Source of the DNA: an uncultured Coriobacteriaceae bacterium
GTDB lineage: Bacteria > Actinomycetota > Coriobacteriia > Coriobacteriales > Coriobacteriaceae
Reading direction: 5' to 3'
NCBI GenBank assembly: GCA_944320725.1
Contig: CALUIM010000001.1
Span: 1-64,000, forward strand
Length of the DNA stretch: 64,000 nt
Of this stretch, positions 1-64,000 are shown one piece after another. How positions within the stretch are numbered: position 1 is the stretch's first letter; every line of letters begins with the position of its first letter. Position numbers and translations under genes: made by a program. A model generated the notes under the pieces. It made no database searches. It saw only the letters and a program-made list of their open reading frames with translations, and was not told the origin of the DNA.

Positions 1-2
1 AT

Positions 3-941
3 GAGTTCTGCGGCGGCGACGCCACCTACTGCATCCTGCCTGCCGAGGTCATGGAGTGCGACTGCCTGCTCGAGTACACGGGCGAGGCCTACTACCAGGC
101 GTCGCTTGCCGAGCCCATGAGCTGCTCCATTGGCGCGTTCCACGCCGCGTATCACACGCAGATGGGCGTCTACACGCACGAGATGGGCATCCGCGAGGGC
201 GGCAAGCTCGCCATCGTGGCCGGCGCCGGCCCCATGGGCTTGGGCGCGCTCACCTATGCGCTGCACTGCGACCGTCGCCCCAGCCTCGTGTGCGTGGCCG
301 ACATCAACCAGGACCGCCTCGACCGTGCCGCCGAACTTTTCCCGCCCGCAGAAATCAAGGCCGAGACGGGTATCAATCTCGTCTTCATCAACAACGGCGC
401 CTATGACGACCAGGTCGCGGCGCTGCGCGAGGTCTCCGGCGGCACCGGCTTCGACGACGTACTCTGCTATGCGCCGGTAGCGCCCGTGGTCTCGCTGTCG
501 AGCGCCATCATGGGCCGCGATGGCTGCCTCAACTTCTTCGCCGGCCCCACCGACAAGGAGTTTAGCGCGCCCATCAACTTCTACGAGGTGCATTACGGCT
601 CGCATCACGTGATGGGAACCACCGGCGGAAACACCGCCGATATGGTCGAGTCGCTCGAGCTCACCGCCGCCAACCGCGTTGATCCGTCCGTGATGGTCAC
701 CCATGTGGGCGGTCTCGATGCCGCCGCCGAGACCACGCTCAACCTGCCCAAGATCCCGGGTGGCAAGAAGCTCATCTACACGCACGTTTCGATGCCGCTC
801 ACCGCGCTCGAGGACCTGCGCGCCAAGGCTGCCGAGGATGAGCGCTACGCCGGCTTGGCCGATATCGTCGAGGCGAACCGCGGCCTGTGGTGCCCCGCGG
901 CCGAGCGCTACCTGCTCGAGCACTGGGCAGAGACCTGCTAG
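3..941 (+). CDS. L-sorbose-1-phosphate reductase-like zinc dehydrogenase, 5' truncated
   Basis: The frame is open from base 3, so the gene begins outside the window; about 312 residues remain. It is a medium-chain zinc-type dehydrogenase: the piece includes the AEPMSC segment, a GAGPMGLGA nucleotide-binding loop followed by an acidic strand end (VADIN), and a long C-terminal part (CLNFFAGPTD, HYGSHHVMGTTGGNT, IPGGKKLIYTH). From memory these match Klebsiella SorE, which reduces sorbose-1-phosphate to glucitol-6-phosphate, better than generic sorbitol dehydrogenases. The N-terminal zinc ligands lie outside the window. A DeoR regulator follows on the same strand. Substrate is inferred; another phospho-ketose reductase is possible. 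Confidence 0.75.
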   Translation, partial: EFCGGDATYCILPAEVMECDCLLEYTGEAYYQASLAEPMSCSIGAFHAAYHTQMGVYTHEMGIREGGKLAIVAGAGPMGLGALTYALHCDRRPSLVCVADINQDRLDRAAELFPPAEIKAETGINLVFINNGAYDDQVAALREVSGGTGFDDVLCYAPVAPVVSLSSAIMGRDGCLNFFAGPTDKEFSAPINFYEVHYGSHHVMGTTGGNTADMVESLELTAANRVDPSVMVTHVGGLDAAAETTLNLPKIPGGKKLIYTHVSMPLTALEDLRAKAAEDERYAGLADIVEANRGLWCPAAERYLLEHWAETC

Positions 942-955
942 GCGCCTTGCATGAA

Positions 956-1001
956 CGCCGCGTCCCGGCTGGCCGTGCCGAGTCGGCCCCGGGACGCGGC
1001 G
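956..1001 (+). terminator. Strong hairpin after the SorE-like gene
   Basis: Perfect 13-bp arms (956-968 and 989-1001) enclose a second 5-bp stem (971-975 with 984-988). It starts 15 bases after the stop codon. No T-run follows, so termination efficiency is uncertain. Confidence 0.55.
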
Positions 1002-1290
1002 CGGCGAACGCACGCTCGCCTGTCGACGCCATCTGTTGAGAACTGGTGTGCTCGATGGCATACCACTCGTTTGCCATCTTCGTTTCAACGAGCTGAACTA
1101 CAATGATTCTAGGCTCCAATAGCCCTCCGACATGTGCCCCTCACCTTGGATTTGCCACGGATCCGCCGAGGGGCACGCGCTATTTCTGGGTGTTGAAGTG
1201 ACGCGCATCCCGCGCCATCACCCGCCATGTTCACGCTACAATGGGTTTCAAAACAACACCGTACAAGCTTCCATATGCAAGGAGCAGCCG
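1002..1290. other. Intergenic region before the deoR-type gene
   Basis: With the hairpin just before it, this is a gap of about 350 bases without a convincing gene. A TACAAT hexamer at 1237-1242 lies about 50 bases ahead of the regulator start and could be a -10 element, but no good -35 is seen. A reading frame open from 1132 is only an upstream extension of the regulator frame. Confidence 0.4.
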
Positions 1291-2043
1291 ATGGAGGAGC
1301 GCAGGAACGCCATCGTCGAATTGGTCAATCGCGAGGGAACGGTCACGTTCTCCCGCATCAAGCAGGAGTTTCCCGATGTTTCGGAGATGACGCTCCGCAC
1401 CGATCTTAAAGCGCTCGACCAAGATCGCCGGCTTGTACGCATCCACGGCGGCGCACGCTCGGTCGAGTTCGTCGTGGGCTCCGACGGCATGCTCAACGTG
1501 CGCAGCTCCCAACACGCCGACGCCAAGCGCGCCATTGCGCAAAAGGCACGCGAGCTGGTGCGCTCCGACACCACGGTCTTCCTCGACTCGGGAAGCACCA
1601 TGACCGAGTTCGCGCGTCAGTTCCCCGATATCCACACGCTCATCTTTACGTGCGGGCTCACCTGCGCCACCGAGCTCGCGCGCCTCGAGCGCCCGCAGGT
1701 CATCATGCCCGGCGGGCACCTCAATCGCTTCTCGTTGAGCATCTCGGGCAGCCGGAGCATCCGCGCTATCTCCAAGCTCACCTTCGACATCCTCTTTTTG
1801 GGCAGTACCAACTACGCGCCCGAAACGGGATTCACCTGCGAATCGGACGAGGAAGCCGACCTCAAGCGCTGCTGTATCAAGCAGGCGGGGAAAACCGTTA
1901 TGCTCATGGATTCCAGCAAGGTGGGCCGCCGCGGAACCTTCCAGTTCTGCGACCTCTCGGACATCGATATCTTGGTGAGCGACGGCAACCTGCCGGCCGA
2001 CATGCTCCAGCGCTGCGCCGATCATAACGTCGAGGTGCTGTAA
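1291..2043 (+). CDS. DeoR/GlpR-family sugar-phosphate-responsive regulator
   Basis: A 250-residue protein of standard DeoR length. The N-terminus (ERRNAIVELVNREG, then a helix-turn-helix with TLRTDLKALDQ and RIHGGA) is the classic DeoR DNA-binding module. The rest is the DeoRC sensor domain, with the characteristic DSGSTMTEFA and DSSKVGRRG segments that bind a phosphorylated sugar. The ATG at 1291 is chosen because AAGGAG lies just upstream and it gives a normal N-terminus; an ATG at 1132 in the same frame would add 53 residues of low-quality sequence. It probably controls the adjacent SorE-like gene or its operon, but no operator was identified. Confidence 0.88.
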   Translation: MEERRNAIVELVNREGTVTFSRIKQEFPDVSEMTLRTDLKALDQDRRLVRIHGGARSVEFVVGSDGMLNVRSSQHADAKRAIAQKARELVRSDTTVFLDSGSTMTEFARQFPDIHTLIFTCGLTCATELARLERPQVIMPGGHLNRFSLSISGSRSIRAISKLTFDILFLGSTNYAPETGFTCESDEEADLKRCCIKQAGKTVMLMDSSKVGRRGTFQFCDLSDIDILVSDGNLPADMLQRCADHNVEVL

Positions 2044-2091
2044 GACAGCTCGAGCACGCCGCCGCGGCGCGGCGAGCGCACGCGCTTGCGT

Positions 2092-2658
2092 CTACTCAGG
2101 CAGCACCACGTGGCGAAACGCCTCTTCGAGCGGACGACCACTCTCATAGATGCCGTAGCTGTGCGTGCCGTCCTTGGGGATGGAGACACTGCCCGGATTG
2201 AACGCCCAGATACCGCGTCCTTCTGCCACGGGCTCGTTCACCTTGATGTGCGTATGGCCAAACAGCAGCGCCGCATCCGCCGGGAGCGCAGGCAGGTTCT
2301 CGACGCTGTTGTGGAACCCGGCGCCAAAGACGTGCCCGTGCGTGAGAAAGAGCGTGCGCCCCGCATCATCGATAAGCTGGGACGATGCCGCCATGCAGGG
2401 AAAATCGAGCACCATCTGGTCGACCTCTGCCTCGCAGTTGCCGCGCACCGCAACGAGCGTACCGCCTGCCGCCAACCCATTGAGCAGCGGAATCACGCGC
2501 TTGGGAGCGTAATCGCGCGGCAGGTCGTTGCGGGGGCCGTGGTAGAGCAAGTCGCCCAACAGCACGATACGATCGGGCTGCTCGGTCTCGATTGCCTCCA
2601 TGAGGCGCTCGGCCCAATAAGCGGAACCGTGAATGTCGGATGCGATAAGAATCTTCAT
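2092..2658 (-). CDS. YfcE-type metallophosphodiesterase
   Basis: A 188-residue calcineurin-like phosphoesterase. All metal-binding blocks are visible in order: SDIHGS near the start, GDLLYHG, GNCE, LTHGH and GHTH. This is the short YfcE/MJ0936 family, which cleaves model phosphodiesters; the cell substrate is unknown. The start at 2658 has an AGGCAGGC-like ribosome site and begins directly with the MKILIASDIHG strand; the upstream open frame is a shadow of larC. It lies downstream of larB-larC on the same strand and is convergent with the DeoR gene. Confidence 0.85.
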   Translation of the reverse strand: MKILIASDIHGSAYWAERLMEAIETEQPDRIVLLGDLLYHGPRNDLPRDYAPKRVIPLLNGLAAGGTLVAVRGNCEAEVDQMVLDFPCMAASSQLIDDAGRTLFLTHGHVFGAGFHNSVENLPALPADAALLFGHTHIKVNEPVAEGRGIWAFNPGSVSIPKDGTHSYGIYESGRPLEEAFRHVVLPE

Positions 2659-2741
2659 GCCTGCCTCCTGCCGCATGCGCGCTTGGCGCATCGTATGTGC
2701 CGCAATCATTGTACCCACCCTACCCGTTCGGGGCGCGCATA

Positions 2742-4058
2742 TTATGCGCTGGGCATCGCCGCCATCACCTGCTGAAGCGCAATGCCCTCGCGGCGCGCGA
2801 TGGTGGCCGCGTCCTCGTACTCGGGACGCGTGCGCACCGTGCCGTCCGGCAGCACAACCCGCTTCGCACGCACCGGGCCCCAGGGCGTCTCGAGCACTGT
2901 CTCCTCGCGAGCAAGCACCGTGCGATCGCACGTCCAGCGACGCACGCCGATGGTTGTGGTCTCGGCAAAGATCATGGCCTCGAGGCGCTCGACGTCCTCG
3001 GGCAGGGCGATAACCTGCAGCTGCCAGGCGGGACGTCCTTTCTTGCCAAAGATGGGCGCCCAGTGGACCTCGCGTGCACCAGCTGCGCGCAGGCGCTCGG
3101 CGGCGTAGGCAAGCACCTCGCCCGACGTATCATCGATATCGCATTCAAGCCGCACGACCGGCCCCTCGTAGGCAGCATCGAGCGTGGGCCGCGCATGCTC
3201 GACATGCTTCTCCGGTGGTAGCGGCGTGACGACATTGTCTGCGAGCTCCTCGATTATCATCGCGCGCAGGATGCTCGGCCGCTCATACGTGCGCTTGCCG
3301 GCACCCAAGCCCGTTCGCCTCACGCAGAAGCGCGCGGGCAATACGTGCTCAGCCCGTGTTGCCGCGACAATTGCCGCACCGGTGGGTGTCACGAGCTCAC
3401 CTGTCACCTTGCAGATGGACAGCGGAATGCCGTGCGCCTGCACGATGTTGAGCGTGGCGGGTACCGGCACGGGAATGATGCCGTGCTGGCAGCGAATGGT
3501 GCCGCACCCGTCAACGAGCACCGGCACGATGACGCGATCGATATCGAGGTCGTCGAGCAGCACCGCCGCCGCAACGATGTCCACGATGGAATCGACAGCA
3601 CCGACCTCATGGAAATGTACCTGGTCGAGCGGCACGGCGTGCGCTTTGGCCTCGGCCTCGGCGAGCACGCGGACCATACGATGCGCCACCTCGCAGGCAC
3701 GCGGCGCAAGCTGGCCCGCATCGATGATGGCATCGATATCCGCCGGGCCACGATGCTCGTGGTGTTCGTGGCACCCGTGGGCGTGGTGATCGAGATGGTC
3801 GTGCCCGCCGGTATCGCCATGCAGGTACGCCATATCGTGATCGTGATTCTCGTGTGCCTCATCGAGCACGACGTCGAAATCGCAGCAATCGATACCCGCC
3901 TTCTTCACGCGGCTCACGCGTACCTCGTAGCCCTCAAGCGGCAAGCTCGCCAGCGCATCGCGCAGACGCGCCTCGCTCGCCCCCAGATCGAGTAGAGCGG
4001 CGGCAAACATATCGCCGCTGATGCCGCTCGCGCAATCCAGATACAGCACGTTGCCCAT
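2742..4058 (-). CDS. larC: LarC, nickel-pincer cofactor biosynthesis protein (single ORF)
   Basis: At 438 residues this matches full-length LarC. That enzyme inserts nickel, with CTP, into the pyridinium bis-thiocarboxylate precursor to make the nickel-pincer cofactor of lactate racemase and related racemases or epimerases. The signature LYLDCASGISGDMF opens the protein. Residues 69-102 form a His/Asp/Glu-rich stretch (blocks such as HDHLDHHAHG) typical of the metal-storage loop, and HFHEVGAVDS and VRLECDIDDTSGE blocks follow. In Lactobacillus plantarum the protein is split into larC1/larC2 joined by programmed frameshifting; here the frame is continuous. It sits 2 bases after larB. No larA or larE is present in the window. 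Confidence 0.92.
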   Translation of the reverse strand: MGNVLYLDCASGISGDMFAAALLDLGASEARLRDALASLPLEGYEVRVSRVKKAGIDCCDFDVVLDEAHENHDHDMAYLHGDTGGHDHLDHHAHGCHEHHEHRGPADIDAIIDAGQLAPRACEVAHRMVRVLAEAEAKAHAVPLDQVHFHEVGAVDSIVDIVAAAVLLDDLDIDRVIVPVLVDGCGTIRCQHGIIPVPVPATLNIVQAHGIPLSICKVTGELVTPTGAAIVAATRAEHVLPARFCVRRTGLGAGKRTYERPSILRAMIIEELADNVVTPLPPEKHVEHARPTLDAAYEGPVVRLECDIDDTSGEVLAYAAERLRAAGAREVHWAPIFGKKGRPAWQLQVIALPEDVERLEAMIFAETTTIGVRRWTCDRTVLAREETVLETPWGPVRAKRVVLPDGTVRTRPEYEDAATIARREGIALQQVMAAMPSA

Positions 4059-4060
4059 GA

Positions 4061-4849
4061 TTAGTCCCCCACCTGCTCATTCGTACGCACCGCAGGGCCG
4101 CTCAGATGGTTGATGAGCGATGCCTGGTATGCGGCACCAAAACCGTTGTCGATATTGACCACCGAGATGCCGCTGGCACAGCTGTTCATCATCGCGAGCA
4201 GCGCCGTGACGCCGCCGAAGTTGGCCCCATAGCCAACGCTCGTGGGCACGGCGATCACCGGGCAGCTGGCAAGCCCGCCCACCACGCTGGCAAGCGCGCC
4301 TTCCATGCCCGCGATGGCAATAATCACCTGCGCACGGGCGATATCCTCGGCATGCGCCAGCAATCGGTGGATCCCCGCGACGCCCGCATCGCACACCAGC
4401 TTAACCTCGTTGCCCAAGAACTGCGCGGTGAGCAGGGCTTCCTCGGCTACGAAAAGATCGCTCGTGCCCGCGGTGATGATGAGCACCAACCCGTTGCCGT
4501 CTGGCTGGGGCAGTTCACCCACCACGCCGACACGCGCCGCCTCGTGGTAATCGAACGCGCAGCCGCGCGCCGCGAGCTCATGTGCCTTTGCCGCATCGAG
4601 GCGCGTGATGAGCACGCGTTGCTGGCCGGCATCGAGCATTGCGCGCACGATGCCCGCGATCTGCTCGGCGGTCTTACCCGCTCCGTAGATCACCTCGGAC
4701 ACGCCCGTGCGCACGCCGCGCGCCGTGTCGATGCGCGCGTATCCCAAATCGGTCACGGCATCGATATGCACTCGTCTCACGAGCTCGTCAGGCGCCAGCT
4801 CACCCGCGGCAACCGCGCGTGCCAGACGCTCAAGATCGGCTGCATCCAT
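4061..4849 (-). CDS. larB: LarB, pyridinium-3,5-dicarboxylate mononucleotide synthase
   Basis: 262 residues, PurE-like fold. LarB carboxylates and hydrolyses nicotinic acid adenine dinucleotide in the first step of nickel-pincer cofactor synthesis. Recognisable features are the N-terminal region (ITRLDAAKA), the nucleotide-binding core IITAGTSDLFVAEEA, and the PurE-like C-terminal segment (VVGGLASCPVIAVPTSVGYG, NIDNGFGAA). Start ATG at 4849 follows GGAGGTAGG. It is the first gene of a larB-larC(-phosphodiesterase) unit on the minus strand. Confidence 0.92.
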   Translation of the reverse strand: MDAADLERLARAVAAGELAPDELVRRVHIDAVTDLGYARIDTARGVRTGVSEVIYGAGKTAEQIAGIVRAMLDAGQQRVLITRLDAAKAHELAARGCAFDYHEAARVGVVGELPQPDGNGLVLIITAGTSDLFVAEEALLTAQFLGNEVKLVCDAGVAGIHRLLAHAEDIARAQVIIAIAGMEGALASVVGGLASCPVIAVPTSVGYGANFGGVTALLAMMNSCASGISVVNIDNGFGAAYQASLINHLSGPAVRTNEQVGD

Positions 4850-5019
4850 GCCTACCTCCGCTCCGTGTTCTATACCGCGCCTCTTCGCGCAACGCTCTCA
4901 CCATACGATAGCGCCTCATGCGATGTCGCGACGACGTGAATCCACAGGGGCTGCGCACGTGGCGGCGCGCTCACTGGTATCCTAGCAACAGTTGAAACCG
5001 AACACACGAAAGCGGTGAC

Positions 5020-5349
5020 ATGATGGACGATTGCATGGAAGACGAATTCAGCCAGCCCGATGCGAACCCCACACCCGAAACAACACCCGGGCCTGCGCTC
5101 TCGATCGCCGCACTCGTGCTGGGCATTGCGTGTCTGCTCTGCGGAGAGTTCGTCCATTGGGCGATTGCCATCTTGATCGCCATCGCCGCGATTGTTGTTG
5201 GTGTGATTGCTCGGCGTCAAGGCGCACCGAAGCGCGGCTTCGCGCTCGCAGGCATCATCATGGGCGCGGTGTGCCTTATCATGTACGCCCTCATCATCGG
5301 CATGCTCGCCTACCATATCGCCCAGATCAACGCCGCGATGTCGGTGTAG
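5020..5349 (+). CDS. Small DUF4190-like membrane protein
   Basis: 109 residues: a short acidic, proline-rich cytoplasmic head (about residues 1-27) followed by three hydrophobic helices (about 30-48, 50-66 and 76-100). The middle loop ARRQGAPKRGFALAGIIMG is typical of DUF4190-like proteins found near actinobacterial regulatory or cell-envelope genes. Function is unknown. Two ATG codons are adjacent at 5020 and 5023, and the ribosome site is weak (GAAAGCGGTGAC). It is convergent with the ArsC/Spx-like gene. Confidence 0.7.
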   Translation: MMDDCMEDEFSQPDANPTPETTPGPALSIAALVLGIACLLCGEFVHWAIAILIAIAAIVVGVIARRQGAPKRGFALAGIIMGAVCLIMYALIIGMLAYHIAQINAAMSV

Positions 5350-5372
5350 GGTACGCGCCAACGGTATCCGTT

Positions 5373-5744
5373 TTACGCGAGCGCATCCTCCCACGCCGCT
5401 TCGCGAAATCCCACCAGCACGGTATCGCCCGCAACGATTATGGGGCGCTTGACCAGCATGCCATCGGTTGCCAGCAACTCAAAGGCTTCCGCATCGCTCA
5501 TGCCCGCATCGAGCTTGGCCTTCACGCCCAGCTCGCGATATTTCATGCCGCTCGTATTGAAGAAGCGACGCACGGGCAGCCCCGAGCGCGCCTGCCAGTC
5601 GGCAAGCTCGGCCGCCGTGGGGCGGTCCTCGACGATATGGCGATCGGTATAGGAAACGCCGTGGTCATCGAGCCACTTCTTTGCGCGCTTGCAGGTTGAG
5701 CACGTGGGGTATTCGAGAAATAGCACGTCTTCCGTGGTCGCCAT
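5373..5744 (-). CDS. ArsC/Spx-family thioredoxin-fold protein
   Basis: 123 residues. The N-terminal strand is followed by the motif CSTCKRA (residues about 15-21), and the family landmark FFNTSGMKYRELGV, then LLATDGMLVKRPIIV. This is the arsenate reductase-like YffB/Spx superfamily. There are no arsenic genes nearby, so arsenate reduction is not implied. It has its own AAAGGAGG site 24 bases after hisE on the same strand and may be co-transcribed with the histidine operon. Confidence 0.82.
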   Translation of the reverse strand: MATTEDVLFLEYPTCSTCKRAKKWLDDHGVSYTDRHIVEDRPTAAELADWQARSGLPVRRFFNTSGMKYRELGVKAKLDAGMSDAEAFELLATDGMLVKRPIIVAGDTVLVGFREAAWEDALA

Positions 5745-5768
5745 GTGGCCTCCTTTGCGTATGTGAAC

Positions 5769-6086
5769 CTAGCGATGCCGCGCGTCGAGTTCGCCGGCAA
5801 GCTCCTCGATGCTCACGCCGTAGCGCTCGAGTGTCACGAGCAGATGGTACACGAGATCGGCCGCCTCGTAACGAATGTGATCGTGATCGCGGTCCTTCGC
5901 CGCCATGATGACCTCGCTCGCCTCCTCGGCAAGCTTCTTGAGCAGGCTGTCTTCTTTGCCGCCCAGCAAGCGTGCCGTATAGCTCTCCTCTGGCGATGCC
6001 GCGCGCCGCTCATGGATAACGCGCGCAAGCCCCTCCAGCGTTACTCCAATATTTCCATCGCGCACATGCGCTGTTCGCTCGCCCAT
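5769..6086 (-). CDS. hisE: Phosphoribosyl-ATP pyrophosphatase
   Basis: 105 residues. Hydrolyses phosphoribosyl-ATP to phosphoribosyl-AMP, step 2 of histidine synthesis. The MazG-like all-alpha core is clear: YTARLLGGKEDSLLKKLAEEASEVIMAA and the second acidic helix YEAADLVYHLLV. The ATG at 6086 is preferred over the in-frame ATG at 6134 because it has an AGAAAGGCGAGAG ribosome site. It is encoded separately from HisI and comes last among the his genes. Confidence 0.93.
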   Translation of the reverse strand: MGERTAHVRDGNIGVTLEGLARVIHERRAASPEESYTARLLGGKEDSLLKKLAEEASEVIMAAKDRDHDHIRYEAADLVYHLLVTLERYGVSIEELAGELDARHR

Positions 6087-6134
6087 GCCTCTCGCCTTTC
6101 TGTGTTCGGTTTCGTAGTGTAGGCCGCTCGCCAA

Positions 6135-6467
6135 TCACGCCAGCTGCCGGAAAAAGCAGCTGCGCGCACCGGTGTGGCAGGCGGGTCCGGGCGAGTCGAC
6201 CTTCGCAAGCAACGTATCGGCATCACAGTCGACAAGCAGCTCGCGCACCTGCTGCATATTGCCGCTCGTCGCACCCTTGTTCCAGAGCTCCTGGCGACTC
6301 CGGCTCCAAAACCACGTGGTACCCGTCTCGAGTGTGAGGTGCAGCGACGCGGCATTCATCCAGGCCACCATGAGCACCTCGCCGGTATTGTATTGCTGCA
6401 CGACACAGGGCACGAGCCCGTGCGCGTCGAATTTCACCGCATCGATATCCACCGTATCCATGGACAT
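6135..6467 (-). CDS. hisI: Phosphoribosyl-AMP cyclohydrolase
   Basis: 110 residues; opens the adenine ring of phosphoribosyl-AMP (step 3). The motifs [20 protein letters not shown] and the C-terminal zinc cysteine block [11 protein letters not shown] are all present. ATG at 6467 has AAGGAGG at ideal distance. The frame also reads upstream to 6497 without a ribosome site. Confidence 0.94.
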
Positions 6468-6497
6468 CGCGACCTCCTTCTTATCTGTCACGCGCAC

Positions 6498-7280
6498 CTA
6501 AAAGTCGAGGCGCACCGGAATACCCTGGCTTGCCATGTACTCTTTCACCTGGCGAATACTAAACGTTCCAAAGTGGAACACACTCGCCGCGAGCACCGCG
6601 TCCGCTTCGCCCTCGATGATGCCTTCCGCAAAGTGCTCGAGCGTGCCCACACCGCCCGAGGCGATCACCGGAATGGATACGGCGCGCGCCACCGTGCGCG
6701 TGAGCGCCAGATCGAACCCTTCCTTGGTGCCATCGCGGTCCATGCTGGTAAGCAAAATCTCGCCGGCGCCACGGCGCGCCGCCTCTTCTGCCCACGCCAC
6801 CGCATCGATGCCCGTGGGCGTGCGCCCGCCGGCCGTATAGACCTCCCAGCGATCGGCACCCGGCGCGCCGGGCTTGCCCGTGCGCTTTGCATCGATAGCG
6901 CAGATGACCGCCTGGCTTCCAAACATTGCTGCCGCCTGGGTGATGAGTGAGGGGTCCTTCACAGCGGCCGAGTTGAGCGACACCTTGTCGGCACCTGCTG
7001 CCACCATCTGTCGCATACCCGCCAAATCGCGAAATCCACCGCCCACGGTATAGGGAATGGAAAGCTCGCGCGCCGCGCGGGCAGCCATGTCGATTGTGGT
7101 GGCACGGTTGTCGCTCGTCGCGGTAATGTCGAGGAAGATGACCTCGTCTGCCCCCTCGCGATCGTACGCGGAAGCCAGCTCGACGGGATCGCCCGCGTCG
7201 CGCAGCGAGACGAAGTTCACTCCTTTCACCACGCGCCCCGCTGTAACATCGAGGCACGGAATCACGCGCTTGGTAAGCAT
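6498..7280 (-). CDS. hisF: Imidazole glycerol phosphate synthase, cyclase subunit
   Basis: 260-residue (beta/alpha)8 barrel; with HisH it converts PRFAR and glutamine-derived ammonia to imidazole glycerol phosphate and AICAR. The catalytic aspartates lie in CLDV (residue 11) and AIDAKR. The phosphate-binding VGGGFRDL and [11 protein letters not shown] loops are intact. Starts 3 bases after the hisA stop with AGAAAGG overlapping the end of hisA, consistent with translational coupling. Confidence 0.96.
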
Positions 7281-7283
7281 CGC

Positions 7284-8030
7284 CTAGCCTTTCTGCGAAG
7301 ATGCCGCTGCAAGGGCATTGCTGAGCGAGAAATTTCCCTCGTACAGTGCGCGCCCAATGATGACGCCCTCGATGATGTCGTCACCCAGGGCTGCCAGCGC
7401 GCGAATATCGTCGAGCGTGGAAACGCCGCCGGAGGCCACGACGGGAAACCCCGCCAGCTGAGCGACATGCCGATACGCCGCTGCATCGATACCGGTCTGC
7501 ATACCGTCGCGAGCGATGTCGGTAAAGACGAGATGCTTGAAGCCCAAACTGGTAAGCTGGCCCACCACGTCATCAAGGTCACGCGCAACATCGTCGCGCC
7601 AGCCATTCACTTTAACCTCACCGTCACGCGCGGCGACATCGGCCACGAGCACGTCGCCAAACGCCCGGGCCGCCACCTCGGCAAAACCGGGCTCGAGCAC
7701 CACCACGGTCCCCAGCGCAATGCGCTGGCACCCACATGCTACGAGCTCGTCGATGCGGGCAAGCGAGCGAACACCACCGCCCACGTCGACCGAGATACCG
7801 TCGACACCGCAGATGCGCTCAATCGCGCGTGCGTTGGCAGCACGGGCCTCTTCGTCCTCCTCGAGCGCCGAAGACAGGTCGACCACATGGATCCAGCGGG
7901 CGCCCTGCTCGGCAAACGACTGGGCAACCGCCACGGGGTCATCGGCATACACCTTCATACGGCTGCGGTCGCCGCGCTCAAGGCGCACAACCTTGCCGCC
8001 GATGAGATCAATTGCCGGAAAGACAATCAT
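7284..8030 (-). CDS. hisA: ProFAR isomerase
   Basis: 248-residue (beta/alpha)8 barrel catalysing the Amadori rearrangement of ProFAR to PRFAR. Starts with FPAIDLIGGKVVRL (catalytic Asp), carries VDVGGGVRS and the second half-barrel ARDGEVKVNGW and ASGGVSTLDD. In actinomycetes this protein may double as PriA in tryptophan synthesis; whether that applies cannot be decided from sequence reading alone. Confidence 0.95.
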   Translation of the reverse strand: MIVFPAIDLIGGKVVRLERGDRSRMKVYADDPVAVAQSFAEQGARWIHVVDLSSALEEDEEARAANARAIERICGVDGISVDVGGGVRSLARIDELVACGCQRIALGTVVVLEPGFAEVAARAFGDVLVADVAARDGEVKVNGWRDDVARDLDDVVGQLTSLGFKHLVFTDIARDGMQTGIDAAAYRHVAQLAGFPVVASGGVSTLDDIRALAALGDDIIEGVIIGRALYEGNFSLSNALAAASSQKG

Positions 8031-8042
8031 GGGCGCACCTCC

Positions 8043-8774
8043 TTATGCGTTGGATGTTCGAACGATCGCCGCGAAGTTCGCGAGCATCTCGAGCCCCAGC
8101 ACCGACGATTTCTCGGGATGAAATTGGCAGCCATAGATGTTGCCCGTGCCCACGATGCAGGGAAAGCTGCGCACATAGTGCGTGCGCGCCAGCACGATCG
8201 ATGGATCGCAGTCATTATCGAGCGCATATGAGTGCGTGAAGTATACGTTGGCACCTTCTGCCACGCCCGCAAGCAGCGCGCTTGTTTGCCCCGCCGGCGT
8301 GAGGTGCATCTGATCCCAGCCCACATGGGGAATCTTGAGCCGCCGCGACGAAAGCCGCGAGCACGACCCTTCGAGCACACCGAGACCACGCACCCAGCGC
8401 GTATCGTCGGCCTCGAACACCGCACCCGGCGCTAGGCCGTCGCCGTACACGGTGGTCGCAGGAACTGCATCGGCGTCCGCGGGCACGCCCTCGTCGCCGC
8501 GTGCAAAGAGCAGCTGGAGCCCCAGACAGATGCCTAAGAACGGTTTTCCCACCGCAACAGCGTCGATAACCGCATGATCCTGCCCGCTCTCATGCATGAA
8601 GGTGATGGCGTCGAAAAACGAGCCCACGCCCGGCAGCACGATGCCATCGGCAGCCGCGATCTCGTGCGGATCGTCGGTGATGAGCGCCTGCGCGCCCGCA
8701 CGCGCAAGCCCGCGCGCCACACTCGACAGGTTGCCCTTGTGGTAATCGACCACCGCAATCCTTGGCGTCTCCAT
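8043..8774 (-). CDS. hisH: Imidazole glycerol phosphate synthase, glutamine amidotransferase subunit
   Basis: 243 residues, somewhat longer than the usual ~200. Class I amidotransferase: LPGVGSFFDAI, nucleophile elbow GICLGLQLLF, and the His/Glu of QFHPEKSS. The extra length lies in a loop after the nucleophile (about residues 110-160, containing ATTVYGDG and FEADDTRW). Partner HisF is two genes downstream. Confidence 0.95.
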   Translation of the reverse strand: METPRIAVVDYHKGNLSSVARGLARAGAQALITDDPHEIAAADGIVLPGVGSFFDAITFMHESGQDHAVIDAVAVGKPFLGICLGLQLLFARGDEGVPADADAVPATTVYGDGLAPGAVFEADDTRWVRGLGVLEGSCSRLSSRRLKIPHVGWDQMHLTPAGQTSALLAGVAEGANVYFTHSYALDNDCDPSIVLARTHYVRSFPCIVGTGNIYGCQFHPEKSSVLGLEMLANFAAIVRTSNA

Positions 8775-8816
8775 CGCCTCGCCCTTCTTGCATGCCTGCG
8801 CGCCTACGCAGGACCG

Positions 8817-9464
8817 TTACAGTGAACCCTTGGTAGAAGGCACGCCCTCAACGCGCGCGTCATGCTCGCAGGCAAACCGCATGGCGCGGCCCGCAGCCTT
8901 GAACGCCCCCTCGATGATATGGTGCGCGTTTTCGCCGGCGAGCTCGCGCACATGTAGCGTCACGCCCGCATCGCGCGCAAAGGCGTAGAAGAACTCAACC
9001 GCGAGCTCGGTATCGAAGTCGCCCACGCGCGGTGCGGCGATGGGTAGGTCGCAATACGCCTGGCCGCGACCAGAGATATCGACCGCAGCCATCACGAGCG
9101 TCTCGTCCATGGGCACCGCCACATTGGCGAAGCGGCAGATGCCACGCTTGTCGCCAAGCGCCTGGGCAAACGCCTGGCCCAGCACGATGCCTGTGTCCTC
9201 CACGGTATGATGGGCATCCACCTCGGTATCGCCCAGCGCCTCAACGTGCAGGTCGAACAGACCGTGGCGCGCAAACGCGTTGAGCATGTGGTCGAAGAAC
9301 GGCACGCCCGTCGTGATATCGCATACGCCTTTGCCGTCAAGATCAAGCGTGATCGTGATGTCGGTCTCGCCGGTTACGCGGTTCACGGTTGCCGTACGCG
9401 AGGCGGGCTTTGCGGCGGCCATCTCGGCCGCCTTTGCTGCAGAGGACTTCTTGTAGACGGTCAT
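8817..9464 (-). CDS. hisB: Imidazoleglycerol-phosphate dehydratase
   Basis: 215 residues, monofunctional. The two Mn-binding histidine motifs HHTVED and HAHHIIEGAFKA are present, with PFFDHMLNAFARHG between the N-terminal strands. About 20 N-terminal residues (alanine/lysine-rich) extend beyond the usual start. The start ATG overlaps the stop of hisC by 4 bases. The histidinol-phosphatase domain found in enterobacterial HisB is absent, and no hisN is in this cluster. Confidence 0.95.
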   Translation of the reverse strand: MTVYKKSSAAKAAEMAAAKPASRTATVNRVTGETDITITLDLDGKGVCDITTGVPFFDHMLNAFARHGLFDLHVEALGDTEVDAHHTVEDTGIVLGQAFAQALGDKRGICRFANVAVPMDETLVMAAVDISGRGQAYCDLPIAAPRVGDFDTELAVEFFYAFARDAGVTLHVRELAGENAHHIIEGAFKAAGRAMRFACEHDARVEGVPSTKGSL

Positions 9465-10576
9465 TGCATCTCCCTCCCAGACGGGCTGTGCGCAATAAGC
9501 TGCTCGAGGGCGCGCAGCACCTCGTTGTTTTCTTCAGGTGTACCCACGGTGATGCGCAGGCAGTCGGCGAGCCCCGGCGCGTAGCTGAAGTCGCGCACGA
9601 GAATCGAATGCTCGTCGCGCAAGCGCTCGCGCACACGGCTTGCCTCGGCCACGCGCACTAGGAGGAAATTGCCTTGGCTGGGCCAAACGCGTACGCCCGG
9701 TATCGCGCTCAGCGCGCGTGCCATATGTTGGCGCTCGGCGCGAATCGTTTCGATCACAGGTTCAAACGCCGCGCGCGTGCGCACCGCCGCCACGGCGGCC
9801 GCCTGCGTGAGTACGTTAACCGAATAGATCTGGCGAATTGCCGCAAACACCTCGATCACGTCGGGCGCGGCGAGCACATACCCGCAACGGATACCCGCCT
9901 CGCCAAACGCCTTGGACAGCGTGTGCAGCACCACCAGGTTATCGTAGCGCGCGAGCAGCGGCTCTACCGTGGTATCGGCATCGGCAAACTCGCCATACGC
10001 CTCGTCGATCATGACCAAACCGGGACACGCCGCGCATACCTGCTCAACAAGGTCGCGCTCGAGCACATCACCGGTAGGGTTGTTGGGCGAGGTAAGGATG
10101 ACCATGCTCGCCTGCCGCGCGGCCTCCAGAAGTGCGGCGGCATCGACGTGCATCGTCTCCGCATCGCGCCACACGCGCACAACATCCGTCTGCGTCAACG
10201 AGGCGAAGAAGGCGTACTCGCTAAAATCGGGCGGGCAGGTAACGAGCGTGCGGCCCGTGCCGCCAAAGGCAAGCAAGAAGTTGTAGAGCAGCTCGTCGCC
10301 GCCATTGCCCACGCAGACCTGCTCGGGCGCCACGCCGTGCCACGCGGCCAGCTCGCAACGTAGCTCGCCCGACATGGGGTCGGGGTAGCGGTTGAGCGGC
10401 GTTGCCGCGAGCGCTGCGGCAACGGCCTCGCGCGCCGGCGCCGGCATCGGGTAGGTATTCTCGTTCGCCGAGAGATTGATGCGTGTGAGCGTGAAATTGG
10501 GGTCGTATGGCTCGATAGTCGCCAGGTGCGGCTGGACGAGCGCCCGCATGCGGTCTGAGAGCTGCGCCATCGCCAT
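9461..10576 (-). CDS. hisC: Histidinol-phosphate aminotransferase
   Basis: 371-residue PLP-dependent aminotransferase (class I/II). Features are NLSANENTYPMP near the N-terminus, NGGDELLYN, TSPNNPTG, the lysine loop HTLSKAFGEAGIRCGY and the C-terminal LRITVGTPEEN. The ATG at 10576 shares one base with the hisD stop (TGATG), indicating coupling; an ATG two codons later is also possible. Confidence 0.94.
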   Translation of the reverse strand: MAMAQLSDRMRALVQPHLATIEPYDPNFTLTRINLSANENTYPMPAPAREAVAAALAATPLNRYPDPMSGELRCELAAWHGVAPEQVCVGNGGDELLYNFLLAFGGTGRTLVTCPPDFSEYAFFASLTQTDVVRVWRDAETMHVDAAALLEAARQASMVILTSPNNPTGDVLERDLVEQVCAACPGLVMIDEAYGEFADADTTVEPLLARYDNLVVLHTLSKAFGEAGIRCGYVLAAPDVIEVFAAIRQIYSVNVLTQAAAVAAVRTRAAFEPVIETIRAERQHMARALSAIPGVRVWPSQGNFLLVRVAEASRVRERLRDEHSILVRDFSYAPGLADCLRITVGTPEENNEVLRALEQLIAHSPSGREMQ

Positions 10577-11988
10577 CACGCCTTCGCTTGCGCTCCGCAC
10601 GCGACCGTCTGCGGATCGTCGCCGGGCCAGGCAACCGGTGTGAGGTCTACGCCGTCGAGCGCGTCAAACGAGACGGCTTCCTCACCCTGCTCGAGCACGC
10701 GGCGCCTGAGACCGGCCGAAAGCGCATGCGCCCACAGCCCCTCCCCTTCGGCGAGGCACTGCGTTGCCGGCGCGTCGGCCATGAGCCCTTCGGGCGTGTA
10801 GCAAATGACCGAAGACCGCTTGACGAAATCTTCAACCGAAAGCGGACTGGAGAACATCGCGGTACCGCCGGTGGGCAGCGTATGGTTGGGACCCGCCACA
10901 TAGTCGCCCAAGGGCTCGGAGCTCCAGGCCCCCACGAAGATGGCCCCGGCGTTGCGGATGGAGCCGAGCAGCCCCATGGCATCGGAGCAATGCAGTTCGA
11001 GGTGCTCGGGCGCGATGGTATTGACCGCATCGACCGCAGCGGCGCGGTCGGGAGCGATTACGATAGTCCCCTCGTTTTCCAGCGAGGTTCGCGTGATGTC
11101 GGCACGCGGGCTCTGCGCCACAAGCAGCTCAACAGCGCGCTCGACCTCGCGCGCAAACGCCTCGTCGGGCGTCACGAGATAGCATGCCGCCAGCGGATCG
11201 TGCTCGGCCTGGGCCATGAGGTCGGCGGCGACCACAACGGGATTCGCGCTGGCGTCGGCCAGCACGCAGACCTCGCTAGGCCCGGCAATCATATCGATGC
11301 CCACATCGCCCGAAACGAGCTGCTTGGCAGCGGCGACGTAGGCGTTGCCCGGTCCGGTGATCTTGTCGACCTTGGGGATGGACTCGGTGCCGTAGGCAAG
11401 TGCGGCGATGGCCTGAGCGCCGCCGATGGTATAGATCTCGTCGACGCCGGCAACGCGCGCCGCCGCAAGCGTATAGGGAGAGAGCGCGGGCTCGCCCGGC
11501 GCGGCGTCGCGCTGGGGCGGCGTCACCATCACGATGCGCTCCACGCCGGCAACCTTGGCGGGGATGGCATTCATAAGCACGGTTGACGGGTATTGCGCGC
11601 GCCCGCCCGGCACGTAGATGCCCGCCGCCGCAACCGGCGTCACCTTGATGCCCAGCATCGTGCCGTCGGCACGCGTGGTAAACCAGCTTTGCGTGACCTC
11701 GCGCTCGTGGAAATCGCGAATCTGGCGCGCCGCCTTCTCGAGCGCGCTCACGAATGCCGGATCGAGGCCCTCGAGTGCGCGATCGATGGCCTCTTGGGAC
11801 AGCCGGAAGCTCGCAAGCTCGACGCCGTCGAACTCGTGCTCAAAACGGCGCAACGCCGCGTCGCCACCCTCGCGCACCTGCGTTACGATATCGCGCGCTG
11901 CAGCTTGGATCTCGGCGGGCAGCACGCCTTTGCGGGTAAGCTGAACGGGCGCCAGCCGCTCGCCGGCACCGAGGATGATGGTCTTCAT
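10576..11988 (-). CDS. hisD: Histidinol dehydrogenase
   Basis: 470 residues. Catalyses the last two NAD-dependent oxidations, histidinol to histidine. Visible blocks: VPGGRAQYPSTVLMNAIPAKVAGV, KITGPGNAYVAAAKQ, MIAGPSEV, DLMAQAEHDP with zinc-binding Gln/His, and AGPNHTLPTGG. The ATG at 11988 overlaps the hisZG stop by 4 bases (ATGA), so the long upstream open frame is only a shadow of hisZG. The N-terminus MKTIILGAGERL is normal. Confidence 0.95.
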   Translation of the reverse strand: MKTIILGAGERLAPVQLTRKGVLPAEIQAAARDIVTQVREGGDAALRRFEHEFDGVELASFRLSQEAIDRALEGLDPAFVSALEKAARQIRDFHEREVTQSWFTTRADGTMLGIKVTPVAAAGIYVPGGRAQYPSTVLMNAIPAKVAGVERIVMVTPPQRDAAPGEPALSPYTLAAARVAGVDEIYTIGGAQAIAALAYGTESIPKVDKITGPGNAYVAAAKQLVSGDVGIDMIAGPSEVCVLADASANPVVVAADLMAQAEHDPLAACYLVTPDEAFAREVERAVELLVAQSPRADITRTSLENEGTIVIAPDRAAAVDAVNTIAPEHLELHCSDAMGLLGSIRNAGAIFVGAWSSEPLGDYVAGPNHTLPTGGTAMFSSPLSVEDFVKRSSVICYTPEGLMADAPATQCLAEGEGLWAHALSAGLRRRVLEQGEEAVSFDALDGVDLTPVAWPGDDPQTVACGAQAKA

Positions 11989-13676
11989 TTCGCTCCAATC
12001 TCGCGCGCAGCCAAGCGCCGCGCCAACTCGCGCACACGCGGATCGAGACGGGCGCGGCCCGGGTTGGCAAAGAAGCGTGCCGTACACGTCATGATCTCGC
12101 CGGTGATAACCAGGTTGTTCTCGCGCAGCGTGGTGCCCGTCGCCGTGATGTCGACAATGCGGTCGGAAAGCCCTACGATGGGGCCGAGCTCGATATTGCC
12201 GTGCAGCGACACGATATCCGCCGCGATGCCGCGCTGTGCATACCATGCGGCCGCAATCTTGGGGTACTTGGTTGCCACGCGCAACGTGCCGCGCCGAGCG
12301 TAGGCGCGCTCGGTTGCGTCTGCGCGGCCCGCGGGCTCCGCCTCGATAAAGCGGCATGCGCCATAGCCCAAATCGATGAGCTCGAGCAGGTCCAACTCCG
12401 CCTCGATGAGCGAGTCGCGCCCGCAAAAGCCGCAATCGGCCCCGCCGCACGCCACAAATGCCGGCGCATCGGTGGCGCGCACGATGACGAACTCGACGTC
12501 GCCGAGCGAACACGGAGCGTCCGCATAGGCGCCCGCAACTTCGCGTGCGGGGACAATCAAACGACGGCCCGGATCGCGCAGGCCGGAAACATCGAGCCCC
12601 GCGCGCTCGAGCACCTCGATGGTACCCGGGTTGAGCGATCCCTTGGGCACCGCGATGCGCAACGGTGCCACACGCGGGCTGTCGCCGCCCGCCGACGCGC
12701 TATCTGTGCGGCTGTCCAATGCGCTCTCCAGTCGTTCGAGCGAAAACGCAAAGCCAGCGGCGGGCACATGCGCCCGCGTAGCAAACACGTTGTCGAATAC
12801 ATCGTCGTAGCGTCCGCCCGAACCCAGCGCATCCGCCATCCCGGCGGCATACGCCTTGAACACAAGCCCCGTATAGTAATCAAACGAGTTCATGATGGAG
12901 AAATCGAACGATAGCGCGCGGGCACGATCGCCCAGCTGCGCGTAGAGACCTCGGAGCTCGGCGGTTGCCTGCTCCGTCACGCCTGCACACGCCAGCAGCT
13001 CATCTACGCGATCGAGCGCCTCAAGGCCTCCGTGCTGACGCGGCAGCTCGGTGATCGCACGCGCCATCGCCTCCGAAACGCCGCTTTGCGCCACGCGATG
13101 ATCCAGGTCTACAAAGTTATTCGCATGAACAAGCGCGAGCGCATCGGTGGCAAGCGCCGCATCGCCGCAACGCGCGAGCAACAGCTGGAACGGCAGGACG
13201 CTGCCGCACACCATGCGGCAATCGGGCACTCCCAGCGCGTCCATGGCCTCGATGGCAAGCGAGGCCATCTCGGCATCCGCTTCGGCGCCGCCGTCGCCTA
13301 CAAGCTCAAAGCCCAGCTGGGTAAACTGCCGCGCCATACCGGCAAAGCGCGCCTGCTCGCGCACAACCGGCGCTTCGTAGCGCAGGCGCAGCGGCAGCTC
13401 GTGCTGCTTCAGGCGCGACGACACAAGCCGCACAATGGGCAGCGTGTTGTCATGGCGCACCACGAGCACGCGGCCATCGTCATCAAACAGCTTGAACGGC
13501 GTATCGGCCATGCGTCCGCCGCTCGCCTCGAGCGTCATGCGATCCTCGAGCAGCGGCGTTTCCACTGGCAGATATCCGTGCGCCCGAAAGACCGCGCGCA
13601 CCGTGTCGGTAATCTGCTCGCGTGTTGCAGCTTCCTCGGGCAGGATGTCTCTGAATCCCCATGGCGTCACGGCCAT
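11985..13676 (-). CDS. hisZG: HisZ-HisG fusion: ATP phosphoribosyltransferase with regulatory domain
   Basis: 563 residues in one frame. Residues 1-320 are the HisRS-like regulatory subunit HisZ (GFRDILPEEAATREQI; VVRHDNTLPIVRLVSS; YEAPVVREQ; DYYTGLVFKAY; ALGSGGRYDD). Residues 321-337 are a Ser/Asp/Gly-rich linker. Residues 338-563 are the short catalytic HisG (IAVPKGSLN; LHGNIELGPIVGLSDRIVD; PRPP loop DITATGTTLREN). The two usually occur as separate genes forming an HisG-HisZ complex. This enzyme commits ATP and PRPP to histidine synthesis and is normally feedback-inhibited by histidine. It is the first gene of the his operon. Confidence 0.93.
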   Translation of the reverse strand: MAVTPWGFRDILPEEAATREQITDTVRAVFRAHGYLPVETPLLEDRMTLEASGGRMADTPFKLFDDDGRVLVVRHDNTLPIVRLVSSRLKQHELPLRLRYEAPVVREQARFAGMARQFTQLGFELVGDGGAEADAEMASLAIEAMDALGVPDCRMVCGSVLPFQLLLARCGDAALATDALALVHANNFVDLDHRVAQSGVSEAMARAITELPRQHGGLEALDRVDELLACAGVTEQATAELRGLYAQLGDRARALSFDFSIMNSFDYYTGLVFKAYAAGMADALGSGGRYDDVFDNVFATRAHVPAAGFAFSLERLESALDSRTDSASAGGDSPRVAPLRIAVPKGSLNPGTIEVLERAGLDVSGLRDPGRRLIVPAREVAGAYADAPCSLGDVEFVIVRATDAPAFVACGGADCGFCGRDSLIEAELDLLELIDLGYGACRFIEAEPAGRADATERAYARRGTLRVATKYPKIAAAWYAQRGIAADIVSLHGNIELGPIVGLSDRIVDITATGTTLRENNLVITGEIMTCTARFFANPGRARLDPRVRELARRLAAREIGAK

Positions 13677-13745
13677 GCGCCTACCCCCTCATCTGGCCCG
13701 AGCGGCTTGGCCGTTGCGGGCGCAACATTCTCTCACAGGAGCTTT

Positions 13746-13776
13746 ATCATAACGGAGTGCGGCATGGGGCATGCAA
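13746..13776 (-). promoter_or_regulatory. Candidate his operon promoter
   Basis: On the minus strand TTGCAT (13776-13771) and TATGAT (13751-13746) are separated by 19 bases, about 70 bases ahead of hisZG. The -10 is good and the spacing long. No T-box or His-rich leader peptide was recognised between it and the start codon. Confidence 0.35.
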
Positions 13777-13818
13777 AGGCGTAACCATCGTGTAACGCTC
13801 GGGGGACGCGCCTCTGCG

Positions 13819-13890
13819 CAAAAACCATCCGCCGCGATGCCCTGCACGCCCGGAAAGGGAGGCGGCGCAACAGGGCACGCAGCGGATGGT
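13819..13890 (-). terminator. Terminator of the PTS/dehydrogenase operon
   Basis: A two-part hairpin: ACCATCCGC (13824-13832) pairs with GCGGATGGT (13882-13890), and TGCCCTG (13838-13844) pairs with CAGGGCA (13871-13877). On the minus strand the stem ends in GGATGGTTTTT, a proper T-run, about 80 bases beyond the short-chain dehydrogenase stop. Confidence 0.75.
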
Positions 13891-13968
13891 CAAAAAGGCA
13901 GGAGGCTCGAGCCTCTCGGAGCCAAGATCAGCGGGGAGCAGTGCGGCGAGCAGGCGCAAGGGGACGCG

Positions 13969-14754
13969 CTAGTCCATCCACTCGCCACCGGTGAGTTTGA
14001 TCGACTGGCCCGTGAGGTAGCTGGAGTTATCCGTCAGCAGGAACACAGCGGCGTTGATGACATCCTGGATGTCAACGAGGCGATGCATCGGGATGTTCTT
14101 CTTGAAGTACGGCAGGACCTCTTCGGGATCGAGATCGCGCTTCTTGGCGTACTCGTACTTCAGGCGATCCCACATCTCGGTAGGAACGATACCCGGGCAA
14201 ATCGCGTTCACGCGGATGTTCTGATCGGCAAATTCCTTGGCGATGGACTCGGTAAGTCCCTGCACGCCAAACTTGCTGGCGCAGTAGATGGTCTGCCACG
14301 AGCTGGGCTTCTTGCCCGACAGCGAGGACATGTTCAAAATCACGCCACCGCCGTGCTCAAGCATCTTGGCAACCGCCACCTGGCAGCACAGGAAAACACC
14401 CTTGAGGTTGACGTCGATGGTGAGGTCCCACAGCTCCTCGGAACTATCAAGGAACGGCACCATGCGCGACACGCCTGCGGAGTTGACCCACGAGTCGATG
14501 GGGCCAAATTGCTCCTCGACCTTATCGGCCGCCTGCTGGATAGCGGCCTTATCGGTCACGCTTACGTGATAGTACGCGGCGGTGCCGCCGGCGGCGATGA
14601 TCTCGTCTGCCACCTTGGTGCCGTGCTCGTCATCCAAATCGAAGATGGCAATCTTGGCCCCGCGCTGCGCGAAGTCATGTGCCATCGCGGCACCCATGCC
14701 GCTTGCCGCGCCCGTGATGACGAACACGCGACCATCCATACGCTCGGTATTCAT
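13969..14754 (-). CDS. Short-chain dehydrogenase, sorbitol-6-phosphate dehydrogenase-like
   Basis: 261-residue classical SDR. Nucleotide loop TGAASGMGAAMA, NSAGVSR, serine of NMSSLSG and catalytic YCASK are intact; the C-terminus is LTGQSIKLTGGEWMD. The loop after PGIVPTEMW (KKRDLDPEEVLPYFKKNIP) recalls glucitol-6-phosphate dehydrogenases. It is the last gene of a sugar PTS operon and probably oxidises the phosphorylated hexitol, or reduces the ketose phosphate. Start 14754 has GAGAGGAT; the upstream part of the frame overlaps the IIB gene. Confidence 0.85.
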   Translation of the reverse strand: MNTERMDGRVFVITGAASGMGAAMAHDFAQRGAKIAIFDLDDEHGTKVADEIIAAGGTAAYYHVSVTDKAAIQQAADKVEEQFGPIDSWVNSAGVSRMVPFLDSSEELWDLTIDVNLKGVFLCCQVAVAKMLEHGGGVILNMSSLSGKKPSSWQTIYCASKFGVQGLTESIAKEFADQNIRVNAICPGIVPTEMWDRLKYEYAKKRDLDPEEVLPYFKKNIPMHRLVDIQDVINAAVFLLTDNSSYLTGQSIKLTGGEWMD

Positions 14755-14812
14755 GATGTGGATCCTCTCGGTACGTTGACGACGCTCCGCGTTGCGGGGC
14801 GAGTGAAAGGTT

Positions 14813-15286
14813 TTACTTGAGATATTCGGCAATCGAAACCGGCTTGTCCTGCGGCATCACCTGAACGAACACGTTCACGCCGTGGTCGATGAGCGCCTTG
14901 AAGCACGCATTCTCGTCCTCGCTCGTGGAGATGTTCTTATAGAGCACCGAACGATTGGCGCGAGCACCCATGCCGCCCACGTCGATCTCGTCGATGTCGA
15001 TACCATGCTGAACCAGGTACAGCAGCGCCTCGGGGCCCTTGACCAAAAGAATCGTGGGTGCATCAAGCCCCTGCGAGAAGAACTCGACGCCTTCTTCCTT
15101 GGTGAAGATGCCAATGGCGATCTCCTCGGGAATGGCCATCTCGAGTACCTCGATCATGTATTCATCGGCGGCGGTGCCGTCGTCGACGATTACAACCTGG
15201 TCGGCGTGCTTGTTCTTAATCCAGGCGGTCATAACCTGGCCGTGAATCAGGCGGTCATCAATGCGCGTGAGCACTAAGTTTTGCAC
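14813..15286 (-). CDS. PTS mannose/fructose/sorbose family IIB subunit
   Basis: 157 residues from a GTG start at 15286, preceded by AGAGGAAAC. This puts the phosphorylated histidine of TRIDDRLIHGQV at position 15, as in the family. Cytoplasmic IIB takes phosphate from IIA and passes it to sugar entering through IIC-IID. The start overlaps the end of the IIA gene by 29 bases. Specificity is not readable from IIB. Confidence 0.92.
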   Translation of the reverse strand: MQNLVLTRIDDRLIHGQVMTAWIKNKHADQVVIVDDGTAADEYMIEVLEMAIPEEIAIGIFTKEEGVEFFSQGLDAPTILLVKGPEALLYLVQHGIDIDEIDVGGMGARANRSVLYKNISTSEDENACFKALIDHGVNVFVQVMPQDKPVSIAEYLK

Positions 15287-15701
15287 GTTTCCTCTTTTCT
15301 GTGTCGTTGGGGCTGACAACTTTCACGCCCACAGCCAGCGGCTGCTGGGCTTTCTCGAGCAGCGTATCGATGGTGTCGTCTTCCGTGCGCTCAATCGCAA
15401 GCGTCATGAGCATGGGGACGTTCACACCGGAAACGATGCCGAGCTTGTACTTGCTCCGCAGGTACACGGCGCTGTTGAACGGCGTGCCACCGGCGATGTC
15501 GGTGAGCACGAGCACGCCGCGATCGTCCTTTGCAGAAAGCTCGTCCAAGATCTGGGACAGGCTCTCGCGATACGCATCGGGCGCGGTGCCCGGCACGAGG
15601 CTCAGCGTGCGTACGCCGAAGTCATCGCCCGACACCATCTTGAGCGTGTCGATGAGTCCTTCGCAGAACGCGCCATGGCTGATCAACGCAATCTGAATCA
15701 T
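15258..15701 (-). CDS. PTS mannose/fructose/sorbose family IIA subunit
   Basis: 147 residues; IALISHGAFCEGL carries the HPr-phosphorylated histidine at position 9, followed by LTDIAGGTPFNSA, the second family hallmark. IIA is separate from IIB here, unlike the fused IIAB of E. coli ManX. Start 15701 has GAGAGGAGGAAAACC. Confidence 0.93.
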   Translation of the reverse strand: MIQIALISHGAFCEGLIDTLKMVSGDDFGVRTLSLVPGTAPDAYRESLSQILDELSAKDDRGVLVLTDIAGGTPFNSAVYLRSKYKLGIVSGVNVPMLMTLAIERTEDDTIDTLLEKAQQPLAVGVKVVSPNDTEKRKRAKLSAHAH

Positions 15702-15762
15702 GGTTTTCCTCCTCTCCGCCACCAGATAATGAGCTGGTATACTGTGCGAATTGGGGAGACGA

Positions 15763-15794
15763 CCGGGGGTGACGATCTGGGTAGATCCCCCCGG
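15763..15794 (-). promoter_or_regulatory. Intercistronic hairpin between IIC-IID and IIA genes
   Basis: CCGGGGG (15763-15769) pairs with CCCCCGG (15788-15794), and directly inside GATCT pairs with AGATC around a 4-base loop; a 4-base bulge separates the stems. No T-run follows on either strand, so it may be an mRNA-stability or partial-termination element setting permease:IIA ratios. Confidence 0.5.
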
Positions 15795-15838
15795 CCGCCT
15801 GCCTGCGAAACAGCTGATTGCTCAGCCGAATGCACCAC

Positions 15839-17503
15839 TTAGCCGACGTAGCCGAGGATGCCGGTGAAGTAGCCGAGGATACCGACCACGAAGATGGCAA
15901 CGATGATCCATAGCGTGTTGACCTTCTTGCGGAGCATGGCCCACACGAGCATGGTGATGCCCAGCGGGATGAGGCCAGGAGCGAGCGAGTCGAGCACGCT
16001 CTGGATGCTGGTGACGCCCTCGCCCACAGCGATCTCGAGCGGGGTGTTCACGGCAACGCGCGTGGCGGCCATGGCGCCCACGACCATAAGACCAACAATG
16101 GAGAACGCGTTCACGATACGGTCGATCGTGCCGTTCTTGAGGATGCGCAGCAAGCTGGACTTGCCCTGGTTGTAGCCGGTCATGAACATGAAGTAGCCGC
16201 AACCGAAGATGAGCGCCTCGAAGACCACGAAGGACAGGATCGGGCCGAGGTAGCTACCCTCGAGCGCCATCGAGCAGCCGATGCCGAACAGCGTCGGGAA
16301 CAGGATGCCCTGCATGATGGTGTCGCCGATACCCGCAACGGGGCCCATGAGACCGGTACGCACGGAGTTGATGTCCTCGGCGGTGACGTCGGCGCCGTTG
16401 GCGCGCGCCTCCTCCATGGAGCATGCGATGCCGTTGATGATGGGGCCAACGGTGAAGACCTCGGAGTTGTAGAAGACCATATACTTCTTGAGCTCCTCGA
16501 CCTGGCGCTCATGGCTGTCATACAGCGCGCGGATCGGGGTGATCATGAGGTTTGCAGCACCAAGAGCCTGCAGGCGCTCGTAGTTGTAGCACGCCTCGGT
16601 GGAGGTGGTCCACAGCCAGGTCTTGATGAGCGTGCTCTTGGAGAGACGCTTGGTGTACTCGAGATCCTGAGCAGCGACAGCATTCTCAACCGCGGGTGTA
16701 GCCGCGACCTCGATGTTGTCGACCTTCTTGCCCACGGACAGACGCTTGACGGTCTTCTTGGCAACCTTCTGGACGCCCTCGTTGTCGCCCAGGAAGGTGA
16801 TGATGGCGATGATGGCAGCGAAGATGGAGATCGCGGTCAGGCCAAGGCCAGAGTACGCGGTCAGGAAGAAGCCACCGAAGAACCACGGGATCAGCTTAGG
16901 CTTGCCGAGGTAGTTGAGGAGCATGGCAACGCCGAGAGCGGGCATGATGCCGCCGACAACCTCGAGCGCGTTGATGACGTCCTCGGGAACGGAGTTGATG
17001 AAGTTCTGAGCCCAGTCGCCGCCGAACATGATCATGAGGAACACGGGCACGCCGTAGAGCAGCGCGGCCATGCAGCAGGAGGGCACGAAGTTCATCAGGC
17101 GGACGCCGCGGATGTTGCCCTTCTCGAGCAAGCCATCGGCGATGTGGATCCACGCGGCGTTAACCGTCATGTACACCTGGTTGAGCAGCAGGCCCAGAAG
17201 CGACAGGGGGACGGCGAACGTAGCGGCCATCGAGGGATCGGCACCCGAGATAAGCACCATAACGGTGCCGAAGATGCCGGCGACGATGGTGTTGCTGGGC
17301 ATGGTGCCGCCAGCAGAGATCCAGCCAAGATAGATAAGCTGGATGTTAGCGCCCGCGAGCATGCCGGTCATGGGATCACCCATGAAAAGGCCGACAAGCG
17401 TACCCGTGGTCAGCGGGTAAACAAGGCACTTAGTAACCGGGCCGAAGAACCACCATTGGCCCATGGTTGCAAGGATAGCAACCAGTAGAGCGGAAATGAC
17501 CAT
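15839..17503 (-). CDS. Fused PTS IIC-IID permease, mannose/sorbose family
   Basis: 554 residues in one frame. Residues 1 to about 250 are a multi-helix IIC domain (GDPMTGMLAGANIQLIYLG, PLSLLGLLLNQVYM). A charged linker (about 250-285, KKTVKRLSVGKKVDNIEV then an Ala-rich stretch) leads to a IID domain (about 285-554) with TLIKTWLWTTSTEACYNYE, GLMGPVAGIGDTIMQG and C-terminal hydrophobic helices. IIC and IID are normally separate genes. The enzyme imports and, with IIB, phosphorylates a sugar. It sits between the zinc dehydrogenase (19-base gap) and the IIA gene. Confidence 0.9.
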   Translation of the reverse strand: MVISALLVAILATMGQWWFFGPVTKCLVYPLTTGTLVGLFMGDPMTGMLAGANIQLIYLGWISAGGTMPSNTIVAGIFGTVMVLISGADPSMAATFAVPLSLLGLLLNQVYMTVNAAWIHIADGLLEKGNIRGVRLMNFVPSCCMAALLYGVPVFLMIMFGGDWAQNFINSVPEDVINALEVVGGIMPALGVAMLLNYLGKPKLIPWFFGGFFLTAYSGLGLTAISIFAAIIAIITFLGDNEGVQKVAKKTVKRLSVGKKVDNIEVAATPAVENAVAAQDLEYTKRLSKSTLIKTWLWTTSTEACYNYERLQALGAANLMITPIRALYDSHERQVEELKKYMVFYNSEVFTVGPIINGIACSMEEARANGADVTAEDINSVRTGLMGPVAGIGDTIMQGILFPTLFGIGCSMALEGSYLGPILSFVVFEALIFGCGYFMFMTGYNQGKSSLLRILKNGTIDRIVNAFSIVGLMVVGAMAATRVAVNTPLEIAVGEGVTSIQSVLDSLAPGLIPLGITMLVWAMLRKKVNTLWIIVAIFVVGILGYFTGILGYVG

Positions 17504-17522
17504 GTGTCATCCTCCCTTGCTC

Positions 17523-18527
17523 CTAGTGTTCGCCACTCAGGCGAACCATGACCTTACCCTTCCGTGCATGTTCTTGCGTCTTGAGCTCCCCTCCCATCTC
17601 CTCGAGCGTAAGTTCTGCGCTGATGATCTTTTTGGTATCAAGCCGTCCGCTCGCGAGGATGTTGATTGCGCGCGCGGTGGTTTGCGGATTGAGATACGAG
17701 GTGTAAATCGACAGCTCTTTGGTATACGCCTCGAACTGATTGAACGAGATGGGCTGCTCGGGGTCGCCGAGGCCAAAGAGCAGCACCTTGGCGTTCTTGC
17801 CAGCAATATGAATTGCCTGCTCCATGGTTGCCTTGAGGCCGATGCACTCGATCACGTAGTCGGCATTCACGGTGGCGCACACGTCTTCAATCTCGGCATC
17901 CGTCACCGCCATATCGGCACCCAGCTCGAGGGCAATCTGGCGCTTGCCCTCCTCGCGCTCGACAACGATAACCTTGCCCGGCCCCGTCATCATGATGAGC
18001 TGCAACATGAGCGAGCCAATGGCGCCCATGCCGTACATCACCACGGTTTTACCGCTCTCCATCTTGATGAGGTCCAGACCGTGAATCGCGCACGATAACG
18101 GCTCGGCAAATGCAGCATCCTCAAGGTCGAGATTGTCGGGGATGTGGTAGACGTTCTTCTGCGGTGGATAGACATAGTCCGCGAAGCCCTTGGCCACACC
18201 ATGGCGGTCGACGCAGAAGTTGGGCAGGCCCTGCTGGCACCAGATGCAGTCGCCGCAGCCAAAGCTGGGGTCACATGCCACGCGGTCGCCCGGCTTGAAG
18301 AAGGTGCACTCAGGGCCCACGGCCTCGACGACGCCCGAGCACTCATGCCCCAAAATGATGGGCGGGATCACCACACTCGCGCCGTTTTTACCCTGGAACT
18401 TATGGATGTCCGTACCGCACAAGCCGCACCACGCAACGCGAATCTTGACCTCGCTGCCCACCGGCTCGCGATCCGGCACCTCACGCACCTCATAGGTATA
18501 GTCTCCTGTGTAGAAGCCAGCCCTCAT
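17523..18527 (-). CDS. Zinc-dependent medium-chain polyol/alcohol dehydrogenase
   Basis: 334 residues. Catalytic zinc region CGLCGTDIHKFQ and GHECSG; structural zinc lobe with cysteines in FGCGDCIWCQQGLPNFC; AEPLSCAIHG; cofactor loop GMGAIGSLMLQ. It resembles sorbitol, butanediol or threonine dehydrogenases. As the first structural gene of the PTS operon it most likely oxidises or reduces the imported sugar alcohol or its phosphate. The second ATG (18527) is chosen; the ATG at 18539 lies too close to the GAAGGG site. Confidence 0.87.
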   Translation of the reverse strand: MRAGFYTGDYTYEVREVPDREPVGSEVKIRVAWCGLCGTDIHKFQGKNGASVVIPPIILGHECSGVVEAVGPECTFFKPGDRVACDPSFGCGDCIWCQQGLPNFCVDRHGVAKGFADYVYPPQKNVYHIPDNLDLEDAAFAEPLSCAIHGLDLIKMESGKTVVMYGMGAIGSLMLQLIMMTGPGKVIVVEREEGKRQIALELGADMAVTDAEIEDVCATVNADYVIECIGLKATMEQAIHIAGKNAKVLLFGLGDPEQPISFNQFEAYTKELSIYTSYLNPQTTARAINILASGRLDTKKIISAELTLEEMGGELKTQEHARKGKVMVRLSGEH

Positions 18528-18682
18528 GTCAGCGCACATCCCTTCGAATCGTTAGCGACAACACGTGGTACAACGCACACGCAGTACATGGCAGCAGAGC
18601 CGGTATGTGCCCTCTAGCTACGCATTCGTGTACGTTTTATTGATTTCAGAATATACGTATGTTTGGGCTTAGCAACAACGTG

Positions 18683-18757
18683 CAACTGGTATTACCGCCT
18701 GTAGCGCAAAATGCCTGCGTACAGGATGTTATAACGTTATGTTGTAACAACTGGTAT
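18683..18757. promoter_or_regulatory. Putative GntR operator sites ahead of the PTS operon
   Basis: The 10-mer CAACTGGTAT occurs at 18683-18692 and 18748-18757. The first continues into TGGTATTACC, close to the TGGT-N3-ACCA pattern of GntR-family operators; between them lies the palindrome GTTATAAC (18728-18735). Location between the regulator and the operon it precedes fits autoregulation and operon control. Confidence 0.45.
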
Positions 18758-18768
18758 GAATGGAGTCT

Positions 18769-19509
18769 CTAGCGGTCGAGCTCGATCTCCATGCGGTAAT
18801 AGTCCGGCCGATAGAACGAGTCCACGAACTCGCGCGGCTCATCATGCTGGTCGTACGAGATGCGCGTGACATGAATGAGCGCCGATCCTTCGGGCACGCC
18901 GAGAAACTTCGCATGGGCCACGGTGGCGCACGATGCCGAAATGGTCTGGTTGGCGCGCTTCCACACCACGCCGCATTCGTTGTTTACATAGGAGCGCAGC
19001 GATTCCCGGCTGAAATCACGCACGATCGCCTCGGGAAACCGCTCGTTCTCGTAGTAGTTGAACTCGATGAACGCCGGCTCGGAGTCGAGCAGATGCAGCC
19101 GGCACAGGCGATACAGGCTTGTCCCCTCGTCTACCTGAAGCTGCTTGGCAAGCGATCTGCCTGCGGGGATGATGCTGGCATCGACCTGCACCTTGCTGGG
19201 CAGGGCGCCTTGGCGCATGCAGAAGCACTCATAGTTGCGCACATGCTGCAGCGAGGTATCGGGCACGTTCGAAATGACCACCGAGCCAAACCCGCGGCGC
19301 TTTTCGATTAAACCGTTTGCCGCAAGCATCTCCATGGCACGCCGCGCCGTGATGCGCGACACGTCGTAGCGTTTCATAAGCTCCGTCTCAGAAGGGATGC
19401 GGTCGCCCACCTTGTAGACATGGCTGATGATGTCCTGGAACACAATGTCATACAGCTGAGAATACAGATTCTCTCGAGCGTTCAATGTCACTGCGCGGCG
19501 CTCCGCCAT
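18769..19509 (-). CDS. GntR-family (HutC/UTRA) regulator of the PTS operon
   Basis: 246 residues. N-terminal winged helix (QLYDIVFQDIISHVYKVGDRIPSETELMKRYDVSRITARRAMEML read in parts, GLIEKRRGFGSVV), then a UTRA effector domain (EGTSLYRLCRL, EPAFIEFNYY, PEGSALIHVTRISYD). Start 19509 has AGGGAGGGTGAG. It directly precedes the sugar operon on the same strand, so it is the likely repressor responding to a sugar phosphate. Confidence 0.9.
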   Translation of the reverse strand: MAERRAVTLNARENLYSQLYDIVFQDIISHVYKVGDRIPSETELMKRYDVSRITARRAMEMLAANGLIEKRRGFGSVVISNVPDTSLQHVRNYECFCMRQGALPSKVQVDASIIPAGRSLAKQLQVDEGTSLYRLCRLHLLDSEPAFIEFNYYENERFPEAIVRDFSRESLRSYVNNECGVVWKRANQTISASCATVAHAKFLGVPEGSALIHVTRISYDQHDEPREFVDSFYRPDYYRMEIELDR

Positions 19510-19665
19510 CTCACCCTCCCTAACGCGAACCTGATGCATGAAAAAGATGAACAGTTATCATACACCCGGTTTGCAAAGGCGCTATAAGTGCGTGTTTTAT
19601 TTTTCGGTCGATAAGCAAGCTTTAAGCGCTGTACGCACCAGCGGCACGAATGGTTAAAGCGCCCG

Positions 19666-20484
19666 TTAAATCAGCCCGAAGTGGCGACAGGCAGTGGCGA
19701 CACCGTCGTCCTGCACCGAATCGGTGATGTAGGCCGAGGCCTCTTTGATACTCTCGAGCGCGTTGCCCATGGCCACGGGCGTCTCGACCACTTGGAGCAT
19801 GGGCAGATCGTTTTCGGAGTCGCCGAACGCGTAGGTGTCCTCGACACCGTGGCCCAAAATCTCAAGTGCCTGGCGCACGCCCCAGCCCTTGTCGATGCCC
19901 TTCTGGCCGTATTCGCCATAGCCAATGCCCAGATCGAAGCGCGTGTAATGCTCAAGGCAGAAGTCATCCACCTGTTTGAGGGCCTCAAGCTGGCTCGATT
20001 CATACGAGAACTTGTTGAAACGCAGGTTCGAAAGCTCACGCATCTGCGAGAAATTGCGCGCGACGGGGATGTCGGTATTTCCGGGATAGTTGCCGCCGCC
20101 CGGCACGAGCGTCACGCACCCTTCCGTTCCCTCGAAGATGACCGAGGCGCCCACCTCGGCCAGACGGTCGACCGTCCCCTCGAGCACGTCGAGCGGAATC
20201 ACGCGCTCCTTGACCACGCGCCCGTCAACCGAGACGCACGAGCCGGCACCGGTGATAAGGCCAGCGGGTTCAAGGTCGAGCAGCGATTGCGATACCAAGC
20301 ACAGCGGCCTGCCCGTGCAAATGAACGTCTTATGCCCGTTGTCGCGCAGCGCAAGGAAGGCGTCGCGCACCGCAGGCGTAGGATGCGCCTTGGCAACAAC
20401 CTCGAGCGCGTCCATCGCCGGCGGATGGTAGATGATCGTACCGTCGACGTCGAAGAACAGCACCGCGTACGCTGCAGCCTGCAT
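19666..20484 (-). CDS. HAD-superfamily (Cof-type) sugar phosphatase
   Basis: 272 residues. Motif I FFDVDGTI with nucleophile and acid/base aspartates, motif II CTGRP, and motif IV GDSENDLPML with a Cof-type C2 cap between. Such enzymes dephosphorylate sugar phosphates or cofactors; the substrate is not predictable. Divergently oriented from the rlmKL-like gene. Confidence 0.88.
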   Translation of the reverse strand: MQAAAYAVLFFDVDGTIIYHPPAMDALEVVAKAHPTPAVRDAFLALRDNGHKTFICTGRPLCLVSQSLLDLEPAGLITGAGSCVSVDGRVVKERVIPLDVLEGTVDRLAEVGASVIFEGTEGCVTLVPGGGNYPGNTDIPVARNFSQMRELSNLRFNKFSYESSQLEALKQVDDFCLEHYTRFDLGIGYGEYGQKGIDKGWGVRQALEILGHGVEDTYAFGDSENDLPMLQVVETPVAMGNALESIKEASAYITDSVQDDGVATACRHFGLI

Positions 20485-20607
20485 GGTTGGCTCCTAGCAC
20501 TCGAGAGGGGTTGGGCACATACGATGCGCGCCCGGCGAACTGCGGGCGCATCTCGTATTTCATCATATAATGATGCGCATCGCCACATGACCTACGAAAG
20601 CGCTGCC

Positions 20608-22803
20608 ATGGAATTCTACGCAACCTGTCCAACTGGGTTTGAAACCCAGCTCGCCCGTGAGCTGCGGAGTCTTGATATCCCGCGCGTACGCCCGCTCAAG
20701 GGGCGCGTTGCGTTTGAGGGCGAGGCGCGCAATGCCTATCGGGCGTGTTTGTGGTCGCGCCTTGCAAGTCGCGTACTCGTGGTGCTCGGCCGCTTTTCAT
20801 GCCACGATGCAGACGAGCTCTACGAGGGAACATATCGTCTGCCGTGGGAGGACATCGTACGGTTGCGCGCCACGATTGCGGTGAACGTCTCGGGCGCGAC
20901 ACCCCAGCTTAAAAATACGCACTACAGCGCGCTGTGCGTCAAAGATGCCATCGTCGACCGCATGATCGACGAGACAGGACGCCGCCCCGATGTGGATACC
21001 AAGCACCCCGACGCACGCATCGCCGTCTCGATTCAGCGCGACCGCGCGAGCGTGAGCCTCGACCTCTCGGGCGAGCCGCTGTTCAAGCGCGGTGCAGCCG
21101 CTCGGCGCGATGCCGGTGACCTGCGCCCCGACTATGCCGCCCTGGTCCTCGCCGCCGCGTCATGGCCGGAACTCTGTCGCACGTCCACGCACCCCGTGTT
21201 GGCCGACGTCTCGCCGCAGACGGGCGTGCTTGGCCGCGAAGCCCATGACGAGTTGCACCGCCGTGCACCCGGCCTCGACCGCTCGCACTGGGGCTTTGAG
21301 GGCTGGGCGCAGCATGACGCCGGCGCCTGGATTGCCGAGCGCGAGGCTGCGCGCGAGCGGGCGCAGCGCCATCGCGATGCCTCCGGGCACATCCTCGCTC
21401 TAGGCGAGCACGGCACGAGCAGCAACGAGGACGCAGCGCTTGCCCACGCAAACGCGTGCGCCATCGTGGGCAACCTGCTCCCGCTCTCTACAAGCCGCCT
21501 ACCCCTTACACTGAACCTCATCACGCAGCTGTGCGCCGCGCCCGGATTCAAGGATGCCCCCATTGCCCTCCTGAGCACCGGCGGCGCTGCACCCTGCGCG
21601 CTCCCCGGGCGGCCACGGCCTGCAACCACCGCCGTGCGCCCCGGCAATGAGGAGGCGACGCTCGCGATCTATGTGCCCGCCGACACGCTTACCGACCAGG
21701 CAAACGATGCTCATGCCACCTCACCTGCCCTCCAAGCGTCCACAACCGTAGATGTTGGCAGCGGCAAACCGGTTCCGGTGCTCGTGCCCGCCTCCGAGCA
21801 GTTTGCCCACCGCCTCCAGAAAGTGGCGCGCCTGCGCCGCCGCTGGGCGAAGCGCGAAGGTGTTAGCTGCTATCGCGTCTACGATGCCGACCTCCCCGAC
21901 TACGCCGTTGCCATCGACCTGTTTGTTGGCGCACCCGAGACGCCGGGCCGCTGGCTCCAGATTGCCGAATATGCCGCGCCCAAAACCATCGACCCCGCAC
22001 TCGCCCAAGCCCGTATGCTCGACATCCTCTCGCTTGCCCCACGCATTCTGGATGTCGATCCCGCTTGCGCGCACGCCAAAACACGCATGCGCTCGCGCGG
22101 CGGATCGCAATATGCAAAGAAATCCACCGCGAGCGTGCGCGAGGGCGGAACGGGCTCTGCCGTCGCAACCGGCGGCCTCCCCCACATCAACGAGGGCGGG
22201 CTCACCTTCATCGTGAACTTCGACGATTACCTCGATTGCGGCATCTTCCTCGATCATCGCGTCACCCGCTCGCTGGTGCGCGAGCACATGCATGGCAAGC
22301 AGCGCTTCCTCAACCTCTTCGCCTATACGGGAACGGCAACCTGCTATGCCGCCGACGGCGGGGCGCAGCACACCACGACCGTCGACCTTTCGAACACCTA
22401 TCTCGATTGGGCGCGACGCAACATGCAGCTCAACGGCTTCACGGGCCGCAACCACACCTTCGAGCGTGCCGATGTTCTCTCCTGGATTCGCGAGCAGGGG
22501 CGCAGCACACGGCGCTGGGACCTGATCTTCTGCGATCCGCCCACGTTTTCCAACTCAACCAAGATGGGGCAGCGAACCTTCGACGTGCAGCGCGACCATG
22601 TTGAGCTGCTTTGCGGCGTAGCCAAGTTGCTTGCCGCAGGTGGCGAGGCGATTTTCTCGTGCAATCTACGCTCGTTTAAGCCCGACGTTGACGCGCTTGC
22701 ATGCGCCGGTATTGCCATTGAGGACATCACCGCCGCGACCATCCCAGAGGACTACGCGAGAAACAAGCGCATCCACTGCTGCTACATCGTACGCAACGCC
22801 TAA
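20608..22803 (+). CDS. rlmKL: RlmKL-like 23S rRNA methyltransferase with degenerate first domain
   Basis: 731 residues in RlmKL layout. Residues about 1-155 hold the ferredoxin-like/THUMP RNA-binding part (ATCPTGFETQLARELR, KGRVAFEG). Residues about 160-395 match the RlmL (m2G2445) domain in outline (WGFEGWAQHDAGAW), but the SAM motif DPMCGSGT is replaced by DVSPQTGV (D200) and NPPYGER by NLLPLST (N289). The C-terminal RlmK (m7G2069) domain is intact: CYRVYDADLPDY, FLDHR, NLFAYTGTATCYAA (N569) and CDPPTFSNS (D643). Start ATG 20608 follows GAAAG; 20587 is an alternative. Probably only the RlmK activity remains. Confidence 0.85.
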   Translation: MEFYATCPTGFETQLARELRSLDIPRVRPLKGRVAFEGEARNAYRACLWSRLASRVLVVLGRFSCHDADELYEGTYRLPWEDIVRLRATIAVNVSGATPQLKNTHYSALCVKDAIVDRMIDETGRRPDVDTKHPDARIAVSIQRDRASVSLDLSGEPLFKRGAAARRDAGDLRPDYAALVLAAASWPELCRTSTHPVLADVSPQTGVLGREAHDELHRRAPGLDRSHWGFEGWAQHDAGAWIAEREAARERAQRHRDASGHILALGEHGTSSNEDAALAHANACAIVGNLLPLSTSRLPLTLNLITQLCAAPGFKDAPIALLSTGGAAPCALPGRPRPATTAVRPGNEEATLAIYVPADTLTDQANDAHATSPALQASTTVDVGSGKPVPVLVPASEQFAHRLQKVARLRRRWAKREGVSCYRVYDADLPDYAVAIDLFVGAPETPGRWLQIAEYAAPKTIDPALAQARMLDILSLAPRILDVDPACAHAKTRMRSRGGSQYAKKSTASVREGGTGSAVATGGLPHINEGGLTFIVNFDDYLDCGIFLDHRVTRSLVREHMHGKQRFLNLFAYTGTATCYAADGGAQHTTTVDLSNTYLDWARRNMQLNGFTGRNHTFERADVLSWIREQGRSTRRWDLIFCDPPTFSNSTKMGQRTFDVQRDHVELLCGVAKLLAAGGEAIFSCNLRSFKPDVDALACAGIAIEDITAATIPEDYARNKRIHCCYIVRNA

Positions 22804-22816
22804 GCTGAACGGTTCG

Positions 22817-22844
22817 TTGCACATACCCGCACATAGCGTATAAG
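22817..22844 (+). promoter_or_regulatory. Candidate kup promoter
   Basis: TTGCAC (22817-22822) and TATAAG (22839-22844) with 16-base spacing, about 80 bases ahead of kup. A perfect TATAAT also occurs at 22857-22862 but without a -35. Confidence 0.45.
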
Positions 22845-22922
22845 GTGCGCAATCGCTATAATATCCAGCACGCTGCCGCATAGGGCGGCGGCGCGATCCC
22901 CTGAACGAGGAGAAGGCAACAC

Positions 22923-25082
22923 ATGTCCGAACAATCAGATATCGAGAGCTCGAACGAGCGGCCCCAGGCTGAACCAAGCCAGACCGCAATGTTCAAGGCA
23001 CTCGGAGCCGTGAAGGCCGAGAGCCTCAAGGGCGAGCGCCCGGCGAACCGCCCCAAGACGGTTCCCGGCGCAGAGCACCCCGACGCCCACACCATTCCCA
23101 TCAGCATTGCTGCGATGCTCGTAACGATTGGCGTGGTGTATGGCGACATCGGCACCTCGCCCATGTACGTTACCAAGGCGCTGCTTTCGGGCCAGGGCGG
23201 CATCGGCGTGGTGAACGAGGAGTTCGTGCTTGGCGCGCTGTCGCTCGTCATCTGGACGGTCACGCTGCTCACCACCGTGAAGTACGTGCTCGTTTCGCTG
23301 AAGGCCGATAACCACGGCGAAGGCGGTATCTTCGCGCTCTACAGCATCGTGCGCCGCTATGGCAAATGGCTCATCATCCCCGCCATGCTCGGCGGCTCGG
23401 CGCTGCTCGCCGATGGCGTGCTCACCCCCGCCGTGACCATCACCACCGCCGTCGAAGGTTTGCGCACCATCCCTGAGATGCATGCGCTCATCGGCGACAA
23501 CCAGATGAACGTGGTGGCTATCACGTTGGTCATCGTTTGCATCCTGTTCGCCGTTCAGCGCGCGGGCACCTCGAAGATCGGCCGTGCCTTCGGTCCGGTC
23601 ATGACGTTCTGGTTCCTGTTTTTGGCTGGCGCCGGCCTCATTTCGCTGGTGCTCGCGCCGCAGGTCCTGCTCGCCCTGAACCCGCTCTACGGCATCCAGT
23701 TCCTGTTCTCGGCGCACAACCACGCCGGCATCATGATTCTGGGCAGCTGTTTTCTGGCTACAACCGGTGCCGAGGCCCTCTACTCCGACATGGGCCATGT
23801 GGGCCGCGGCAACATCTACGCAACCTGGCCGTTCGTCAAGGTCTGCCTGATTCTCAACTACCTGGGTCAGGGCGCTTGGCTGCTCGCCAACGCCGGCAAC
23901 CCCGATCTCATGGGCGTCGCCGACCTCAACCCGTTCTTCCAGATGCTGCCCGCCATGGTGCGCCCCTTCGGCGTCATCCTCTCTACACTCGCGGCCATCA
24001 TCGCTTCGCAGGCGCTCATCACCGGTGCGTTCTCGTTGGTATCCGAGGCGAGCCGCCTCGATCTGATGCCGCACATGCAGGTCTTCTATCCCGCCGAGAC
24101 CAAGGGTCAGCTCTACATCCCCATGGTCAACAAGGTCATGTGGATCGGCTGCATCGTCGTTGTACTGCTGTTCCAGTCCTCGGCGCATATGGAGGCGGCA
24201 TACGGTCTGGCCATCACGATCACCATGCTCTGCACCACGGTGCTTCTGTTCATCTACCTGCATCGTGTGCGCAAGGTCAAACTGTTCCCGTGGATCTTCC
24301 TGGTGTTCTTCTTCGCGCTCGAGGGCTTCTTCTTCGGCTCCTCGCTCACGAAGTTCTTCCACGGCGGCTACTTCACCATCCTGCTCGCCGCGCTCATCAT
24401 GATCATCATGCTGTGCTGGTACTCCGGCACCTCGGTGGAGCGTCGTCAGGCAACGCTTTTGCCGCTGCGCAACTATCTCAAGCAACTTGAGCGCCTGCGC
24501 GACGACACCACGTACGACCTTGTGAGCGACAACATTGTCTACCTCACCAACGACACCAACACCGATTACCTCGATCGAGACATCCTCTACTCGATTCTCG
24601 ACAAGCACCCCAAGCGCGCCAAGGCATGGTGGTTCATCAACGTCGAGGTCATGGATGATCCGCGCACGTTCGCCTATTCGGTTGAGAACTTTGGCACCGA
24701 CTACGTGTTCCGTGTGCACCTGTTCTTGGGCTACAAGGTCAACCAGCGCGTAAACGCCTATCTGCGCCAGATCGTGAGCGATCTCTCCGCCTCGGGCGAG
24801 CTGCCGGCCCAGCCGCACGATTACTCCGTGTACAAGCGCCCCGGTCCCATCGGCTCGTTCCGCTTCTACATGCTGCGCAAGACGCTCGCCCCCGAGTCCG
24901 ACGTTGATAGCCGCGAGCGCACCGCCATCGCGCTCAAGTACACGATCCGTCGCTACGCAGGCGATCCGGCTCGCTGGTACGGCCTGGAGAACTCGAGCGT
25001 GTACTACGAGTACGTGCCCATGTTCACCAAATTCAAGAGCGTGAACAAGCTGCATCGCATCGCACCGGACGAGCGTCCGTAG
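22923..25082 (+). CDS. kup: Kup-family potassium uptake protein
   Basis: 719 residues. After a ~50-residue hydrophilic N-terminus the family signature IGVVYGDIGTSPMY opens a block of about twelve membrane helices (to ~residue 500), including DNHGEGGIFALYS, GGSALLADGVLTPAVTI and ATTGAEALYSDMGHVG. A soluble C-terminal domain of ~200 residues follows. Kup imports K+ with protons. Start 22923 has GAGGAGAAGG. A strong terminator follows. Confidence 0.95.
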   Translation: MSEQSDIESSNERPQAEPSQTAMFKALGAVKAESLKGERPANRPKTVPGAEHPDAHTIPISIAAMLVTIGVVYGDIGTSPMYVTKALLSGQGGIGVVNEEFVLGALSLVIWTVTLLTTVKYVLVSLKADNHGEGGIFALYSIVRRYGKWLIIPAMLGGSALLADGVLTPAVTITTAVEGLRTIPEMHALIGDNQMNVVAITLVIVCILFAVQRAGTSKIGRAFGPVMTFWFLFLAGAGLISLVLAPQVLLALNPLYGIQFLFSAHNHAGIMILGSCFLATTGAEALYSDMGHVGRGNIYATWPFVKVCLILNYLGQGAWLLANAGNPDLMGVADLNPFFQMLPAMVRPFGVILSTLAAIIASQALITGAFSLVSEASRLDLMPHMQVFYPAETKGQLYIPMVNKVMWIGCIVVVLLFQSSAHMEAAYGLAITITMLCTTVLLFIYLHRVRKVKLFPWIFLVFFFALEGFFFGSSLTKFFHGGYFTILLAALIMIIMLCWYSGTSVERRQATLLPLRNYLKQLERLRDDTTYDLVSDNIVYLTNDTNTDYLDRDILYSILDKHPKRAKAWWFINVEVMDDPRTFAYSVENFGTDYVFRVHLFLGYKVNQRVNAYLRQIVSDLSASGELPAQPHDYSVYKRPGPIGSFRFYMLRKTLAPESDVDSRERTAIALKYTIRRYAGDPARWYGLENSSVYYEYVPMFTKFKSVNKLHRIAPDERP

Positions 25083-25106
25083 CACGCCCTACATACGTTG
25101 CACCTC

Positions 25107-25142
25107 ACGGCGCCCCGAGCCCATCGCTCGGAGCGCCGTTTT
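25107..25142 (+). terminator. kup terminator
   Basis: Stem ACGGCGCCCCGAG / CTCGGAGCGCCGT with one mismatch around a short loop, ending in TTTT; 25 bases after the kup stop. Confidence 0.85.
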
Positions 25143-25461
25143 GCATCGTATTCAATTCTGACGGTCAAACGCACGGGTTTATGCAGTGCCAGCAGGCGCC
25201 TTTTCGTAGCACCCCGACCCTCGTGGTCAAATGATGGGACCTATGGGTGCTCGGGCGCGCGAGATATGCTAAAGAGACCCATATGGGTCTCTTTAGCATG
25301 CCGTTGCGTTCATGAAATAACGCAATTAGATATGAAATATAGAGCTATATGGCACAATGGCGGAGCATTGCAAATGCATACGCCGCACAACCGCCCATAG
25401 GTCTGCCGTCGTGACCATCAACCGCCTGATGCTACGAAATGCAGGCGGCAACAAGCTGGCT
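25143..25461. other. Intergenic region with structured AT-richer DNA
   Basis: Between convergent kup and the nitroreductase. Apart from the 34-bp palindrome it holds TTGCGTT/AACGCAA arms around an 8-base loop just to its right (near 25304-25325) and ATATAG-AG-CTATAT (around 25340). No convincing gene was seen. Confidence 0.6.
25266..25299. repeat. 34-bp perfect palindrome
   Basis: ATGCTAAAGAGACCC (25266-25280), ATAT, then its exact complement GGGTCTCTTTAGCAT (25285-25299). The AAAGAGACCC...GGGTCTCTTT layout could act as a bidirectional terminator between convergent genes, but kup already has one. Confidence 0.9.
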
Positions 25462-26322
25462 CTACCCCAGCAGCGGCCGTTCACCGGTCCAGTTCTTGAA
25501 CCACAGCTCCATCGAGCGGCCCATCTCGGCCATGAAGTCGCTCGTGTGCTTGCGCGTATAGATATCGCGCACGCGAGACCCCACATCGGTGGCATGCGGA
25601 CGGAACATCGCATCCATCTCGGCAACCTGCGCATCAAGCGTCGCTTTGTCCGCGCGCTGGTAACGCTCGCGCATCACCAAGTTGACGGTAGGATGCGGTG
25701 TCGCCGGGCGCTCACGCGCAGGCGTACCCAGCACCAGCAGCGAGAGCGGCATGGTATGCGCCGGCAGCCCGATAAACTCGGCAACTTCCTCGGCATGCTC
25801 GACGATGTCGCCGATGTAGCACGAGCCCAGGCCTGCGGCTTCCGCGGCAATCACCGCGGTCTGCGCCGCGATCACCGCATCCTGTGCCGCGATGGCAAAG
25901 TCCCCCAGATGGGGATGGCGGCGCACGCTCGTGGCCCCTCGCTCAAGATCTTCCTCGAAGCAACCAACATGTTCAAAAAGATCGATCCACTTGGCATAAT
26001 CGACCACGAACAACAGCGCCCAGGACGCTTGGGCAACAAAGGGCTGGTTATCCACCAGGACCATAAGACGATCGAGCGCAGCCTGCTCGCGTATATCGAT
26101 GATCGAATACATCATCATCGCGCCGGCGGAAGGCGCGCGACTTGCCGCATGGAGCACCGCCTCGCGCTGCGCCTCCGTTACCGGCAGCTCGTCGGCAAAG
26201 CGTCGCGTGGAGGAACGTTGCTCGATAAGGGCGAGTGTGGGGTCGCCGGCAAACGTCGCGGCAGTCTCTCTCTCGCCAACCTCGTGGCACGCTGCAGGCT
26301 CTTGCACGTTGTTCTCATTCAT
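25462..26322 (-). CDS. Nitroreductase-family flavoprotein
   Basis: 286 residues. FMN-binding start IEQRSSTRRFAD, then ASRAPSAGAMM, the GLGSCYIGDIVEH segment and VLGTPARERP are classic for NAD(P)H nitroreductases. The ~25-residue N-terminal extension and the longer C-terminal tail (helical, with TRKHTSDFMAEMGRSM) resemble larger clostridial-type members. Substrate is unknown. Start has a GGGGGG ribosome site; divergent from the LTA-synthase-like gene. Confidence 0.88.
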   Translation of the reverse strand: MNENNVQEPAACHEVGERETAATFAGDPTLALIEQRSSTRRFADELPVTEAQREAVLHAASRAPSAGAMMMYSIIDIREQAALDRLMVLVDNQPFVAQASWALLFVVDYAKWIDLFEHVGCFEEDLERGATSVRRHPHLGDFAIAAQDAVIAAQTAVIAAEAAGLGSCYIGDIVEHAEEVAEFIGLPAHTMPLSLLVLGTPARERPATPHPTVNLVMRERYQRADKATLDAQVAEMDAMFRPHATDVGSRVRDIYTRKHTSDFMAEMGRSMELWFKNWTGERPLLG

Positions 26323-26460
26323 GGTGCCCCCCTATCGAACATGCTGGCAATGCAAGCAAATCATATAGCCTTTTTCGGGATGCGCGCCGCGTCGACAGTA
26401 TCTTGACAGCGAACGGGTACGATAGAGCGCTGAACGTATACGCAACGGAGGATCGACCCC

Positions 26461-28680
26461 ATGATCGTCACGCTTATATCCGGTATCGGTTTTATCGCGA
26501 GCCTTGTGCTCGGCATTCGAGAGCTCACCACGCACGCAGACGAGCGCGCGCTTCGCCGCAGCGGCATCGCCTGGGGCGTTGTCTTCTGCGTACTGCAGCT
26601 GTTTGTTGCCATCTGGTCGGGTATCGGTCTGGTACAGCAAGACATTGTCTCCGCGGTGCTGTTTGCCGTCATCACGACCTTGTGCGCCTGGGGCAGTTTT
26701 GCCCGCGCGCGCCTGAGCCACCTTGTGGCACGTCAATTCGATGCCGAGGGGCCCTTGCGACACCCGCTTGCCACCAGCGTGATCGCTCTGGTTTTCGCCG
26801 GCATCTTCGCCACCTTGGCACTTGAGGTCCCCAGCAACCACGACCTCATGTGGATGTACCCGCTGTGCCTGCTGCTCGAGGTGAGCCTGCTCACCGCCGC
26901 GATGGCAGGTGTGTTCTTCCTCGCGCAACGCCACGGTGCCGCACCCGCTATCATCGCCGGCATGTTCCACTTCGTGGGCATCGCCGAGTACTTCGTCATC
27001 CTCTTCAAATCCATGCCCATCCAGCCCGGCGACCTCTCGGCACTCTCCACCGCCGCAGCCGTCGCCGGCACGGGCTACACCTATACGCTCTCGGCATTTT
27101 GCCTCTTTGGCATGGCCTTTGCCGCCATCTCGTTCTTCTTATGCCAGCTCGCCGGAACCATTTGCGCGGTAACCGGCGCCGTGCCCTCTCGCAAGCGTGT
27201 CGGCATCAACATCCTCGTAGGCCTGCTGTGCCTTGCGGGCATTGGCGCGCACGTGACGCTCATCGACTACTACAACACGCTGGGCATCCAGATCTACACC
27301 TGGCGCCCCTTGGAGAGCTACTACCGCCAGGGTTTTATCCCCTCGTTTATCTCGAGCGCCCAGACCATCATCCCGCCCAAGCCCGAGAACTACGACAGCG
27401 ATGAGACGCAAGCGCTCCTTGATGAGTATGCCGCTACCTACGATGCCGGCGAGGGCGCCTCGACCGAGCGCGCCGAGGCCACAGCGCAGTTTGACGAGGA
27501 GCAGCCCACGGTTATCGCCGTGATGAACGAGACCTTCTCCGACCTCTCGATCTACCAGAATCTGCATGCCAACTACGAGGGGCCGCAGTTCTTCAAGAGC
27601 ATCTCGGACGCCGTCTTGCGCGGCAGGCTCTACGTCTCTGCCTATGGCGGCGGCACGGCGAACACCGAGTTCGAGTTCCTGACCGGCAACGCGATGGCCT
27701 ATCTTGGCCAAGGCGTGTATCCCTACACCATCTACAACCTCACGCAGACAGGCAACCTTGCCCAGCAATTCAAGGAGCTGGGATACGACACCTGCGCCAT
27801 GCACCCCAACCACGCCACCAACTGGAACCGCGAGAACGTCTATCGCGACTTTGGGTTCGACGAGTTCCTCACCATCGACGATTTCCAAGATGCCGAGAAA
27901 CTCCGTGGCATGGTGACCGACGCCGCTACCTACGACACCATCCTCGACATGCTTGAGGAAAACGAGAACCCGCAGTTCATTTTCGACGTCACGATGCAGA
28001 ACCACTCCGGGTACACCACGGGGCTGCTGCCGTACGATAAACAAACCAACTACCTTATCGACGGCACCTACGATGCCGAGGTCAACGAGTATCTGGCGCT
28101 CATCGAGGAGTCGGATCGCGCGCTCGAGGAGTTCATCAACGAGCTCGAGCAACTCGATCGCAAGGTGGTCGTGGTCTTCTTTGGCGATCACCAGCCGTTC
28201 TTCCCGTCTGAGTACAACGACGCCTGGTTCACGAACGAGGACGAGGCAACCCATGCCGAGCGCCTCTGGCAAACCGATTACGTGATCTGGGCGAACTACG
28301 ATGTTGCCGGAAGCGGGCAGACGAGCGAAGAGCTCGACACCTCGATCAACTACCTGGGCGCGCTGCTTATGAACTCGATTGGAGCGCCGCTCACCGACTA
28401 CCAGAAGGCACAGCTTGCTGTGCGTGACGTGATGCCGGCAATCAATACGACCGGCTTCGAGGATCGCTCGGGCACATGGTATCTCGCGGGCGTCGACGAG
28501 GAGGAAGTTGCGGCCGCCGGTGGCGACGGCAAGGATGTTGTGAAGGCGCGCAGCGACCTGTCGAAGATGCAGTACCTCGAGCTCTTCGATCACGACGACG
28601 GCATCTTTACCAAGACCACGCAGGATGCCGCAAACGAGACCGACCCCAACCTCGACCCGGGCACCACGAAAATCAAGTAA
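26461..28680 (+). CDS. LTA synthase family membrane phosphoglycerol transferase
   Basis: 739 residues. About seven hydrophobic helices up to residue 270, then an extracellular sulfatase/alkaline-phosphatase-fold domain (about 345-640). Metal and nucleophile motifs: MNETFSDLS (E357), GGGTANTEFEFLTG (probable catalytic Thr399), HPNHATNWNRE, and FFGDHQPF. The family polymerises glycerol phosphate on lipoteichoic acid or modifies other envelope glycans. The acidic C-terminal tail is atypical. GGAGGATC ribosome site; no neighbouring LTA genes, so the exact polymer is unknown. Confidence 0.87.
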   Translation: MIVTLISGIGFIASLVLGIRELTTHADERALRRSGIAWGVVFCVLQLFVAIWSGIGLVQQDIVSAVLFAVITTLCAWGSFARARLSHLVARQFDAEGPLRHPLATSVIALVFAGIFATLALEVPSNHDLMWMYPLCLLLEVSLLTAAMAGVFFLAQRHGAAPAIIAGMFHFVGIAEYFVILFKSMPIQPGDLSALSTAAAVAGTGYTYTLSAFCLFGMAFAAISFFLCQLAGTICAVTGAVPSRKRVGINILVGLLCLAGIGAHVTLIDYYNTLGIQIYTWRPLESYYRQGFIPSFISSAQTIIPPKPENYDSDETQALLDEYAATYDAGEGASTERAEATAQFDEEQPTVIAVMNETFSDLSIYQNLHANYEGPQFFKSISDAVLRGRLYVSAYGGGTANTEFEFLTGNAMAYLGQGVYPYTIYNLTQTGNLAQQFKELGYDTCAMHPNHATNWNRENVYRDFGFDEFLTIDDFQDAEKLRGMVTDAATYDTILDMLEENENPQFIFDVTMQNHSGYTTGLLPYDKQTNYLIDGTYDAEVNEYLALIEESDRALEEFINELEQLDRKVVVVFFGDHQPFFPSEYNDAWFTNEDEATHAERLWQTDYVIWANYDVAGSGQTSEELDTSINYLGALLMNSIGAPLTDYQKAQLAVRDVMPAINTTGFEDRSGTWYLAGVDEEEVAAAGGDGKDVVKARSDLSKMQYLELFDHDDGIFTKTTQDAANETDPNLDPGTTKIK

Positions 28681-28684
28681 CAGC

Positions 28685-28790
28685 GCCGCCCTCGTTTCCC
28701 TCGGCGCTTCGAACAGTCCTGCGCAAGACGAAGGCGCCACTGACGCCTTCTTTGCATGGCGGAACTCACGGCGAGGGAAACGAGGGCGGC
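28685..28790. repeat. 19-bp inverted repeat flanking a terminator
   Basis: The arm at 28685-28703 is the exact reverse complement of CGAGGGAAACGAGGGCGGC at 28772-28790; the 68-base interior contains the terminator hairpin at 28730-28753. Confidence 0.85.
28730..28753 (+). terminator. Terminator of the LTA-synthase-like gene
   Basis: GAAGGCG / CGCCTTC stem with a 7-base loop followed by TTT. Confidence 0.7.
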
Positions 28791-28808
28791 TTAACCCCAG
28801 ATAACTTG

Positions 28809-29573
28809 CTACGCCCTGCCGCGCAAGCGCCTCACGAGACGGTCGACGAGCGCCTCATCGCATCCCGCTGCCTCGATCAGGTAGCGCCGTGCGTTGCCAT
28901 AATGCTCACGCAGATAGGCCAACGTACGCTCCATCTCAACCGGTTGCGCCTCGAACAGACAACGCGGCACCTTCTTGCGTACGAGCACCGAGACACCAAT
29001 GCGTTGGGCGCGCAGGAACCTTCCCATATAACGCTCGGTCGCGGCGTAATCGGCAATGATGGAGTCGTCTGGCACACCCGCGGCCTCCAAGAGCAGCATG
29101 GCGATCACGCCCGTGCGGTCTTTGCCCGCGCGACAATGGAATAGCGAGCAGCCGGGCGCATCGAGCGCCTGCCACACCTGGCGAAAGCCATCCGCCCCCT
29201 CATCGAGCAGGTCGCGATAGACGGCAAACATGCTCTCGGGCAGAAGGCCTTGAAAGCCGTTGGAGTTGAGTTGGTCCATCATCGGGACGTGCGTGTACTC
29301 GACACCTGGATAGGGGCGTTTTGCAAAGGGATCGGGCCATATTTTGAGCTCGAAGTTGCTGCGGACGTCAATCACGCGTTTAAGACCGTACGCGGCTAGG
29401 TAATCGAAATCCCGCCGGCGCAGACGCGTAAGCGCGCCCGATCGAAGAAAGACGCGCGAGGCCGTTTTCCCGCTTTTGCCCTGCTCGTCTGTGAACGGAT
29501 ACCCGCCCAGATCGCGCACGTTGCGTGCGCCGGCGAGCGGGAGCGGCTCAGAGATGAACGCGGGGGCTTCCAT
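28809..29573 (-). CDS. Tyrosine/serine protein phosphatase (IphP-like)
   Basis: 254 residues. N-terminal ARNVRDLGGYPF is the usual opening of Tyr_phosphatase_3 proteins; the P-loop HCRAGKDRTGV (Cys-X5-Arg) is intact; GLKRVIDVRSNFE gives the upstream Asp/Arg region. No signal peptide is seen, so it acts in the cytoplasm or is released unconventionally. Convergent with the LTA-synthase-like gene. Confidence 0.9.
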   Translation of the reverse strand: MEAPAFISEPLPLAGARNVRDLGGYPFTDEQGKSGKTASRVFLRSGALTRLRRRDFDYLAAYGLKRVIDVRSNFELKIWPDPFAKRPYPGVEYTHVPMMDQLNSNGFQGLLPESMFAVYRDLLDEGADGFRQVWQALDAPGCSLFHCRAGKDRTGVIAMLLLEAAGVPDDSIIADYAATERYMGRFLRAQRIGVSVLVRKKVPRCLFEAQPVEMERTLAYLREHYGNARRYLIEAAGCDEALVDRLVRRLRGRA

Positions 29574-29693
29574 GCAAAACCTTTCAGACGGCCGGTATCG
29601 GTAACGTGTAAGTGTAGCGCCTGCAAGGCAGCCTCATCGCTTATTTGATGAAGCCCTTACATCGGCATGGTGGGGACAGGCCACATCTTGTTG

Positions 29694-30224
29694 TTAAGCG
29701 AGCGCCTCACGCGCGGCAGCAACAATGTGGGCGAGGTCGTCTTCGCTGGGATGCGCGAGCGCGGCATCGAAGTTTGCAATCATGGCCTGGGCGCGGGCAT
29801 CATCCGGGTGCTCGGCAAGCATCGCTTCATAGCGCTTGCGAATACCGGGACCCATCTTGCCCTGGCACATGGCGCTGCCGATAATCTCTGCGCTCTCGGG
29901 CAGGTGCTGCTTGAAGTTACCTAGAATGCGCTCGAAGTACGCCGGATCACCGCCAAAGCCAGCGGTACCAAAGAGGAAGACACGCTTGCCGTCGAGTTTG
30001 GCAAGCAGCGCCGCGAGCGCCGGGTCGCAATCGCCCTTATCGGTCCACGAGCCAGCAAAGATTGTATCGGCAGCGAGCAGGGCTTGCTCCTCCGCAGAAC
30101 CATCAACCGGGACGCTGCCAGCATAAACCGCCTGCCCGTTTGCTGCAGTGAGTGCCTGCGCGATCGCCTTGCCCACCTGTTCTGTGTTGCCGCCCTTGCT
30201 TGCCCACACAATCGCGTACGTCAT
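29694..30224 (-). CDS. Flavodoxin-like protein
   Basis: 176 residues. Opens with a flavodoxin beta strand and phosphate loop WASKGGNTEQVGKAI, followed by FAGSWTDKGDCDPAL and FLFGTAGFGGDPAYF, fitting a flavodoxin fold that binds FMN, a family used in anaerobes as an electron carrier or in oxygen defence. Start 30224 with AGGAGGGG; the open frame extends 9 codons upstream. It stands alone. Confidence 0.85.
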   Translation of the reverse strand: MTYAIVWASKGGNTEQVGKAIAQALTAANGQAVYAGSVPVDGSAEEQALLAADTIFAGSWTDKGDCDPALAALLAKLDGKRVFLFGTAGFGGDPAYFERILGNFKQHLPESAEIIGSAMCQGKMGPGIRKRYEAMLAEHPDDARAQAMIANFDAALAHPSEDDLAHIVAAAREALA

Positions 30225-30329
30225 GCTTATCGCCCCTCCTGGCTCAACCATCTGTTCGCGCTGTTATACCCACTTTGCCGAACTTACCCACGATGACTGG
30301 GACAGCAGCGTGCACGACGAATGCCATCC

Positions 30330-30560
30330 CTAAAGAACGGGGCGCTCAGACCCGGTGGTCCGAGCGTCCCGCCAAATTGGGGGGAAGGCTGTTTTTCCCC
30401 ATGCGCAGCGCGCGCTCAGCGACGGGCCCATCGTGCGCAACCCGCTCTCCCTCGTGCCGGCGCTCGTGGCGCGGACGGCGTCGACCTCGGAGGCGGGGAC
30501 GTAGTCGGAGACCACCCTGTCGCCCTCGCAGCAGCAGGTCGACCTAGAACCATGCAGCCC
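30330..30560 (-). pseudogene. Fragment of a small mobile-element-associated protein (possible DUF6788 type)
   Basis: One minus-strand frame is strongly GC3-biased and reads CEGDRVVSDYVPASEVDAVR before losing sense. That pattern (glycine/arginine turn, then YVP..EV..VR) recalls the C-terminus of short DUF6788-type proteins often found beside transposases. No start codon with a ribosome site and no full domain; identification is tentative. Confidence 0.3.
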
Positions 30561-30645
30561 TAAAGCGTTCTTGCCTACAGATCCTCGCAGGGTCGGCTCT
30601 GCGGTATTCGCCTGGGAAGCTGAAGCGGAACCCTTTTGCTCATTT

Positions 30646-30705
30646 TCGTCGCAATCGTCGCAATCGTTTTGCGACGATAATCGTTTTCGTTGCATTTTCG
30701 TTGCA
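30646..30705 (+). promoter_or_regulatory. Repeat array upstream of the AlbA/Schlafen-like gene
   Basis: TCGTCGCAA occurs twice in tandem (30646-30654, 30655-30663), followed after 5 bases by its inverted copy TTGCGACGA (30669-30677). Then TTTTCGTTGCA occurs twice in tandem (30684-30694, 30695-30705). The array ends 54 bases before the start codon and looks like an autoregulatory operator. Confidence 0.65.
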
Positions 30706-30759
30706 TATAGACTTCAAATCGTTGTAGAATCGACGCAAACATGCGATGAAAGGACCTCC

Positions 30760-32013
30760 ATGAAGCGCGAAACATCCGATCTCGAATACAAGCGGGAGCC
30801 GTCGAAGACCTATCTGAAAACAGTGAGCGCCTATGCGAATTACGGAACCGGCCAAATTCTGTTCGGGGTAGACGACGAAGGGAACCCCGTCGGGCTGGAC
30901 GACCCAAGGAAAGCATGCCTGGGCATCGAACACGCGATCAACGACTCCGTGGCGCCCGTTCCCCGGTTCACGCTGGCGCTGGACGACGAGACGAAAACCG
31001 TAACGCTCACGGTTTTCGAGGGGGACTCGAAACCCTACCTCTACAGGGGAAAGGCCTATCGAAGGAGCGACTCGTCCACCGTCGAGGTCGATCGGGCGGA
31101 ATACAGGAGGCTTGTGCTAAAAGGGTCGAACACCACCTTCGACGCGCTCGAGTCAGCGCAACAGAACCTATCCTTCAACACGCTTTCCGCCGCGCTCATC
31201 GACAAGCTCGGCATCAAGGCGCTCGATGACAACGCGTTGGTCTCCCTCGAGCTGAAAAAGGCAGACGGCGGCTACACGAATGCGGCGGCGCTGCTTGCCG
31301 ATGAGAACTCGTTCTTCGGCATCGACGTCGCCCGCTTCGGGGACAGCATCAACGTCATCCTGTTCAGGCGCACGCTTGAGCGGCAGTCCGTCCTTCGGCA
31401 GCTCAGCGGCGCGATGAGCGTTTTCGACGACTACTACACCTATGAGGAAATCATCGGCTTCGAGCGCGTAAAGAAGGAGAGCATCCCTAGGGAGGCGTTC
31501 CGCGAAGCCGTTGCGAACGCGCTTGTCCATAGGCGCTGGGACGTAAACGGAAGCATCGCCATCCGCATGTTCCCCGATCGGATCGAGGTAACGTCCCCGG
31601 GCGGCCTTCCCGACGGCATGAGCGAGGAGGCCTATCTGTCGGGCGGCCCGTCCATCGCAAGAAACCCCATTCTCGCCAACCTATTCTTCAGACTGGGCTA
31701 CATCGAGCGCTTCGGAACGGGTATCCCCCGCATTATCGAATCCTATGCCGACAGGGCGGCCTCCCCCCGCTTCCGCATAGACAGCTCCTGCATCACGGTG
31801 ATCCTGCCAACTGACGAGGCCGGTACGCTTTCGACGGAGGAGCGCGCGATCCTGAGAGCCGTCCCGCAGGGGGCGCTCATGACCCGCAAGGAGATCGAGC
31901 ACGCCGTTGGAACATCGAAGGACAAGACGATTCGCCTGATCAACAGCCTTGTAGAGAAGGGGTTCATCGGCAAAACGGGCTCAGGGCGCGCAACCAAGTA
32001 CCACCGATGCTAA
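30760..32013 (+). CDS. AlbA/Schlafen-domain regulator with RecG-like ATPase-type C-terminus and winged helix
   Basis: 417 residues. N-terminal AlbA_2 (Schlafen-like) domain: DLEYKREPSKTYLKTVSAYANYGTGQILFGVDDEG and GKAYRRSDSSTVEVDRAEY in the first ~120 residues. The middle (about 230-330) is the HATPase_c_4 region common in these proteins (FREAVANALVHRRWD, FPDRIEVTSPGGLPDG, RNPILANLFFRLGYIERFGTGI). The C-terminal ~60 residues are a winged helix (TRKEIEHAVGTSKDKTIRLINSLVEKGFI). Such proteins are annotated as putative transcriptional regulators; some sit in defence or mobile regions. AAAGGACCTCC precedes the ATG. AGG arginine codons and AT-rich upstream DNA suggest acquisition. Confidence 0.85.
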   Translation: MKRETSDLEYKREPSKTYLKTVSAYANYGTGQILFGVDDEGNPVGLDDPRKACLGIEHAINDSVAPVPRFTLALDDETKTVTLTVFEGDSKPYLYRGKAYRRSDSSTVEVDRAEYRRLVLKGSNTTFDALESAQQNLSFNTLSAALIDKLGIKALDDNALVSLELKKADGGYTNAAALLADENSFFGIDVARFGDSINVILFRRTLERQSVLRQLSGAMSVFDDYYTYEEIIGFERVKKESIPREAFREAVANALVHRRWDVNGSIAIRMFPDRIEVTSPGGLPDGMSEEAYLSGGPSIARNPILANLFFRLGYIERFGTGIPRIIESYADRAASPRFRIDSSCITVILPTDEAGTLSTEERAILRAVPQGALMTRKEIEHAVGTSKDKTIRLINSLVEKGFIGKTGSGRATKYHRC

Positions 32014-32048
32014 GCGAGCCCTTGGAGCGACGAAGCGGCGATGAGCTG

Positions 32049-32162
32049 ATGAGCCGCCTTTCCGCCGACTTCTCGGCGGCATTCAAGCGCGACCTGAAGA
32101 AGAAAGCAAGGCGACGCAACTGGGATTTATCTCAGCAAAGCCATGACGAGTTGTTCCGGTAG
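32049..32162 (+). pseudogene. Truncated YafQ/RelE-type toxin stub
   Basis: A 37-codon frame reads FSAAFKRDLKKKARRRNWDLS and then stops after a short unrelated tail; this matches the N-terminus of YafQ-like mRNA interferase toxins (usually ~90 residues). Its ATG overlaps a preceding TGA (TGATG at 32047-32051), the usual antitoxin-toxin arrangement, but only about 11 codons (ending SDEAAMS) precede that stop before the AlbA-like gene. It is best read as the remains of a toxin-antitoxin pair. Confidence 0.45.
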
Positions 32163-32182
32163 GCTAACGCCGCCTGTCCCCT

Positions 32183-34042
32183 CTATTCCGCGAACTGTGA
32201 ATTGTAGAGCTCGGCGTAGGCACCGCCAGCAGCAAGGAGCTCGTCGTGTGTTCCGCGCTCGATAATCTGGCCGTCGCGCATCATGAGGATGCAGTCGGCG
32301 CTCCTGATCGTTGAGAGGCGATGTGCCACCACGAAACTGGTTCGTCCAGCCATAAGCTCGTCAAATGCCGCCTGAACCTGCAGCTCGGTACGGGTATCGA
32401 TGGAACTCGTCGCCTCATCGAGCAACAGAATCGCCGGGTCGGTGAGCATCACGCGGGCGATGCACAGCAGCTGTCGCTGGCCCTGCGAAAGGGTGCCGCC
32501 GTCCTCAGGGATCACGGTGTCGTAGCCCTGCGGCAGCGCCCGGATGAACGAATGGGCATGCGCGCGCTCGGCTGCCGCGATAACCTCCTCACGCGTGGCA
32601 TCGGGTTTGCCGTAGGCAATATTGTCGTGCACCGTGCCCTCGAACAGCCACGAATCCTGCAGCACCATGCCAAACGAGCGGCGCAAGCTCGAGCGTGTGA
32701 GCTGCTGCGTATCGTTGCCATCCAGTCGAATAACGCCCTTGTCGACATCGTAGAAGCGCAGCAGCAAATTGATGAGCGTGGTCTTGCCACAGCCCGTGGG
32801 TCCCACCAGCGCAAAGCGCATGCCCGGACGGGCGTGAATGCAGATATCGCGCAGCAACGGGCGCTCGGGAACATAGGAGAAGTCCACGTGCTCGAGCTCG
32901 ACATCGCCTGCGGGGTCGGCGAGCACGATGGCGCCTGCCGCATCAGCGCGCTCTTCCTCGGCATCGAGCAGCGCAAAGATGCGCCGCGCCGAGGCCCATG
33001 CGGTTTGAATCTGCGTAATAACGCTCGTAATCTCGTTGAACGGCTTGGTGTACTGGTTGGAATAGCTCAAAAACGTCTGGACCTCGCCTACCGTGAGCGA
33101 CGCCGGGACACCCGTGATCACGCACACGCAGCCAATGACCGCGACAACGGCGTAGATCACGTTGTTCACGAAGCGCGTGCCCGGATTGGAAAGCGAGCTT
33201 AAGAACTGCGCGCGCTCGCCCGCGGTATAGAGCTCGCCGTTGATGGTGTCGAAGTCCGCCTGCGCCTCATCGCCATGGGCAAAGGCGTCGACGAGCTTTT
33301 GGTTGCCCACCATCTCCTCGATATAGCCGCCCAAGCGGCCCTGGATGCGCTGCTGAGCGGCAAAGCTATGGTTGGAAAGCCGCGCGATAGCCATGGCAAC
33401 CACCACAGAGAGCGGCGTCACGAGCACCACCACCACGGCAACGGGAACCGAGATGGAAAGCATGAACACCAGGGTGCCCACAATCGTTACGACACCGGTG
33501 AACAGCTGCGTGAGGCCCTGGAGCAGGCCGTCGCCCACCTGGTCGACATCGTTGACCACGCGGCTGATCAGGTCGCCATGCGGATGCGCGTCGATGAACG
33601 AAAGCGGCATGCGGCTCATTTTGTCGTTGGCCTCCATGCGCAGGTCGCGCACCGTCTCAAAGGAGAGGCGGTTGGTGCAGTAGCCTTGGATCCACTGGAA
33701 GGCCGCCGCGCCTACGACGATGAGCGCCAAGCGCTGGAGCAGCGGCAGCAGCGCCGCAAAATCCACGCGCCCCGCCTCGATGATGAGGTCGATGCCCTGG
33801 CCGATAAGGATGGGGACGTACAGCTGGAGCACGACCGAGATCGCCGCAGCGACAAACGAGAATGCCAGCAGGCCAACATGCGGGCGCACGTACCCCATCA
33901 AGCGCATCGTCACCTGCGCAACGGACATGCGCGGGCCGCCACCCGCACCCGACGGCCCCAGACCGCCCGCAGCATCGGCGTCCGATATGCTCGAGGCTAC
34001 GGTCGAGACCGAGCCCACCGACTGATACGGATTGCTCATCAT
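32183..34042 (-). CDS. ABC exporter half-transporter, pair 1, canonical ATPase site subunit
   Basis: 619 residues: a transmembrane domain of six helices (about 50-340), then a nucleotide-binding domain with Walker A GPTGCGKTTLINLLL, signature TLSQGQRQLLCIARV, Walker B ILLLDEATSSID (catalytic Glu present) and switch VAHRLST. Type I exporter of the LmrA/BmrCD class. It overlaps the upstream half-transporter by 4 bases (ATGA), indicating an obligate heterodimer. The N-terminal 40 residues are Gly/Ser-rich. Export substrate is unknown. Confidence 0.92.
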   Translation of the reverse strand: MMSNPYQSVGSVSTVASSISDADAAGGLGPSGAGGGPRMSVAQVTMRLMGYVRPHVGLLAFSFVAAAISVVLQLYVPILIGQGIDLIIEAGRVDFAALLPLLQRLALIVVGAAAFQWIQGYCTNRLSFETVRDLRMEANDKMSRMPLSFIDAHPHGDLISRVVNDVDQVGDGLLQGLTQLFTGVVTIVGTLVFMLSISVPVAVVVVLVTPLSVVVAMAIARLSNHSFAAQQRIQGRLGGYIEEMVGNQKLVDAFAHGDEAQADFDTINGELYTAGERAQFLSSLSNPGTRFVNNVIYAVVAVIGCVCVITGVPASLTVGEVQTFLSYSNQYTKPFNEITSVITQIQTAWASARRIFALLDAEEERADAAGAIVLADPAGDVELEHVDFSYVPERPLLRDICIHARPGMRFALVGPTGCGKTTLINLLLRFYDVDKGVIRLDGNDTQQLTRSSLRRSFGMVLQDSWLFEGTVHDNIAYGKPDATREEVIAAAERAHAHSFIRALPQGYDTVIPEDGGTLSQGQRQLLCIARVMLTDPAILLLDEATSSIDTRTELQVQAAFDELMAGRTSFVVAHRLSTIRSADCILMMRDGQIIERGTHDELLAAGGAYAELYNSQFAE

Positions 34043-35880
34043 GCACCCCCTTCGATTGCGATAGCCGACGTCGCCACGGCGCCTGCCGCCACCTGCGCGC
34101 CATCCTGCCCCAGCCCGAGCTCCTCGGCTCGCAGCTGCGACAGGCAGATCTCGCGATAGACATCACAGCAGGAGAGCAGCTCATCATGCGTGCCAAGACC
34201 CACAACAAGACCGCGGCGCATCACGCAGATTACATCGGCATCGCGTACCGACGAAACGCGCTGCGACACAATTACGGTAGTGAGTGGCGTCTTCCCAGCT
34301 TCGCGCGATCCGAGCGAGCGCGCCTTGATGGCATGACGCAGCGCCGCATCGGTCTTGAAATCGAGCGCCGACGCCGAGTCGTCCAGAATGAGCACGAGCG
34401 GGTCGCCCACGAGCGCGCGGGCAATGGTGAGGCGCTGACGCTGTCCACCGGAGAAGTTCTTGCCGCGCGCCTCGACCGCCGTATCCAGGCCATCCGGCAG
34501 CGCACGCACAAACTCCGCCGCCTGCGCCGCCTCGAGCGCGCGCCACAGCTCCTCGTCAGATGCGTCCGCGTCGCGCCAGCATAGATTCGAGCGGATGGTG
34601 CCCGAGATAAGCGACGCGCTTTGCGGAACAATGCCCACCACGTGTCTGAGTGCCTTGAGCTGCCAGGCGCGCACATCGCGACCGAAGATCTCAACAGAAC
34701 CCGAGCACACGTCATATAAGCGCGGGATGAGCGAAACGAGCGTCGACTTGCCCGAGCCCGTACCGCCAATCACGCCCAGCGTCTGGCCGGGCATGAGCTC
34801 GAGCGTGGCCCCGTCGACCGCCCGCGCGCTCGCGCCGGGGTAGGCAAACGCCGCATCGCGCATAGCGAGCGCCGGCACATCCACGAGCGCTGCAAGGTTG
34901 GAGCCATCCCATGCATCTGGCGCCTCGACCACGCTTGGCTCGCACGCCAGCACCTCGTTGATGCGCGCGGCCGATGCACTCGCCTTAGTGAACACCACCA
35001 CGAGATTTGCAACGTAGACAATCGAGAGCAAGGTCTGGGTCATGTAGTTCACGAACGCCATGACCTCGCCCTGGGTGAGCCCGCCCACGTTTACGCGCAA
35101 ACCACCCGTCCAGAGGATGGCGCAGACGCCGAGGTTCATGATGAGGAAGGTTGCAGGATTGAGCACTGAAGAAAGCTTGCCTGCAGCGATGGCGGTATCC
35201 GCCTGCTCATGCGCGGCCTGGTGAAACCGCTCGCGCTCATGGTCTTCGCGCACAAACGCACGAATCACGCGCACGCCGGAGAGACCTTCGCGGCAAATGA
35301 GGCCAATGCGGTCGAGCTTGGCCTGCATGCTCTTGAAATACGGCACGCAACGCGACATGACAACCCAAAACACGGCGCCAATCAGAGGCGTTGAGACCAG
35401 GAAGATCAGCCCCAGCTGCCAATCGATTGCCAGCGCCGCGACCATCGAGCCAATCGCCAAAAACGGCCAGCGAATAAGCTGGCGAATACCCAGCGCGATG
35501 GCAAGCTGCACCTGGTTCACATCGTTGGTGATGCGCGTAATGAGCGACGGCGTACCAAAGCGGTCGAGCTCGGCATGGCTCAACGCGTTGATGTGCTTGA
35601 AGAGCGCGTGGCGGATATCGGTTCCCATGCCCTGCGAGGCGAGTGCCGCCATCTTCTGGCAGATGAGCGTGAAGCCCAAGCCCACCACGGCCATGCCAAG
35701 CAGCAGCGCGCCGTAGCGCAGCGCGCCCTCGGCATCGTGTGTGACCACGCTTTCGTCGATCATCCGCGCAATCACCAAGGGGGTGAGCAAGTCGAAGAGC
35801 ACCTCGAGCAGTTTCGACGCGGGCCCTATGATCCAGTCTTTTCGATAGGCGCCGGCAAAGCGCCTGAGCAGCTTGAGCAT
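34039..35880 (-). CDS. ABC exporter half-transporter, pair 1, degenerate-site subunit
   Basis: 613 residues, six-helix membrane domain then ATPase. Walker A GGTGSGKSTLVSLI and signature NFSGGQRQRLTIAR are fine, but Walker B reads LILDDSASALD (Asp for catalytic Glu) and the switch histidine is Gln (VSQRVSS). These are the usual substitutions in the asymmetric partner of heterodimeric exporters. Start 35880 with AAGAAGGAG. First gene of the two-gene unit. Confidence 0.92.
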   Translation of the reverse strand: MLKLLRRFAGAYRKDWIIGPASKLLEVLFDLLTPLVIARMIDESVVTHDAEGALRYGALLLGMAVVGLGFTLICQKMAALASQGMGTDIRHALFKHINALSHAELDRFGTPSLITRITNDVNQVQLAIALGIRQLIRWPFLAIGSMVAALAIDWQLGLIFLVSTPLIGAVFWVVMSRCVPYFKSMQAKLDRIGLICREGLSGVRVIRAFVREDHERERFHQAAHEQADTAIAAGKLSSVLNPATFLIMNLGVCAILWTGGLRVNVGGLTQGEVMAFVNYMTQTLLSIVYVANLVVVFTKASASAARINEVLACEPSVVEAPDAWDGSNLAALVDVPALAMRDAAFAYPGASARAVDGATLELMPGQTLGVIGGTGSGKSTLVSLIPRLYDVCSGSVEIFGRDVRAWQLKALRHVVGIVPQSASLISGTIRSNLCWRDADASDEELWRALEAAQAAEFVRALPDGLDTAVEARGKNFSGGQRQRLTIARALVGDPLVLILDDSASALDFKTDAALRHAIKARSLGSREAGKTPLTTVIVSQRVSSVRDADVICVMRRGLVVGLGTHDELLSCCDVYREICLSQLRAEELGLGQDGAQVAAGAVATSAIAIEGGA

Positions 35881-36028
35881 AACGCTCCTTCTTACCACGA
35901 ACCGCGAGCGGGGGCGTGCAAACGCACCTATCATACGATATCGCGCGCGTCACCTGCGATTGCAATGCTGCGATAAACCGATTGTAAAGACCAGACCCCG
36001 GTATGCCGGCGCATGAAAAAGCGCCGGT

Positions 36029-36129
36029 GCGCTCGATGGATCCGGGTGCCCGGCAGAGGCTCCTTATGGCTGCTTCCTCCCGGACCTGACCAGGTTCGGA
36101 ACATATCGTCACCCGAACCCATCGAGCGC
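36029..36129 (-). ncRNA. ffs: Bacterial SRP RNA (4.5S-type)
   Basis: The minus strand carries the conserved SRP RNA core ACCTGGTCAGGTCCGGGAGG and then AAGCAGCC, which binds Ffh. Long pairing closes the molecule: GCGCTCGATGG (36129-36119) with CCATCGAGCGC (36039-36029). Size is about 100 nt, the short eubacterial form without Alu domain. A CTTTTT run follows the 3' end. Exact ends are estimated. Confidence 0.92.
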
Positions 36130-36239
36130 GCGCGGCGCTGTGCACAAGATGATACCCGCTCCCGGCGACCGCGTCGAGTGCGAAGTAGCAAGAAAACTTA
36201 GCATCGCCGGCAAGAACAGCCGCCAGCGGCCTTCCCGCT

Positions 36240-38045
36240 TCAGCGCCCCAGCAGGTACGCCCGCATCGCCGTCTCGCCCGCTGTGCGCAGGTTGGCGCAC
36301 GTCTCATCGGCGCGCATCGCCACATCGAGCGACATCGGGCGACGCTCGATAGGAAGCACGAGGTCTATACCCGCCTGGTAGACAGCCGTAAGGTCATCCA
36401 CTCGGCCACCGGCAAGCGCCACCACGCGCATTCGGGGATTGATACGGTGCGCACGCCGCGCAACACCCATTGGCGCCTTTCCCGAAACTGTCTGTTCATC
36501 GAGAAAGCCCTCACCGGTAATCACGAGATCCGCATGCATCGCGAACTCATCGAATCCAACCATATCGAGCATGGTGTCGACCCCCGACTCAAGCACGCCG
36601 CCGAGCGCCAGAACCGCGGCGCCAAGGCCACCGGCAGCACCAGCGCCCAACACGCCCGCGAGCGAGCGAAAAAGCGGAGATCGATAAGTGCGGCAAGCTT
36701 TATCAAGCATCCGTCCGTATTGAATCATCCAGCCATCGCATGCTTCCATGTCCACGCACGCTGGATCAAGGCCCTTCTGCAAGCCGAATACCTTTACCGC
36801 GCCGCGTCTACCAACCAGCGGGTTCTTCACATCGGAAATCGCGATGAGCCGAGTCTTCCCCAGCCGCTCAAACGCGGGATCAAGATCGACGTGCGCGACA
36901 TGTGCGAGGCCGGCAAGGCCTGGAGCAACCTCGGCGCCCGCGCCGTCGGTGATGTGTGCGCCCAACGCGCGCAGAAAACCAAGGCCACCATCGGTGGTTG
37001 CCGTGCCGCCCAGGCCGATGTAGATCGTCTGCGCGCCGCGCGCTATCGCATCGAGCACCAAATCACCTACGCCGGCAGACGACGCCGCGAGCGCGGCATC
37101 CGAGGTCCTCGGAGAGCGGTCGAGTCCTATAACCTGCGCTGATTCAACAACCGCTACATTCGCGCCCCCAACACCCGCAGCCTCGTCTTCCGATACAACG
37201 AGATAGCGTGCCCCGATACCGCGACCAAAGGGGTCGCGCGCACGAACTTCACGTTCTTCGAACCCGCCCGTTTCGCGCAGTGCATCGAGTGTTCCCTCGC
37301 CACCGTCTGCGATGGGCACCGCGTGAACCTGCGCGCGCGGCACCGCCGCCAGCACTCCCTCCCGCACCCACATCTCAGCCTGCGCGCTCGAAACAGAGCC
37401 TTTGAACGAATCGATGGCCAACACCACGCGCGGCGCTTCCATAGGCGTTGACTCCGCAGGATTCGCATGGCACGCAGTTGCCACGCACACAGCATCCTGC
37501 TCCGCCTCCACCGCGCTCTTGCCGCGCAAGCGGGCAAAAAAAGCGCGAAGCTCCCCAGCGCACTCCCGCTCGAGCACGCCCGATGTCACCTCGAATGCAT
37601 GGTTCAGGCGCGCGTCATCATGCACACGGTACAACGTTCCCACCGCTCCGCCCTTGGGATCGGCGGCCCCGTACACGCAACGATCCACGCGCGCATTGAC
37701 CATGAGGCCGGCACACATGAGGCATGGCTCGAGCGTTACATACACGGCGCAGCCCGTGAGCCGCCAACGCCCCAGTACCCGAGCCGCCTCGGTCATCGCA
37801 ATAAACTCTGCATGCGCGGACGGATCTTCATCAAGTTCGCGGCGGTTGTGGGCTCGCGCAATCACACGCCCCTCATACACCACCACCGCACCAATGGGCA
37901 CCTCGCCCTTGGCAGCAGCCGCACGCGCCTCCTCAAGGGCGGCTCGCATGAACAGCTCGTCAACTACACCCGAATCGCCGTTCACAGCGCATGCGTCGCC
38001 GTTGCCTACAGCGATCTCGAATTCTTTCGCATGCAGCTCGTCCAT
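36240..38045 (-). CDS. TadA-glycerate kinase fusion
   Basis: One uninterrupted frame of 601 residues. Residues about 28-170 are TadA, which makes inosine-34 in tRNA-Arg: zinc motif HAE (78-80) and PCLMC (108-112), with GEVPIGAVVV and HNRRE. After a ~30-residue linker, residues 202-601 are a complete type 2 glycerate kinase (GlxK/GarK): VVLAIDSFKGSVSS, ADGGEGTLDAL, GLGGTATTDGG, ISDVKNPLVG, TGEGFLDEQT and a GKAPMGVARRA block. ATG 38045 has AAGGGG at good distance. An internal ATG (37442) has GGAG 9 bases upstream, so the kinase could also be made alone. The gene is divergent from tRNA-Ser. Confidence 0.9.
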   Translation of the reverse strand: MDELHAKEFEIAVGNGDACAVNGDSGVVDELFMRAALEEARAAAAKGEVPIGAVVVYEGRVIARAHNRRELDEDPSAHAEFIAMTEAARVLGRWRLTGCAVYVTLEPCLMCAGLMVNARVDRCVYGAADPKGGAVGTLYRVHDDARLNHAFEVTSGVLERECAGELRAFFARLRGKSAVEAEQDAVCVATACHANPAESTPMEAPRVVLAIDSFKGSVSSAQAEMWVREGVLAAVPRAQVHAVPIADGGEGTLDALRETGGFEEREVRARDPFGRGIGARYLVVSEDEAAGVGGANVAVVESAQVIGLDRSPRTSDAALAASSAGVGDLVLDAIARGAQTIYIGLGGTATTDGGLGFLRALGAHITDGAGAEVAPGLAGLAHVAHVDLDPAFERLGKTRLIAISDVKNPLVGRRGAVKVFGLQKGLDPACVDMEACDGWMIQYGRMLDKACRTYRSPLFRSLAGVLGAGAAGGLGAAVLALGGVLESGVDTMLDMVGFDEFAMHADLVITGEGFLDEQTVSGKAPMGVARRAHRINPRMRVVALAGGRVDDLTAVYQAGIDLVLPIERRPMSLDVAMRADETCANLRTAGETAMRAYLLGR

Positions 38046-38118
38046 ATGCGCCCCTTGGCCGGTATTCGCGATTGCCAGTTCACGTTTAGCGTACTTCGAT
38101 GCTATCATTACCAGTCAC

Positions 38119-38209
38119 GGAGAGATGGCAGAGCGGTTGAATGCGGCGGTCTTGAAAACCGTTAGGCGCGCTGAGCGTCTCGAGGGTTCGAATCCCTCTC
38201 TCTCCGCCA
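38119..38209 (+). tRNA. tRNA-Ser(UGA)
   Basis: Acceptor GGAGAGA pairs with TCTCTCC; discriminator G and encoded CCA. Anticodon loop CTTGAAA gives UGA. The long variable arm (from TAGGCGCGCTGAGCGTC) and T-loop GGTTCGAATCC are typical of serine tRNA. Confidence 0.97.
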
Positions 38210-38221
38210 TACACAATAGTT

Positions 38222-38259
38222 GCGAGCCCCATCCGGCATATCCAGATGGGGCTCGCTTT
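38222..38259 (+). terminator. Terminator of tRNA-Ser
   Basis: Perfect 12-bp stem GCGAGCCCCATC / GATGGGGCTCGC (38222-38233, 38245-38256) with an 11-base loop and TTT after it. Confidence 0.88.
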
Positions 38260-38289
38260 GTATCCATTGGCACGGATCTCCGACGGCGT

Positions 38290-39390
38290 CTACGCTTGCT
38301 CGAGGTATTCTCTCAAATACGGCACAGCGAACTGAACATAGCCTCGGCGCTCAGACTCGATAACCCCCGCATCAAGTAGGCGCCGCCGGTATTTTTGAGC
38401 GTAGTCCTGTGTAACGTTCATGCGCTCTGCGATATCCGAAACTCGGCTTGACCCCTCGTCTTGCACCATACAATGCAGAAAATCGACATCGCGCTCGGAC
38501 AGCGCAGCGAGCGTCGTTCGGCACACGTCATTCTCAAAATCTTCTTTTGCCGCATGAAGTGCAGCCGTGAATCCTTCTTCCGACAGCACACCATCATGCT
38601 CCGCATTCAACACCGCATAGTGCCCCATGAGCTGCAGCATGTACGGCGACCCTTCGGTCGCACCCGCTATGCGATGACGCATTTCAGGTGAAACAGCAAG
38701 CTGTAGCTCTTCAAATGCCTGACGATAAAATGCGTCTATATCTCCAATCGCTAACGGCTGAAGACTAACCTTACGCGCACGATTCAGGAATGTAAGCACT
38801 CGATCGTTGAGAACCTCTGAGACCGCCCCGGGCAAACCCGCAAGCACCATTGCGACATCAAGCTGCTCTCCTACAAGCTCCTGATACACCATCACGAGCT
38901 GCTTGAGTTCTTCGGAATTCGCCCGAAGTTCATCGATAAGTATCAATACACCGTGCCCCTGCGTGTTAAGACGACGCACAAGCTGCGTGAGCTGGTAAGC
39001 AAACGTTTTTGTCTCGCGGACTTCGCGCGTAAATTCCAGCCCGACCGAAAACCCAAAAGCACCTACCGTTCCGCCCGAGAGACGTGGGGCATCCTCCGCC
39101 ACATAACGTTCCCCCGCATCCTGTACTTTCTCTACGATGCGCTCAAACATGCCATCGGCAACAACCGTAGGCGTTGCAACAACGAAGCCCTTTTCTCTTG
39201 CGCGGTCAGCAAGCTCCCAAAGCAATACTGTTTTGCCGCTACCGCGCTGGCCCAACAGAACCGTCGCGCGATCACGGTTGCCCCGCGCGCTATCGAGCCC
39301 TCTGAGGAAATCGCCGATGATGCGCTCTCGCCCCACCAAATATGACGGACGATTACCGAATGAAGGGGAGAAAATCGTGTCGCGCTTCAT
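38290..39390 (-). CDS. AAA ATPase with C-terminal winged helix
   Basis: 366 residues. Walker A LLGQRGSGKTVLL (about residues 45-57), Walker B VLILIDEL, and an arginine-rich middle typical of Orc1/Cdc6-like STAND/AAA_16 proteins. The last ~60 residues form a winged helix (VSDIAERMNVTQDYAQKYRRRLLDAGVIESERRGY). Such proteins are common single-gene accessory ATPases; function is unknown. The ribosome site (CTGGAGGC) is good, and a duplicated purine repeat lies just upstream. Base composition is lower in GC than neighbours, suggesting acquisition next to the tRNA gene, although no att-like duplication of the tRNA end was seen. Confidence 0.85.
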   Translation of the reverse strand: MKRDTIFSPSFGNRPSYLVGRERIIGDFLRGLDSARGNRDRATVLLGQRGSGKTVLLWELADRAREKGFVVATPTVVADGMFERIVEKVQDAGERYVAEDAPRLSGGTVGAFGFSVGLEFTREVRETKTFAYQLTQLVRRLNTQGHGVLILIDELRANSEELKQLVMVYQELVGEQLDVAMVLAGLPGAVSEVLNDRVLTFLNRARKVSLQPLAIGDIDAFYRQAFEELQLAVSPEMRHRIAGATEGSPYMLQLMGHYAVLNAEHDGVLSEEGFTAALHAAKEDFENDVCRTTLAALSERDVDFLHCMVQDEGSSRVSDIAERMNVTQDYAQKYRRRLLDAGVIESERRGYVQFAVPYLREYLEQA

Positions 39391-39402
39391 AATGCCTCCA
39401 GC

Positions 39403-39440
39403 TCTTTTCCTTTTTTTCCTATTTTTTCCCTTTTTTCCTA
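39403..39440 (-). repeat. Tandem 19-bp purine repeat upstream of the AAA ATPase
   Basis: On the minus strand TAGGAAAAAAGGGAAAAAA (39440-39422) is followed directly by TAGGAAAAAAAGGAAAAGA (39421-39403), 17 of 19 identical. A perfect TTGACA lies just upstream (39448-39443), so the repeats fall where the promoter spacer and -10 should be. No good -10 was found. Confidence 0.75.
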
Positions 39441-39468
39441 TTTGTCAATGAGCTGGGGTTATATACGC

Positions 39469-39509
39469 GAAAGGAGTCGGACACAGCCCATTGGGCCATG
39501 TCCGACTCC
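39469..39509 (-). terminator. ilvE terminator
   Basis: GGAGTCGGACA (39473-39483) pairs with TGTCCGACTCC (39499-39509), with inner GCCCA/TGGGC pairing; minus-strand TTTC follows. Confidence 0.75.
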
Positions 39510-39541
39510 CTGAACAACGATGCTTGGTGTAGAGAAAACAA

Positions 39542-40588
39542 CTAGCAGATCTTCACGACCCAGCCCTCGGAGCCCTCGATCTCGCCGGCCTGAATGCCGG
39601 TGAGCGTCTCGCGAAGCTTCTGCATGACGGGGCCAACATGCTCCATGCCGCCCTCGCCAAACGTGACCTCCACGTCGCCGCTCACAACCTTGCCCACCGG
39701 CGAGATCACAGCCGCGGTGCCGCACATGCCGCACTCAACAAACGCGCCGCTCGCAACCTCCTCGAACTTCACCGGGCGCTCAACAACGGTCATGCCGAGC
39801 ATCTCCTGGGCAACCTGCACGAGGCTGCGACGCGTAATCGACGGCAGGATGGAATTCGTTGCAGACTGCGGCACCACGAGCGTGCCCTCCTGGTCCACAA
39901 ACAGGAAGTTCGCACCGCCGGATTCCTCAACGAAGGTATGGGTCTGCGGATCGAGGAACATGTTGTCGGCGAAACCCTCGGCATGCGCCTGCATGCTGGG
40001 ATAGAGGCTCATCGCGTAGTTGAGGCCGGCCTTGATGGCACCGGTACCGTGCGGCGCGGCGCGATCGTACTCGGGGACCTTCACGGCCACCGGCTTGACG
40101 CCGCCGGAGTAGTACGGGCCCACCGGCGTTACGAGGATGCGGAACTGATACTCATCGGCAGGTGCAACGCCGATGACCTCGCCCGTGGCCACCATGAACG
40201 GGCGCACATAGAGCGTCGCGCCCGAGCCGAAGGGCGGCACCCATGCCTCGTTGGCCTTAACGACCATCTTGACGGCCTCGACGAACTTGTCCTCCGGGAA
40301 GGGCGGCATCACGATGCGGCGCGCCGAGTCGGCCATGCGGGAAGCGTTGAGGTCCGGACGGAAGCACACGATGTCGCCGGCCTCGGTGGTGTAAGCCTTG
40401 AGACCCTCGAAGACCTCCTGGCAGTAGTGGAAGATGCCCGCGCACTCGGAGAGCGTAAGGGTATGGTCGGTCGTGAGACCGCCCTCCTCCCACGCGCCGT
40501 TCTTGTAATTGCAGACATAGCTGTAATCGGTGGGTTGATAAGCAAAGCCGAGGCTACCCCAGTCGATATCCTTCTTCTCTGCGGTCAT
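39542..40588 (-). CDS. ilvE: Branched-chain amino acid aminotransferase
   Basis: 348 residues, fold-type IV PLP enzyme, long BCAT2-like form. Key blocks are FHYCQEVFEGLKAY, FRPDLNASRMADSARR, the PLP lysine in GTGAIKAGLNYA, EESGGANFLFV and ECGMCGTAAVISPVGKV. Interconverts leucine, isoleucine and valine with their keto acids. Start has GAGGGGAGC. It stands alone with its own terminator. Confidence 0.95.
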   Translation of the reverse strand: MTAEKKDIDWGSLGFAYQPTDYSYVCNYKNGAWEEGGLTTDHTLTLSECAGIFHYCQEVFEGLKAYTTEAGDIVCFRPDLNASRMADSARRIVMPPFPEDKFVEAVKMVVKANEAWVPPFGSGATLYVRPFMVATGEVIGVAPADEYQFRILVTPVGPYYSGGVKPVAVKVPEYDRAAPHGTGAIKAGLNYAMSLYPSMQAHAEGFADNMFLDPQTHTFVEESGGANFLFVDQEGTLVVPQSATNSILPSITRRSLVQVAQEMLGMTVVERPVKFEEVASGAFVECGMCGTAAVISPVGKVVSGDVEVTFGEGGMEHVGPVMQKLRETLTGIQAGEIEGSEGWVVKIC

Positions 40589-40925
40589 TGGTGCTCCCCT
40601 CTCGGCGGCGGATGAATACTATCGCGAGCGCATCGTAGATGCGCGACGTTCGCATGTGCAGCATTGTACTCTCGCGCTCCGAGGCACATCCCAGCATTCG
40701 CCGGCGCCGCCGTTTTGTAATAAATCGGTTACCGGGGTAGCACCTGCATACGTCCTGAACAGGCCTCGCGTTGCAAGATGCGGAACGGCTCGATACCTGC
40801 GAACATTAATCCTACTAATTCGCTATACTTAACAAAATCAAACGGACCTACCACCGACATGCCACGCCGAACCCCGTCTGCCGGGATTTCCCGCGCACGA
40901 CACACGGCCACCGAAAGGCACGCTC
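40589..40925. other. Divergent promoter region of ilvE and cysE
   Basis: No gene is seen. For ilvE a TACAAT-like -10 lies near 40665 on the minus strand without a clear -35; no T-box sequence was recognised. For cysE, TATACT at 40824-40829 is a good -10, with a TCCTACTAATT motif immediately upstream instead of a -35. Confidence 0.45.
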
Positions 40926-41693
40926 ATGAGCTTCATCTCCACCATACGCGAGGACATCGCGACCGTGCAGGCCAACGACCCCGCGGCGCAAAACGCGCTC
41001 GTGATCTTCATCTCGTATCCGGGCCTGCACGCCAAATGGATGCATACGCCCGAACACTGGCTGTGGACGCATGGCGCTCGCAGCATCGCGCGCATTCTCT
41101 CGCAGGTCACGCGCTTTTTCACAGGCGTCGAGATTCATCCCGCCGCCCAGCTTGGCCGCCGCCTGTTCATCGACCACGCCATGGGCGTCGTGATTGGCGA
41201 GACCACGATCGTGGGCGACGACTGCGTGCTGTATCAGGGCGTCACACTCGGCGGCACCGGCAACGAAGACGGCAAGCGCCACCCCACGCTGGGCAATGGC
41301 GTCGTGGTGGGCACCGGAGCCAAGGTGCTCGGCAACATCCATATTGGGGACCGCGTGCGCGTGGGCGGCAATTCTGTCGTGGTGAAGGACGTCCCTGCCG
41401 ACTGCACGGTTGTAGGCATCCCCGGGCGCATCGTACGCCGCAACGGATGCCGCATCATGGAGGCGAGCTTCGATGCGCGCAGCCATCGTGAGAACATGCC
41501 GGACCCCGTAGAAGAGGCCTCGCTGGCAAACCGCGAGCGCATCGGCGCAAACGCACGCCGCATCGCAGAGCTCGAGCATCAGGTCGCACAGCTCACCGCA
41601 CTTGTCGAGCAGCTCGGGACGGCCAGCCCCGAAGACGCCGCCTCGCCATTCCCCGCACCTGACGCCCCCTCCACGAGCGAATCGGACGCATAG
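40926..41693 (+). CDS. cysE: Serine O-acetyltransferase
   Basis: 255 residues. Left-handed beta-helix acyltransferase: GVEIHPAAQLGRRLFIDHAMGVVIGETTIVG is seen in blocks, then GVTLGGTGNEDGKRHPTLGNGVVVG and GNSVVVKDVP. It makes O-acetylserine from serine and acetyl-CoA, the cysteine precursor. It has the short N-terminus of EpsC-type enzymes plus a C-terminal extension (about 190-255) with a predicted helical heptad stretch (RIAELEHQVAQLTALVEQL). GAAAGG ribosome site. cysK is not in the window. Confidence 0.93.
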   Translation: MSFISTIREDIATVQANDPAAQNALVIFISYPGLHAKWMHTPEHWLWTHGARSIARILSQVTRFFTGVEIHPAAQLGRRLFIDHAMGVVIGETTIVGDDCVLYQGVTLGGTGNEDGKRHPTLGNGVVVGTGAKVLGNIHIGDRVRVGGNSVVVKDVPADCTVVGIPGRIVRRNGCRIMEASFDARSHRENMPDPVEEASLANRERIGANARRIAELEHQVAQLTALVEQLGTASPEDAASPFPAPDAPSTSESDA

Positions 41694-41779
41694 GGCACCT
41701 CGCGTTGTATACTGACACTTACCAAAAAATCGTCAGCGGTTATACGCCCCGCGCGCACCGCTCGCCATAGGGAGGCCCA

Positions 41780-42619
41780 ATGGCACGAATTAGTGTCGAT
41801 TACTTCTCCGCCGCGCTCATGCGCACCACCACGCTTGACGTTATTCTGCCCGTCGACAACCCTGGCGAGGCCATGGGCGTCGATCACGAGCGCAGGCACA
41901 ACCCCGAAGCCTGGGACCGCCGCGGCTACCCCGCGCCCAAGCCCCCGTTCAAAACGCTGTATCTGCTGCACGGCATCACCGGCAACCATACCGATCTCGT
42001 CTCCGAAACCCGCATTCGCGCTTGGGCTGAAGAGCACAACTTCGCCGTCGTAATGCCCTCGGGCTACAACGCGTTCTACATCGACCACCCCGAAACGCAT
42101 AACTACTACGGGCGCTTCGTAGGTGAAGAGCTCCTCGATGTGACCCGCCAGATGTTCCCGCTCTCCACCCGCCGCGAAGACACGTTTATTGGCGGCGTAT
42201 CCATGGGCGCGTACGGTGCGCTGCGCAACGGCCTTAAGTTCTGCGAGAACTTCAGCTCGATCGTTGCCCTCTCAACCGCCATGATTGTTGACGGCTTCGA
42301 GCAGATCATCTCCGATGACCTCTTCTTTTTGAGCAGGTCGTTCTTGGAATCCACGTTTGGCGACCTCGACCATGTTGTGAACTCCGACAAAGACCCCGCG
42401 CGCCTCGCCGCCGATTTGGTGTACTGCGATCGCCCGCGCCCGCGCGTCTTCATGGCGTGCGGCAACCAAGATCCGCTCGCAGAGGCCAACCGCGTCCTTG
42501 CCGAGCGGCTGCGCGGCATTGGCCTTGACGTCACCTACCATGAGCTGCAAGGTGGACACGACTGGAACCTATGGAACCAGGCGCTTCCGCGCGCGATAGA
42601 CTGGCTGCCCGTGCACTAG
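41780..42619 (+). CDS. Esterase D/tributyrin-esterase-like hydrolase 1
   Basis: 279 residues, alpha/beta hydrolase of the putative-esterase family. LYLLHGITGNHTD (oxyanion region), nucleophile GVSMGAYGA, and histidine in QGGHDWNLWNQAL. Family members hydrolyse short-chain acyl esters or S-formylglutathione; the substrate is unknown. AGGGAGG ribosome site. First of two tandem paralogues. Confidence 0.88.
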   Translation: MARISVDYFSAALMRTTTLDVILPVDNPGEAMGVDHERRHNPEAWDRRGYPAPKPPFKTLYLLHGITGNHTDLVSETRIRAWAEEHNFAVVMPSGYNAFYIDHPETHNYYGRFVGEELLDVTRQMFPLSTRREDTFIGGVSMGAYGALRNGLKFCENFSSIVALSTAMIVDGFEQIISDDLFFLSRSFLESTFGDLDHVVNSDKDPARLAADLVYCDRPRPRVFMACGNQDPLAEANRVLAERLRGIGLDVTYHELQGGHDWNLWNQALPRAIDWLPVH

Positions 42620-42653
42620 ACCAACCATAAGACCCTGCACGAAGGGGGATACG

Positions 42654-43541
42654 ATGGCACTGCTCCGAGTCGATTTCTATTCCCGTTACCTCCAACGAAA
42701 CGTCATTCTCTCTGCCGTGATTCCTGTCGACAAGATGGACGGCTCCAAACTTGCGAAGCGCCGGCAGGGCCCGTACCGCACGATGTATTTGCTCCACGGT
42801 CTTTTTGGCCGCGATTACGACTGGATCGACAGGACGCACGTTATCCAAACCGCCGAGGCGCGCGACGTTGCCGTTATCATGCCGTCGGGCGAAGACGGAC
42901 TGTATCTCAACAAGCCCGAGATTAACGAATACCATGGCAAGTTCATCTCGGAAGAGCTTGTCGAGGTCACGCGGCGCCTGTTCCCCTTGTCGCGCAAACG
43001 CGAGGACACCGCACTTGCCGGCATCTCGATCGGCGCCTATACCGCGCTCATCAACGGGCTGCTGCGCCCCGACCGCTTTGGTTCGATTGTGGCGCTTTCC
43101 GGCGCCTTCATGCGCGACCGCGTACTCGAGGCGGTCGACTCGCACTCTCCACGCAAGCGCCGCTACTACGAACGATTCTTTGGCGATCTTGATACCGTTA
43201 TCGGCTCCGAGAAAGACTACGTTACGCTGCTCGAGCGCTTCAAGCAGGATCCCGAGCTGCCCAAACCGAAGTTCTATGGTGCCTGCGGTGAGCACGATAA
43301 TCTGTGCGACAACAACCGCGAGGTGGCGCATCTCCTAAAGGACGCCGGATTCGACGTCACCTATTGGGAGCCCGAAATTGGCAGCCACGAGTGGCCGTTC
43401 TGGAACGCCTGGATTGACTGCGCGCTCGATTGGTTTGCTCCCGGCGAGATGAAGCCCTCAACGGCGAACGTCGACTACAGCGAGCTCACCGAGGCGCGCC
43501 CGCCCAACGAGGGCAAAGGCATCCCCATGAACCAGGGATAA
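42654..43541 (+). CDS. Esterase D/tributyrin-esterase-like hydrolase 2
   Basis: 295 residues, paralogue of the preceding gene with the same layout: MYLLHGLFGRDYDWI, nucleophile GISIGAYTA, ACGEHDNLCD and catalytic histidine in IGSHEWPFWNAW. A C-terminal tail of ~35 residues is unique to this copy. GAAGGGGG ribosome site, 34 bases after the first; likely an operon ending at the shared terminator. Confidence 0.87.
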   Translation: MALLRVDFYSRYLQRNVILSAVIPVDKMDGSKLAKRRQGPYRTMYLLHGLFGRDYDWIDRTHVIQTAEARDVAVIMPSGEDGLYLNKPEINEYHGKFISEELVEVTRRLFPLSRKREDTALAGISIGAYTALINGLLRPDRFGSIVALSGAFMRDRVLEAVDSHSPRKRRYYERFFGDLDTVIGSEKDYVTLLERFKQDPELPKPKFYGACGEHDNLCDNNREVAHLLKDAGFDVTYWEPEIGSHEWPFWNAWIDCALDWFAPGEMKPSTANVDYSELTEARPPNEGKGIPMNQG

Positions 43542-43562
43542 TCCTGCGTTTTTGTTAATAGG

Positions 43563-43592
43563 AGGGCGCCTCTCTATAGAGGGGCGCCCTTA
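43563..43592. terminator. Bidirectional terminator
   Basis: AGGGCGCCTCTC / GAGGGGCGCCCT around TATA (43563-43574, 43579-43590), a near-perfect 12-bp stem between convergent genes, with TT on the plus strand and CC on the minus. Confidence 0.75.
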
Positions 43593-43633
43593 CACCATTG
43601 CATAGCTGAAAAACGAGTTCCATCCGCTCGAAC

Positions 43634-45517
43634 TTAGGCAAACTGGCTCTGATACAGCTCCGCATACGCGCCGCCAGCCGCGACCAGCTCGTCGTGCGTG
43701 CCCTGCTCGATGATGTTGCCGTGATCCATCACCAAGATGAGGTCCGAATCCACGATGGTGGAAAGCCGGTGCGCGATCACGAAGCTCGTACGACCCTGCG
43801 TGAGCTTCTCCATCGCTGTGACGATCGCTTTCTCGGTACGCGTGTCAACGCTCGAGGTTGCCTCGTCGAGAATGAGAATCGAAGGGTTCGCCAACAACAC
43901 ACGAGCGATGGTGAGGAGCTGGCGCTGGCCCTGGCTGATGCTTTCCGCATCGTTTGCCAGCTCGGTTTCATACCCGTGTGGCATCGTGCGCACAAAGAAG
44001 TCAACCTGCGCCGTCTTGGCCGCCTGCACGATCTCGTCGGTTGTGGCGTCCGGCGCGCCGTAGGCGATGTTCTCGGCAATCGTTCCCTCGCGCAGCCACG
44101 CATCTTGCAGCACCATGCCAAAGTTACGCCGCAAATCGGCGCGCGTCATGGTGCGCGTGTCGACCCCGTCGAGCGTGATGCGCCCACCGTCGATCTCGTA
44201 GAACCGCATGAGCAGATTGATAAGGGTCGTCTTGCCCGCGCCCGTGGCACCCACGATCGCAACCTTTTGACCCGGCTCAGCGGTAAAGTTCACATCGTGC
44301 ATAAGCGGGTGCGAGGGATCATAGCCAAAGCGCACGTGCTCGAAGGCAACCCTGCCGCGCACGGGGCGCGGGACCGCCGCCGGCTCGGCGGGATCCGGCT
44401 CGATTTCCTCCTCATCGAGAATGTCAAAGACGCGCTCAACGGCCGCAAGCGCGCTCTGCAGCTGGTTCATGGTGAGTGAGAACTGCGTGAGCGGCTCGGC
44501 AGCGGTATTCACGTACTGGAAGAACGCCTGCAGCGTACCGATGGTGAGCTGGCCCTGCAGCAGAAAACCCGTTCCCATGAGCGCGAGAATCACCTGCGAG
44601 AACCGTACCAGGCAGCGCACCATGGGGGCCACGACGTTGGTCACGAAGTCGGTTTTGCGCATGGCGTCGGCAAGCTCGCTCGTGGCGGCATGGATGCGCT
44701 CTGAGCTCGCATGTTCCTGGTTGAACGCCTTGATGACGATGCGCCCGGAATAGGCCTCCTCGACATGCCCCGTGAGCACGCCGACCGCATGCTGCTGCCG
44801 CGCCGCGTATACGAGCGTCCGCTTGGCGACGATGCGCGTCATAAGCACCGCGGCGCAGGCGAACACCAAGAAGACCGCCGTAAGCACCACGTTGTAGCGC
44901 AGCATCATGATGATGGCACCGGTAACCGAACCCACTGCGATGAGCATCGACAGCAGCCCGCGTTGCAACACCTCCGACACCTTATCAAGGTCGTTCGTCG
45001 CGCGGCTCATGATGTCGCCCGGCTTGTGCGCGTCGTAGAACTTCAGGGGCAGTACGTTGAGCTTCTCGGCAAGGCGATGACGCAGCTTGAGATTCAGCCG
45101 CTCGGCGAAGCTTGCCATCGTGAAGTTCTGGATCGTGTAGAAAACCCAGGCAAGCGTCCAGATGCCCAACAGCCCGAGCACTTCGCGCCCGCCGGTATCC
45201 CATCCAATTGAGAACGTGTGCCCCGCTGCGAACGCTTCTTGGATATTCGCCCACAGCAGGTCAATCAGGTGCGCGCTGTACGCTGGGGCGGCGATGCTCG
45301 ATGCGGCATAGCACACCACGCTCACGAGCACGACGGCGAATCGCCAATGCTCGCCGCTGGACACCGTCCACAGGCGGCGAACCACGGCGCCTGCATCGCG
45401 CGGGATCTCAAGCTCTTCATCGGCAGTGGGCTCGGGGGCGCCCGACGTGGGCTCCGCCTCAGCCTCCGCGGTCTTGGCAATCAGCTCGCGCTCCGCCTTC
45501 ATCTTGTTCTCCGCCAT
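43634..45517 (-). CDS. ABC exporter half-transporter, pair 2, canonical ATPase site subunit
   Basis: 627 residues. Acidic N-terminal tail (~45 residues), six-helix domain, then Walker A GATGAGKTTLINLLM, signature SISQGQRQLLTIARV, Walker B LILDEATSSVD with catalytic Glu, and IAHRLST. It is a paralogue of the 32183-34042 gene, sharing the SQGQRQLL signature variant. It begins 2 bases after its partner's stop. Confidence 0.92.
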   Translation of the reverse strand: MAENKMKAERELIAKTAEAEAEPTSGAPEPTADEELEIPRDAGAVVRRLWTVSSGEHWRFAVVLVSVVCYAASSIAAPAYSAHLIDLLWANIQEAFAAGHTFSIGWDTGGREVLGLLGIWTLAWVFYTIQNFTMASFAERLNLKLRHRLAEKLNVLPLKFYDAHKPGDIMSRATNDLDKVSEVLQRGLLSMLIAVGSVTGAIIMMLRYNVVLTAVFLVFACAAVLMTRIVAKRTLVYAARQQHAVGVLTGHVEEAYSGRIVIKAFNQEHASSERIHAATSELADAMRKTDFVTNVVAPMVRCLVRFSQVILALMGTGFLLQGQLTIGTLQAFFQYVNTAAEPLTQFSLTMNQLQSALAAVERVFDILDEEEIEPDPAEPAAVPRPVRGRVAFEHVRFGYDPSHPLMHDVNFTAEPGQKVAIVGATGAGKTTLINLLMRFYEIDGGRITLDGVDTRTMTRADLRRNFGMVLQDAWLREGTIAENIAYGAPDATTDEIVQAAKTAQVDFFVRTMPHGYETELANDAESISQGQRQLLTIARVLLANPSILILDEATSSVDTRTEKAIVTAMEKLTQGRTSFVIAHRLSTIVDSDLILVMDHGNIIEQGTHDELVAAGGAYAELYQSQFA

Positions 45518-45519
45518 GG

Positions 45520-47322
45520 CTATTCGCCTCCCTTCTCGTGCCCGTCACCTTGCTCAGCATCACCCATCAGCTCTTCCAGCTCCTCGGCGCGCAGCTGCGA
45601 ACGCGCGATCTCCTGGTATGCCGGACAGGTGCGCATCAGCTCGGCGTGCGTGCCCAGCCCCTGGATGCAGCCATCTTTGAGCACCACAATCTGATCGGCG
45701 TTCAAGATCGTATTGATGCGCTGCGCGATGATGAGCACCGCAGCGCCGGACACCTCGTCGGCAAGCGCATGCCTGAGCGCTGCGTCCGTTTTGAAATCAA
45801 GTGCCGAGAACGAATCGTCGAAAATGTAGAGATCGGCGGGGCGCACCAACGCGCGTGCAATCGAAAGGCGCTGACGCTGGCCGCCGGAGAAGTTGGTGCC
45901 GCCTTGGGCAACGCGGCTGTTCAGACCATCGGGAAGCTCGCGCACGAAACCCGATTGCGCCACGTCGAGCGCATGCCACAGCTCGTCCTCGGTGGCATCG
46001 GGCTTGCCATAGCGAAGGTTGTCCGCGATGGTTCCCGAGAACAGCCACGCCTTCTGCGGAACATACGATACGTGCGCCCGCAGCGCCTCCTGCGTAAGCT
46101 CGCGCACATCGGTACCGCAGATTCGCACGAACCCGTCGGTCACATCATGGAAGCGCAAGAAGAGCTTGGCGATGGTCGACTTGCCCGAGCCCGTAGGTCC
46201 AATGATGGCAGTCGTGGTACCGCGCCGGCAGAGGAAGTTAATGTGGTGCAGCGTGTCCTCGTCGGCATCGGCGAAGCGGAACGACGCGTTCCCAAAATGC
46301 GCCACGATGTCGTCCGCGCTTTGCGCTGCCTCCGTCGTCTTAGCAGCGATGAGCGCCGTTTGCGGACCATCGGCAATCGACGGAGCGTGGTCGATTACCT
46401 GGCGGCAGCGCTCAAGGCACACGAAAGCGCGCGGCAGCATGAGTGCGCTAATCTGCGCCATCATGATGAAGAACAGCACGAGCATCGCATACTCGATGCA
46501 CGCCGAGATCGAAGCGATCTCCATGGCGTGCGCGCCCACGCGGTTGCCGCCCAACCACATGATGGCAACCTCGGCAAAGTTCATGATGAGAAACGTCGTG
46601 CAGTCAAACGTCGCGAAGATCCAGTTGACCTTGATGGCGCTTTCGGCATACGTCTCGAACGCTTCGTCTAGGCTCTTGCGCTCGGTGGCCTCCTTACCAA
46701 AGGCGCGAATCACGCGCACACCCGTGATGCTCTCGCGCAAGCGCACATTCATACGGTCGATGAAGCGCTGCAGCTTCTGGAAGATTACGGCGGCGCGCTT
46801 CACGGTAACCACCGCGATCACGCCAACCACCGCGATAAACCCACCCAGCAGCATGCCCATCTGGAGGTCAATCGAGCATGCAAGCGCGATGCCGATAATC
46901 GCCGCGAAGGGAACCGGCAGCATCATCTGGATGGCCATGGTGATGGCCTGTTGAATCACGTTCACGTCACCGAGCGTGCGCGTGATCATGGAGCCGGTGC
47001 CGAACTCCTCGAAATCGCCGCCGGAAAACGCGAGCGATGCATCGTAGACCGCATTGCGGATATCGCGACCCACGCGCGTGGAAAGGTCGGCACACAGGTA
47101 GTTGCATACAAATGCCCCGGCACCCGAGATGAGTGCAGCTGCGAGCATGACGCCCGCCTGCGACATGATGTAGTCGAAATTACCGGTGGACACACCAATG
47201 TTGATCATATTGGCGAGAATGGTGGGCACGAGCAAAACGCCCACCAAGTTGATGGCGAGCGAGAACAGGACGCCTGCCACCTGCAGGCGATACGGCTTCA
47301 TGAATCGCAGCAGCGTTTTCAC
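45520..47322 (-). CDS. ABC exporter half-transporter, pair 2, degenerate-site subunit
   Basis: 600 residues from a GTG at 47322 with AAAGGAGTG upstream. Walker A GPTGSGKSTIAKLF, signature NFSGGQRQRLSIAR, but Walker B LYIFDDSFSALD (Asp for Glu) and IAQRINT (Gln for His), so it is the non-canonical partner. Together with its partner it forms a heterodimeric multidrug-type exporter, here under a MarR regulator. Confidence 0.92.
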   Translation of the reverse strand: MKTLLRFMKPYRLQVAGVLFSLAINLVGVLLVPTILANMINIGVSTGNFDYIMSQAGVMLAAALISGAGAFVCNYLCADLSTRVGRDIRNAVYDASLAFSGGDFEEFGTGSMITRTLGDVNVIQQAITMAIQMMLPVPFAAIIGIALACSIDLQMGMLLGGFIAVVGVIAVVTVKRAAVIFQKLQRFIDRMNVRLRESITGVRVIRAFGKEATERKSLDEAFETYAESAIKVNWIFATFDCTTFLIMNFAEVAIMWLGGNRVGAHAMEIASISACIEYAMLVLFFIMMAQISALMLPRAFVCLERCRQVIDHAPSIADGPQTALIAAKTTEAAQSADDIVAHFGNASFRFADADEDTLHHINFLCRRGTTTAIIGPTGSGKSTIAKLFLRFHDVTDGFVRICGTDVRELTQEALRAHVSYVPQKAWLFSGTIADNLRYGKPDATEDELWHALDVAQSGFVRELPDGLNSRVAQGGTNFSGGQRQRLSIARALVRPADLYIFDDSFSALDFKTDAALRHALADEVSGAAVLIIAQRINTILNADQIVVLKDGCIQGLGTHAELMRTCPAYQEIARSQLRAEELEELMGDAEQGDGHEKGGE

Positions 47323-47415
47323 AGAACGACACTCCTTTGCGACGCACATCCGATAGAACGACTCCTACCGCCCCGCACGCAGCGCCGGCGGCTTCATGCT
47401 TGATACAACGCCGAG

Positions 47416-47910
47416 CTACCCCTCTTTGAGGTCGGCAGACGAGGGGCCTGTGGCCGCGGGGTCTGGCACGGCGGCGCGAATCTGCTCGTCGAGCGCCTCG
47501 GCATATCGGCGGACAAGCCGCACGAGCTCTTGCTGCTCTTGGGCGCTCAACACGGTAAAGGCCCGCTGCTCGGCCTGGGCGGCCGGCACGATGTAGGTCT
47601 CGGAAAACGCAGCGCCCGCGGCGGTGAGCGATGCCACCTTGCTCTTCCTGCTACCCTCGGCAAACGTCAAATTGATGAGCCCGCGCTCCTCGAGCACCTT
47701 GAGTGCTGAGCTGATTGTCTGCTTGCTATACGACCACGACGAGGTGAGGTCTTGAACCGGCGCTTTGCCGCCCGCAAAGGTGACATCGTAGAGCATCCAG
47801 TAGGCGCAATCGGAAAGACCGCATCCACGTGCATACTGGTGATACAGCTTATCGATCTCGTTGTAGAGATGATCGAGCTCGAACGGAATGTACTGCTCGC
47901 TCGCCTCCAT
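47416..47910 (-). CDS. MarR-family regulator of exporter pair 2
   Basis: 164 residues. Winged-helix MarR core (TSSWSYSKQTISSALKVLEERGLINLTFAEGSRKSKVASLT read in blocks) with flanking dimerisation helices. Start 47910 has GAGGAGGGG. It directly precedes the ABC exporter genes on the same strand and lies behind a promoter with a palindrome in its spacer, so it is a likely autorepressor controlling drug or metabolite export. Confidence 0.88.
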   Translation of the reverse strand: MEASEQYIPFELDHLYNEIDKLYHQYARGCGLSDCAYWMLYDVTFAGGKAPVQDLTSSWSYSKQTISSALKVLEERGLINLTFAEGSRKSKVASLTAAGAAFSETYIVPAAQAEQRAFTVLSAQEQQELVRLVRRYAEALDEQIRAAVPDPAATGPSSADLKEG

Positions 47911-47991
47911 AACCCCTCCTCGACCTGCTACCATCATCATCTATACGAGCGAATCCGGCGCGCACGATGGCGCCCCGCCGCCTGATTTCCT

Positions 47992-48020
47992 ACGTTAGTC
48001 CGAAATCGGATTACTGTCAA
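47992..48020 (-). promoter_or_regulatory. marR-exporter promoter with operator-like palindrome
   Basis: On the minus strand TTGACA (48020-48015), exactly 17 bases, then TAACGT (47997-47992). The 17-base spacer contains TCCGA-TT-TCGGA, a dyad whose outer bases continue in part. A dyad between -35 and -10 is a typical MarR site. The -10 is weak. Confidence 0.55.
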
Positions 48021-48060
48021 CCGTTGTAATCGCGAGGCATCTGAGCCGCGCCCAACGGCA

Positions 48061-48093
48061 GAAAACAAAATCGCCGGACCCGAAGGCCCGGCG
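48061..48093 (-). terminator. Terminator of the 101-residue protein gene
   Basis: Minus-strand stem CGCCGGGCC / GGTCCGGCG with TTCG tetraloop, then ATTTTGTTTTC. Confidence 0.9.
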
Positions 48094-48142
48094 ATGGCAC
48101 GGCGTGTATATGTGCCTCCATGAGGCGCAGCCGCTTGGCAAC

Positions 48143-48448
48143 TTAGCCTTCCCAGCCTTCCTGGATCGACTCGTAGAACGTTGCCTCGGGGAAGAGGTCG
48201 TGGATGCTCTTGCCATCATGCCACGGCAGCTCAATCAGCTCGGGCATCGTGGTGACCAGCTCGGTGCAATCGGTAAAGCGGCCCTTGTCGTTGAGCTTGC
48301 TGCAATCCTGCACGCGCCAGTAACCATCGGTGTGCGTGATGTAGTACTCGTCACCATCGACATCCATGAATACACGCGTCTTAGAACGCAGGTACGCCAG
48401 GAAGCCTTCGAAATCTACTTCGATCGCCTCATTCGCCTTGAGTCCCAT
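48143..48448 (-). CDS. Conserved-looking hypothetical protein, 101 residues
   Basis: Start 48448 has a strong GAAGGAGG; it ends before a good terminator, so it is a real independent gene. The protein is acidic and soluble, without membrane segments: helix (EAIEVDFEGFLAYLRSK), a beta-rich middle (RVFMDVDGDEYYITHTDGYWRVQD) and an acidic helical end. The family was not recognised. TATAAC at 48508-48503 on the minus strand is a candidate -10. Confidence 0.8.
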   Translation of the reverse strand: MGLKANEAIEVDFEGFLAYLRSKTRVFMDVDGDEYYITHTDGYWRVQDCSKLNDKGRFTDCTELVTTMPELIELPWHDGKSIHDLFPEATFYESIQEGWEG

Positions 48449-48671
48449 GGTGTCCTCCTTCAAACGTGCGCCCGCGGCGCGAGCGCAATGCCTACAGAGC
48501 CAGTTATATCTAGTAAACCCATGACACCCCTCTGGCATACCGTCATTCTGGTGGGCGGCGCGGCTTTAAGGGTGGACGGGCGAACTTGACACAACCAGCC
48601 TGTGCCCCTTGAGAGATGTGAAGCGACGAGATGCAGAAGTGCGACCAACGTGCATGGCGTGTGAGCTGCAG

Positions 48672-51080
48672 TTACATGAGTCCAAGGTCGGGATGATCGA
48701 TGCCATGCTCGAGCGTGTAGGCCATCATGGCATCGCGCGCGTCGAGCGCCTGCTGTGCCGCGCCGGCAAAGCGCTCGGCATCCACCAACGCGAACCCCGC
48801 TGCCGCCAACGCAAAGCGATCCATCTCGTTCTCGTAGAGCATGCCAAACGGCGTCGTCGTTGCCCCGCGATCGCGGAAGCCGTGCACGTCGAAGCGGGTG
48901 GAGGCGGGACGGCGCGCAATGATGCGCAGAAGCTGCCCTTCGTAGCCATGGAAGCAGAACAACACCGGCACCTCAAGCGGGAAGAGCGCACAGAATGCCT
49001 CGTCGTCGAGCGCCTGGGTATCACGCGCGGGATCACCGAGCCGCAGCAGATCGACCACATTCACAAACGACACGCGGACGCCTTCGTCCGAGAGCATCTT
49101 GGCGGCGGCAAGCGCCTCAACCGTCACCACATCGCCCACCGAGGCCACAACGATATCGGGCGTCTCCCCCGCATGACAGCTCGATGCCCAGCCCCAGGCC
49201 GAAGCGCCCTGCGCCAGCTCGGCACGCGCCTCATCGATGGTGAGATATACCGGCGACTCGTGCTTGCCCGCCACGATGCCGTTCACACAATTGGTCGAAG
49301 CATAGCAGCGCTGCATCACGGCGAGCATCATGTTGGCATCGACCGGATAGTACAGGTGCGCAACGTGCTCGTCAGAACACGACTTATTGATGAGGATATC
49401 AGCAAAGCCGGGATCTTGATGCGAGAAGCCGTTGTGATCCTGGCGCCACACATGGCTGGTGAGCAGAATGTTCAGACTCGCGATGGGCTCGCGCCAACGC
49501 GCATAGCGCGCCGTTTCTTCAAGCCACTTGCAGTGCTGCGCCACCATAGAGCCCGCTACCTGGGCAAACGCCTCGTACGTTGCCCAGATGCCATGACGGC
49601 CGGTGAGCACGTAGCCTTCCAGCATGCCCTCGCACTGGTGCTCGGACAGCACCTCGACCACCTTGCCCGAAGGAACAAGGTCGAGATCCTCGTCGTCGTA
49701 CCAATAGCCGAGGTTCCACTGCTTGCCGGTCACCTCGAGCGAGGCGTCCATGCGGTTCGATGAGAGCTCGTCGGGTGAGAACAGGCGGAACGTATCGGGG
49801 TTGGCGCGCATGACCTCGCGCGTATAGGTGCCGCACATGCCCGCGAGCCCCAGCTTGCGCTCGCCGCGCGTACCAGCCGTGAGCAGCAGCGCGTAGTCGG
49901 CGGGATCCGGCAGGGCAAGCGGCTGACGCAGGCGACCACCTTCTGCCAGGGGATTTGTGCCCAAGCGCATCTCACCTGTAGGCATGATGGCGCGCACCTG
50001 CTCGCGCAAGCCGCCCGCCTCGGTGAAGAGGTTCTCGGGATGATAGCTTTTGAGCCAGCGCTCGAGCCATGCGAGCCGCTCGGGCGAGGCGCCCACGCGC
50101 ACCGGCACTTCGTGAATTGCGGCGGTATCTTGAAGCGGCGTGCCATCGGGCGCAGCTGGTGTAGTCCAGCCCTTGGGGGACTGGAAGATGATGAGCGGGT
50201 AGCGCGCAGCAGCACCGTCGCTGGCAGTGTGCTCCTTGATATCGCAGATACGATCGAACACGTCCTCGAGCAGCTCCGCGAACCGCTTATGATACGAAGC
50301 CGGCTCCTCATCGTCGAAGCCTACGGTGAAGGTCACCGGATCGTAGCCAAAGCTGCAGAAGAACATCTCGCGCTCGGTTGCCGGCGCGGAGGCAATCATC
50401 GATGGCATGGTGATCTTGTAGCCGTTCATATGGAGAATCGGCAGCACGATGCCGTCGGTTGCAGGGTTCATGATGCGCGCGGTCGACCACGCGGCGGCAA
50501 TGGCCCCCTCCTCCGACTCGCCGTCGCCCACAATAGGAACGACGAGTTGATCGGGATTGTCGAACGCCGCGCCGAACGCATGGCTCAACGTATAGCCAAG
50601 CTCGCCGCCGGTATGGATCGACCCGGGCAGCATGGGCGTGCAGTTGGACGGCATGCCTCCGGGCGCTGAATACGCGCGCATGAACTCGGCCATGCCGGCC
50701 TCGTCGTCGGTCACCGACGGATAGCGCTCGCTGTACGAACCATCGGCAAGAGCGCTCACCGCACCCGCCGAGCCGCCGTGCCCGGGACCGATAACCACGA
50801 GCGCGCGCTGGCCGTGATCGGCAATCAGGCGGTTGAGGTGCGCGTAGATGAAATTCAAACCAGGAATCGTACCCCAGTGACCCACCGGGCGCGGCTTCAC
50901 GTCGGAAAACTCCAACGGGCGACGCAAGAGCGGGTTACTTCTGAGGTAAATCTGCCCCACCGAGAGGTAATTCGCACAACGCCAGTAGGCATCGAGCGCG
51001 TCCACGCAGGCGGCATCGATCTCCACACGTCCGCGGTGCCAAGGCATGCCAACCGCATCATGCTGCGCCATCTGCGTCAT
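48672..51080 (-). CDS. xfp: Phosphoketolase with an active-site substitution
   Basis: 802 residues, full length for xylulose-5-P/fructose-6-P phosphoketolase, a ThDP enzyme yielding acetyl phosphate. Aligned by eye to the bifidobacterial enzyme, most landmarks are conserved: NYLSVGQIYLRSNPL, VGHWGT (His64), GPGHGG (His97), AIHEVP (His320), SEHQCEG, RQDHNGFSHQDPG. But the PSH motif carrying His142 reads PSN (Asn146), SIHEGGELG reads SIHTGGELG, and GDGEAETG reads GDGESEEG. The ATG at 51080 has GAGGGGAGC. Substrate range or activity may be altered. Confidence 0.9.
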   Translation of the reverse strand: MTQMAQHDAVGMPWHRGRVEIDAACVDALDAYWRCANYLSVGQIYLRSNPLLRRPLEFSDVKPRPVGHWGTIPGLNFIYAHLNRLIADHGQRALVVIGPGHGGSAGAVSALADGSYSERYPSVTDDEAGMAEFMRAYSAPGGMPSNCTPMLPGSIHTGGELGYTLSHAFGAAFDNPDQLVVPIVGDGESEEGAIAAAWSTARIMNPATDGIVLPILHMNGYKITMPSMIASAPATEREMFFCSFGYDPVTFTVGFDDEEPASYHKRFAELLEDVFDRICDIKEHTASDGAAARYPLIIFQSPKGWTTPAAPDGTPLQDTAAIHEVPVRVGASPERLAWLERWLKSYHPENLFTEAGGLREQVRAIMPTGEMRLGTNPLAEGGRLRQPLALPDPADYALLLTAGTRGERKLGLAGMCGTYTREVMRANPDTFRLFSPDELSSNRMDASLEVTGKQWNLGYWYDDEDLDLVPSGKVVEVLSEHQCEGMLEGYVLTGRHGIWATYEAFAQVAGSMVAQHCKWLEETARYARWREPIASLNILLTSHVWRQDHNGFSHQDPGFADILINKSCSDEHVAHLYYPVDANMMLAVMQRCYASTNCVNGIVAGKHESPVYLTIDEARAELAQGASAWGWASSCHAGETPDIVVASVGDVVTVEALAAAKMLSDEGVRVSFVNVVDLLRLGDPARDTQALDDEAFCALFPLEVPVLFCFHGYEGQLLRIIARRPASTRFDVHGFRDRGATTTPFGMLYENEMDRFALAAAGFALVDAERFAGAAQQALDARDAMMAYTLEHGIDHPDLGLM

Positions 51081-51230
51081 CGCTCCCCTCTATACCATTC
51101 GCTCGCGCCATGCGGCGCAAAATAGGCAGTAGTACCATCATAGGATATGCAGCATCAAAACGGAGCACTGAGGCGGCAGACGGCGCGAAAGCTACAGGGT
51201 ATATGCGCAAAGTATGCACGGGGCCATGGT

Positions 51231-52466
51231 TTACCCCTGTCCTTCCACCACATTGTCCCATCCAAGCAGATGGGCGCCCTCGTCGCTCAAGACGTAGGTG
51301 AGCGGCCGCTTCGATACGCGGTCGAGCAGGCCGCGCTGCTCAAGACGCTTGAGAACCGCGCGCGCCACCGCCAGGGAAACCCCCAGAAAGGCCGCAATGT
51401 CGTTCGATCGAATCTCTTGGTACAAATCGAAGAGGGAGCGCTGAGTCGCATAGAAGAGTACGTCGCGTTCACGCTCATCCCACTCTGCAGTACGCCCTGA
51501 AATCACGTCGTAGGCATGATCGATCTGGTCTTGCTTCTCCTCAAGATCGGCAATGAGCGCATCCTGCGCCTGCAGCAGCAAATCGCAGATCATCAGAACA
51601 AACGATGTCGCTTCACTTTGATTGACCGGATGCTCCACCGTTTTGAACGCCTTGTAATACACTGCCTTGTTCTCGGCAATCGTACGCGAAAGCGAGAGCA
51701 CTGTGGGCTGCGATAACGGTCGTGCCAGCTGGAGTGCAAGCAGGTAGCGGCCGGTTCTTCCGTTGCCGTCAAAGAACGGATGGATGTACTCAAAGAGGAA
51801 GTGGCAGAGCGCCGCGCAAAACACTTCAGGGATGTCCTCCCGATGCGCAAGCCGAAGCATCTCCTCGATGTAAGGCGCAATGCGGTCGGGAGCAACGCCA
51901 ACGTGAACGCGCTTGCCCCCGGCGCCATACAGCTCGACACCGTCCCTTCGGAACAGGCTGTCTCCCAGCTCGCACTCCGGCGCGAGCGTATCGCCCACAA
52001 CAGCATCATAGATGCTGCGTATTGCTCCAGGGGTCTCCGGAAATGAGGCATTGTTCTCGGTAATACCAAGATATAGCTGAGCGAATTCCGCAAACGGCGC
52101 ATGGTTATCGGTCGTCGCCTCGAGCGCATCTTTAATCTGCCGGCGCGTGCTATATACACCCTCGATCTCGTTGCTTGATACCACCTCGTCACCAATGAGC
52201 GAGCGAACATATGCGCCCAGCGCAACGCGGGGCAACTGCCGCCACAACGCAGACACGCGGCGCTCTTTGCGCAAAATCTGCTCGTGCGCAACCGAGAGCT
52301 GCCGAGGGACCGCCAGGAAAAGCTCGCCATGCTCGAGCATGATGCCCGTTCGAAATGTCGATTCTGCCTCAAGGCGCTCGCACGCCACACGCTCCGCACG
52401 AGCGAAGCGCTCAGGCGTGCTGTCGAGATACAGCACCTTGCGTATGGTTGGATACTCAAACGCCAT
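51231..52466 (-). CDS. Fic-family AMP transferase with winged helix
   Basis: 411 residues. The active loop HPFFDGNGRTGR (229-240) is canonical, so NMP transfer is expected. The N-terminal inhibitory helix motif SNEIEG (98-103) matches (S/T)xxxE(G/N), a class II (Fic2) arrangement in which the glutamate blocks ATP binding. The C-terminal ~100 residues include a winged helix (IRSNDIAAFLGVSLAVARAVLKRLEQRGLLDRV read in blocks). Typical of self-regulated Fic proteins of unknown target. The gene stands alone behind composite repeats. Confidence 0.92.
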   Translation of the reverse strand: MAFEYPTIRKVLYLDSTPERFARAERVACERLEAESTFRTGIMLEHGELFLAVPRQLSVAHEQILRKERRVSALWRQLPRVALGAYVRSLIGDEVVSSNEIEGVYSTRRQIKDALEATTDNHAPFAEFAQLYLGITENNASFPETPGAIRSIYDAVVGDTLAPECELGDSLFRRDGVELYGAGGKRVHVGVAPDRIAPYIEEMLRLAHREDIPEVFCAALCHFLFEYIHPFFDGNGRTGRYLLALQLARPLSQPTVLSLSRTIAENKAVYYKAFKTVEHPVNQSEATSFVLMICDLLLQAQDALIADLEEKQDQIDHAYDVISGRTAEWDERERDVLFYATQRSLFDLYQEIRSNDIAAFLGVSLAVARAVLKRLEQRGLLDRVSKRPLTYVLSDEGAHLLGWDNVVEGQG

Positions 52467-52503
52467 AACCGCTCCTTTTCGACGATAACGGCAAGTGTAG
52501 CAT

Positions 52504-52571
52504 ATGCTAAACGCACAAATTGGCTGTTTTGTGCGTTTTGATCTTATTTTTGGAATGCTAAATGCATAAAT
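52504..52571 (-). promoter_or_regulatory. Direct and inverted repeats upstream of fic
   Basis: ATGCTAAACGCACAAAT (52504-52520) recurs as ATGCTAAATGCATAAAT (52555-52571), 15 of 17 identical. Overlapping the first copy, AAACGCACAAA (52509-52519) is inverted as TTTGTGCGTTT (52528-52538). GCATATGC (52500-52507) is palindromic. The set lies 40-105 bases ahead of the start. Confidence 0.65.
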
Positions 52572-52630
52572 ATCCGATTTTCAGCGTTTACATTCTCCCA
52601 TAGCCACTCAAAACGCACGGACCTTCATTG

Positions 52631-52665
52631 CACAAAAGGCGCACCCGGATGTGGATGCGCCTTTG
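52631..52665 (-). terminator. Terminator after the LCP gene
   Basis: AAAGGCGCA / TGCGCCTTT (52635-52643, 52656-52664); minus-strand TTTTG follows the stem. Confidence 0.8.
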
Positions 52666-52702
52666 CATGCTTGGCTGTGTTCGGCTGTTCGCGCGACGAG
52701 GC

Positions 52703-53896
52703 CTACTCCTCGCTGGATTCCTCGGAACCCTCGCCGTCCTCGCTTGAGCTTGAGCCACTTGTGGTGGCCGTACCGTAGCGCCAATCCTTATTGCTGTTGT
52801 TGTACAGATCGCCCACGGTGGCCGATCCGCCATCGCCCTTGCCCATGGACTGCGGGCCCTGCGGATCCTCGCCCGCGTTGACGCGCTCCATCATCTCCTC
52901 GAGCTTGTCCTCGTACACGAAGACATAGCTCTGACCGTCGATGTAGGTGTCCTCGCCTGCCCACGAGGGGATGTTTGCGGAGTACATGTTGTTGATGTCC
53001 ATACCGCGCATGGCGTTGATGAGCGAGATGATGTCAGCGGGGCTCAGCGACGTGTGCACCATGTCGGCGAGCGACTCGAGCAGCGCCGGAACCGACGCAA
53101 TGTCGAGGTTGTTCAAAATCTTATCGGCCAGCGCGCCAATGACCATGCGCTGGTGGCGCATACGCGTGTAGTCGCCGTCGGCGAACTGATGGCGCGCGCG
53201 GCTGAACGTGAGCGCTGCTTCGCCGTCCATGTGCTGCTGGCCCGCCTCGATCACAACGGGACCCGCCTCGGGGTCGTCGACCTCATCGCCCTCGGGCACG
53301 TTGATGTCGATTCCGCCCACCGCGTCGACGAGCGCCTTCATGCCGTCGAAGTTAATCTCGGCGTATTCCGAAATCTCAACGCCGCAGAGCTCGTTGACGG
53401 CCTCGACCATGTCGTCGGCGCCGCCGTAGGAGAAGACCGCGTTGATCTTCACGGTGCTGCCCTTATAGGTGAACTTGGTATCGCGCGGCACCGAGATGAG
53501 CGTGACCTGCTTCTGCGTGGGGTCAACGCGTGCCAGAATGATGGAGTCGGTTCGATAGGTCTCTTCGCCGGGACGACCGTCGGTGCCCAGCAGGAGCATA
53601 TAGAACGGCTCACGGGTCACGTCGGTATCAACCAGGATGTTGAGCAGGTCGGTCGTGATGATCTCGCCGTCGTTCAGGCGGGAGAGCACGGTGGAAAACC
53701 ACATGCCCGCCGCCGCGACCGCCGCGATGAAGACGCCGCAGAAGCCGAGCAGGATGCCGCGGCGGATAGCGCGACCGCGCCTGCGCTGACGGGAGCGCTC
53801 GGTATAGCGGCTCACGTTCTCACGGCTATAGATGCGGCTCGCTGCGCTCGAGCTGGGGCGCCTCGCCTCCTGTACCGGCTTCTTGCGAATGCTCAT
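52703..53896 (-). CDS. LytR-CpsA-Psr (LCP) family cell-wall glycopolymer ligase
   Basis: 397 residues. Basic N-terminus rich in Arg/Ser, one membrane helix (about 47-67), then the extracellular LCP domain with LLLGTDGR, YRTDSIILARVDP, SVPRDTK, INAVFSYGG and FSRARHQFADGDYTRMRHQR, whose Arg residues bind the polyprenyl pyrophosphate substrate. The tail is Ser/Glu-rich. LCP enzymes attach teichoic-acid-like or polysaccharide chains to peptidoglycan. It starts 10 bases after murA with a weak ribosome site, suggesting coupling. Confidence 0.92.
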   Translation of the reverse strand: MSIRKKPVQEARRPSSSAASRIYSRENVSRYTERSRQRRRGRAIRRGILLGFCGVFIAAVAAAGMWFSTVLSRLNDGEIITTDLLNILVDTDVTREPFYMLLLGTDGRPGEETYRTDSIILARVDPTQKQVTLISVPRDTKFTYKGSTVKINAVFSYGGADDMVEAVNELCGVEISEYAEINFDGMKALVDAVGGIDINVPEGDEVDDPEAGPVVIEAGQQHMDGEAALTFSRARHQFADGDYTRMRHQRMVIGALADKILNNLDIASVPALLESLADMVHTSLSPADIISLINAMRGMDINNMYSANIPSWAGEDTYIDGQSYVFVYEDKLEEMMERVNAGEDPQGPQSMGKGDGGSATVGDLYNNSNKDWRYGTATTSGSSSSEDGEGSEESSEE

Positions 53897-53906
53897 GGGC
53901 TCGATC

Positions 53907-55190
53907 CTAATCGTCGGTGGGATCGGGCACGCTCACGCGCTCAACGCGCGCCCCCAATCCAATCAGCTTGTCACAGAACCGCTCGTACCCACGATCGATA
54001 TGGTGAATCGCAGAGACATCGGTTTCACCCTCCGCCACAAGACCGGCAACAACGAGTGCCGCACCGCCGCGGAGGTCGGGGGAAACTACCTGCGCACCAG
54101 AGAAATGATCGACGCCGTGTACGATGGCATGATGGCTCTCGATGCGGATGTTGGCCCCCATGCGCTGGAGCTCGGAGGCAAACATGAAGCGGTTTTCAAA
54201 GATATTCTCGGTAATCACGGAGCTGCCGTGCGCGAGCGCGGAAAGCACCATGACCTGAGCCTGCATATCGGTGGGGAACCCCGGGAACGGGAGCGTTTGA
54301 ATATCCACCGGGCGAAGCGACTGCGCGCGGTGCACCCGCACGCCGTCTTCGATGCGCTCGATGGGAACACCCATGAGCTCGAGCTTCTTGAGCACCATGC
54401 CCAGGTGATGCGGCGTGAAGCCGGCAACCTCGACGCCTTCCTCTGCTGCGGCAAGTGCGCCGGCAACGATAAAGGTGCCCGCCTCGATGCGGTCGCCAAT
54501 CACGCGATGCGCCACGGGATGAAGCTCGTCGACGCCCTCGATGGTTACCACGGGCGTGCCGGCGCCTTCGATCTTGGCACCCATCTCGTTGAGCATGTTG
54601 GCGAGGTCGACAATCTCGGGCTCGCGCGCGGCGTTATCGATCACCGTCGTACCCGCGGCACGCACCGCGGCCATGATGAGGTTCTCGGTGGCGCCCACGC
54701 TGGCAAACTCGAGCGTGACCGTCGTGCCCGTAAGGCCGTTCTCGGCACTTGCATAGATGTAGCCGTGATCGGTGTCGAACGAAACACCGAGCGCCTCGAG
54801 GCCCAGAATGTGCATATCAATCTTGCGCGCGCCCAAGTTGCAGCCGCCGGGCATGGCGATCTTCGCCTTGCCAAAACGGCCCAGCAACGGGCCCATAACC
54901 GCCGTGGAGGCGCGCATCTTGGCAACCAGCTCGTAGGGGGCTTCCCACGATGCGACCGCAGAGGTATCAATCACGAGCGTATGCTCGTCGCGCACCTCGA
55001 TGGTGGCGCCCATGCGTTTGAGCACCTTGCCCATAACATGCACGTCTGAGATGTTGGGAACGTTCTCGAGGGTGGTAACGCCGGGGGCAAGCAGGGTTGC
55101 TGCCATGAGCTTGAGTGCCGAGTTCTTAGCACCCGAAACATGTACGCAACCGGCAAGATCATGTCCGCCGAAAACGCGAATGATATCCAA
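53907..55190 (-). CDS. murA: UDP-N-acetylglucosamine 1-carboxyvinyltransferase
   Basis: 427 residues. SGAKNSALKL near the start, active-site loop PGGCNLGARKIDMH with the fosfomycin-target Cys, GDRIEAGTF, and FPGFPTDMQAQ. First committed step of peptidoglycan synthesis. The start codon is TTG (55190): no ATG or GTG fits, and MDIIRVFGGHDL matches the family N-terminus. It follows atpC and precedes the LCP gene. Confidence 0.95.
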   Translation of the reverse strand: MDIIRVFGGHDLAGCVHVSGAKNSALKLMAATLLAPGVTTLENVPNISDVHVMGKVLKRMGATIEVRDEHTLVIDTSAVASWEAPYELVAKMRASTAVMGPLLGRFGKAKIAMPGGCNLGARKIDMHILGLEALGVSFDTDHGYIYASAENGLTGTTVTLEFASVGATENLIMAAVRAAGTTVIDNAAREPEIVDLANMLNEMGAKIEGAGTPVVTIEGVDELHPVAHRVIGDRIEAGTFIVAGALAAAEEGVEVAGFTPHHLGMVLKKLELMGVPIERIEDGVRVHRAQSLRPVDIQTLPFPGFPTDMQAQVMVLSALAHGSSVITENIFENRFMFASELQRMGANIRIESHHAIVHGVDHFSGAQVVSPDLRGGAALVVAGLVAEGETDVSAIHHIDRGYERFCDKLIGLGARVERVSVPDPTDD

Positions 55191-55242
55191 AACTTGCTCT
55201 TTCTGCCCGAGGAACGCTACCGGGGGTGCATTCTACCAGATG

Positions 55243-55635
55243 CTATGCACGGAGGCGAAGTTTGCACCACGCTATCTCATTATAGAGATAGGCTCGATGT
55301 GCATCGTTTTCACGCAAATTACTCAGCTGGTCTTCAAATTCCTGCTGCTCGGCGCGAACCTCATCGGCATTGACCACGGCCATGTCGCATGCGCGCGCCG
55401 CAAGCACAACCACCTCGTCGCCGGTAATCTCGGCATACCCACCGATGATGGCAAACTCGTGGTCGACCGTGCCCATGGCCGTATCGCTTACATGCAGATA
55501 GCCCTTGTTCAAGGTGCAGATCTCGTTGGCATGACCCGGAAGCACACCCAGCTCGCCATCGGTGGAAGGCAGCGCGATGAACGCCGCCTCCCCCTCATAT
55601 TCCAAATGCTCGGGACACACGATCCGAACGCGCAT
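55243..55635 (-). CDS. atpC: ATP synthase epsilon subunit
   Basis: 130 residues: N-terminal beta-sandwich (GEAAFIALPSTDGELGVLPGHA, FAIIGGYAEITGDEVVVLA) and a C-terminal helical hairpin (DEVRAEQQEFEDQLSNLRE). Part of the F1 central stalk. Last gene of the atp operon. Confidence 0.94.
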   Translation of the reverse strand: MRVRIVCPEHLEYEGEAAFIALPSTDGELGVLPGHANEICTLNKGYLHVSDTAMGTVDHEFAIIGGYAEITGDEVVVLAARACDMAVVNADEVRAEQQEFEDQLSNLRENDAHRAYLYNEIAWCKLRLRA

Positions 55636-55637
55636 GG

Positions 55638-58003
<2,366 letters not shown>

Positions 58004-58007
58004 GGGG

Positions 58008-59618
58008 CTAGCTCTCCTCGGTCTCGGTGTCCGCCGGCTCCGCGGCCGTTTCGTGACGGCTCGCGAAATCGGCCTTGAAATCGGCGATTGCCTGGGTGAG
58101 CTGGGTATCCAGGTCGCCCTCGATCTTCTCGGTGCGCAGGCGCTCGAGCAACATGCCGTAGCTGTTGTTGAGCGTGCTTACCAAACCGTCACGGAACTCG
58201 AGCACCTGCGAAAGCGGCAGGTCGTCGATAAATCCCTTGTTGCCGGCAAAGAGCACCGCTACCTGCTCGGCCACGTCGAACGGGCGGAAGCGCGGCTGCT
58301 TGAGCAGCTCCGTCATGCGCGCACCGTGCGTCAGCTGCTGCTGGGTCGCGGCATCCAAATCGGAGCCAAACTGCGCAAAGCCGGCGAGTTCCTGGTAAGA
58401 GGCCAGGTCGAGGCGAAGGTTACCCGCCACCTGCTTCATGGCCTTCGTCTGCGCGGCACCGCCCACGCGCGATACCGAAATGCCCACGTCGACGGCCGGA
58501 CGCTGGCCCTGGAAGAACAGGTCGCTCTGCAGGTAGATCTGGCCATCGGTAATGGAGATGACGTTCGTGGGGATGTATGCCGAGACATCGCCGTCCTGCG
58601 TCTCAATGAGCGGCAGCGCCGTCATGGAGCCGTAGCCGTTCTCACGGCTCAGCTTGCAGGCACGCTCGAGCAGACGCGAGTGCAGGTAGAAGATGTCGCC
58701 AGGATAGGCCTCGCGTCCCGGCGGACGGCGCAGCGTGAGCGACATCTGACGATAGGCGACGGCCTGCTTAGAGAGGTCATCGTAGACCACGAGCACATGA
58801 CCGCCCGGGTTATCGGCGCTGGCGGGCTTGCCGTCCTCGCCGTTGTACATGAAGAACTCACCAATCGCGGCGCCCGCCATGGGGGCGATGTACTGCATCG
58901 GCGCCGACTCCGCCGCCGTGGCGGAGACGATTACCGTGTAGTCGAGCGCGTGGTGCTCCTCGAGGATATGACGGATGTTGGCAACCGTGGAGGCCTTCTG
59001 GCCAATGGCCACGTAGATGCAGATCATGCCCTTGCCGCGCTGGTTGATAATCGCGTCGATGGCAATAGCGGTCTTGCCGGCCTTGCGGTCGCCGATGATG
59101 AGCTCGCGCTGGCCACGGCCGATGGGAATCATCGCGTCGATGGCCAGAAGACCGGTTTGTACCGGCTCGCACACGGGCGTGCGGTCAATCACGCCGGGCG
59201 CCTTGAACTCGATGGGGCGATAGTGCGTGGTATGGATGTCGCCCATACCGTCGATGGGCTGGCCGAGCGGGTTGACCACACGGCCGAGCATGCCGCGACC
59301 AACCGGGATCGACATGATGCGGCCGGTGGTGCGGCACTCGTCGCCCTCCTTGATAACGGCAACGTTGCCAAAAAGTACGGCGCCAACCTCATCGCGCTCG
59401 AGGTTCTGGGCAAGGCCGTATACGGTCTCCCCCGTCTCGGAGCTCGTGAACTCAAGAAGCTCGCCCGACATGGCGCTCTTCAGGCCGGAGACGTGGGCGA
59501 TGCCGTCGCCCACCTCATCGACACGGCTGACTTCCTGCGTGTCGACGGTGGCGGCCAGGTTATCGAGACGTGCCTTCAGCACGTCGGCGATGCTCTTGGC
59601 ATCGATCATCTCAGACAT
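58008..59618 (-). CDS. atpA: ATP synthase alpha subunit
   Basis: 536 residues from the ATG at 59618, preceded by GGAGGTGAC; upstream in-frame ATGs lie inside atpH and are less likely. Walker [47 protein letters not shown] in blocks, and SISRVGG-like NISVSRVGG region are canonical. Overlaps atpH by 8 bases. The C-terminus has an acidic extension. Confidence 0.96.
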
Positions 59619-60096
59619 GGGAAGCGTCACCTCCATCGGTTTCATCCGCTGCGACCAGAGCCTCGCGTGCGGCGGCAAGCTGCGTCTTCACCGAGACGTC
59701 GCGGCGGCTGCCGCGTGCCTCGACGATAATGCCGCCGATGATCGAGGGGTCGACGCGCTCGATCAAAAAGACGCTGCAGCCAAAATCGGCCTCGTAGCGC
59801 TTCTGAATCTGTTCGCGCAGGTCGTCATCGAGGGGCACCGCGGTGGTGACGGTCACGCCCACCACATCGTCGTCGGCCTCGCACATAACGCGGTAGGTCT
59901 CGGCCACCTCGGGAAGCAAGTCGAGCTGGCCGCGTTCGAACATCGTGGTGAGAACCGCCAGGACCTCGGGCGCGGCACCTGCGATCGCATCAAGGGTGCG
60001 ACGGTCCTGGAACACACGTCCCTCGGACTTCGCAGCCTCGAGCAGCGAGCGCGCATAGGTTTCGAGAACCCGATTCTCCCTGCGACTAGTTGACAT
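59611..60096 (-). CDS. atpH: ATP synthase delta subunit
   Basis: 161 residues. N-terminal helical domain ([13 protein letters not shown]) and the C-terminal [20 protein letters not shown] segment, with [21 protein letters not shown], typical of delta/OSCP. Connects F1 to the b-subunit stalk. Overlaps atpF by 11 bases. Confidence 0.94.
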
Positions 60097-60679
60097 TCAG
60101 GCTCCCCGCTTCCTGGATATACCGCTCGATGAGGCGGCGCTGCTCGCCGTCCTCGTCGAGGGTCTTCTCGACGATCTTGGAAGCAACAGAGACGGAGAGG
60201 TCCGCGATGGAGCCCGCCGCCTCAGCATAGATGGCGCGACGCTCGTCCTCGGCATTCGCGTGGGCGCGCGCAACGATCTCCTCAGCCTCGGCATGCGCGG
60301 CGGCGATGATGCGCGAGCGCTCCGCCTCGGCGTCCTGGCGTGCGGCGAGCACGATCTCGGCAGCCTGACGGCGCGCGTCGGTTACCAGCTCATCGGATGC
60401 CGCGCGGTCCTCGATGGCCTTCTGCTTGGTGCGCTCGGCCTCGTCGAGACTCTCGGCGATGCGCTTCTCGCGCTCCTCCATCATCGCGGTGATCTGAGGC
60501 CACGCGAGCTTGCTCAGCACCACGAGGATGATGAGGAAGGCGATGAACGCCGGCACAAACTCAGCCGGGTTGGGAATCAAGATGCTGGCACCGCCCGCCG
60601 ATTCCTCGGCGAACGCCACGGCAGGCGCGGCAAGCGTGCATGCCATCGCTGCCAGCATGGCGCGATTCATGGTTTTCAT
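60086..60679 (-). CDS. atpF: ATP synthase b subunit with N-terminal signal-like sequence
   Basis: 197 residues. Residues 1-24 look like a cleavable signal peptide (MKTMNRAMLAAMACTLAA then AFAEE). The expected membrane helix follows (about 38-60, FVPAFIAFLIILVVLSKLAW), then a long charged stalk helix (ITAMMEEREKRIAESLDEAER). Normal b subunits of about 160 residues begin with the membrane helix. AAGGAGTC ribosome site at the first ATG. Confidence 0.93.
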   Translation of the reverse strand: MKTMNRAMLAAMACTLAAPAVAFAEESAGGASILIPNPAEFVPAFIAFLIILVVLSKLAWPQITAMMEEREKRIAESLDEAERTKQKAIEDRAASDELVTDARRQAAEIVLAARQDAEAERSRIIAAAHAEAEEIVARAHANAEDERRAIYAEAAGSIADLSVSVASKIVEKTLDEDGEQRRLIERYIQEAGSLNVN

Positions 60680-60713
60680 AATGACTCCTTCTGGGACAAC
60701 GTGAGCAGATTCC

Positions 60714-60905
60714 CTAGGAGATGAGCGTCACGACGAAGCCGATGAGGCCGAGTGCCTCGGTGAACGCGGACGCCAGGATGAAGACCGTGAAGGCACGACC
60801 CTGAATCTCGGGCTGGCGAGCCATGGCGCTCGTTGCGCCGAACGCAGCAAGACCAATTGCGATACCGGCGCCGATAACACCGAGACCATATCCGATAACT
60901 CCCAC
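60714..60905 (-). CDS. atpE: ATP synthase c subunit
   Basis: 63 residues from a GTG start with AAAGGAGG, shorter than the usual 70-85. Two helices around the polar loop ARQPE; the ion-binding Glu is in FTEALGLIGFV. The Gln of helix 1 and the Ser/Thr and Tyr after the Glu that mark sodium-binding rings are absent, so proton coupling is likely. Confidence 0.94.
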   Translation of the reverse strand: MGVIGYGLGVIGAGIAIGLAAFGATSAMARQPEIQGRAFTVFILASAFTEALGLIGFVVTLIS

Positions 60906-60987
60906 AATTCCTCCTTTGTCGTGCGCGTATGCGCGAGATACCTATCTCAAAGGGCGCAAAGCCCTAAGATGCCAACGTGCGTGCCGC

Positions 60988-61785
60988 CTAGTGTGCGTCG
61001 GCCTCGGCGATCTGAATGTAGACCGCCGAAAGCACGGTGAACACGTATGCCTGCACGAACGCCACGATGAGCTCGACAGCGTAGATAATCAAGAGAATGA
61101 GCAGCCAGGCAATGCTGGGCAGCGCACCCGCCACGGTTGCAGCGGTTGCCTGCTCGAGCATGGGCTCGGCAAAAAGCGCCGCCATGATGGAGAACGACCC
61201 CATAACGATATGGCCGGCGAACATATTGCAGAACAAACGAATGGCCAGCGTGATGGGGCGCAGCAGCAGCGAGAAGACCTCGATAACCCACACGAACACG
61301 TTCATGGGGAACGCCACGCCAGCAGGCGCCAGGCTCTTCCAATAGCCAATGAAGCCATGCTTTTTGCAGCCGTAGTAGATGAAGTAGACAAACGAGCACA
61401 GCGCAAGCGCCGCGGTGCAGCCAATGGCACCGGTGCCCGGCTTCATGCCCGGGATAAGGCCGATGAAGTTGTTCACGAGGATGAAGAAGAAGACCGTGAC
61501 CAAAAACGGGAAGTGCTTCTTCCAGTTCGTTCCCACCACGCCCTTGGCGACATCGTTCTCCACGTACTCGATAATGTACTCAACACCATTGACGAACGTG
61601 CCGTGCGGAACGAGCGTCTGGCGCTTCATGAACGCGAAGATCAGGATGCAGAACACCGCCGCGGCAACAAGAAGCCAAAACGAGTACTGCGTGAGGCCGA
61701 CCGTGAGGTCGCCCACCACCGGCGCGGAAGAGAACTCAGCGACGAGATGCTGGATCTCATCGGAAAGCTGCTCGAAAGCGTCCAA
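60988..61785 (-). CDS. atpB: ATP synthase a subunit
   Basis: 265 residues, five to six membrane helices. The essential Arg lies in the helix ITLAIRLFCNMFAGHIVMG; PFLVTVFFFILVNNFIGLIPG is the upstream hallmark. The start is TTG at 61785 with GGAAGG 8 bases before it; no ATG fits the N-terminus. Confidence 0.94.
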   Translation of the reverse strand: MDAFEQLSDEIQHLVAEFSSAPVVGDLTVGLTQYSFWLLVAAAVFCILIFAFMKRQTLVPHGTFVNGVEYIIEYVENDVAKGVVGTNWKKHFPFLVTVFFFILVNNFIGLIPGMKPGTGAIGCTAALALCSFVYFIYYGCKKHGFIGYWKSLAPAGVAFPMNVFVWVIEVFSLLLRPITLAIRLFCNMFAGHIVMGSFSIMAALFAEPMLEQATAATVAGALPSIAWLLILLIIYAVELIVAFVQAYVFTVLSAVYIQIAEADAH

Positions 61786-61823
61786 GATTCACACCTTCCC
61801 ATCAACCGACAACGTCGGTCCTG

Positions 61824-62126
61824 TCACGATTCGCTTCGCACCATCACCGCCACGGCCGCACCGATAAGACAGACGAGAAACCCCGCCGTCTCGCCGATAG
61901 CAACCGCAACGAGCTCCGCAGGCGCGAACAGGCGCGCAAGCACGATCACGAGACCGGCCACGCCGCATGACACCATAAGGCCAAGGACCCCTTGCACCAT
62001 GCTGCCCCTGTTCTCGCCAGCGATCACATGCCTGAGAGCCCAGGCAAGCGGCGCAAACGCGAACACGCCCGCAACGATTCCCAACGCGACGGGCACCACA
62101 TGGAGTGACAGGTCAAATCCGTGCAA
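61824..62126 (-). CDS. AtpI-like small membrane protein
   Basis: 100 residues from a TTG at 62126 with GGGAGGAAC upstream. Four hydrophobic segments (about 8-28, 38-54, 57-72, 76-93) and little else. Position at the head of the atp operon and layout match AtpI/uncI-type proteins, which help c-ring assembly or magnesium supply. Sequence identity to AtpI is not obvious, so the name is positional. Confidence 0.65.
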   Translation of the reverse strand: MHGFDLSLHVVPVALGIVAGVFAFAPLAWALRHVIAGENRGSMVQGVLGLMVSCGVAGLVIVLARLFAPAELVAVAIGETAGFLVCLIGAAVAVMVRSES

Positions 62127-62192
62127 TCGTTCCTCCCTGTGCCATGCGATGCGCGGCGCCCAAGACCGTACGAGCGTTGCAACATATCGTAG

Positions 62193-62243
62193 CCCGAGAG
62201 GGTGCAAAGTCAAGAACGTACACGTTCCGTGCACCCTCTCGGG
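62193..62243 (-). promoter_or_regulatory. Inverted repeat between rpiB and the atp operon
   Basis: CCCGAGAGGGTGCA (62193-62206) and TGCACCCTCTCGGG (62230-62243) are perfect 14-bp arms around 23 bases that contain AACGTACACGTT. On the minus strand the first arm can instead fold alone as CACCC-GAGA-GGGTG with a GNRA tetraloop. No T-run. It lies about 70 bases ahead of the first atp gene. Confidence 0.65.
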
Positions 62244-62255
62244 TGATAGATATCC

Positions 62256-62720
62256 TTAGGCTACGGCGCCGGGACGACCGGTCTCGTCGAGCTTGGCAAT
62301 CTTGGCAACACGCTGAGCGTGGCGACCGCCCTCGAACTCGGTGGTCAAGAAGACCTTCACGATCTCCTCGTTCTCCTCGAGCGTGATGAAGCGGCCGGAA
62401 AGGCAGATCACGTTGCCGTTGTTGTGCTGGCGGAACAGCTGGGCGAAATCGGGGCGCGTGATGCTCGACGCGCGCACGCCAGCCACCTTGTCGGCAGCAA
62501 GCGCCATGCCGATACCGGTGCCGCACACCAAGATGCCGCGATCAGCCTCGCCAGAGGCAACGGCGCGAGCAACGGGCTCGGCATAATCGGGATAGTCGAC
62601 GCTTTCCTCGCTTGTGGTGCCAAAATCGGTCACCTCGCAGCCAAGCTCATCTTTGAGATAGGAGATGAGCTGCTCTTTCTGCTCGAATCCGCCGTGATCG
62701 GAAGCGATGGCAACACGCAT
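62256..62720 (-). CDS. rpiB: Ribose-5-phosphate isomerase B
   Basis: 154 residues. Opens with VAIASDHGGFEQKE; catalytic Cys in GILVCGTGIGMALAA; RQHNNGNVICLSGRFIT. Interconverts ribose-5-P and ribulose-5-P, supporting the same pentose pool the phosphoketolase drains. AAAGGAGC ribosome site. The frame extends upstream only as a glpK shadow. Confidence 0.95.
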   Translation of the reverse strand: MRVAIASDHGGFEQKEQLISYLKDELGCEVTDFGTTSEESVDYPDYAEPVARAVASGEADRGILVCGTGIGMALAADKVAGVRASSITRPDFAQLFRQHNNGNVICLSGRFITLEENEEIVKVFLTTEFEGGRHAQRVAKIAKLDETGRPGAVA

Positions 62721-62775
62721 GTGGTGCTCCTTTCGTGCGTTGGTAACGGAGCGGGTGAGGGGCCCCGCACCCCGT

Positions 62776-62781
62776 ATTATA
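62776..62781 (-). promoter_or_regulatory. Candidate -10 for rpiB/atp transcription
   Basis: A perfect minus-strand TATAAT about 55 bases ahead of rpiB, next to the glpK stop. No clear -35 is found. The hairpin GGGTG...CACCC (62753-62772) lies between it and rpiB. Confidence 0.3.
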
Positions 62782-62785
62782 TCCA

Positions 62786-64000
62786 TCAACGCACGCGCGA
62801 TACGGCCTGGTGCCAACCGTCGAGATTTCGTGCACGCACCTCGGGTGCCATCTGGGGATCGAATCGCTGGCCATGGGCGAGGTTGTGCTTGATCTCCTCG
62901 CGATCCTCCCAATACCCCACCGAAAGTCCCGCGAGAAATGCCACGCCGATGGCCGTGGTCTCTTGGGTCTCCGATTGAATGACCGGTATGCCCAGCAAAT
63001 CCGCTTGGAACTGCATGATGAACTCGTTGCGCGAGGCGCCGCCATCGACATAGAGCGCATCGAGGGTAATCTGCGCATCCGCCTCCATGGCACGCAGCAC
63101 ATCGTAGGATTGGTACGCAAGCGACTCGCAAGCAGCGCGCACAATCTGAGCGCGCCCGGTGGCGAGCGTGAGCCCCGAGAGCGCACCGCGTGCCTCGGGC
63201 TCCCACCACGGAGCGCCCAGGCCGCTGAACGCCGGAACCAGATAGCAGCCGCCGTTATCGGGAAGGCTCGCGGCGATCTGGGCGGTGTCGCGGACATCCG
63301 AGATGATACCGAGCCCATCGCGCAACCACTGCATGGTCGAGCCGGCATGGAAGATCGAGCCCTCGAGCGCATAGCTCACCGTGCCGCCCTCGGCGATACC
63401 GATTGTGGCAACGAGCCCCTGCTGCGATGTAACCGCGCGCTCGCCCGTGTTGATCAGCATGAAGCAGCCCGTGCCGTAGGTGTTCTTGGCCTGCCCGGGT
63501 TCGAAGCAGCAATGTCCAAAAAACGATGCCTGCTGATCGCCCGCCACGCCAGTGATGGGCGGGGTGTGCGTCATGATCTCGCTCGACACGCGCCCGTAAT
63601 CACCCGAGCTCCACGTCACGCGCGGCAACAGGGAACGCGGAATATCGAGCAGCTCGAGCAGCTCATCGTCCCAATCGAGCGTGTGGATATTAAAGAGCAT
63701 CGTGCGACTGGCATTGGTGTAATCGGTGACATGCACGAGCCCGCCGGTGAGGTTGTAGGTGAGCCAGGTGTCGATCGTGCCAAACATGAGCCGGCCCGCA
63801 TCGGCCATCTCGCGCGCACCGCTCACGTTGTCGAGAATCCAGGCGATCTTCGTCGCGGAGAAATACGCGTCGGGCATAAGCCCGGTCTTGGCACGAATGG
63901 CCTCGGCGTGCCCCGCCGCCACGAGCGCCTCGGCGCGGTCGGCCGTGCGACGACACTGCCAGCCAATGGCGTTGTAGATGGGCTGGCCGCTGTCGCGATC
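62786..64000 (-). CDS. glpK: Glycerol kinase, 5' truncated by the window end
   Basis: About 404 C-terminal residues; the frame stays open to base 64000, reading AIGWQCRRT near the edge. FGGY-kinase blocks: FSATKIAWILDNV, GTIDTWLTYNLTGG, TDYTNASRTMLFNI, AGDQQASFFGHCCF, KNTYGTGCFML, FSGLGAPWWEPEARG, DGGASRNEFIMQFQADLL. Phosphorylates glycerol with ATP. The N-terminal part lies beyond the window. Confidence 0.95.
   Translation of the reverse strand, partial: DRDSGQPIYNAIGWQCRRTADRAEALVAAGHAEAIRAKTGLMPDAYFSATKIAWILDNVSGAREMADAGRLMFGTIDTWLTYNLTGGLVHVTDYTNASRTMLFNIHTLDWDDELLELLDIPRSLLPRVTWSSGDYGRVSSEIMTHTPPITGVAGDQQASFFGHCCFEPGQAKNTYGTGCFMLINTGERAVTSQQGLVATIGIAEGGTVSYALEGSIFHAGSTMQWLRDGLGIISDVRDTAQIAASLPDNGGCYLVPAFSGLGAPWWEPEARGALSGLTLATGRAQIVRAACESLAYQSYDVLRAMEADAQITLDALYVDGGASRNEFIMQFQADLLGIPVIQSETQETTAIGVAFLAGLSVGYWEDREEIKHNLAHGQRFDPQMAPEVRARNLDGWHQAVSRVR

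Follow-up and report, generated by a model that had tools for sequence, protein, structure and literature searches.

The window, a 64,000-nucleotide stretch of DNA from an uncultured Coriobacteriaceae bacterium, contains an open reading frame (20608–22803 (+), 731 amino acids plus stop, coordinates and frame verified) whose product is homologous to the bifunctional rRNA methyltransferase RlmKL. The locus raises the question of whether both halves of this protein are still enzymes and, if the RlmL half is dead, whether it still matters.

Domains and motifs of the window RlmKL homologue

The window protein scored 620.4 bits against NCBIfam NF008748 (bifunctional m2G2445/m7G2069 methyltransferase; curated cut-off 466), and the RlmL–RlmK fusion order was present. 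Its best structural and sequence match was E. coli RlmKL (YcbY, b0948; 3v97 and 3v8v), with which it shares the domain order, the THUMP and ferredoxin-like domains, the WGF.GWAQHD landmark, and the RlmK motifs. The two proteins were aligned by phmmer as two pieces (3–262 and 394–729). Pfam profiles matched the RlmL ferredoxin-like domain (residues 2–57, 20611–20778 (+); PF22020, 72.9 bits), the THUMP RNA-binding domain (residues 66–152, 20803–21063 (+); PF02926, 64.8 bits), and the RlmK-type SAM domain. The RlmL methyltransferase domain PF01170 gave no match in the window protein at E ≤ 0.001; on the scale of this profile, eight live RlmL proteins score 126–149 bits.

The RlmL motifs were aligned with E. 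coli RlmL (b0948) as the reference. The SAM motif I, DPMCGSGT in E. coli, reads DVSPQTGV in the window protein (D200–V207, 21205–21228 (+)), and the catalytic motif NPPYGER reads NLLPLST (N289–T295, 21472–21492 (+)), with the Asn kept and PPYGER lost. Gly occupies the acidic SAM-ribose position (D262 in E. coli), and the landmark WGFEGWAQHD (residues 228–237, 21289–21318 (+)) is retained. The distance corresponding to D195–N309 of E. coli (114 residues) is 89 residues in the window protein and 86 in its nearest relative. Nearly all of this ~25-residue shortening falls between the acidic loop and NPPY, a stretch of 47 residues in E. coli compared to 23 in the window protein and 20 in the nearest relative. 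In the RlmK half (residues 395–731, 21790–22800 (+)), a predicted m7G2069 methyltransferase according to the profiles and phmmer, both the SAM motif FAYTGTATCYA and the motif DPPTFSNS (residues 643–650, 22534–22557 (+)) are intact, the latter with nearly all positions invariant in the alignment. The changes in the two RlmL motifs, the cut of the region between them to ~90 residues, the retained WGFEGW..HD, and the intact RlmK half had all been described in an initial annotation of this DNA and are borne out here.

Because RlmL SAM motif I and NPPY are gone, the window protein was filed as an RlmKL homologue with an inactive RlmL half and an intact RlmK half, and not as a bifunctional enzyme. 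Compared to E. coli RlmKL, it lacks RlmL motif I, the acidic residue, and NPPY, its pocket is 25 residues shorter, and its RlmL activity is predicted to be absent. A sequencing or assembly error behind the motif loss was rejected, as the independent MAG G001 (86% identical) carries the same changes. Chance was likewise set aside, as NPPY is missing from all 34 readable RlmL halves of the family. The gene order around the locus (window 18769–25082), with a GntR-UTRA regulator and a HAD hydrolase upstream on the minus strand and a KUP transporter downstream, is the same in G001.

The possibility that RlmL is encoded at another locus of the window's genome was also rejected, as just two PF01170 matches were found at E ≤ 0.001 and both were weak (42.1 and 25.8 bits). 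By their motifs, we take one to be a type I restriction methylase (ANPPFTGS) and the other an RlmD-type protein. That the RlmL half has lost catalysis while RlmK is retained is well supported. So is the prediction that the 23S rRNA carries m7G2069 without m2G2445, since no further strong RlmL is encoded in this 99.46% complete genome. Loss of the rRNA target was rejected for the relatives: G2069 and G2445 are both present in the 23S rRNA of 10/10 relatives, among them G005, which belongs to the same genus as the window and is RlmK-only. The assembly of the window itself gave no match to 23S rRNA. Near helix 74, position 2076 (E. coli numbering) is C in 6/6 rRNAs of the window's family (L073–L078) and U in the families f5 and f2 (defined below) and in E. 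coli.

Selection on the RlmL half and its predicted fold

The dN/dS between the window gene and G001 was 0.091 (bootstrap 0.045–0.162) for the THUMP part (residues 1–176) and 0.089 (0.054–0.132) for RlmK, compared to 0.285 (0.180–0.433) for the methyltransferase (MT) part of RlmL (residues 177–394, 21136–21789 (+)). In the live pair G055/G039, dN/dS of the MT part was 0.034. Among pairs of tree neighbors chosen by the analyst (25 dead and 8 live), the median MT/RlmK protein rate ratio was 3.31 in the dead pairs and 1.32 in the live pairs (p = 1.4e-7). The MT/THUMP ratio was 2.25 in dead vs. 1.52 in live pairs (p = 0.067, not significant), and the RlmK/THUMP ratio was 0.72 vs. 1.04 (p = 0.0007), with THUMP slightly faster relative to RlmK in the dead lineages. 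Rows without RlmL, G016a (contig edge), and G027 (a run of X) were excluded from the rate comparison and from the motif counts given below. Along the MT part, identity between the window and G001 is 80%–87% at residues 209–253 and 287–347, and 60%–67% in the old pocket (254–301) and the tail (348–377).

The dN/dS values and rate ratios therefore show that the enzyme part is relaxed yet below neutrality, i.e., not free, and that the RNA-binding THUMP part is still held by purifying selection. The initial annotation had described decay inside a conserved scaffold. This description gives only part of the picture: THUMP is as constrained as the live RlmK, the MT part is relaxed but itself under purifying selection, and NPPY has been lost throughout the family. 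Retention by selection, one of two features by which we recognized a pseudoenzyme, was thus found in both the MT part and THUMP.

The other feature, a homologous fold with the catalytic residues lost, was found in a predicted structure. AlphaFold2 (43 sequences) modeled the window protein with a mean pLDDT of 87.5 and a pTM of 0.83. The fold of the pseudo-enzyme was confident, with most ten-residue blocks in residues 171–360 at pLDDT 81–96 and lower values at residues 261–280 (69–74), the site of the pocket cut, and 321–330 (71). The best PDB match of the model was E. coli YcbY (Z 35.6, rmsd 7.3 over 633 residues), with the 3v97 alignment spanning residues 1–731. Residues 1–363 share their fold with the stand-alone RlmL-like proteins of Firmicutes (3ldg, 3ldu, and 3k0b; Z about 31), the fit to 3ldg having a Z of 31.0 and an rmsd of 3.4 over 338 residues. 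These are separate proteins, whereas the RlmL half of the window protein is fused, and they presumably keep NPPY. The model shows the RlmL fold persisting, as predicted, in the window protein; the role of this half is not read from the fold.

The retained fold (predicted), the Asn of NPPY kept in the window protein, and G2445 kept in relatives would also fit an RlmL half that still makes m2G through an unusual active site. However, the window protein has lost the glycine loop, the acidic residue, PPY, and part of the pocket, and Ero et al. 2024 (PMC11194073) report that N309A alone abolishes m2G2445 in E. coli. We regard such an enzyme as highly improbable.

Spread and probable order of RlmL losses among relatives

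An RlmKL homologue was found in 56/60 genomes searched, with the window's own counted. The relatives fall into families that include f1 (by named records Coriobacteriaceae, with Collinsella and Enorma; the family of the window), f5 (Atopobiaceae-type, resembling Olsenella/Atopobiaceae records), and f2, which we take to be Eggerthellaceae-type. The motif table comprised 137 aligned rows, E. coli among them, and RlmL was scored as live (NPPYG kept), dead (half present, NPPY gone), or absent. The 19 live rows from outside Coriobacteriales were picked by the pattern NPPYG[EQ]R and thus give no estimate of live-RlmL frequency there. The absent state of G016 is a contig-edge artefact, and that of G298 is possibly another.

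NPPY is retained in 0/34 readable f1 RlmL halves, where Asp (28), Asn (5), or Tyr (1) occupies the Asn position. The f5 main copies have Asp at this position in 30/30, followed by Leu (28), Ser (24), and Trp (21), and f2 is mixed, with live copies that include G245, G280, and G290. NPPYG was found in 0/30 open frames from Collinsella and Enorma records, several of which are RlmK-only or contig-edge pieces. Among the 296 genomes of the class, 77 had a strong PF01170 match (E ≤ 1e-15): 0/52 in f1, 9/79 in f5, and 8/76 in f2 (family totals tallied by hand from genome lists). This search superseded the pattern NPPYG[EQ]R (39/296 genomes), which misses NPPYGVR, NPPYGHR, and others. RlmK (E ≤ 1e-40) was present in 248/296 genomes, including 52/52 of f1 and 78/79 of f5. 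The RlmK motif of most f5 copies (L012, L104, L105, and others) is DVPTFSNS, a conserved change from the DPPTFSNS found elsewhere. A search of the open-access literature found no earlier report of a dead RlmL in Coriobacteriia.

The main tree was built from the RlmK half by a quick search and held 121 rows, after 16 of the 137 had been dropped (14 near-copies, fragments, or a masked row, and 2 of the mirror copies described below). On this tree, 67 rows of f1, f5, and f3, all with dead or absent RlmL, lie on one side of a branch with SH-aLRT 99. The live/not-live label changes at least 5 times and the absent label at least 7 times, some of the latter resting on contig edges. Loss is the plausible direction of the live/not-live changes, though the tree itself cannot separate gain from loss. 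In the alignment across Coriobacteriia, which the initial annotation had suggested along with the structure prediction, the loss of NPPY is clade-wide, older than the window gene, and shared by the Atopobiaceae-type relatives. With at least 5 changes, the Eggerthellaceae-type and other lineages appear to have lost RlmL activity separately from the f1/f5 side.

SAM-type residues are retained in most f1 rows (n = 34), namely D195 in 33, C198 in 30, G201 in 29, and D262 in 30. For this reason, NPPY was probably the first to go, and the SAM-type residues were probably lost later in the lineage of the window and G001. The same counts, next to NPPY in none of the 34, are what would be expected of a ligand-gated pseudoenzyme, in which most halves of the family still bind SAM or SAH and signal to RlmK or to assembly, the pocket having been lost in the window lineage. 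However, the half is still retained in the window protein and in G001, where several of these residues are missing, and we consider ligand gating improbable.

RlmK-only genes of 373–400 amino acids occupy the same place in 5/5 loci checked (G003–G007; L051, L052, L055, L056, and L057), each immediately preceding the KUP potassium transporter gene that also follows the window gene. From this shared position beside the transporter, we infer an in-place deletion of the RlmL half, and these relatives show that the half is dispensable. Further RlmK-only relatives are G029, G038, G252, and G283. Such genes, at the same place and elsewhere, favor the explanation that the dead RlmL half is a roleless passenger en route to deletion, held in frame owing to the RlmK behind it and eroding until a new start codon arises. 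As RlmL precedes RlmK in one frame, an open frame is expected regardless of function. The split gene in G230, the raised dN/dS in the MT part, and the extra pocket losses in the window lineage point in the same direction. On the other hand, dN/dS is equal in THUMP and RlmK and lies clearly below 1 in the MT part, the dead half is retained in 82/121 tree rows across families, and family-specific residues (the Asp, Leu, Ser, and Trp counted above) are conserved at the old catalytic site in f5. A mere passenger is therefore unlikely, albeit far from negligible.

Two THUMP proteins are present in nine f5 genomes (G192, G211, G222, G237, G264, G270, G308, G309, and G311). Their main copy combines a dead RlmL with a live RlmK in the 8/9 genomes read (the G270 main copy was left out). 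The second copy is its mirror image in 9/9 (L166/L171, L167, L168, L169, L170, L172, L225, L226, and L227): DPMCGSGT or DPLCGSGT and NPPYGxR are present, and the RlmK site is broken (e.g., VPPVWMP or LALPAWAG in place of DPPTFSNS). Duplication within the lineage as the origin of the mirror copies was rejected in view of a THUMP tree (likewise from a quick search), where the six tested mirror copies join the f2 gene G290 (99), which is live in both halves, apart from f5's own copies. This placement is most simply explained by acquisition of a complete RlmKL, followed by the death of its redundant RlmK half. The mirror RlmK halves form long branches, and that region of the RlmK tree was set aside. 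In three mirror pairs, the MT/RlmK ratio was 0.41, 0.60, and 1.02, the RlmK half being faster than the MT part in the first two, in agreement with this reading.

Related arrangements were seen elsewhere. A live-RlmL gene (NPPYGKR) at L222:3986–5539 ends at 517 amino acids with its RlmK half cut off, and the frame in L221 is similar (515 amino acids). In G274 (f2, L229), a live RlmL is joined to a dead RlmK and the genome has two RlmK matches; here too, separate genes may carry out the two activities.

Retention of a probable pseudo-methyltransferase

Our preferred reading, to which we give a probability of about 60%, is that only RlmK is enzymatic and that the RlmL half is a pseudo-methyltransferase, which serves RlmK as an RNA-binding arm without m2G2445 activity. 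The NPPY catalytic loop would have been lost in an ancestor common to the whole family, the loss being read from the alignment and its order from relatives. The SAM glycine loop, the acidic residue, and ~25 pocket residues would have followed later in the window lineage. The dead half, as a THUMP-based arm, would still bind helix 74 of 23S rRNA, bring RlmK there, and assist folding, and by analogy with E. coli RlmL(N309A), it may help to open this helix for RlmK and for 50S assembly. The resulting ribosome would have m7G2069 and lack m2G2445. RlmK-only relatives live without an RlmL half, which speaks against a functional half, and our chief reservation concerns the continued importance of the dead half.

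Ero et al. 2024 (PMC11194073) report that 50S assembly is promoted by RlmL(N309A) as by active RlmL, although no m2G2445 is made. There, the assembly effect of RlmL is attributed to its helicase activity, and RlmK alone is without notable effect. As in the window protein, the catalytic loop of RlmL(N309A) is disabled and the remaining half is present. By this analogy, the dead RlmL half is a natural counterpart of RlmL(N309A). In contrast to the laboratory variant, however, the loss of the window type is natural, old, family-wide, and of more than one residue, and its assembly role is proposed by analogy.

A broader proposal, which we hold tentatively and at somewhat less than even odds, is that Coriobacteriales converted RlmKL to an assembly factor in which one enzyme remains live. 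Catalysis by RlmL would have been dropped several times while the RNA-handling body remained under selection, and m2G2445 would have been regained via a second RlmKL whose RlmK died.

For annotation, the score well above the NF008748 cut-off implies a bifunctional enzyme and an m2G2445 mark that is probably absent. Whether an rRNA-modifying enzyme is retained because of its mark or because of the protein itself is a long-standing question. A methylase-dead RlmL appears to have arisen naturally, several times, in whole families of culturable gut bacteria, and their RlmK-only relatives and mirror-image pairs are natural controls for this question. If the assembly-factor proposal is true, the reciprocal half-dead pairs would divide the two jobs of one enzyme and would be nature's own experiment on enzyme versus mark.

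Follow-up and report, generated by a model that had tools for sequence, protein, structure and literature searches.

A natural Asn142-type phosphoketolase paralogue conserved in two genera of Coriobacteriaceae, with a possible change of donor preference

Five histidines are heavily conserved and mechanistically important in phosphoketolases, and in a family alignment all five positions, 142 included, show heavy conservation (PMC12012885). His142 helps to dehydrate the dihydroxyethyl-ThDP intermediate (PMC6435721, PMC12012885). Gln321 lies in the inorganic-phosphate (Pi) subsite together with H64, H320, Y501 and N549 and also takes part in sugar-phosphate recognition (PMC12012885).

Both positions have been replaced in engineered enzymes. 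In a directed-evolution study, the BbPK H142N variant was active, with a kcat/KM increased 8.5-fold on glycolaldehyde and 3.6-fold on D-erythrulose, and the Q321A variant had a 5-fold higher catalytic efficiency on DHA; the modelled pocket was smaller in both (PMC10547157). The H142N single mutant still yielded acetyl phosphate, combined mutants brought no improvement, and none of them paired the single mutations with an acidic residue at 321 (PMC10547157). On fructose, H142N reached 23% of the best mutant, which itself was 5.6-fold above wild type (PMC12012885). B. adolescentis Q321V stayed close to wild type on F6P, with a kcat/KM of 1006 versus 1082 per M per s, and B. breve Q321A changed the affinity for Pi in only a minor way (PMC12012885).

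We analyzed a 64,000-nucleotide stretch of DNA from an uncultured Coriobacteriaceae bacterium (GCA_944320725.1, contig CALUIM010000001.1, positions 1 to 64,000), hereafter the window. An ORF on its minus strand (48672-51080) encodes a full-length phosphoketolase of 802 aa in which the motifs read, in order, GGMPSNCTPMLPGSIHTGGELG and then GDGESEEG. The Pfam domains XFP_N, XFP, and XFP_C (PF09364, PF03894, and PF09363) all scored above their gathering cut-offs, which lie near 23 bits, at 428, 239, and 182 bits, and Transketolase_N was not reported for the protein in the Pfam search. When compared with NCBIfam, where NF003620 and the PRK05261.1 series served as the canonical XFPK equivalogs, the protein fell under all six phosphoketolase cut-offs, the nearest being 929 against 962 bits, and it scored 978 bits on NF003620, for which the cut-off is 1518; transketolase models gave only 21-22 bits. 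Automatic annotation would describe this gene as a plain "phosphoketolase".

Alignment to the B. longum enzyme placed Asn146 (codon AAC at 50643-50645, minus strand; GTT on the plus strand) at the position of His142, giving PSN, as an earlier sequence-only reading of this DNA had claimed. Asn is found here in all nine genomes of the genus and in all four sampled genomes of a neighboring genus, and it is therefore not a sequencing accident. The neighboring, or sister, genus is an addition to the sequence-only reading; its four second copies all read [AS][AS]N at the 142 motif. Two further replacements were also as claimed: SIHEGG has become SIHTGG by Thr157 (50610-50612, minus strand) at the position of Glu153, and GDGEAETG has become GDGESEEG by Glu191 (50508-50510, minus strand) at the position of Thr187. 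Position 153 is Thr or Ser in the window's own genus and Lys in the sister genus, and Glu at 187 occurs in the own genus only.

The alignment added four real changes, all on the minus strand. Glu324 (50109-50111) corresponds to Gln321 of the Pi subsite (PMC12012885) and is Glu throughout the own genus and Asp in the sister genus. Ser104 (50769-50771) replaces Pro100 in the His97 loop, Tyr137 (50670-50672) replaces Phe133, and Ile194 (50499-50501) replaces Leu190. The sister-genus copies accordingly carry K153, T187, and D321, and in addition D547E. Position 739 (Bl numbering) is Ala in 10 of the 12 readable Asn142-type proteins and mostly Ser or Thr in canonical ones; this position was one site chosen for glycolaldehyde in a published screen.

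The remaining active-site histidines were said to be conserved, and H64, H97, H320, H548, and H553 indeed are. In the window protein the alignment gives, on the minus strand, His68 (His64; 50877-50879), His101 (His97, the proton donor in dehydration according to PMC6435721; 50778-50780), His323 (His320; 50112-50114), and His554 (His553; 49419-49421), as well as Glu480 (the cofactor-activating Glu479; 49641-49643). Tyr502 (49575-49577) and Asn550 (49431-49433) match Tyr501 and Asn549 of the Pi site, and His549 (49434-49436) and Lys606 (49263-49265) match His548 and Lys605, which recognize the sugar phosphate. His64, His97, His320, Glu479, Tyr501, Asn549, and His553 are invariant in all 13 Asn142-type proteins, and so are the distal sugar-phosphate residues S440, R442, S541, H548, and K605. 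Altogether, 15 of the 17 conserved first-shell residues named in the structural literature are unaltered in the 13 proteins.

The 87 canonical phosphoketolases share 121 invariant positions, and at five of these 13/13 Asn142-type proteins differ, namely P100, F133, H142 (N), E153 (T/S/K), and Q321 (E/D); L190 became a sixth when the conservation level was set at 97%. Column 142 separates the two groups, with Asn in 13/13 paralogues and His in 87/87 canonical copies. The changes had been described as a cluster in one pocket, which did not hold up: only two of the 17 conserved pocket residues were among the six changed (hypergeometric P = 0.10, not significant), and T187E falls outside the published first shell and is absent in the sister genus. 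What carries the argument is which residues were exchanged and that the exchanges are fixed, not their clustering. The AlphaFold monomer model had a mean pLDDT of 71, and three loops of the active site (138-159, 316-330, and 543-555) had values under 50.

The same genome encodes a second phosphoketolase on another contig (L001, G000:C2), an 848-aa protein with PSH, SIHEGG, GDGEAETG, and HQVP. This canonical copy is 69% identical to the B. longum enzyme and 52% identical to the window copy, which in turn shares 48% with B. longum. A canonical copy always accompanies the Asn copy. The canonical gene is preceded by genes for a GntR/UTRA regulator and a PfkB-type kinase.

A motif scan of 299 Coriobacteriales genomes found the Asn form in exactly the 13 genomes and no other, and 396 Actinomycetota genomes gave 78 motif matches, of which 76 had His and two had Asn, both from the own genus. 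PSN as a common alternative, which the sequence-only reading had named as a refutation of altered substrate preference or chemistry, was thus rejected for the Actinomycetota sample. The pattern G[IM]PS[HN] caught 24 genomes, compared with 92 that had an XFP_N match above cut-off, many of them weak. Scanning GTDB genome contigs for G[IM]PSN, the only pattern used beyond Actinomycetota and a restrictive one that rarer forms elsewhere may escape, returned eight records, all from Coriobacteriaceae: Collinsella sp. An7, An268, and An307, Candidatus Coprousia avicola, and four metagenome-assembled genomes. A 680-aa phosphoketolase-like protein (L121, genome G174, 17400-20000) has Glu aligned at 142 and about 24-26% identity, and is possibly another branch of the superfamily; it was excluded as an independent case at this position, as a large part of the phosphoketolase active site is missing from it. 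Searching the literature for phosphoketolase paralogues already described gave none, and the words paralog, two copies, and second homolog are absent from a survey of Coriobacteriales phosphoketolases (PMC5315409). The Asn142 subfamily is apparently undescribed in the literature searched.

In a first tree, the Asn142 proteins formed one clade with an SH-aLRT support of 100. The clade was recovered with support of 100/99 in a second tree from which the trait columns had been removed, and its members stayed together in 200/200 sampled bootstrap trees. It is sister to the canonical XFPKs of Coriobacteriales and Bifidobacterium and lies outside their clade, and so the paralogue is old and not a recent duplicate; the clade of the remaining XFPKs had support of only 84/82. 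Pairwise dN/dS (a Nei-Gojobori type estimate) ranged from 0.05 to 0.17 within the own genus and from 0.12 to 0.28 within the sister genus, similar to the 0.02-0.22 of canonical copies. In 9/9 and 4/4 genomes the Asn copy is either complete or runs off the end of its contig, and none has internal stops. PSN thus marks a subfamily, as had been proposed, with one clade of intact genes under purifying selection, and we are nearly certain from these sequence comparisons that proteins with Asn142, an acidic 321, and a non-Glu 153 should be treated as a distinct, conserved phosphoketolase subfamily. The single evolutionary origin means that the linkage of 142, 153, and 321 represents one event without independent replication.

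The neighborhood of the Asn copy is not conserved, and no shared operon pointing to a substrate was seen across the nine own-genus and four sister-genus genomes. In the window's lineage, the surrounding genes encode a Fic-domain protein, a MarR-type regulator, and ABC transporters (two genes), along with one small gene that has no assigned family. The Fic-domain gene (51231-52466, minus strand) adjoins the phosphoketolase, encodes a C-terminal winged-helix-like region, and, among the loci compared, was shared by the window genome and its closest relative alone. The small gene (48143-48538, minus strand) is a 131-aa ORF between the phosphoketolase and the MarR/ABC genes with no Pfam or NCBIfam match. 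Elsewhere in the window, two adjacent ORFs with similar N-termini (40778-42619, plus strand) both correspond to a single ORF in the closest relative (99% and 40%), which suggests a tandem pair. In six of the nine genomes of the genus (L042, L043, L044, L045, L046, and L047), the gene immediately upstream of the Asn142 phosphoketolase, in the same orientation, is glmS (glutamine-fructose-6-phosphate aminotransferase, assigned by domain content). This adjacency is absent in the window's lineage and in the sister genus, and a glmS operon is therefore not decisive as a clue to the substrate.

The genome also contains acetate kinase, phosphotransacetylase (Pta), transketolase, and two transaldolase-family genes, so any acetyl phosphate formed could be consumed immediately. 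The two transaldolase/FSA-family genes are near neighbors on opposite strands (L137, G000:C2, about 114010-115915), and one of them could be a fructose-6-phosphate aldolase making dihydroxyacetone. The organism's own transketolase is split, with the N and C halves adjacent. Replacement of a missing transketolase by the paralogue was rejected, as transketolase-type genes are present in every Coriobacteriaceae genome.

The window protein is very likely an active ThDP enzyme and probably still makes acetyl phosphate; an Asn at 142 is compatible with this production because an engineered H142N phosphoketolase works. Whether its donor preference has shifted appears evenly balanced. An altered preference, as proposed in the sequence-only reading, is reasonable because engineered H142N retains activity and gains efficiency on glycolaldehyde and D-erythrulose. 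The substrates tested in that study (PMC10547157) are not known as physiological in these bacteria, which counts against a shift. Taken as a whole, we tentatively favor, with somewhat less than even confidence, an active phosphoketolase paralogue that would prefer a donor other than Xu5P or F6P. His97, His320, His553, Glu479, Tyr501, and Asn549, together with the distal residues, would carry the ketose adduct through formation, cleavage, and dehydration to the release of acetyl phosphate, and the changes of His142 to Asn and of Gln321 to Glu or Asp would remodel the donor pocket. Short or non-phosphorylated ketoses and glycolaldehyde would be the first candidates for the new donor. Since S440, R442, S541, H548, and K605 are invariant, a phosphorylated donor may still serve, and this argues against complete loss of such use.

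The strongest competitor, less probable than the shifted donor but to be taken seriously, is an isofunctional or differently regulated XFPK that still uses Xu5P and F6P, in which the changes are tolerated and the gene serves dosage, timing, or allostery. The wholly conserved distal phosphate site is consistent with this, as are the near wild-type behavior of Q321V on F6P and the minor effect of Q321A on Pi (PMC12012885), and the genomic setting is unlike that of the canonical copy behind its GntR/UTRA regulator. However, every one of the 87 canonical copies keeps H142 and E153 and 13/13 paralogues have both replaced, which makes neutral tolerance unlikely, and identity to the canonical paralogue is just 52%. 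We consider it unlikely that the chemistry itself has changed, with dehydration and phosphorolysis weakened and the C2 intermediate going to hydrolysis (acetyl released as acetate) or to transketolase-like transfer of the adduct to an aldehyde, or with a donor not preferred by known natural phosphoketolases. Here Glu or Asp at 321 would repel Pi or activate water. Both H142, implicated in dehydration, and Q321 of the Pi subsite are replaced and the cleavage residues kept (PMC6435721, PMC12012885), and the residues at 153 (T/S) and 187 (E) in the own genus look like those of transketolase, including the organism's own (PGIDMSTGSLGQG, GDGEIEEG). The resemblance does not extend to the sister genus, where 153 is K and 187 is T, and Pi-site residues His64, Tyr501, and Asn549 are retained. 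Moreover, production of acetyl phosphate persists in the H142N single mutant (PMC10547157), and the presence of transketolase-type genes in every genome also speaks against such a change.

Loss of activity is less probable still. An impaired or dead homologue with a non-enzymatic role, for instance in a heterodimer with the canonical subunit, would fit the loss of a residue that is invariant in canonical enzymes and the canonical copy that is always alongside, but we regard it as improbable given that all other catalytic residues are invariant across deep clade divergence and that H142N is active in vitro (PMC10547157). Random decay is the least credible of these explanations. The sequence-only reading had held that a second, canonical phosphoketolase in the genome would make this one a decaying copy; the canonical gene does exist, but the Asn copy is not decaying, since 9/9 and 4/4 copies are intact or open to the contig end and free of internal stops, dN/dS is far below 1, and the clade is ancient.

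Asn142 had turned up in a screen of mutants for activity on short sugars, and here it is naturally fixed in a whole clade. A natural clade that combines Asn142 with an acidic Pi subsite provides a ready test of the roles of His142 and Gln321 and of the evolution of donor specificity, and might yield better enzymes for making acetyl-CoA from C1-C4 sugars. Under the unlikely reading of changed chemistry, or of a donor that known natural phosphoketolases do not prefer, these bacteria would run another C2-releasing reaction, as yet undescribed, next to the bifid shunt. For gut Coriobacteriaceae, the clade suggests that carbon may have an unrecognized entry into acetyl phosphate.

Compared with the bifidobacterial and Coriobacteriales XFPKs (B. 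longum 8io6 and 3ai7; B. breve 3ahc), the window protein has the three-domain full-length architecture in common and shares the cofactor, most catalytic residues, and the sugar-phosphate residues, but departs at H142N, E153T, Q321E, P100S, and F133Y. It has the same swap at 142 as engineered BbPK H142N and a substitution at 321 like Q321A (PMC10547157), whereas in the natural protein 142 and 321 are changed together, 321 is acidic instead of Ala, and 100, 133, 153, and 187 differ too. The second copies of the sister genus (g2, L049-L052) belong to the same clade and share N142, an acidic 321 (D), and a non-Glu 153 (K); they are about 49-53% identical to the window protein and have K153, T187, and D547E. 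Transketolases retain a His in the loop corresponding to 142. They have the ThDP fold in common with the window protein, and what the own genus carries at 153 (T/S) and 187 (E) is of the transketolase kind, but in contrast to transketolase the window protein has phosphoketolase domains, the Pi-site residues, and Asn at 142.
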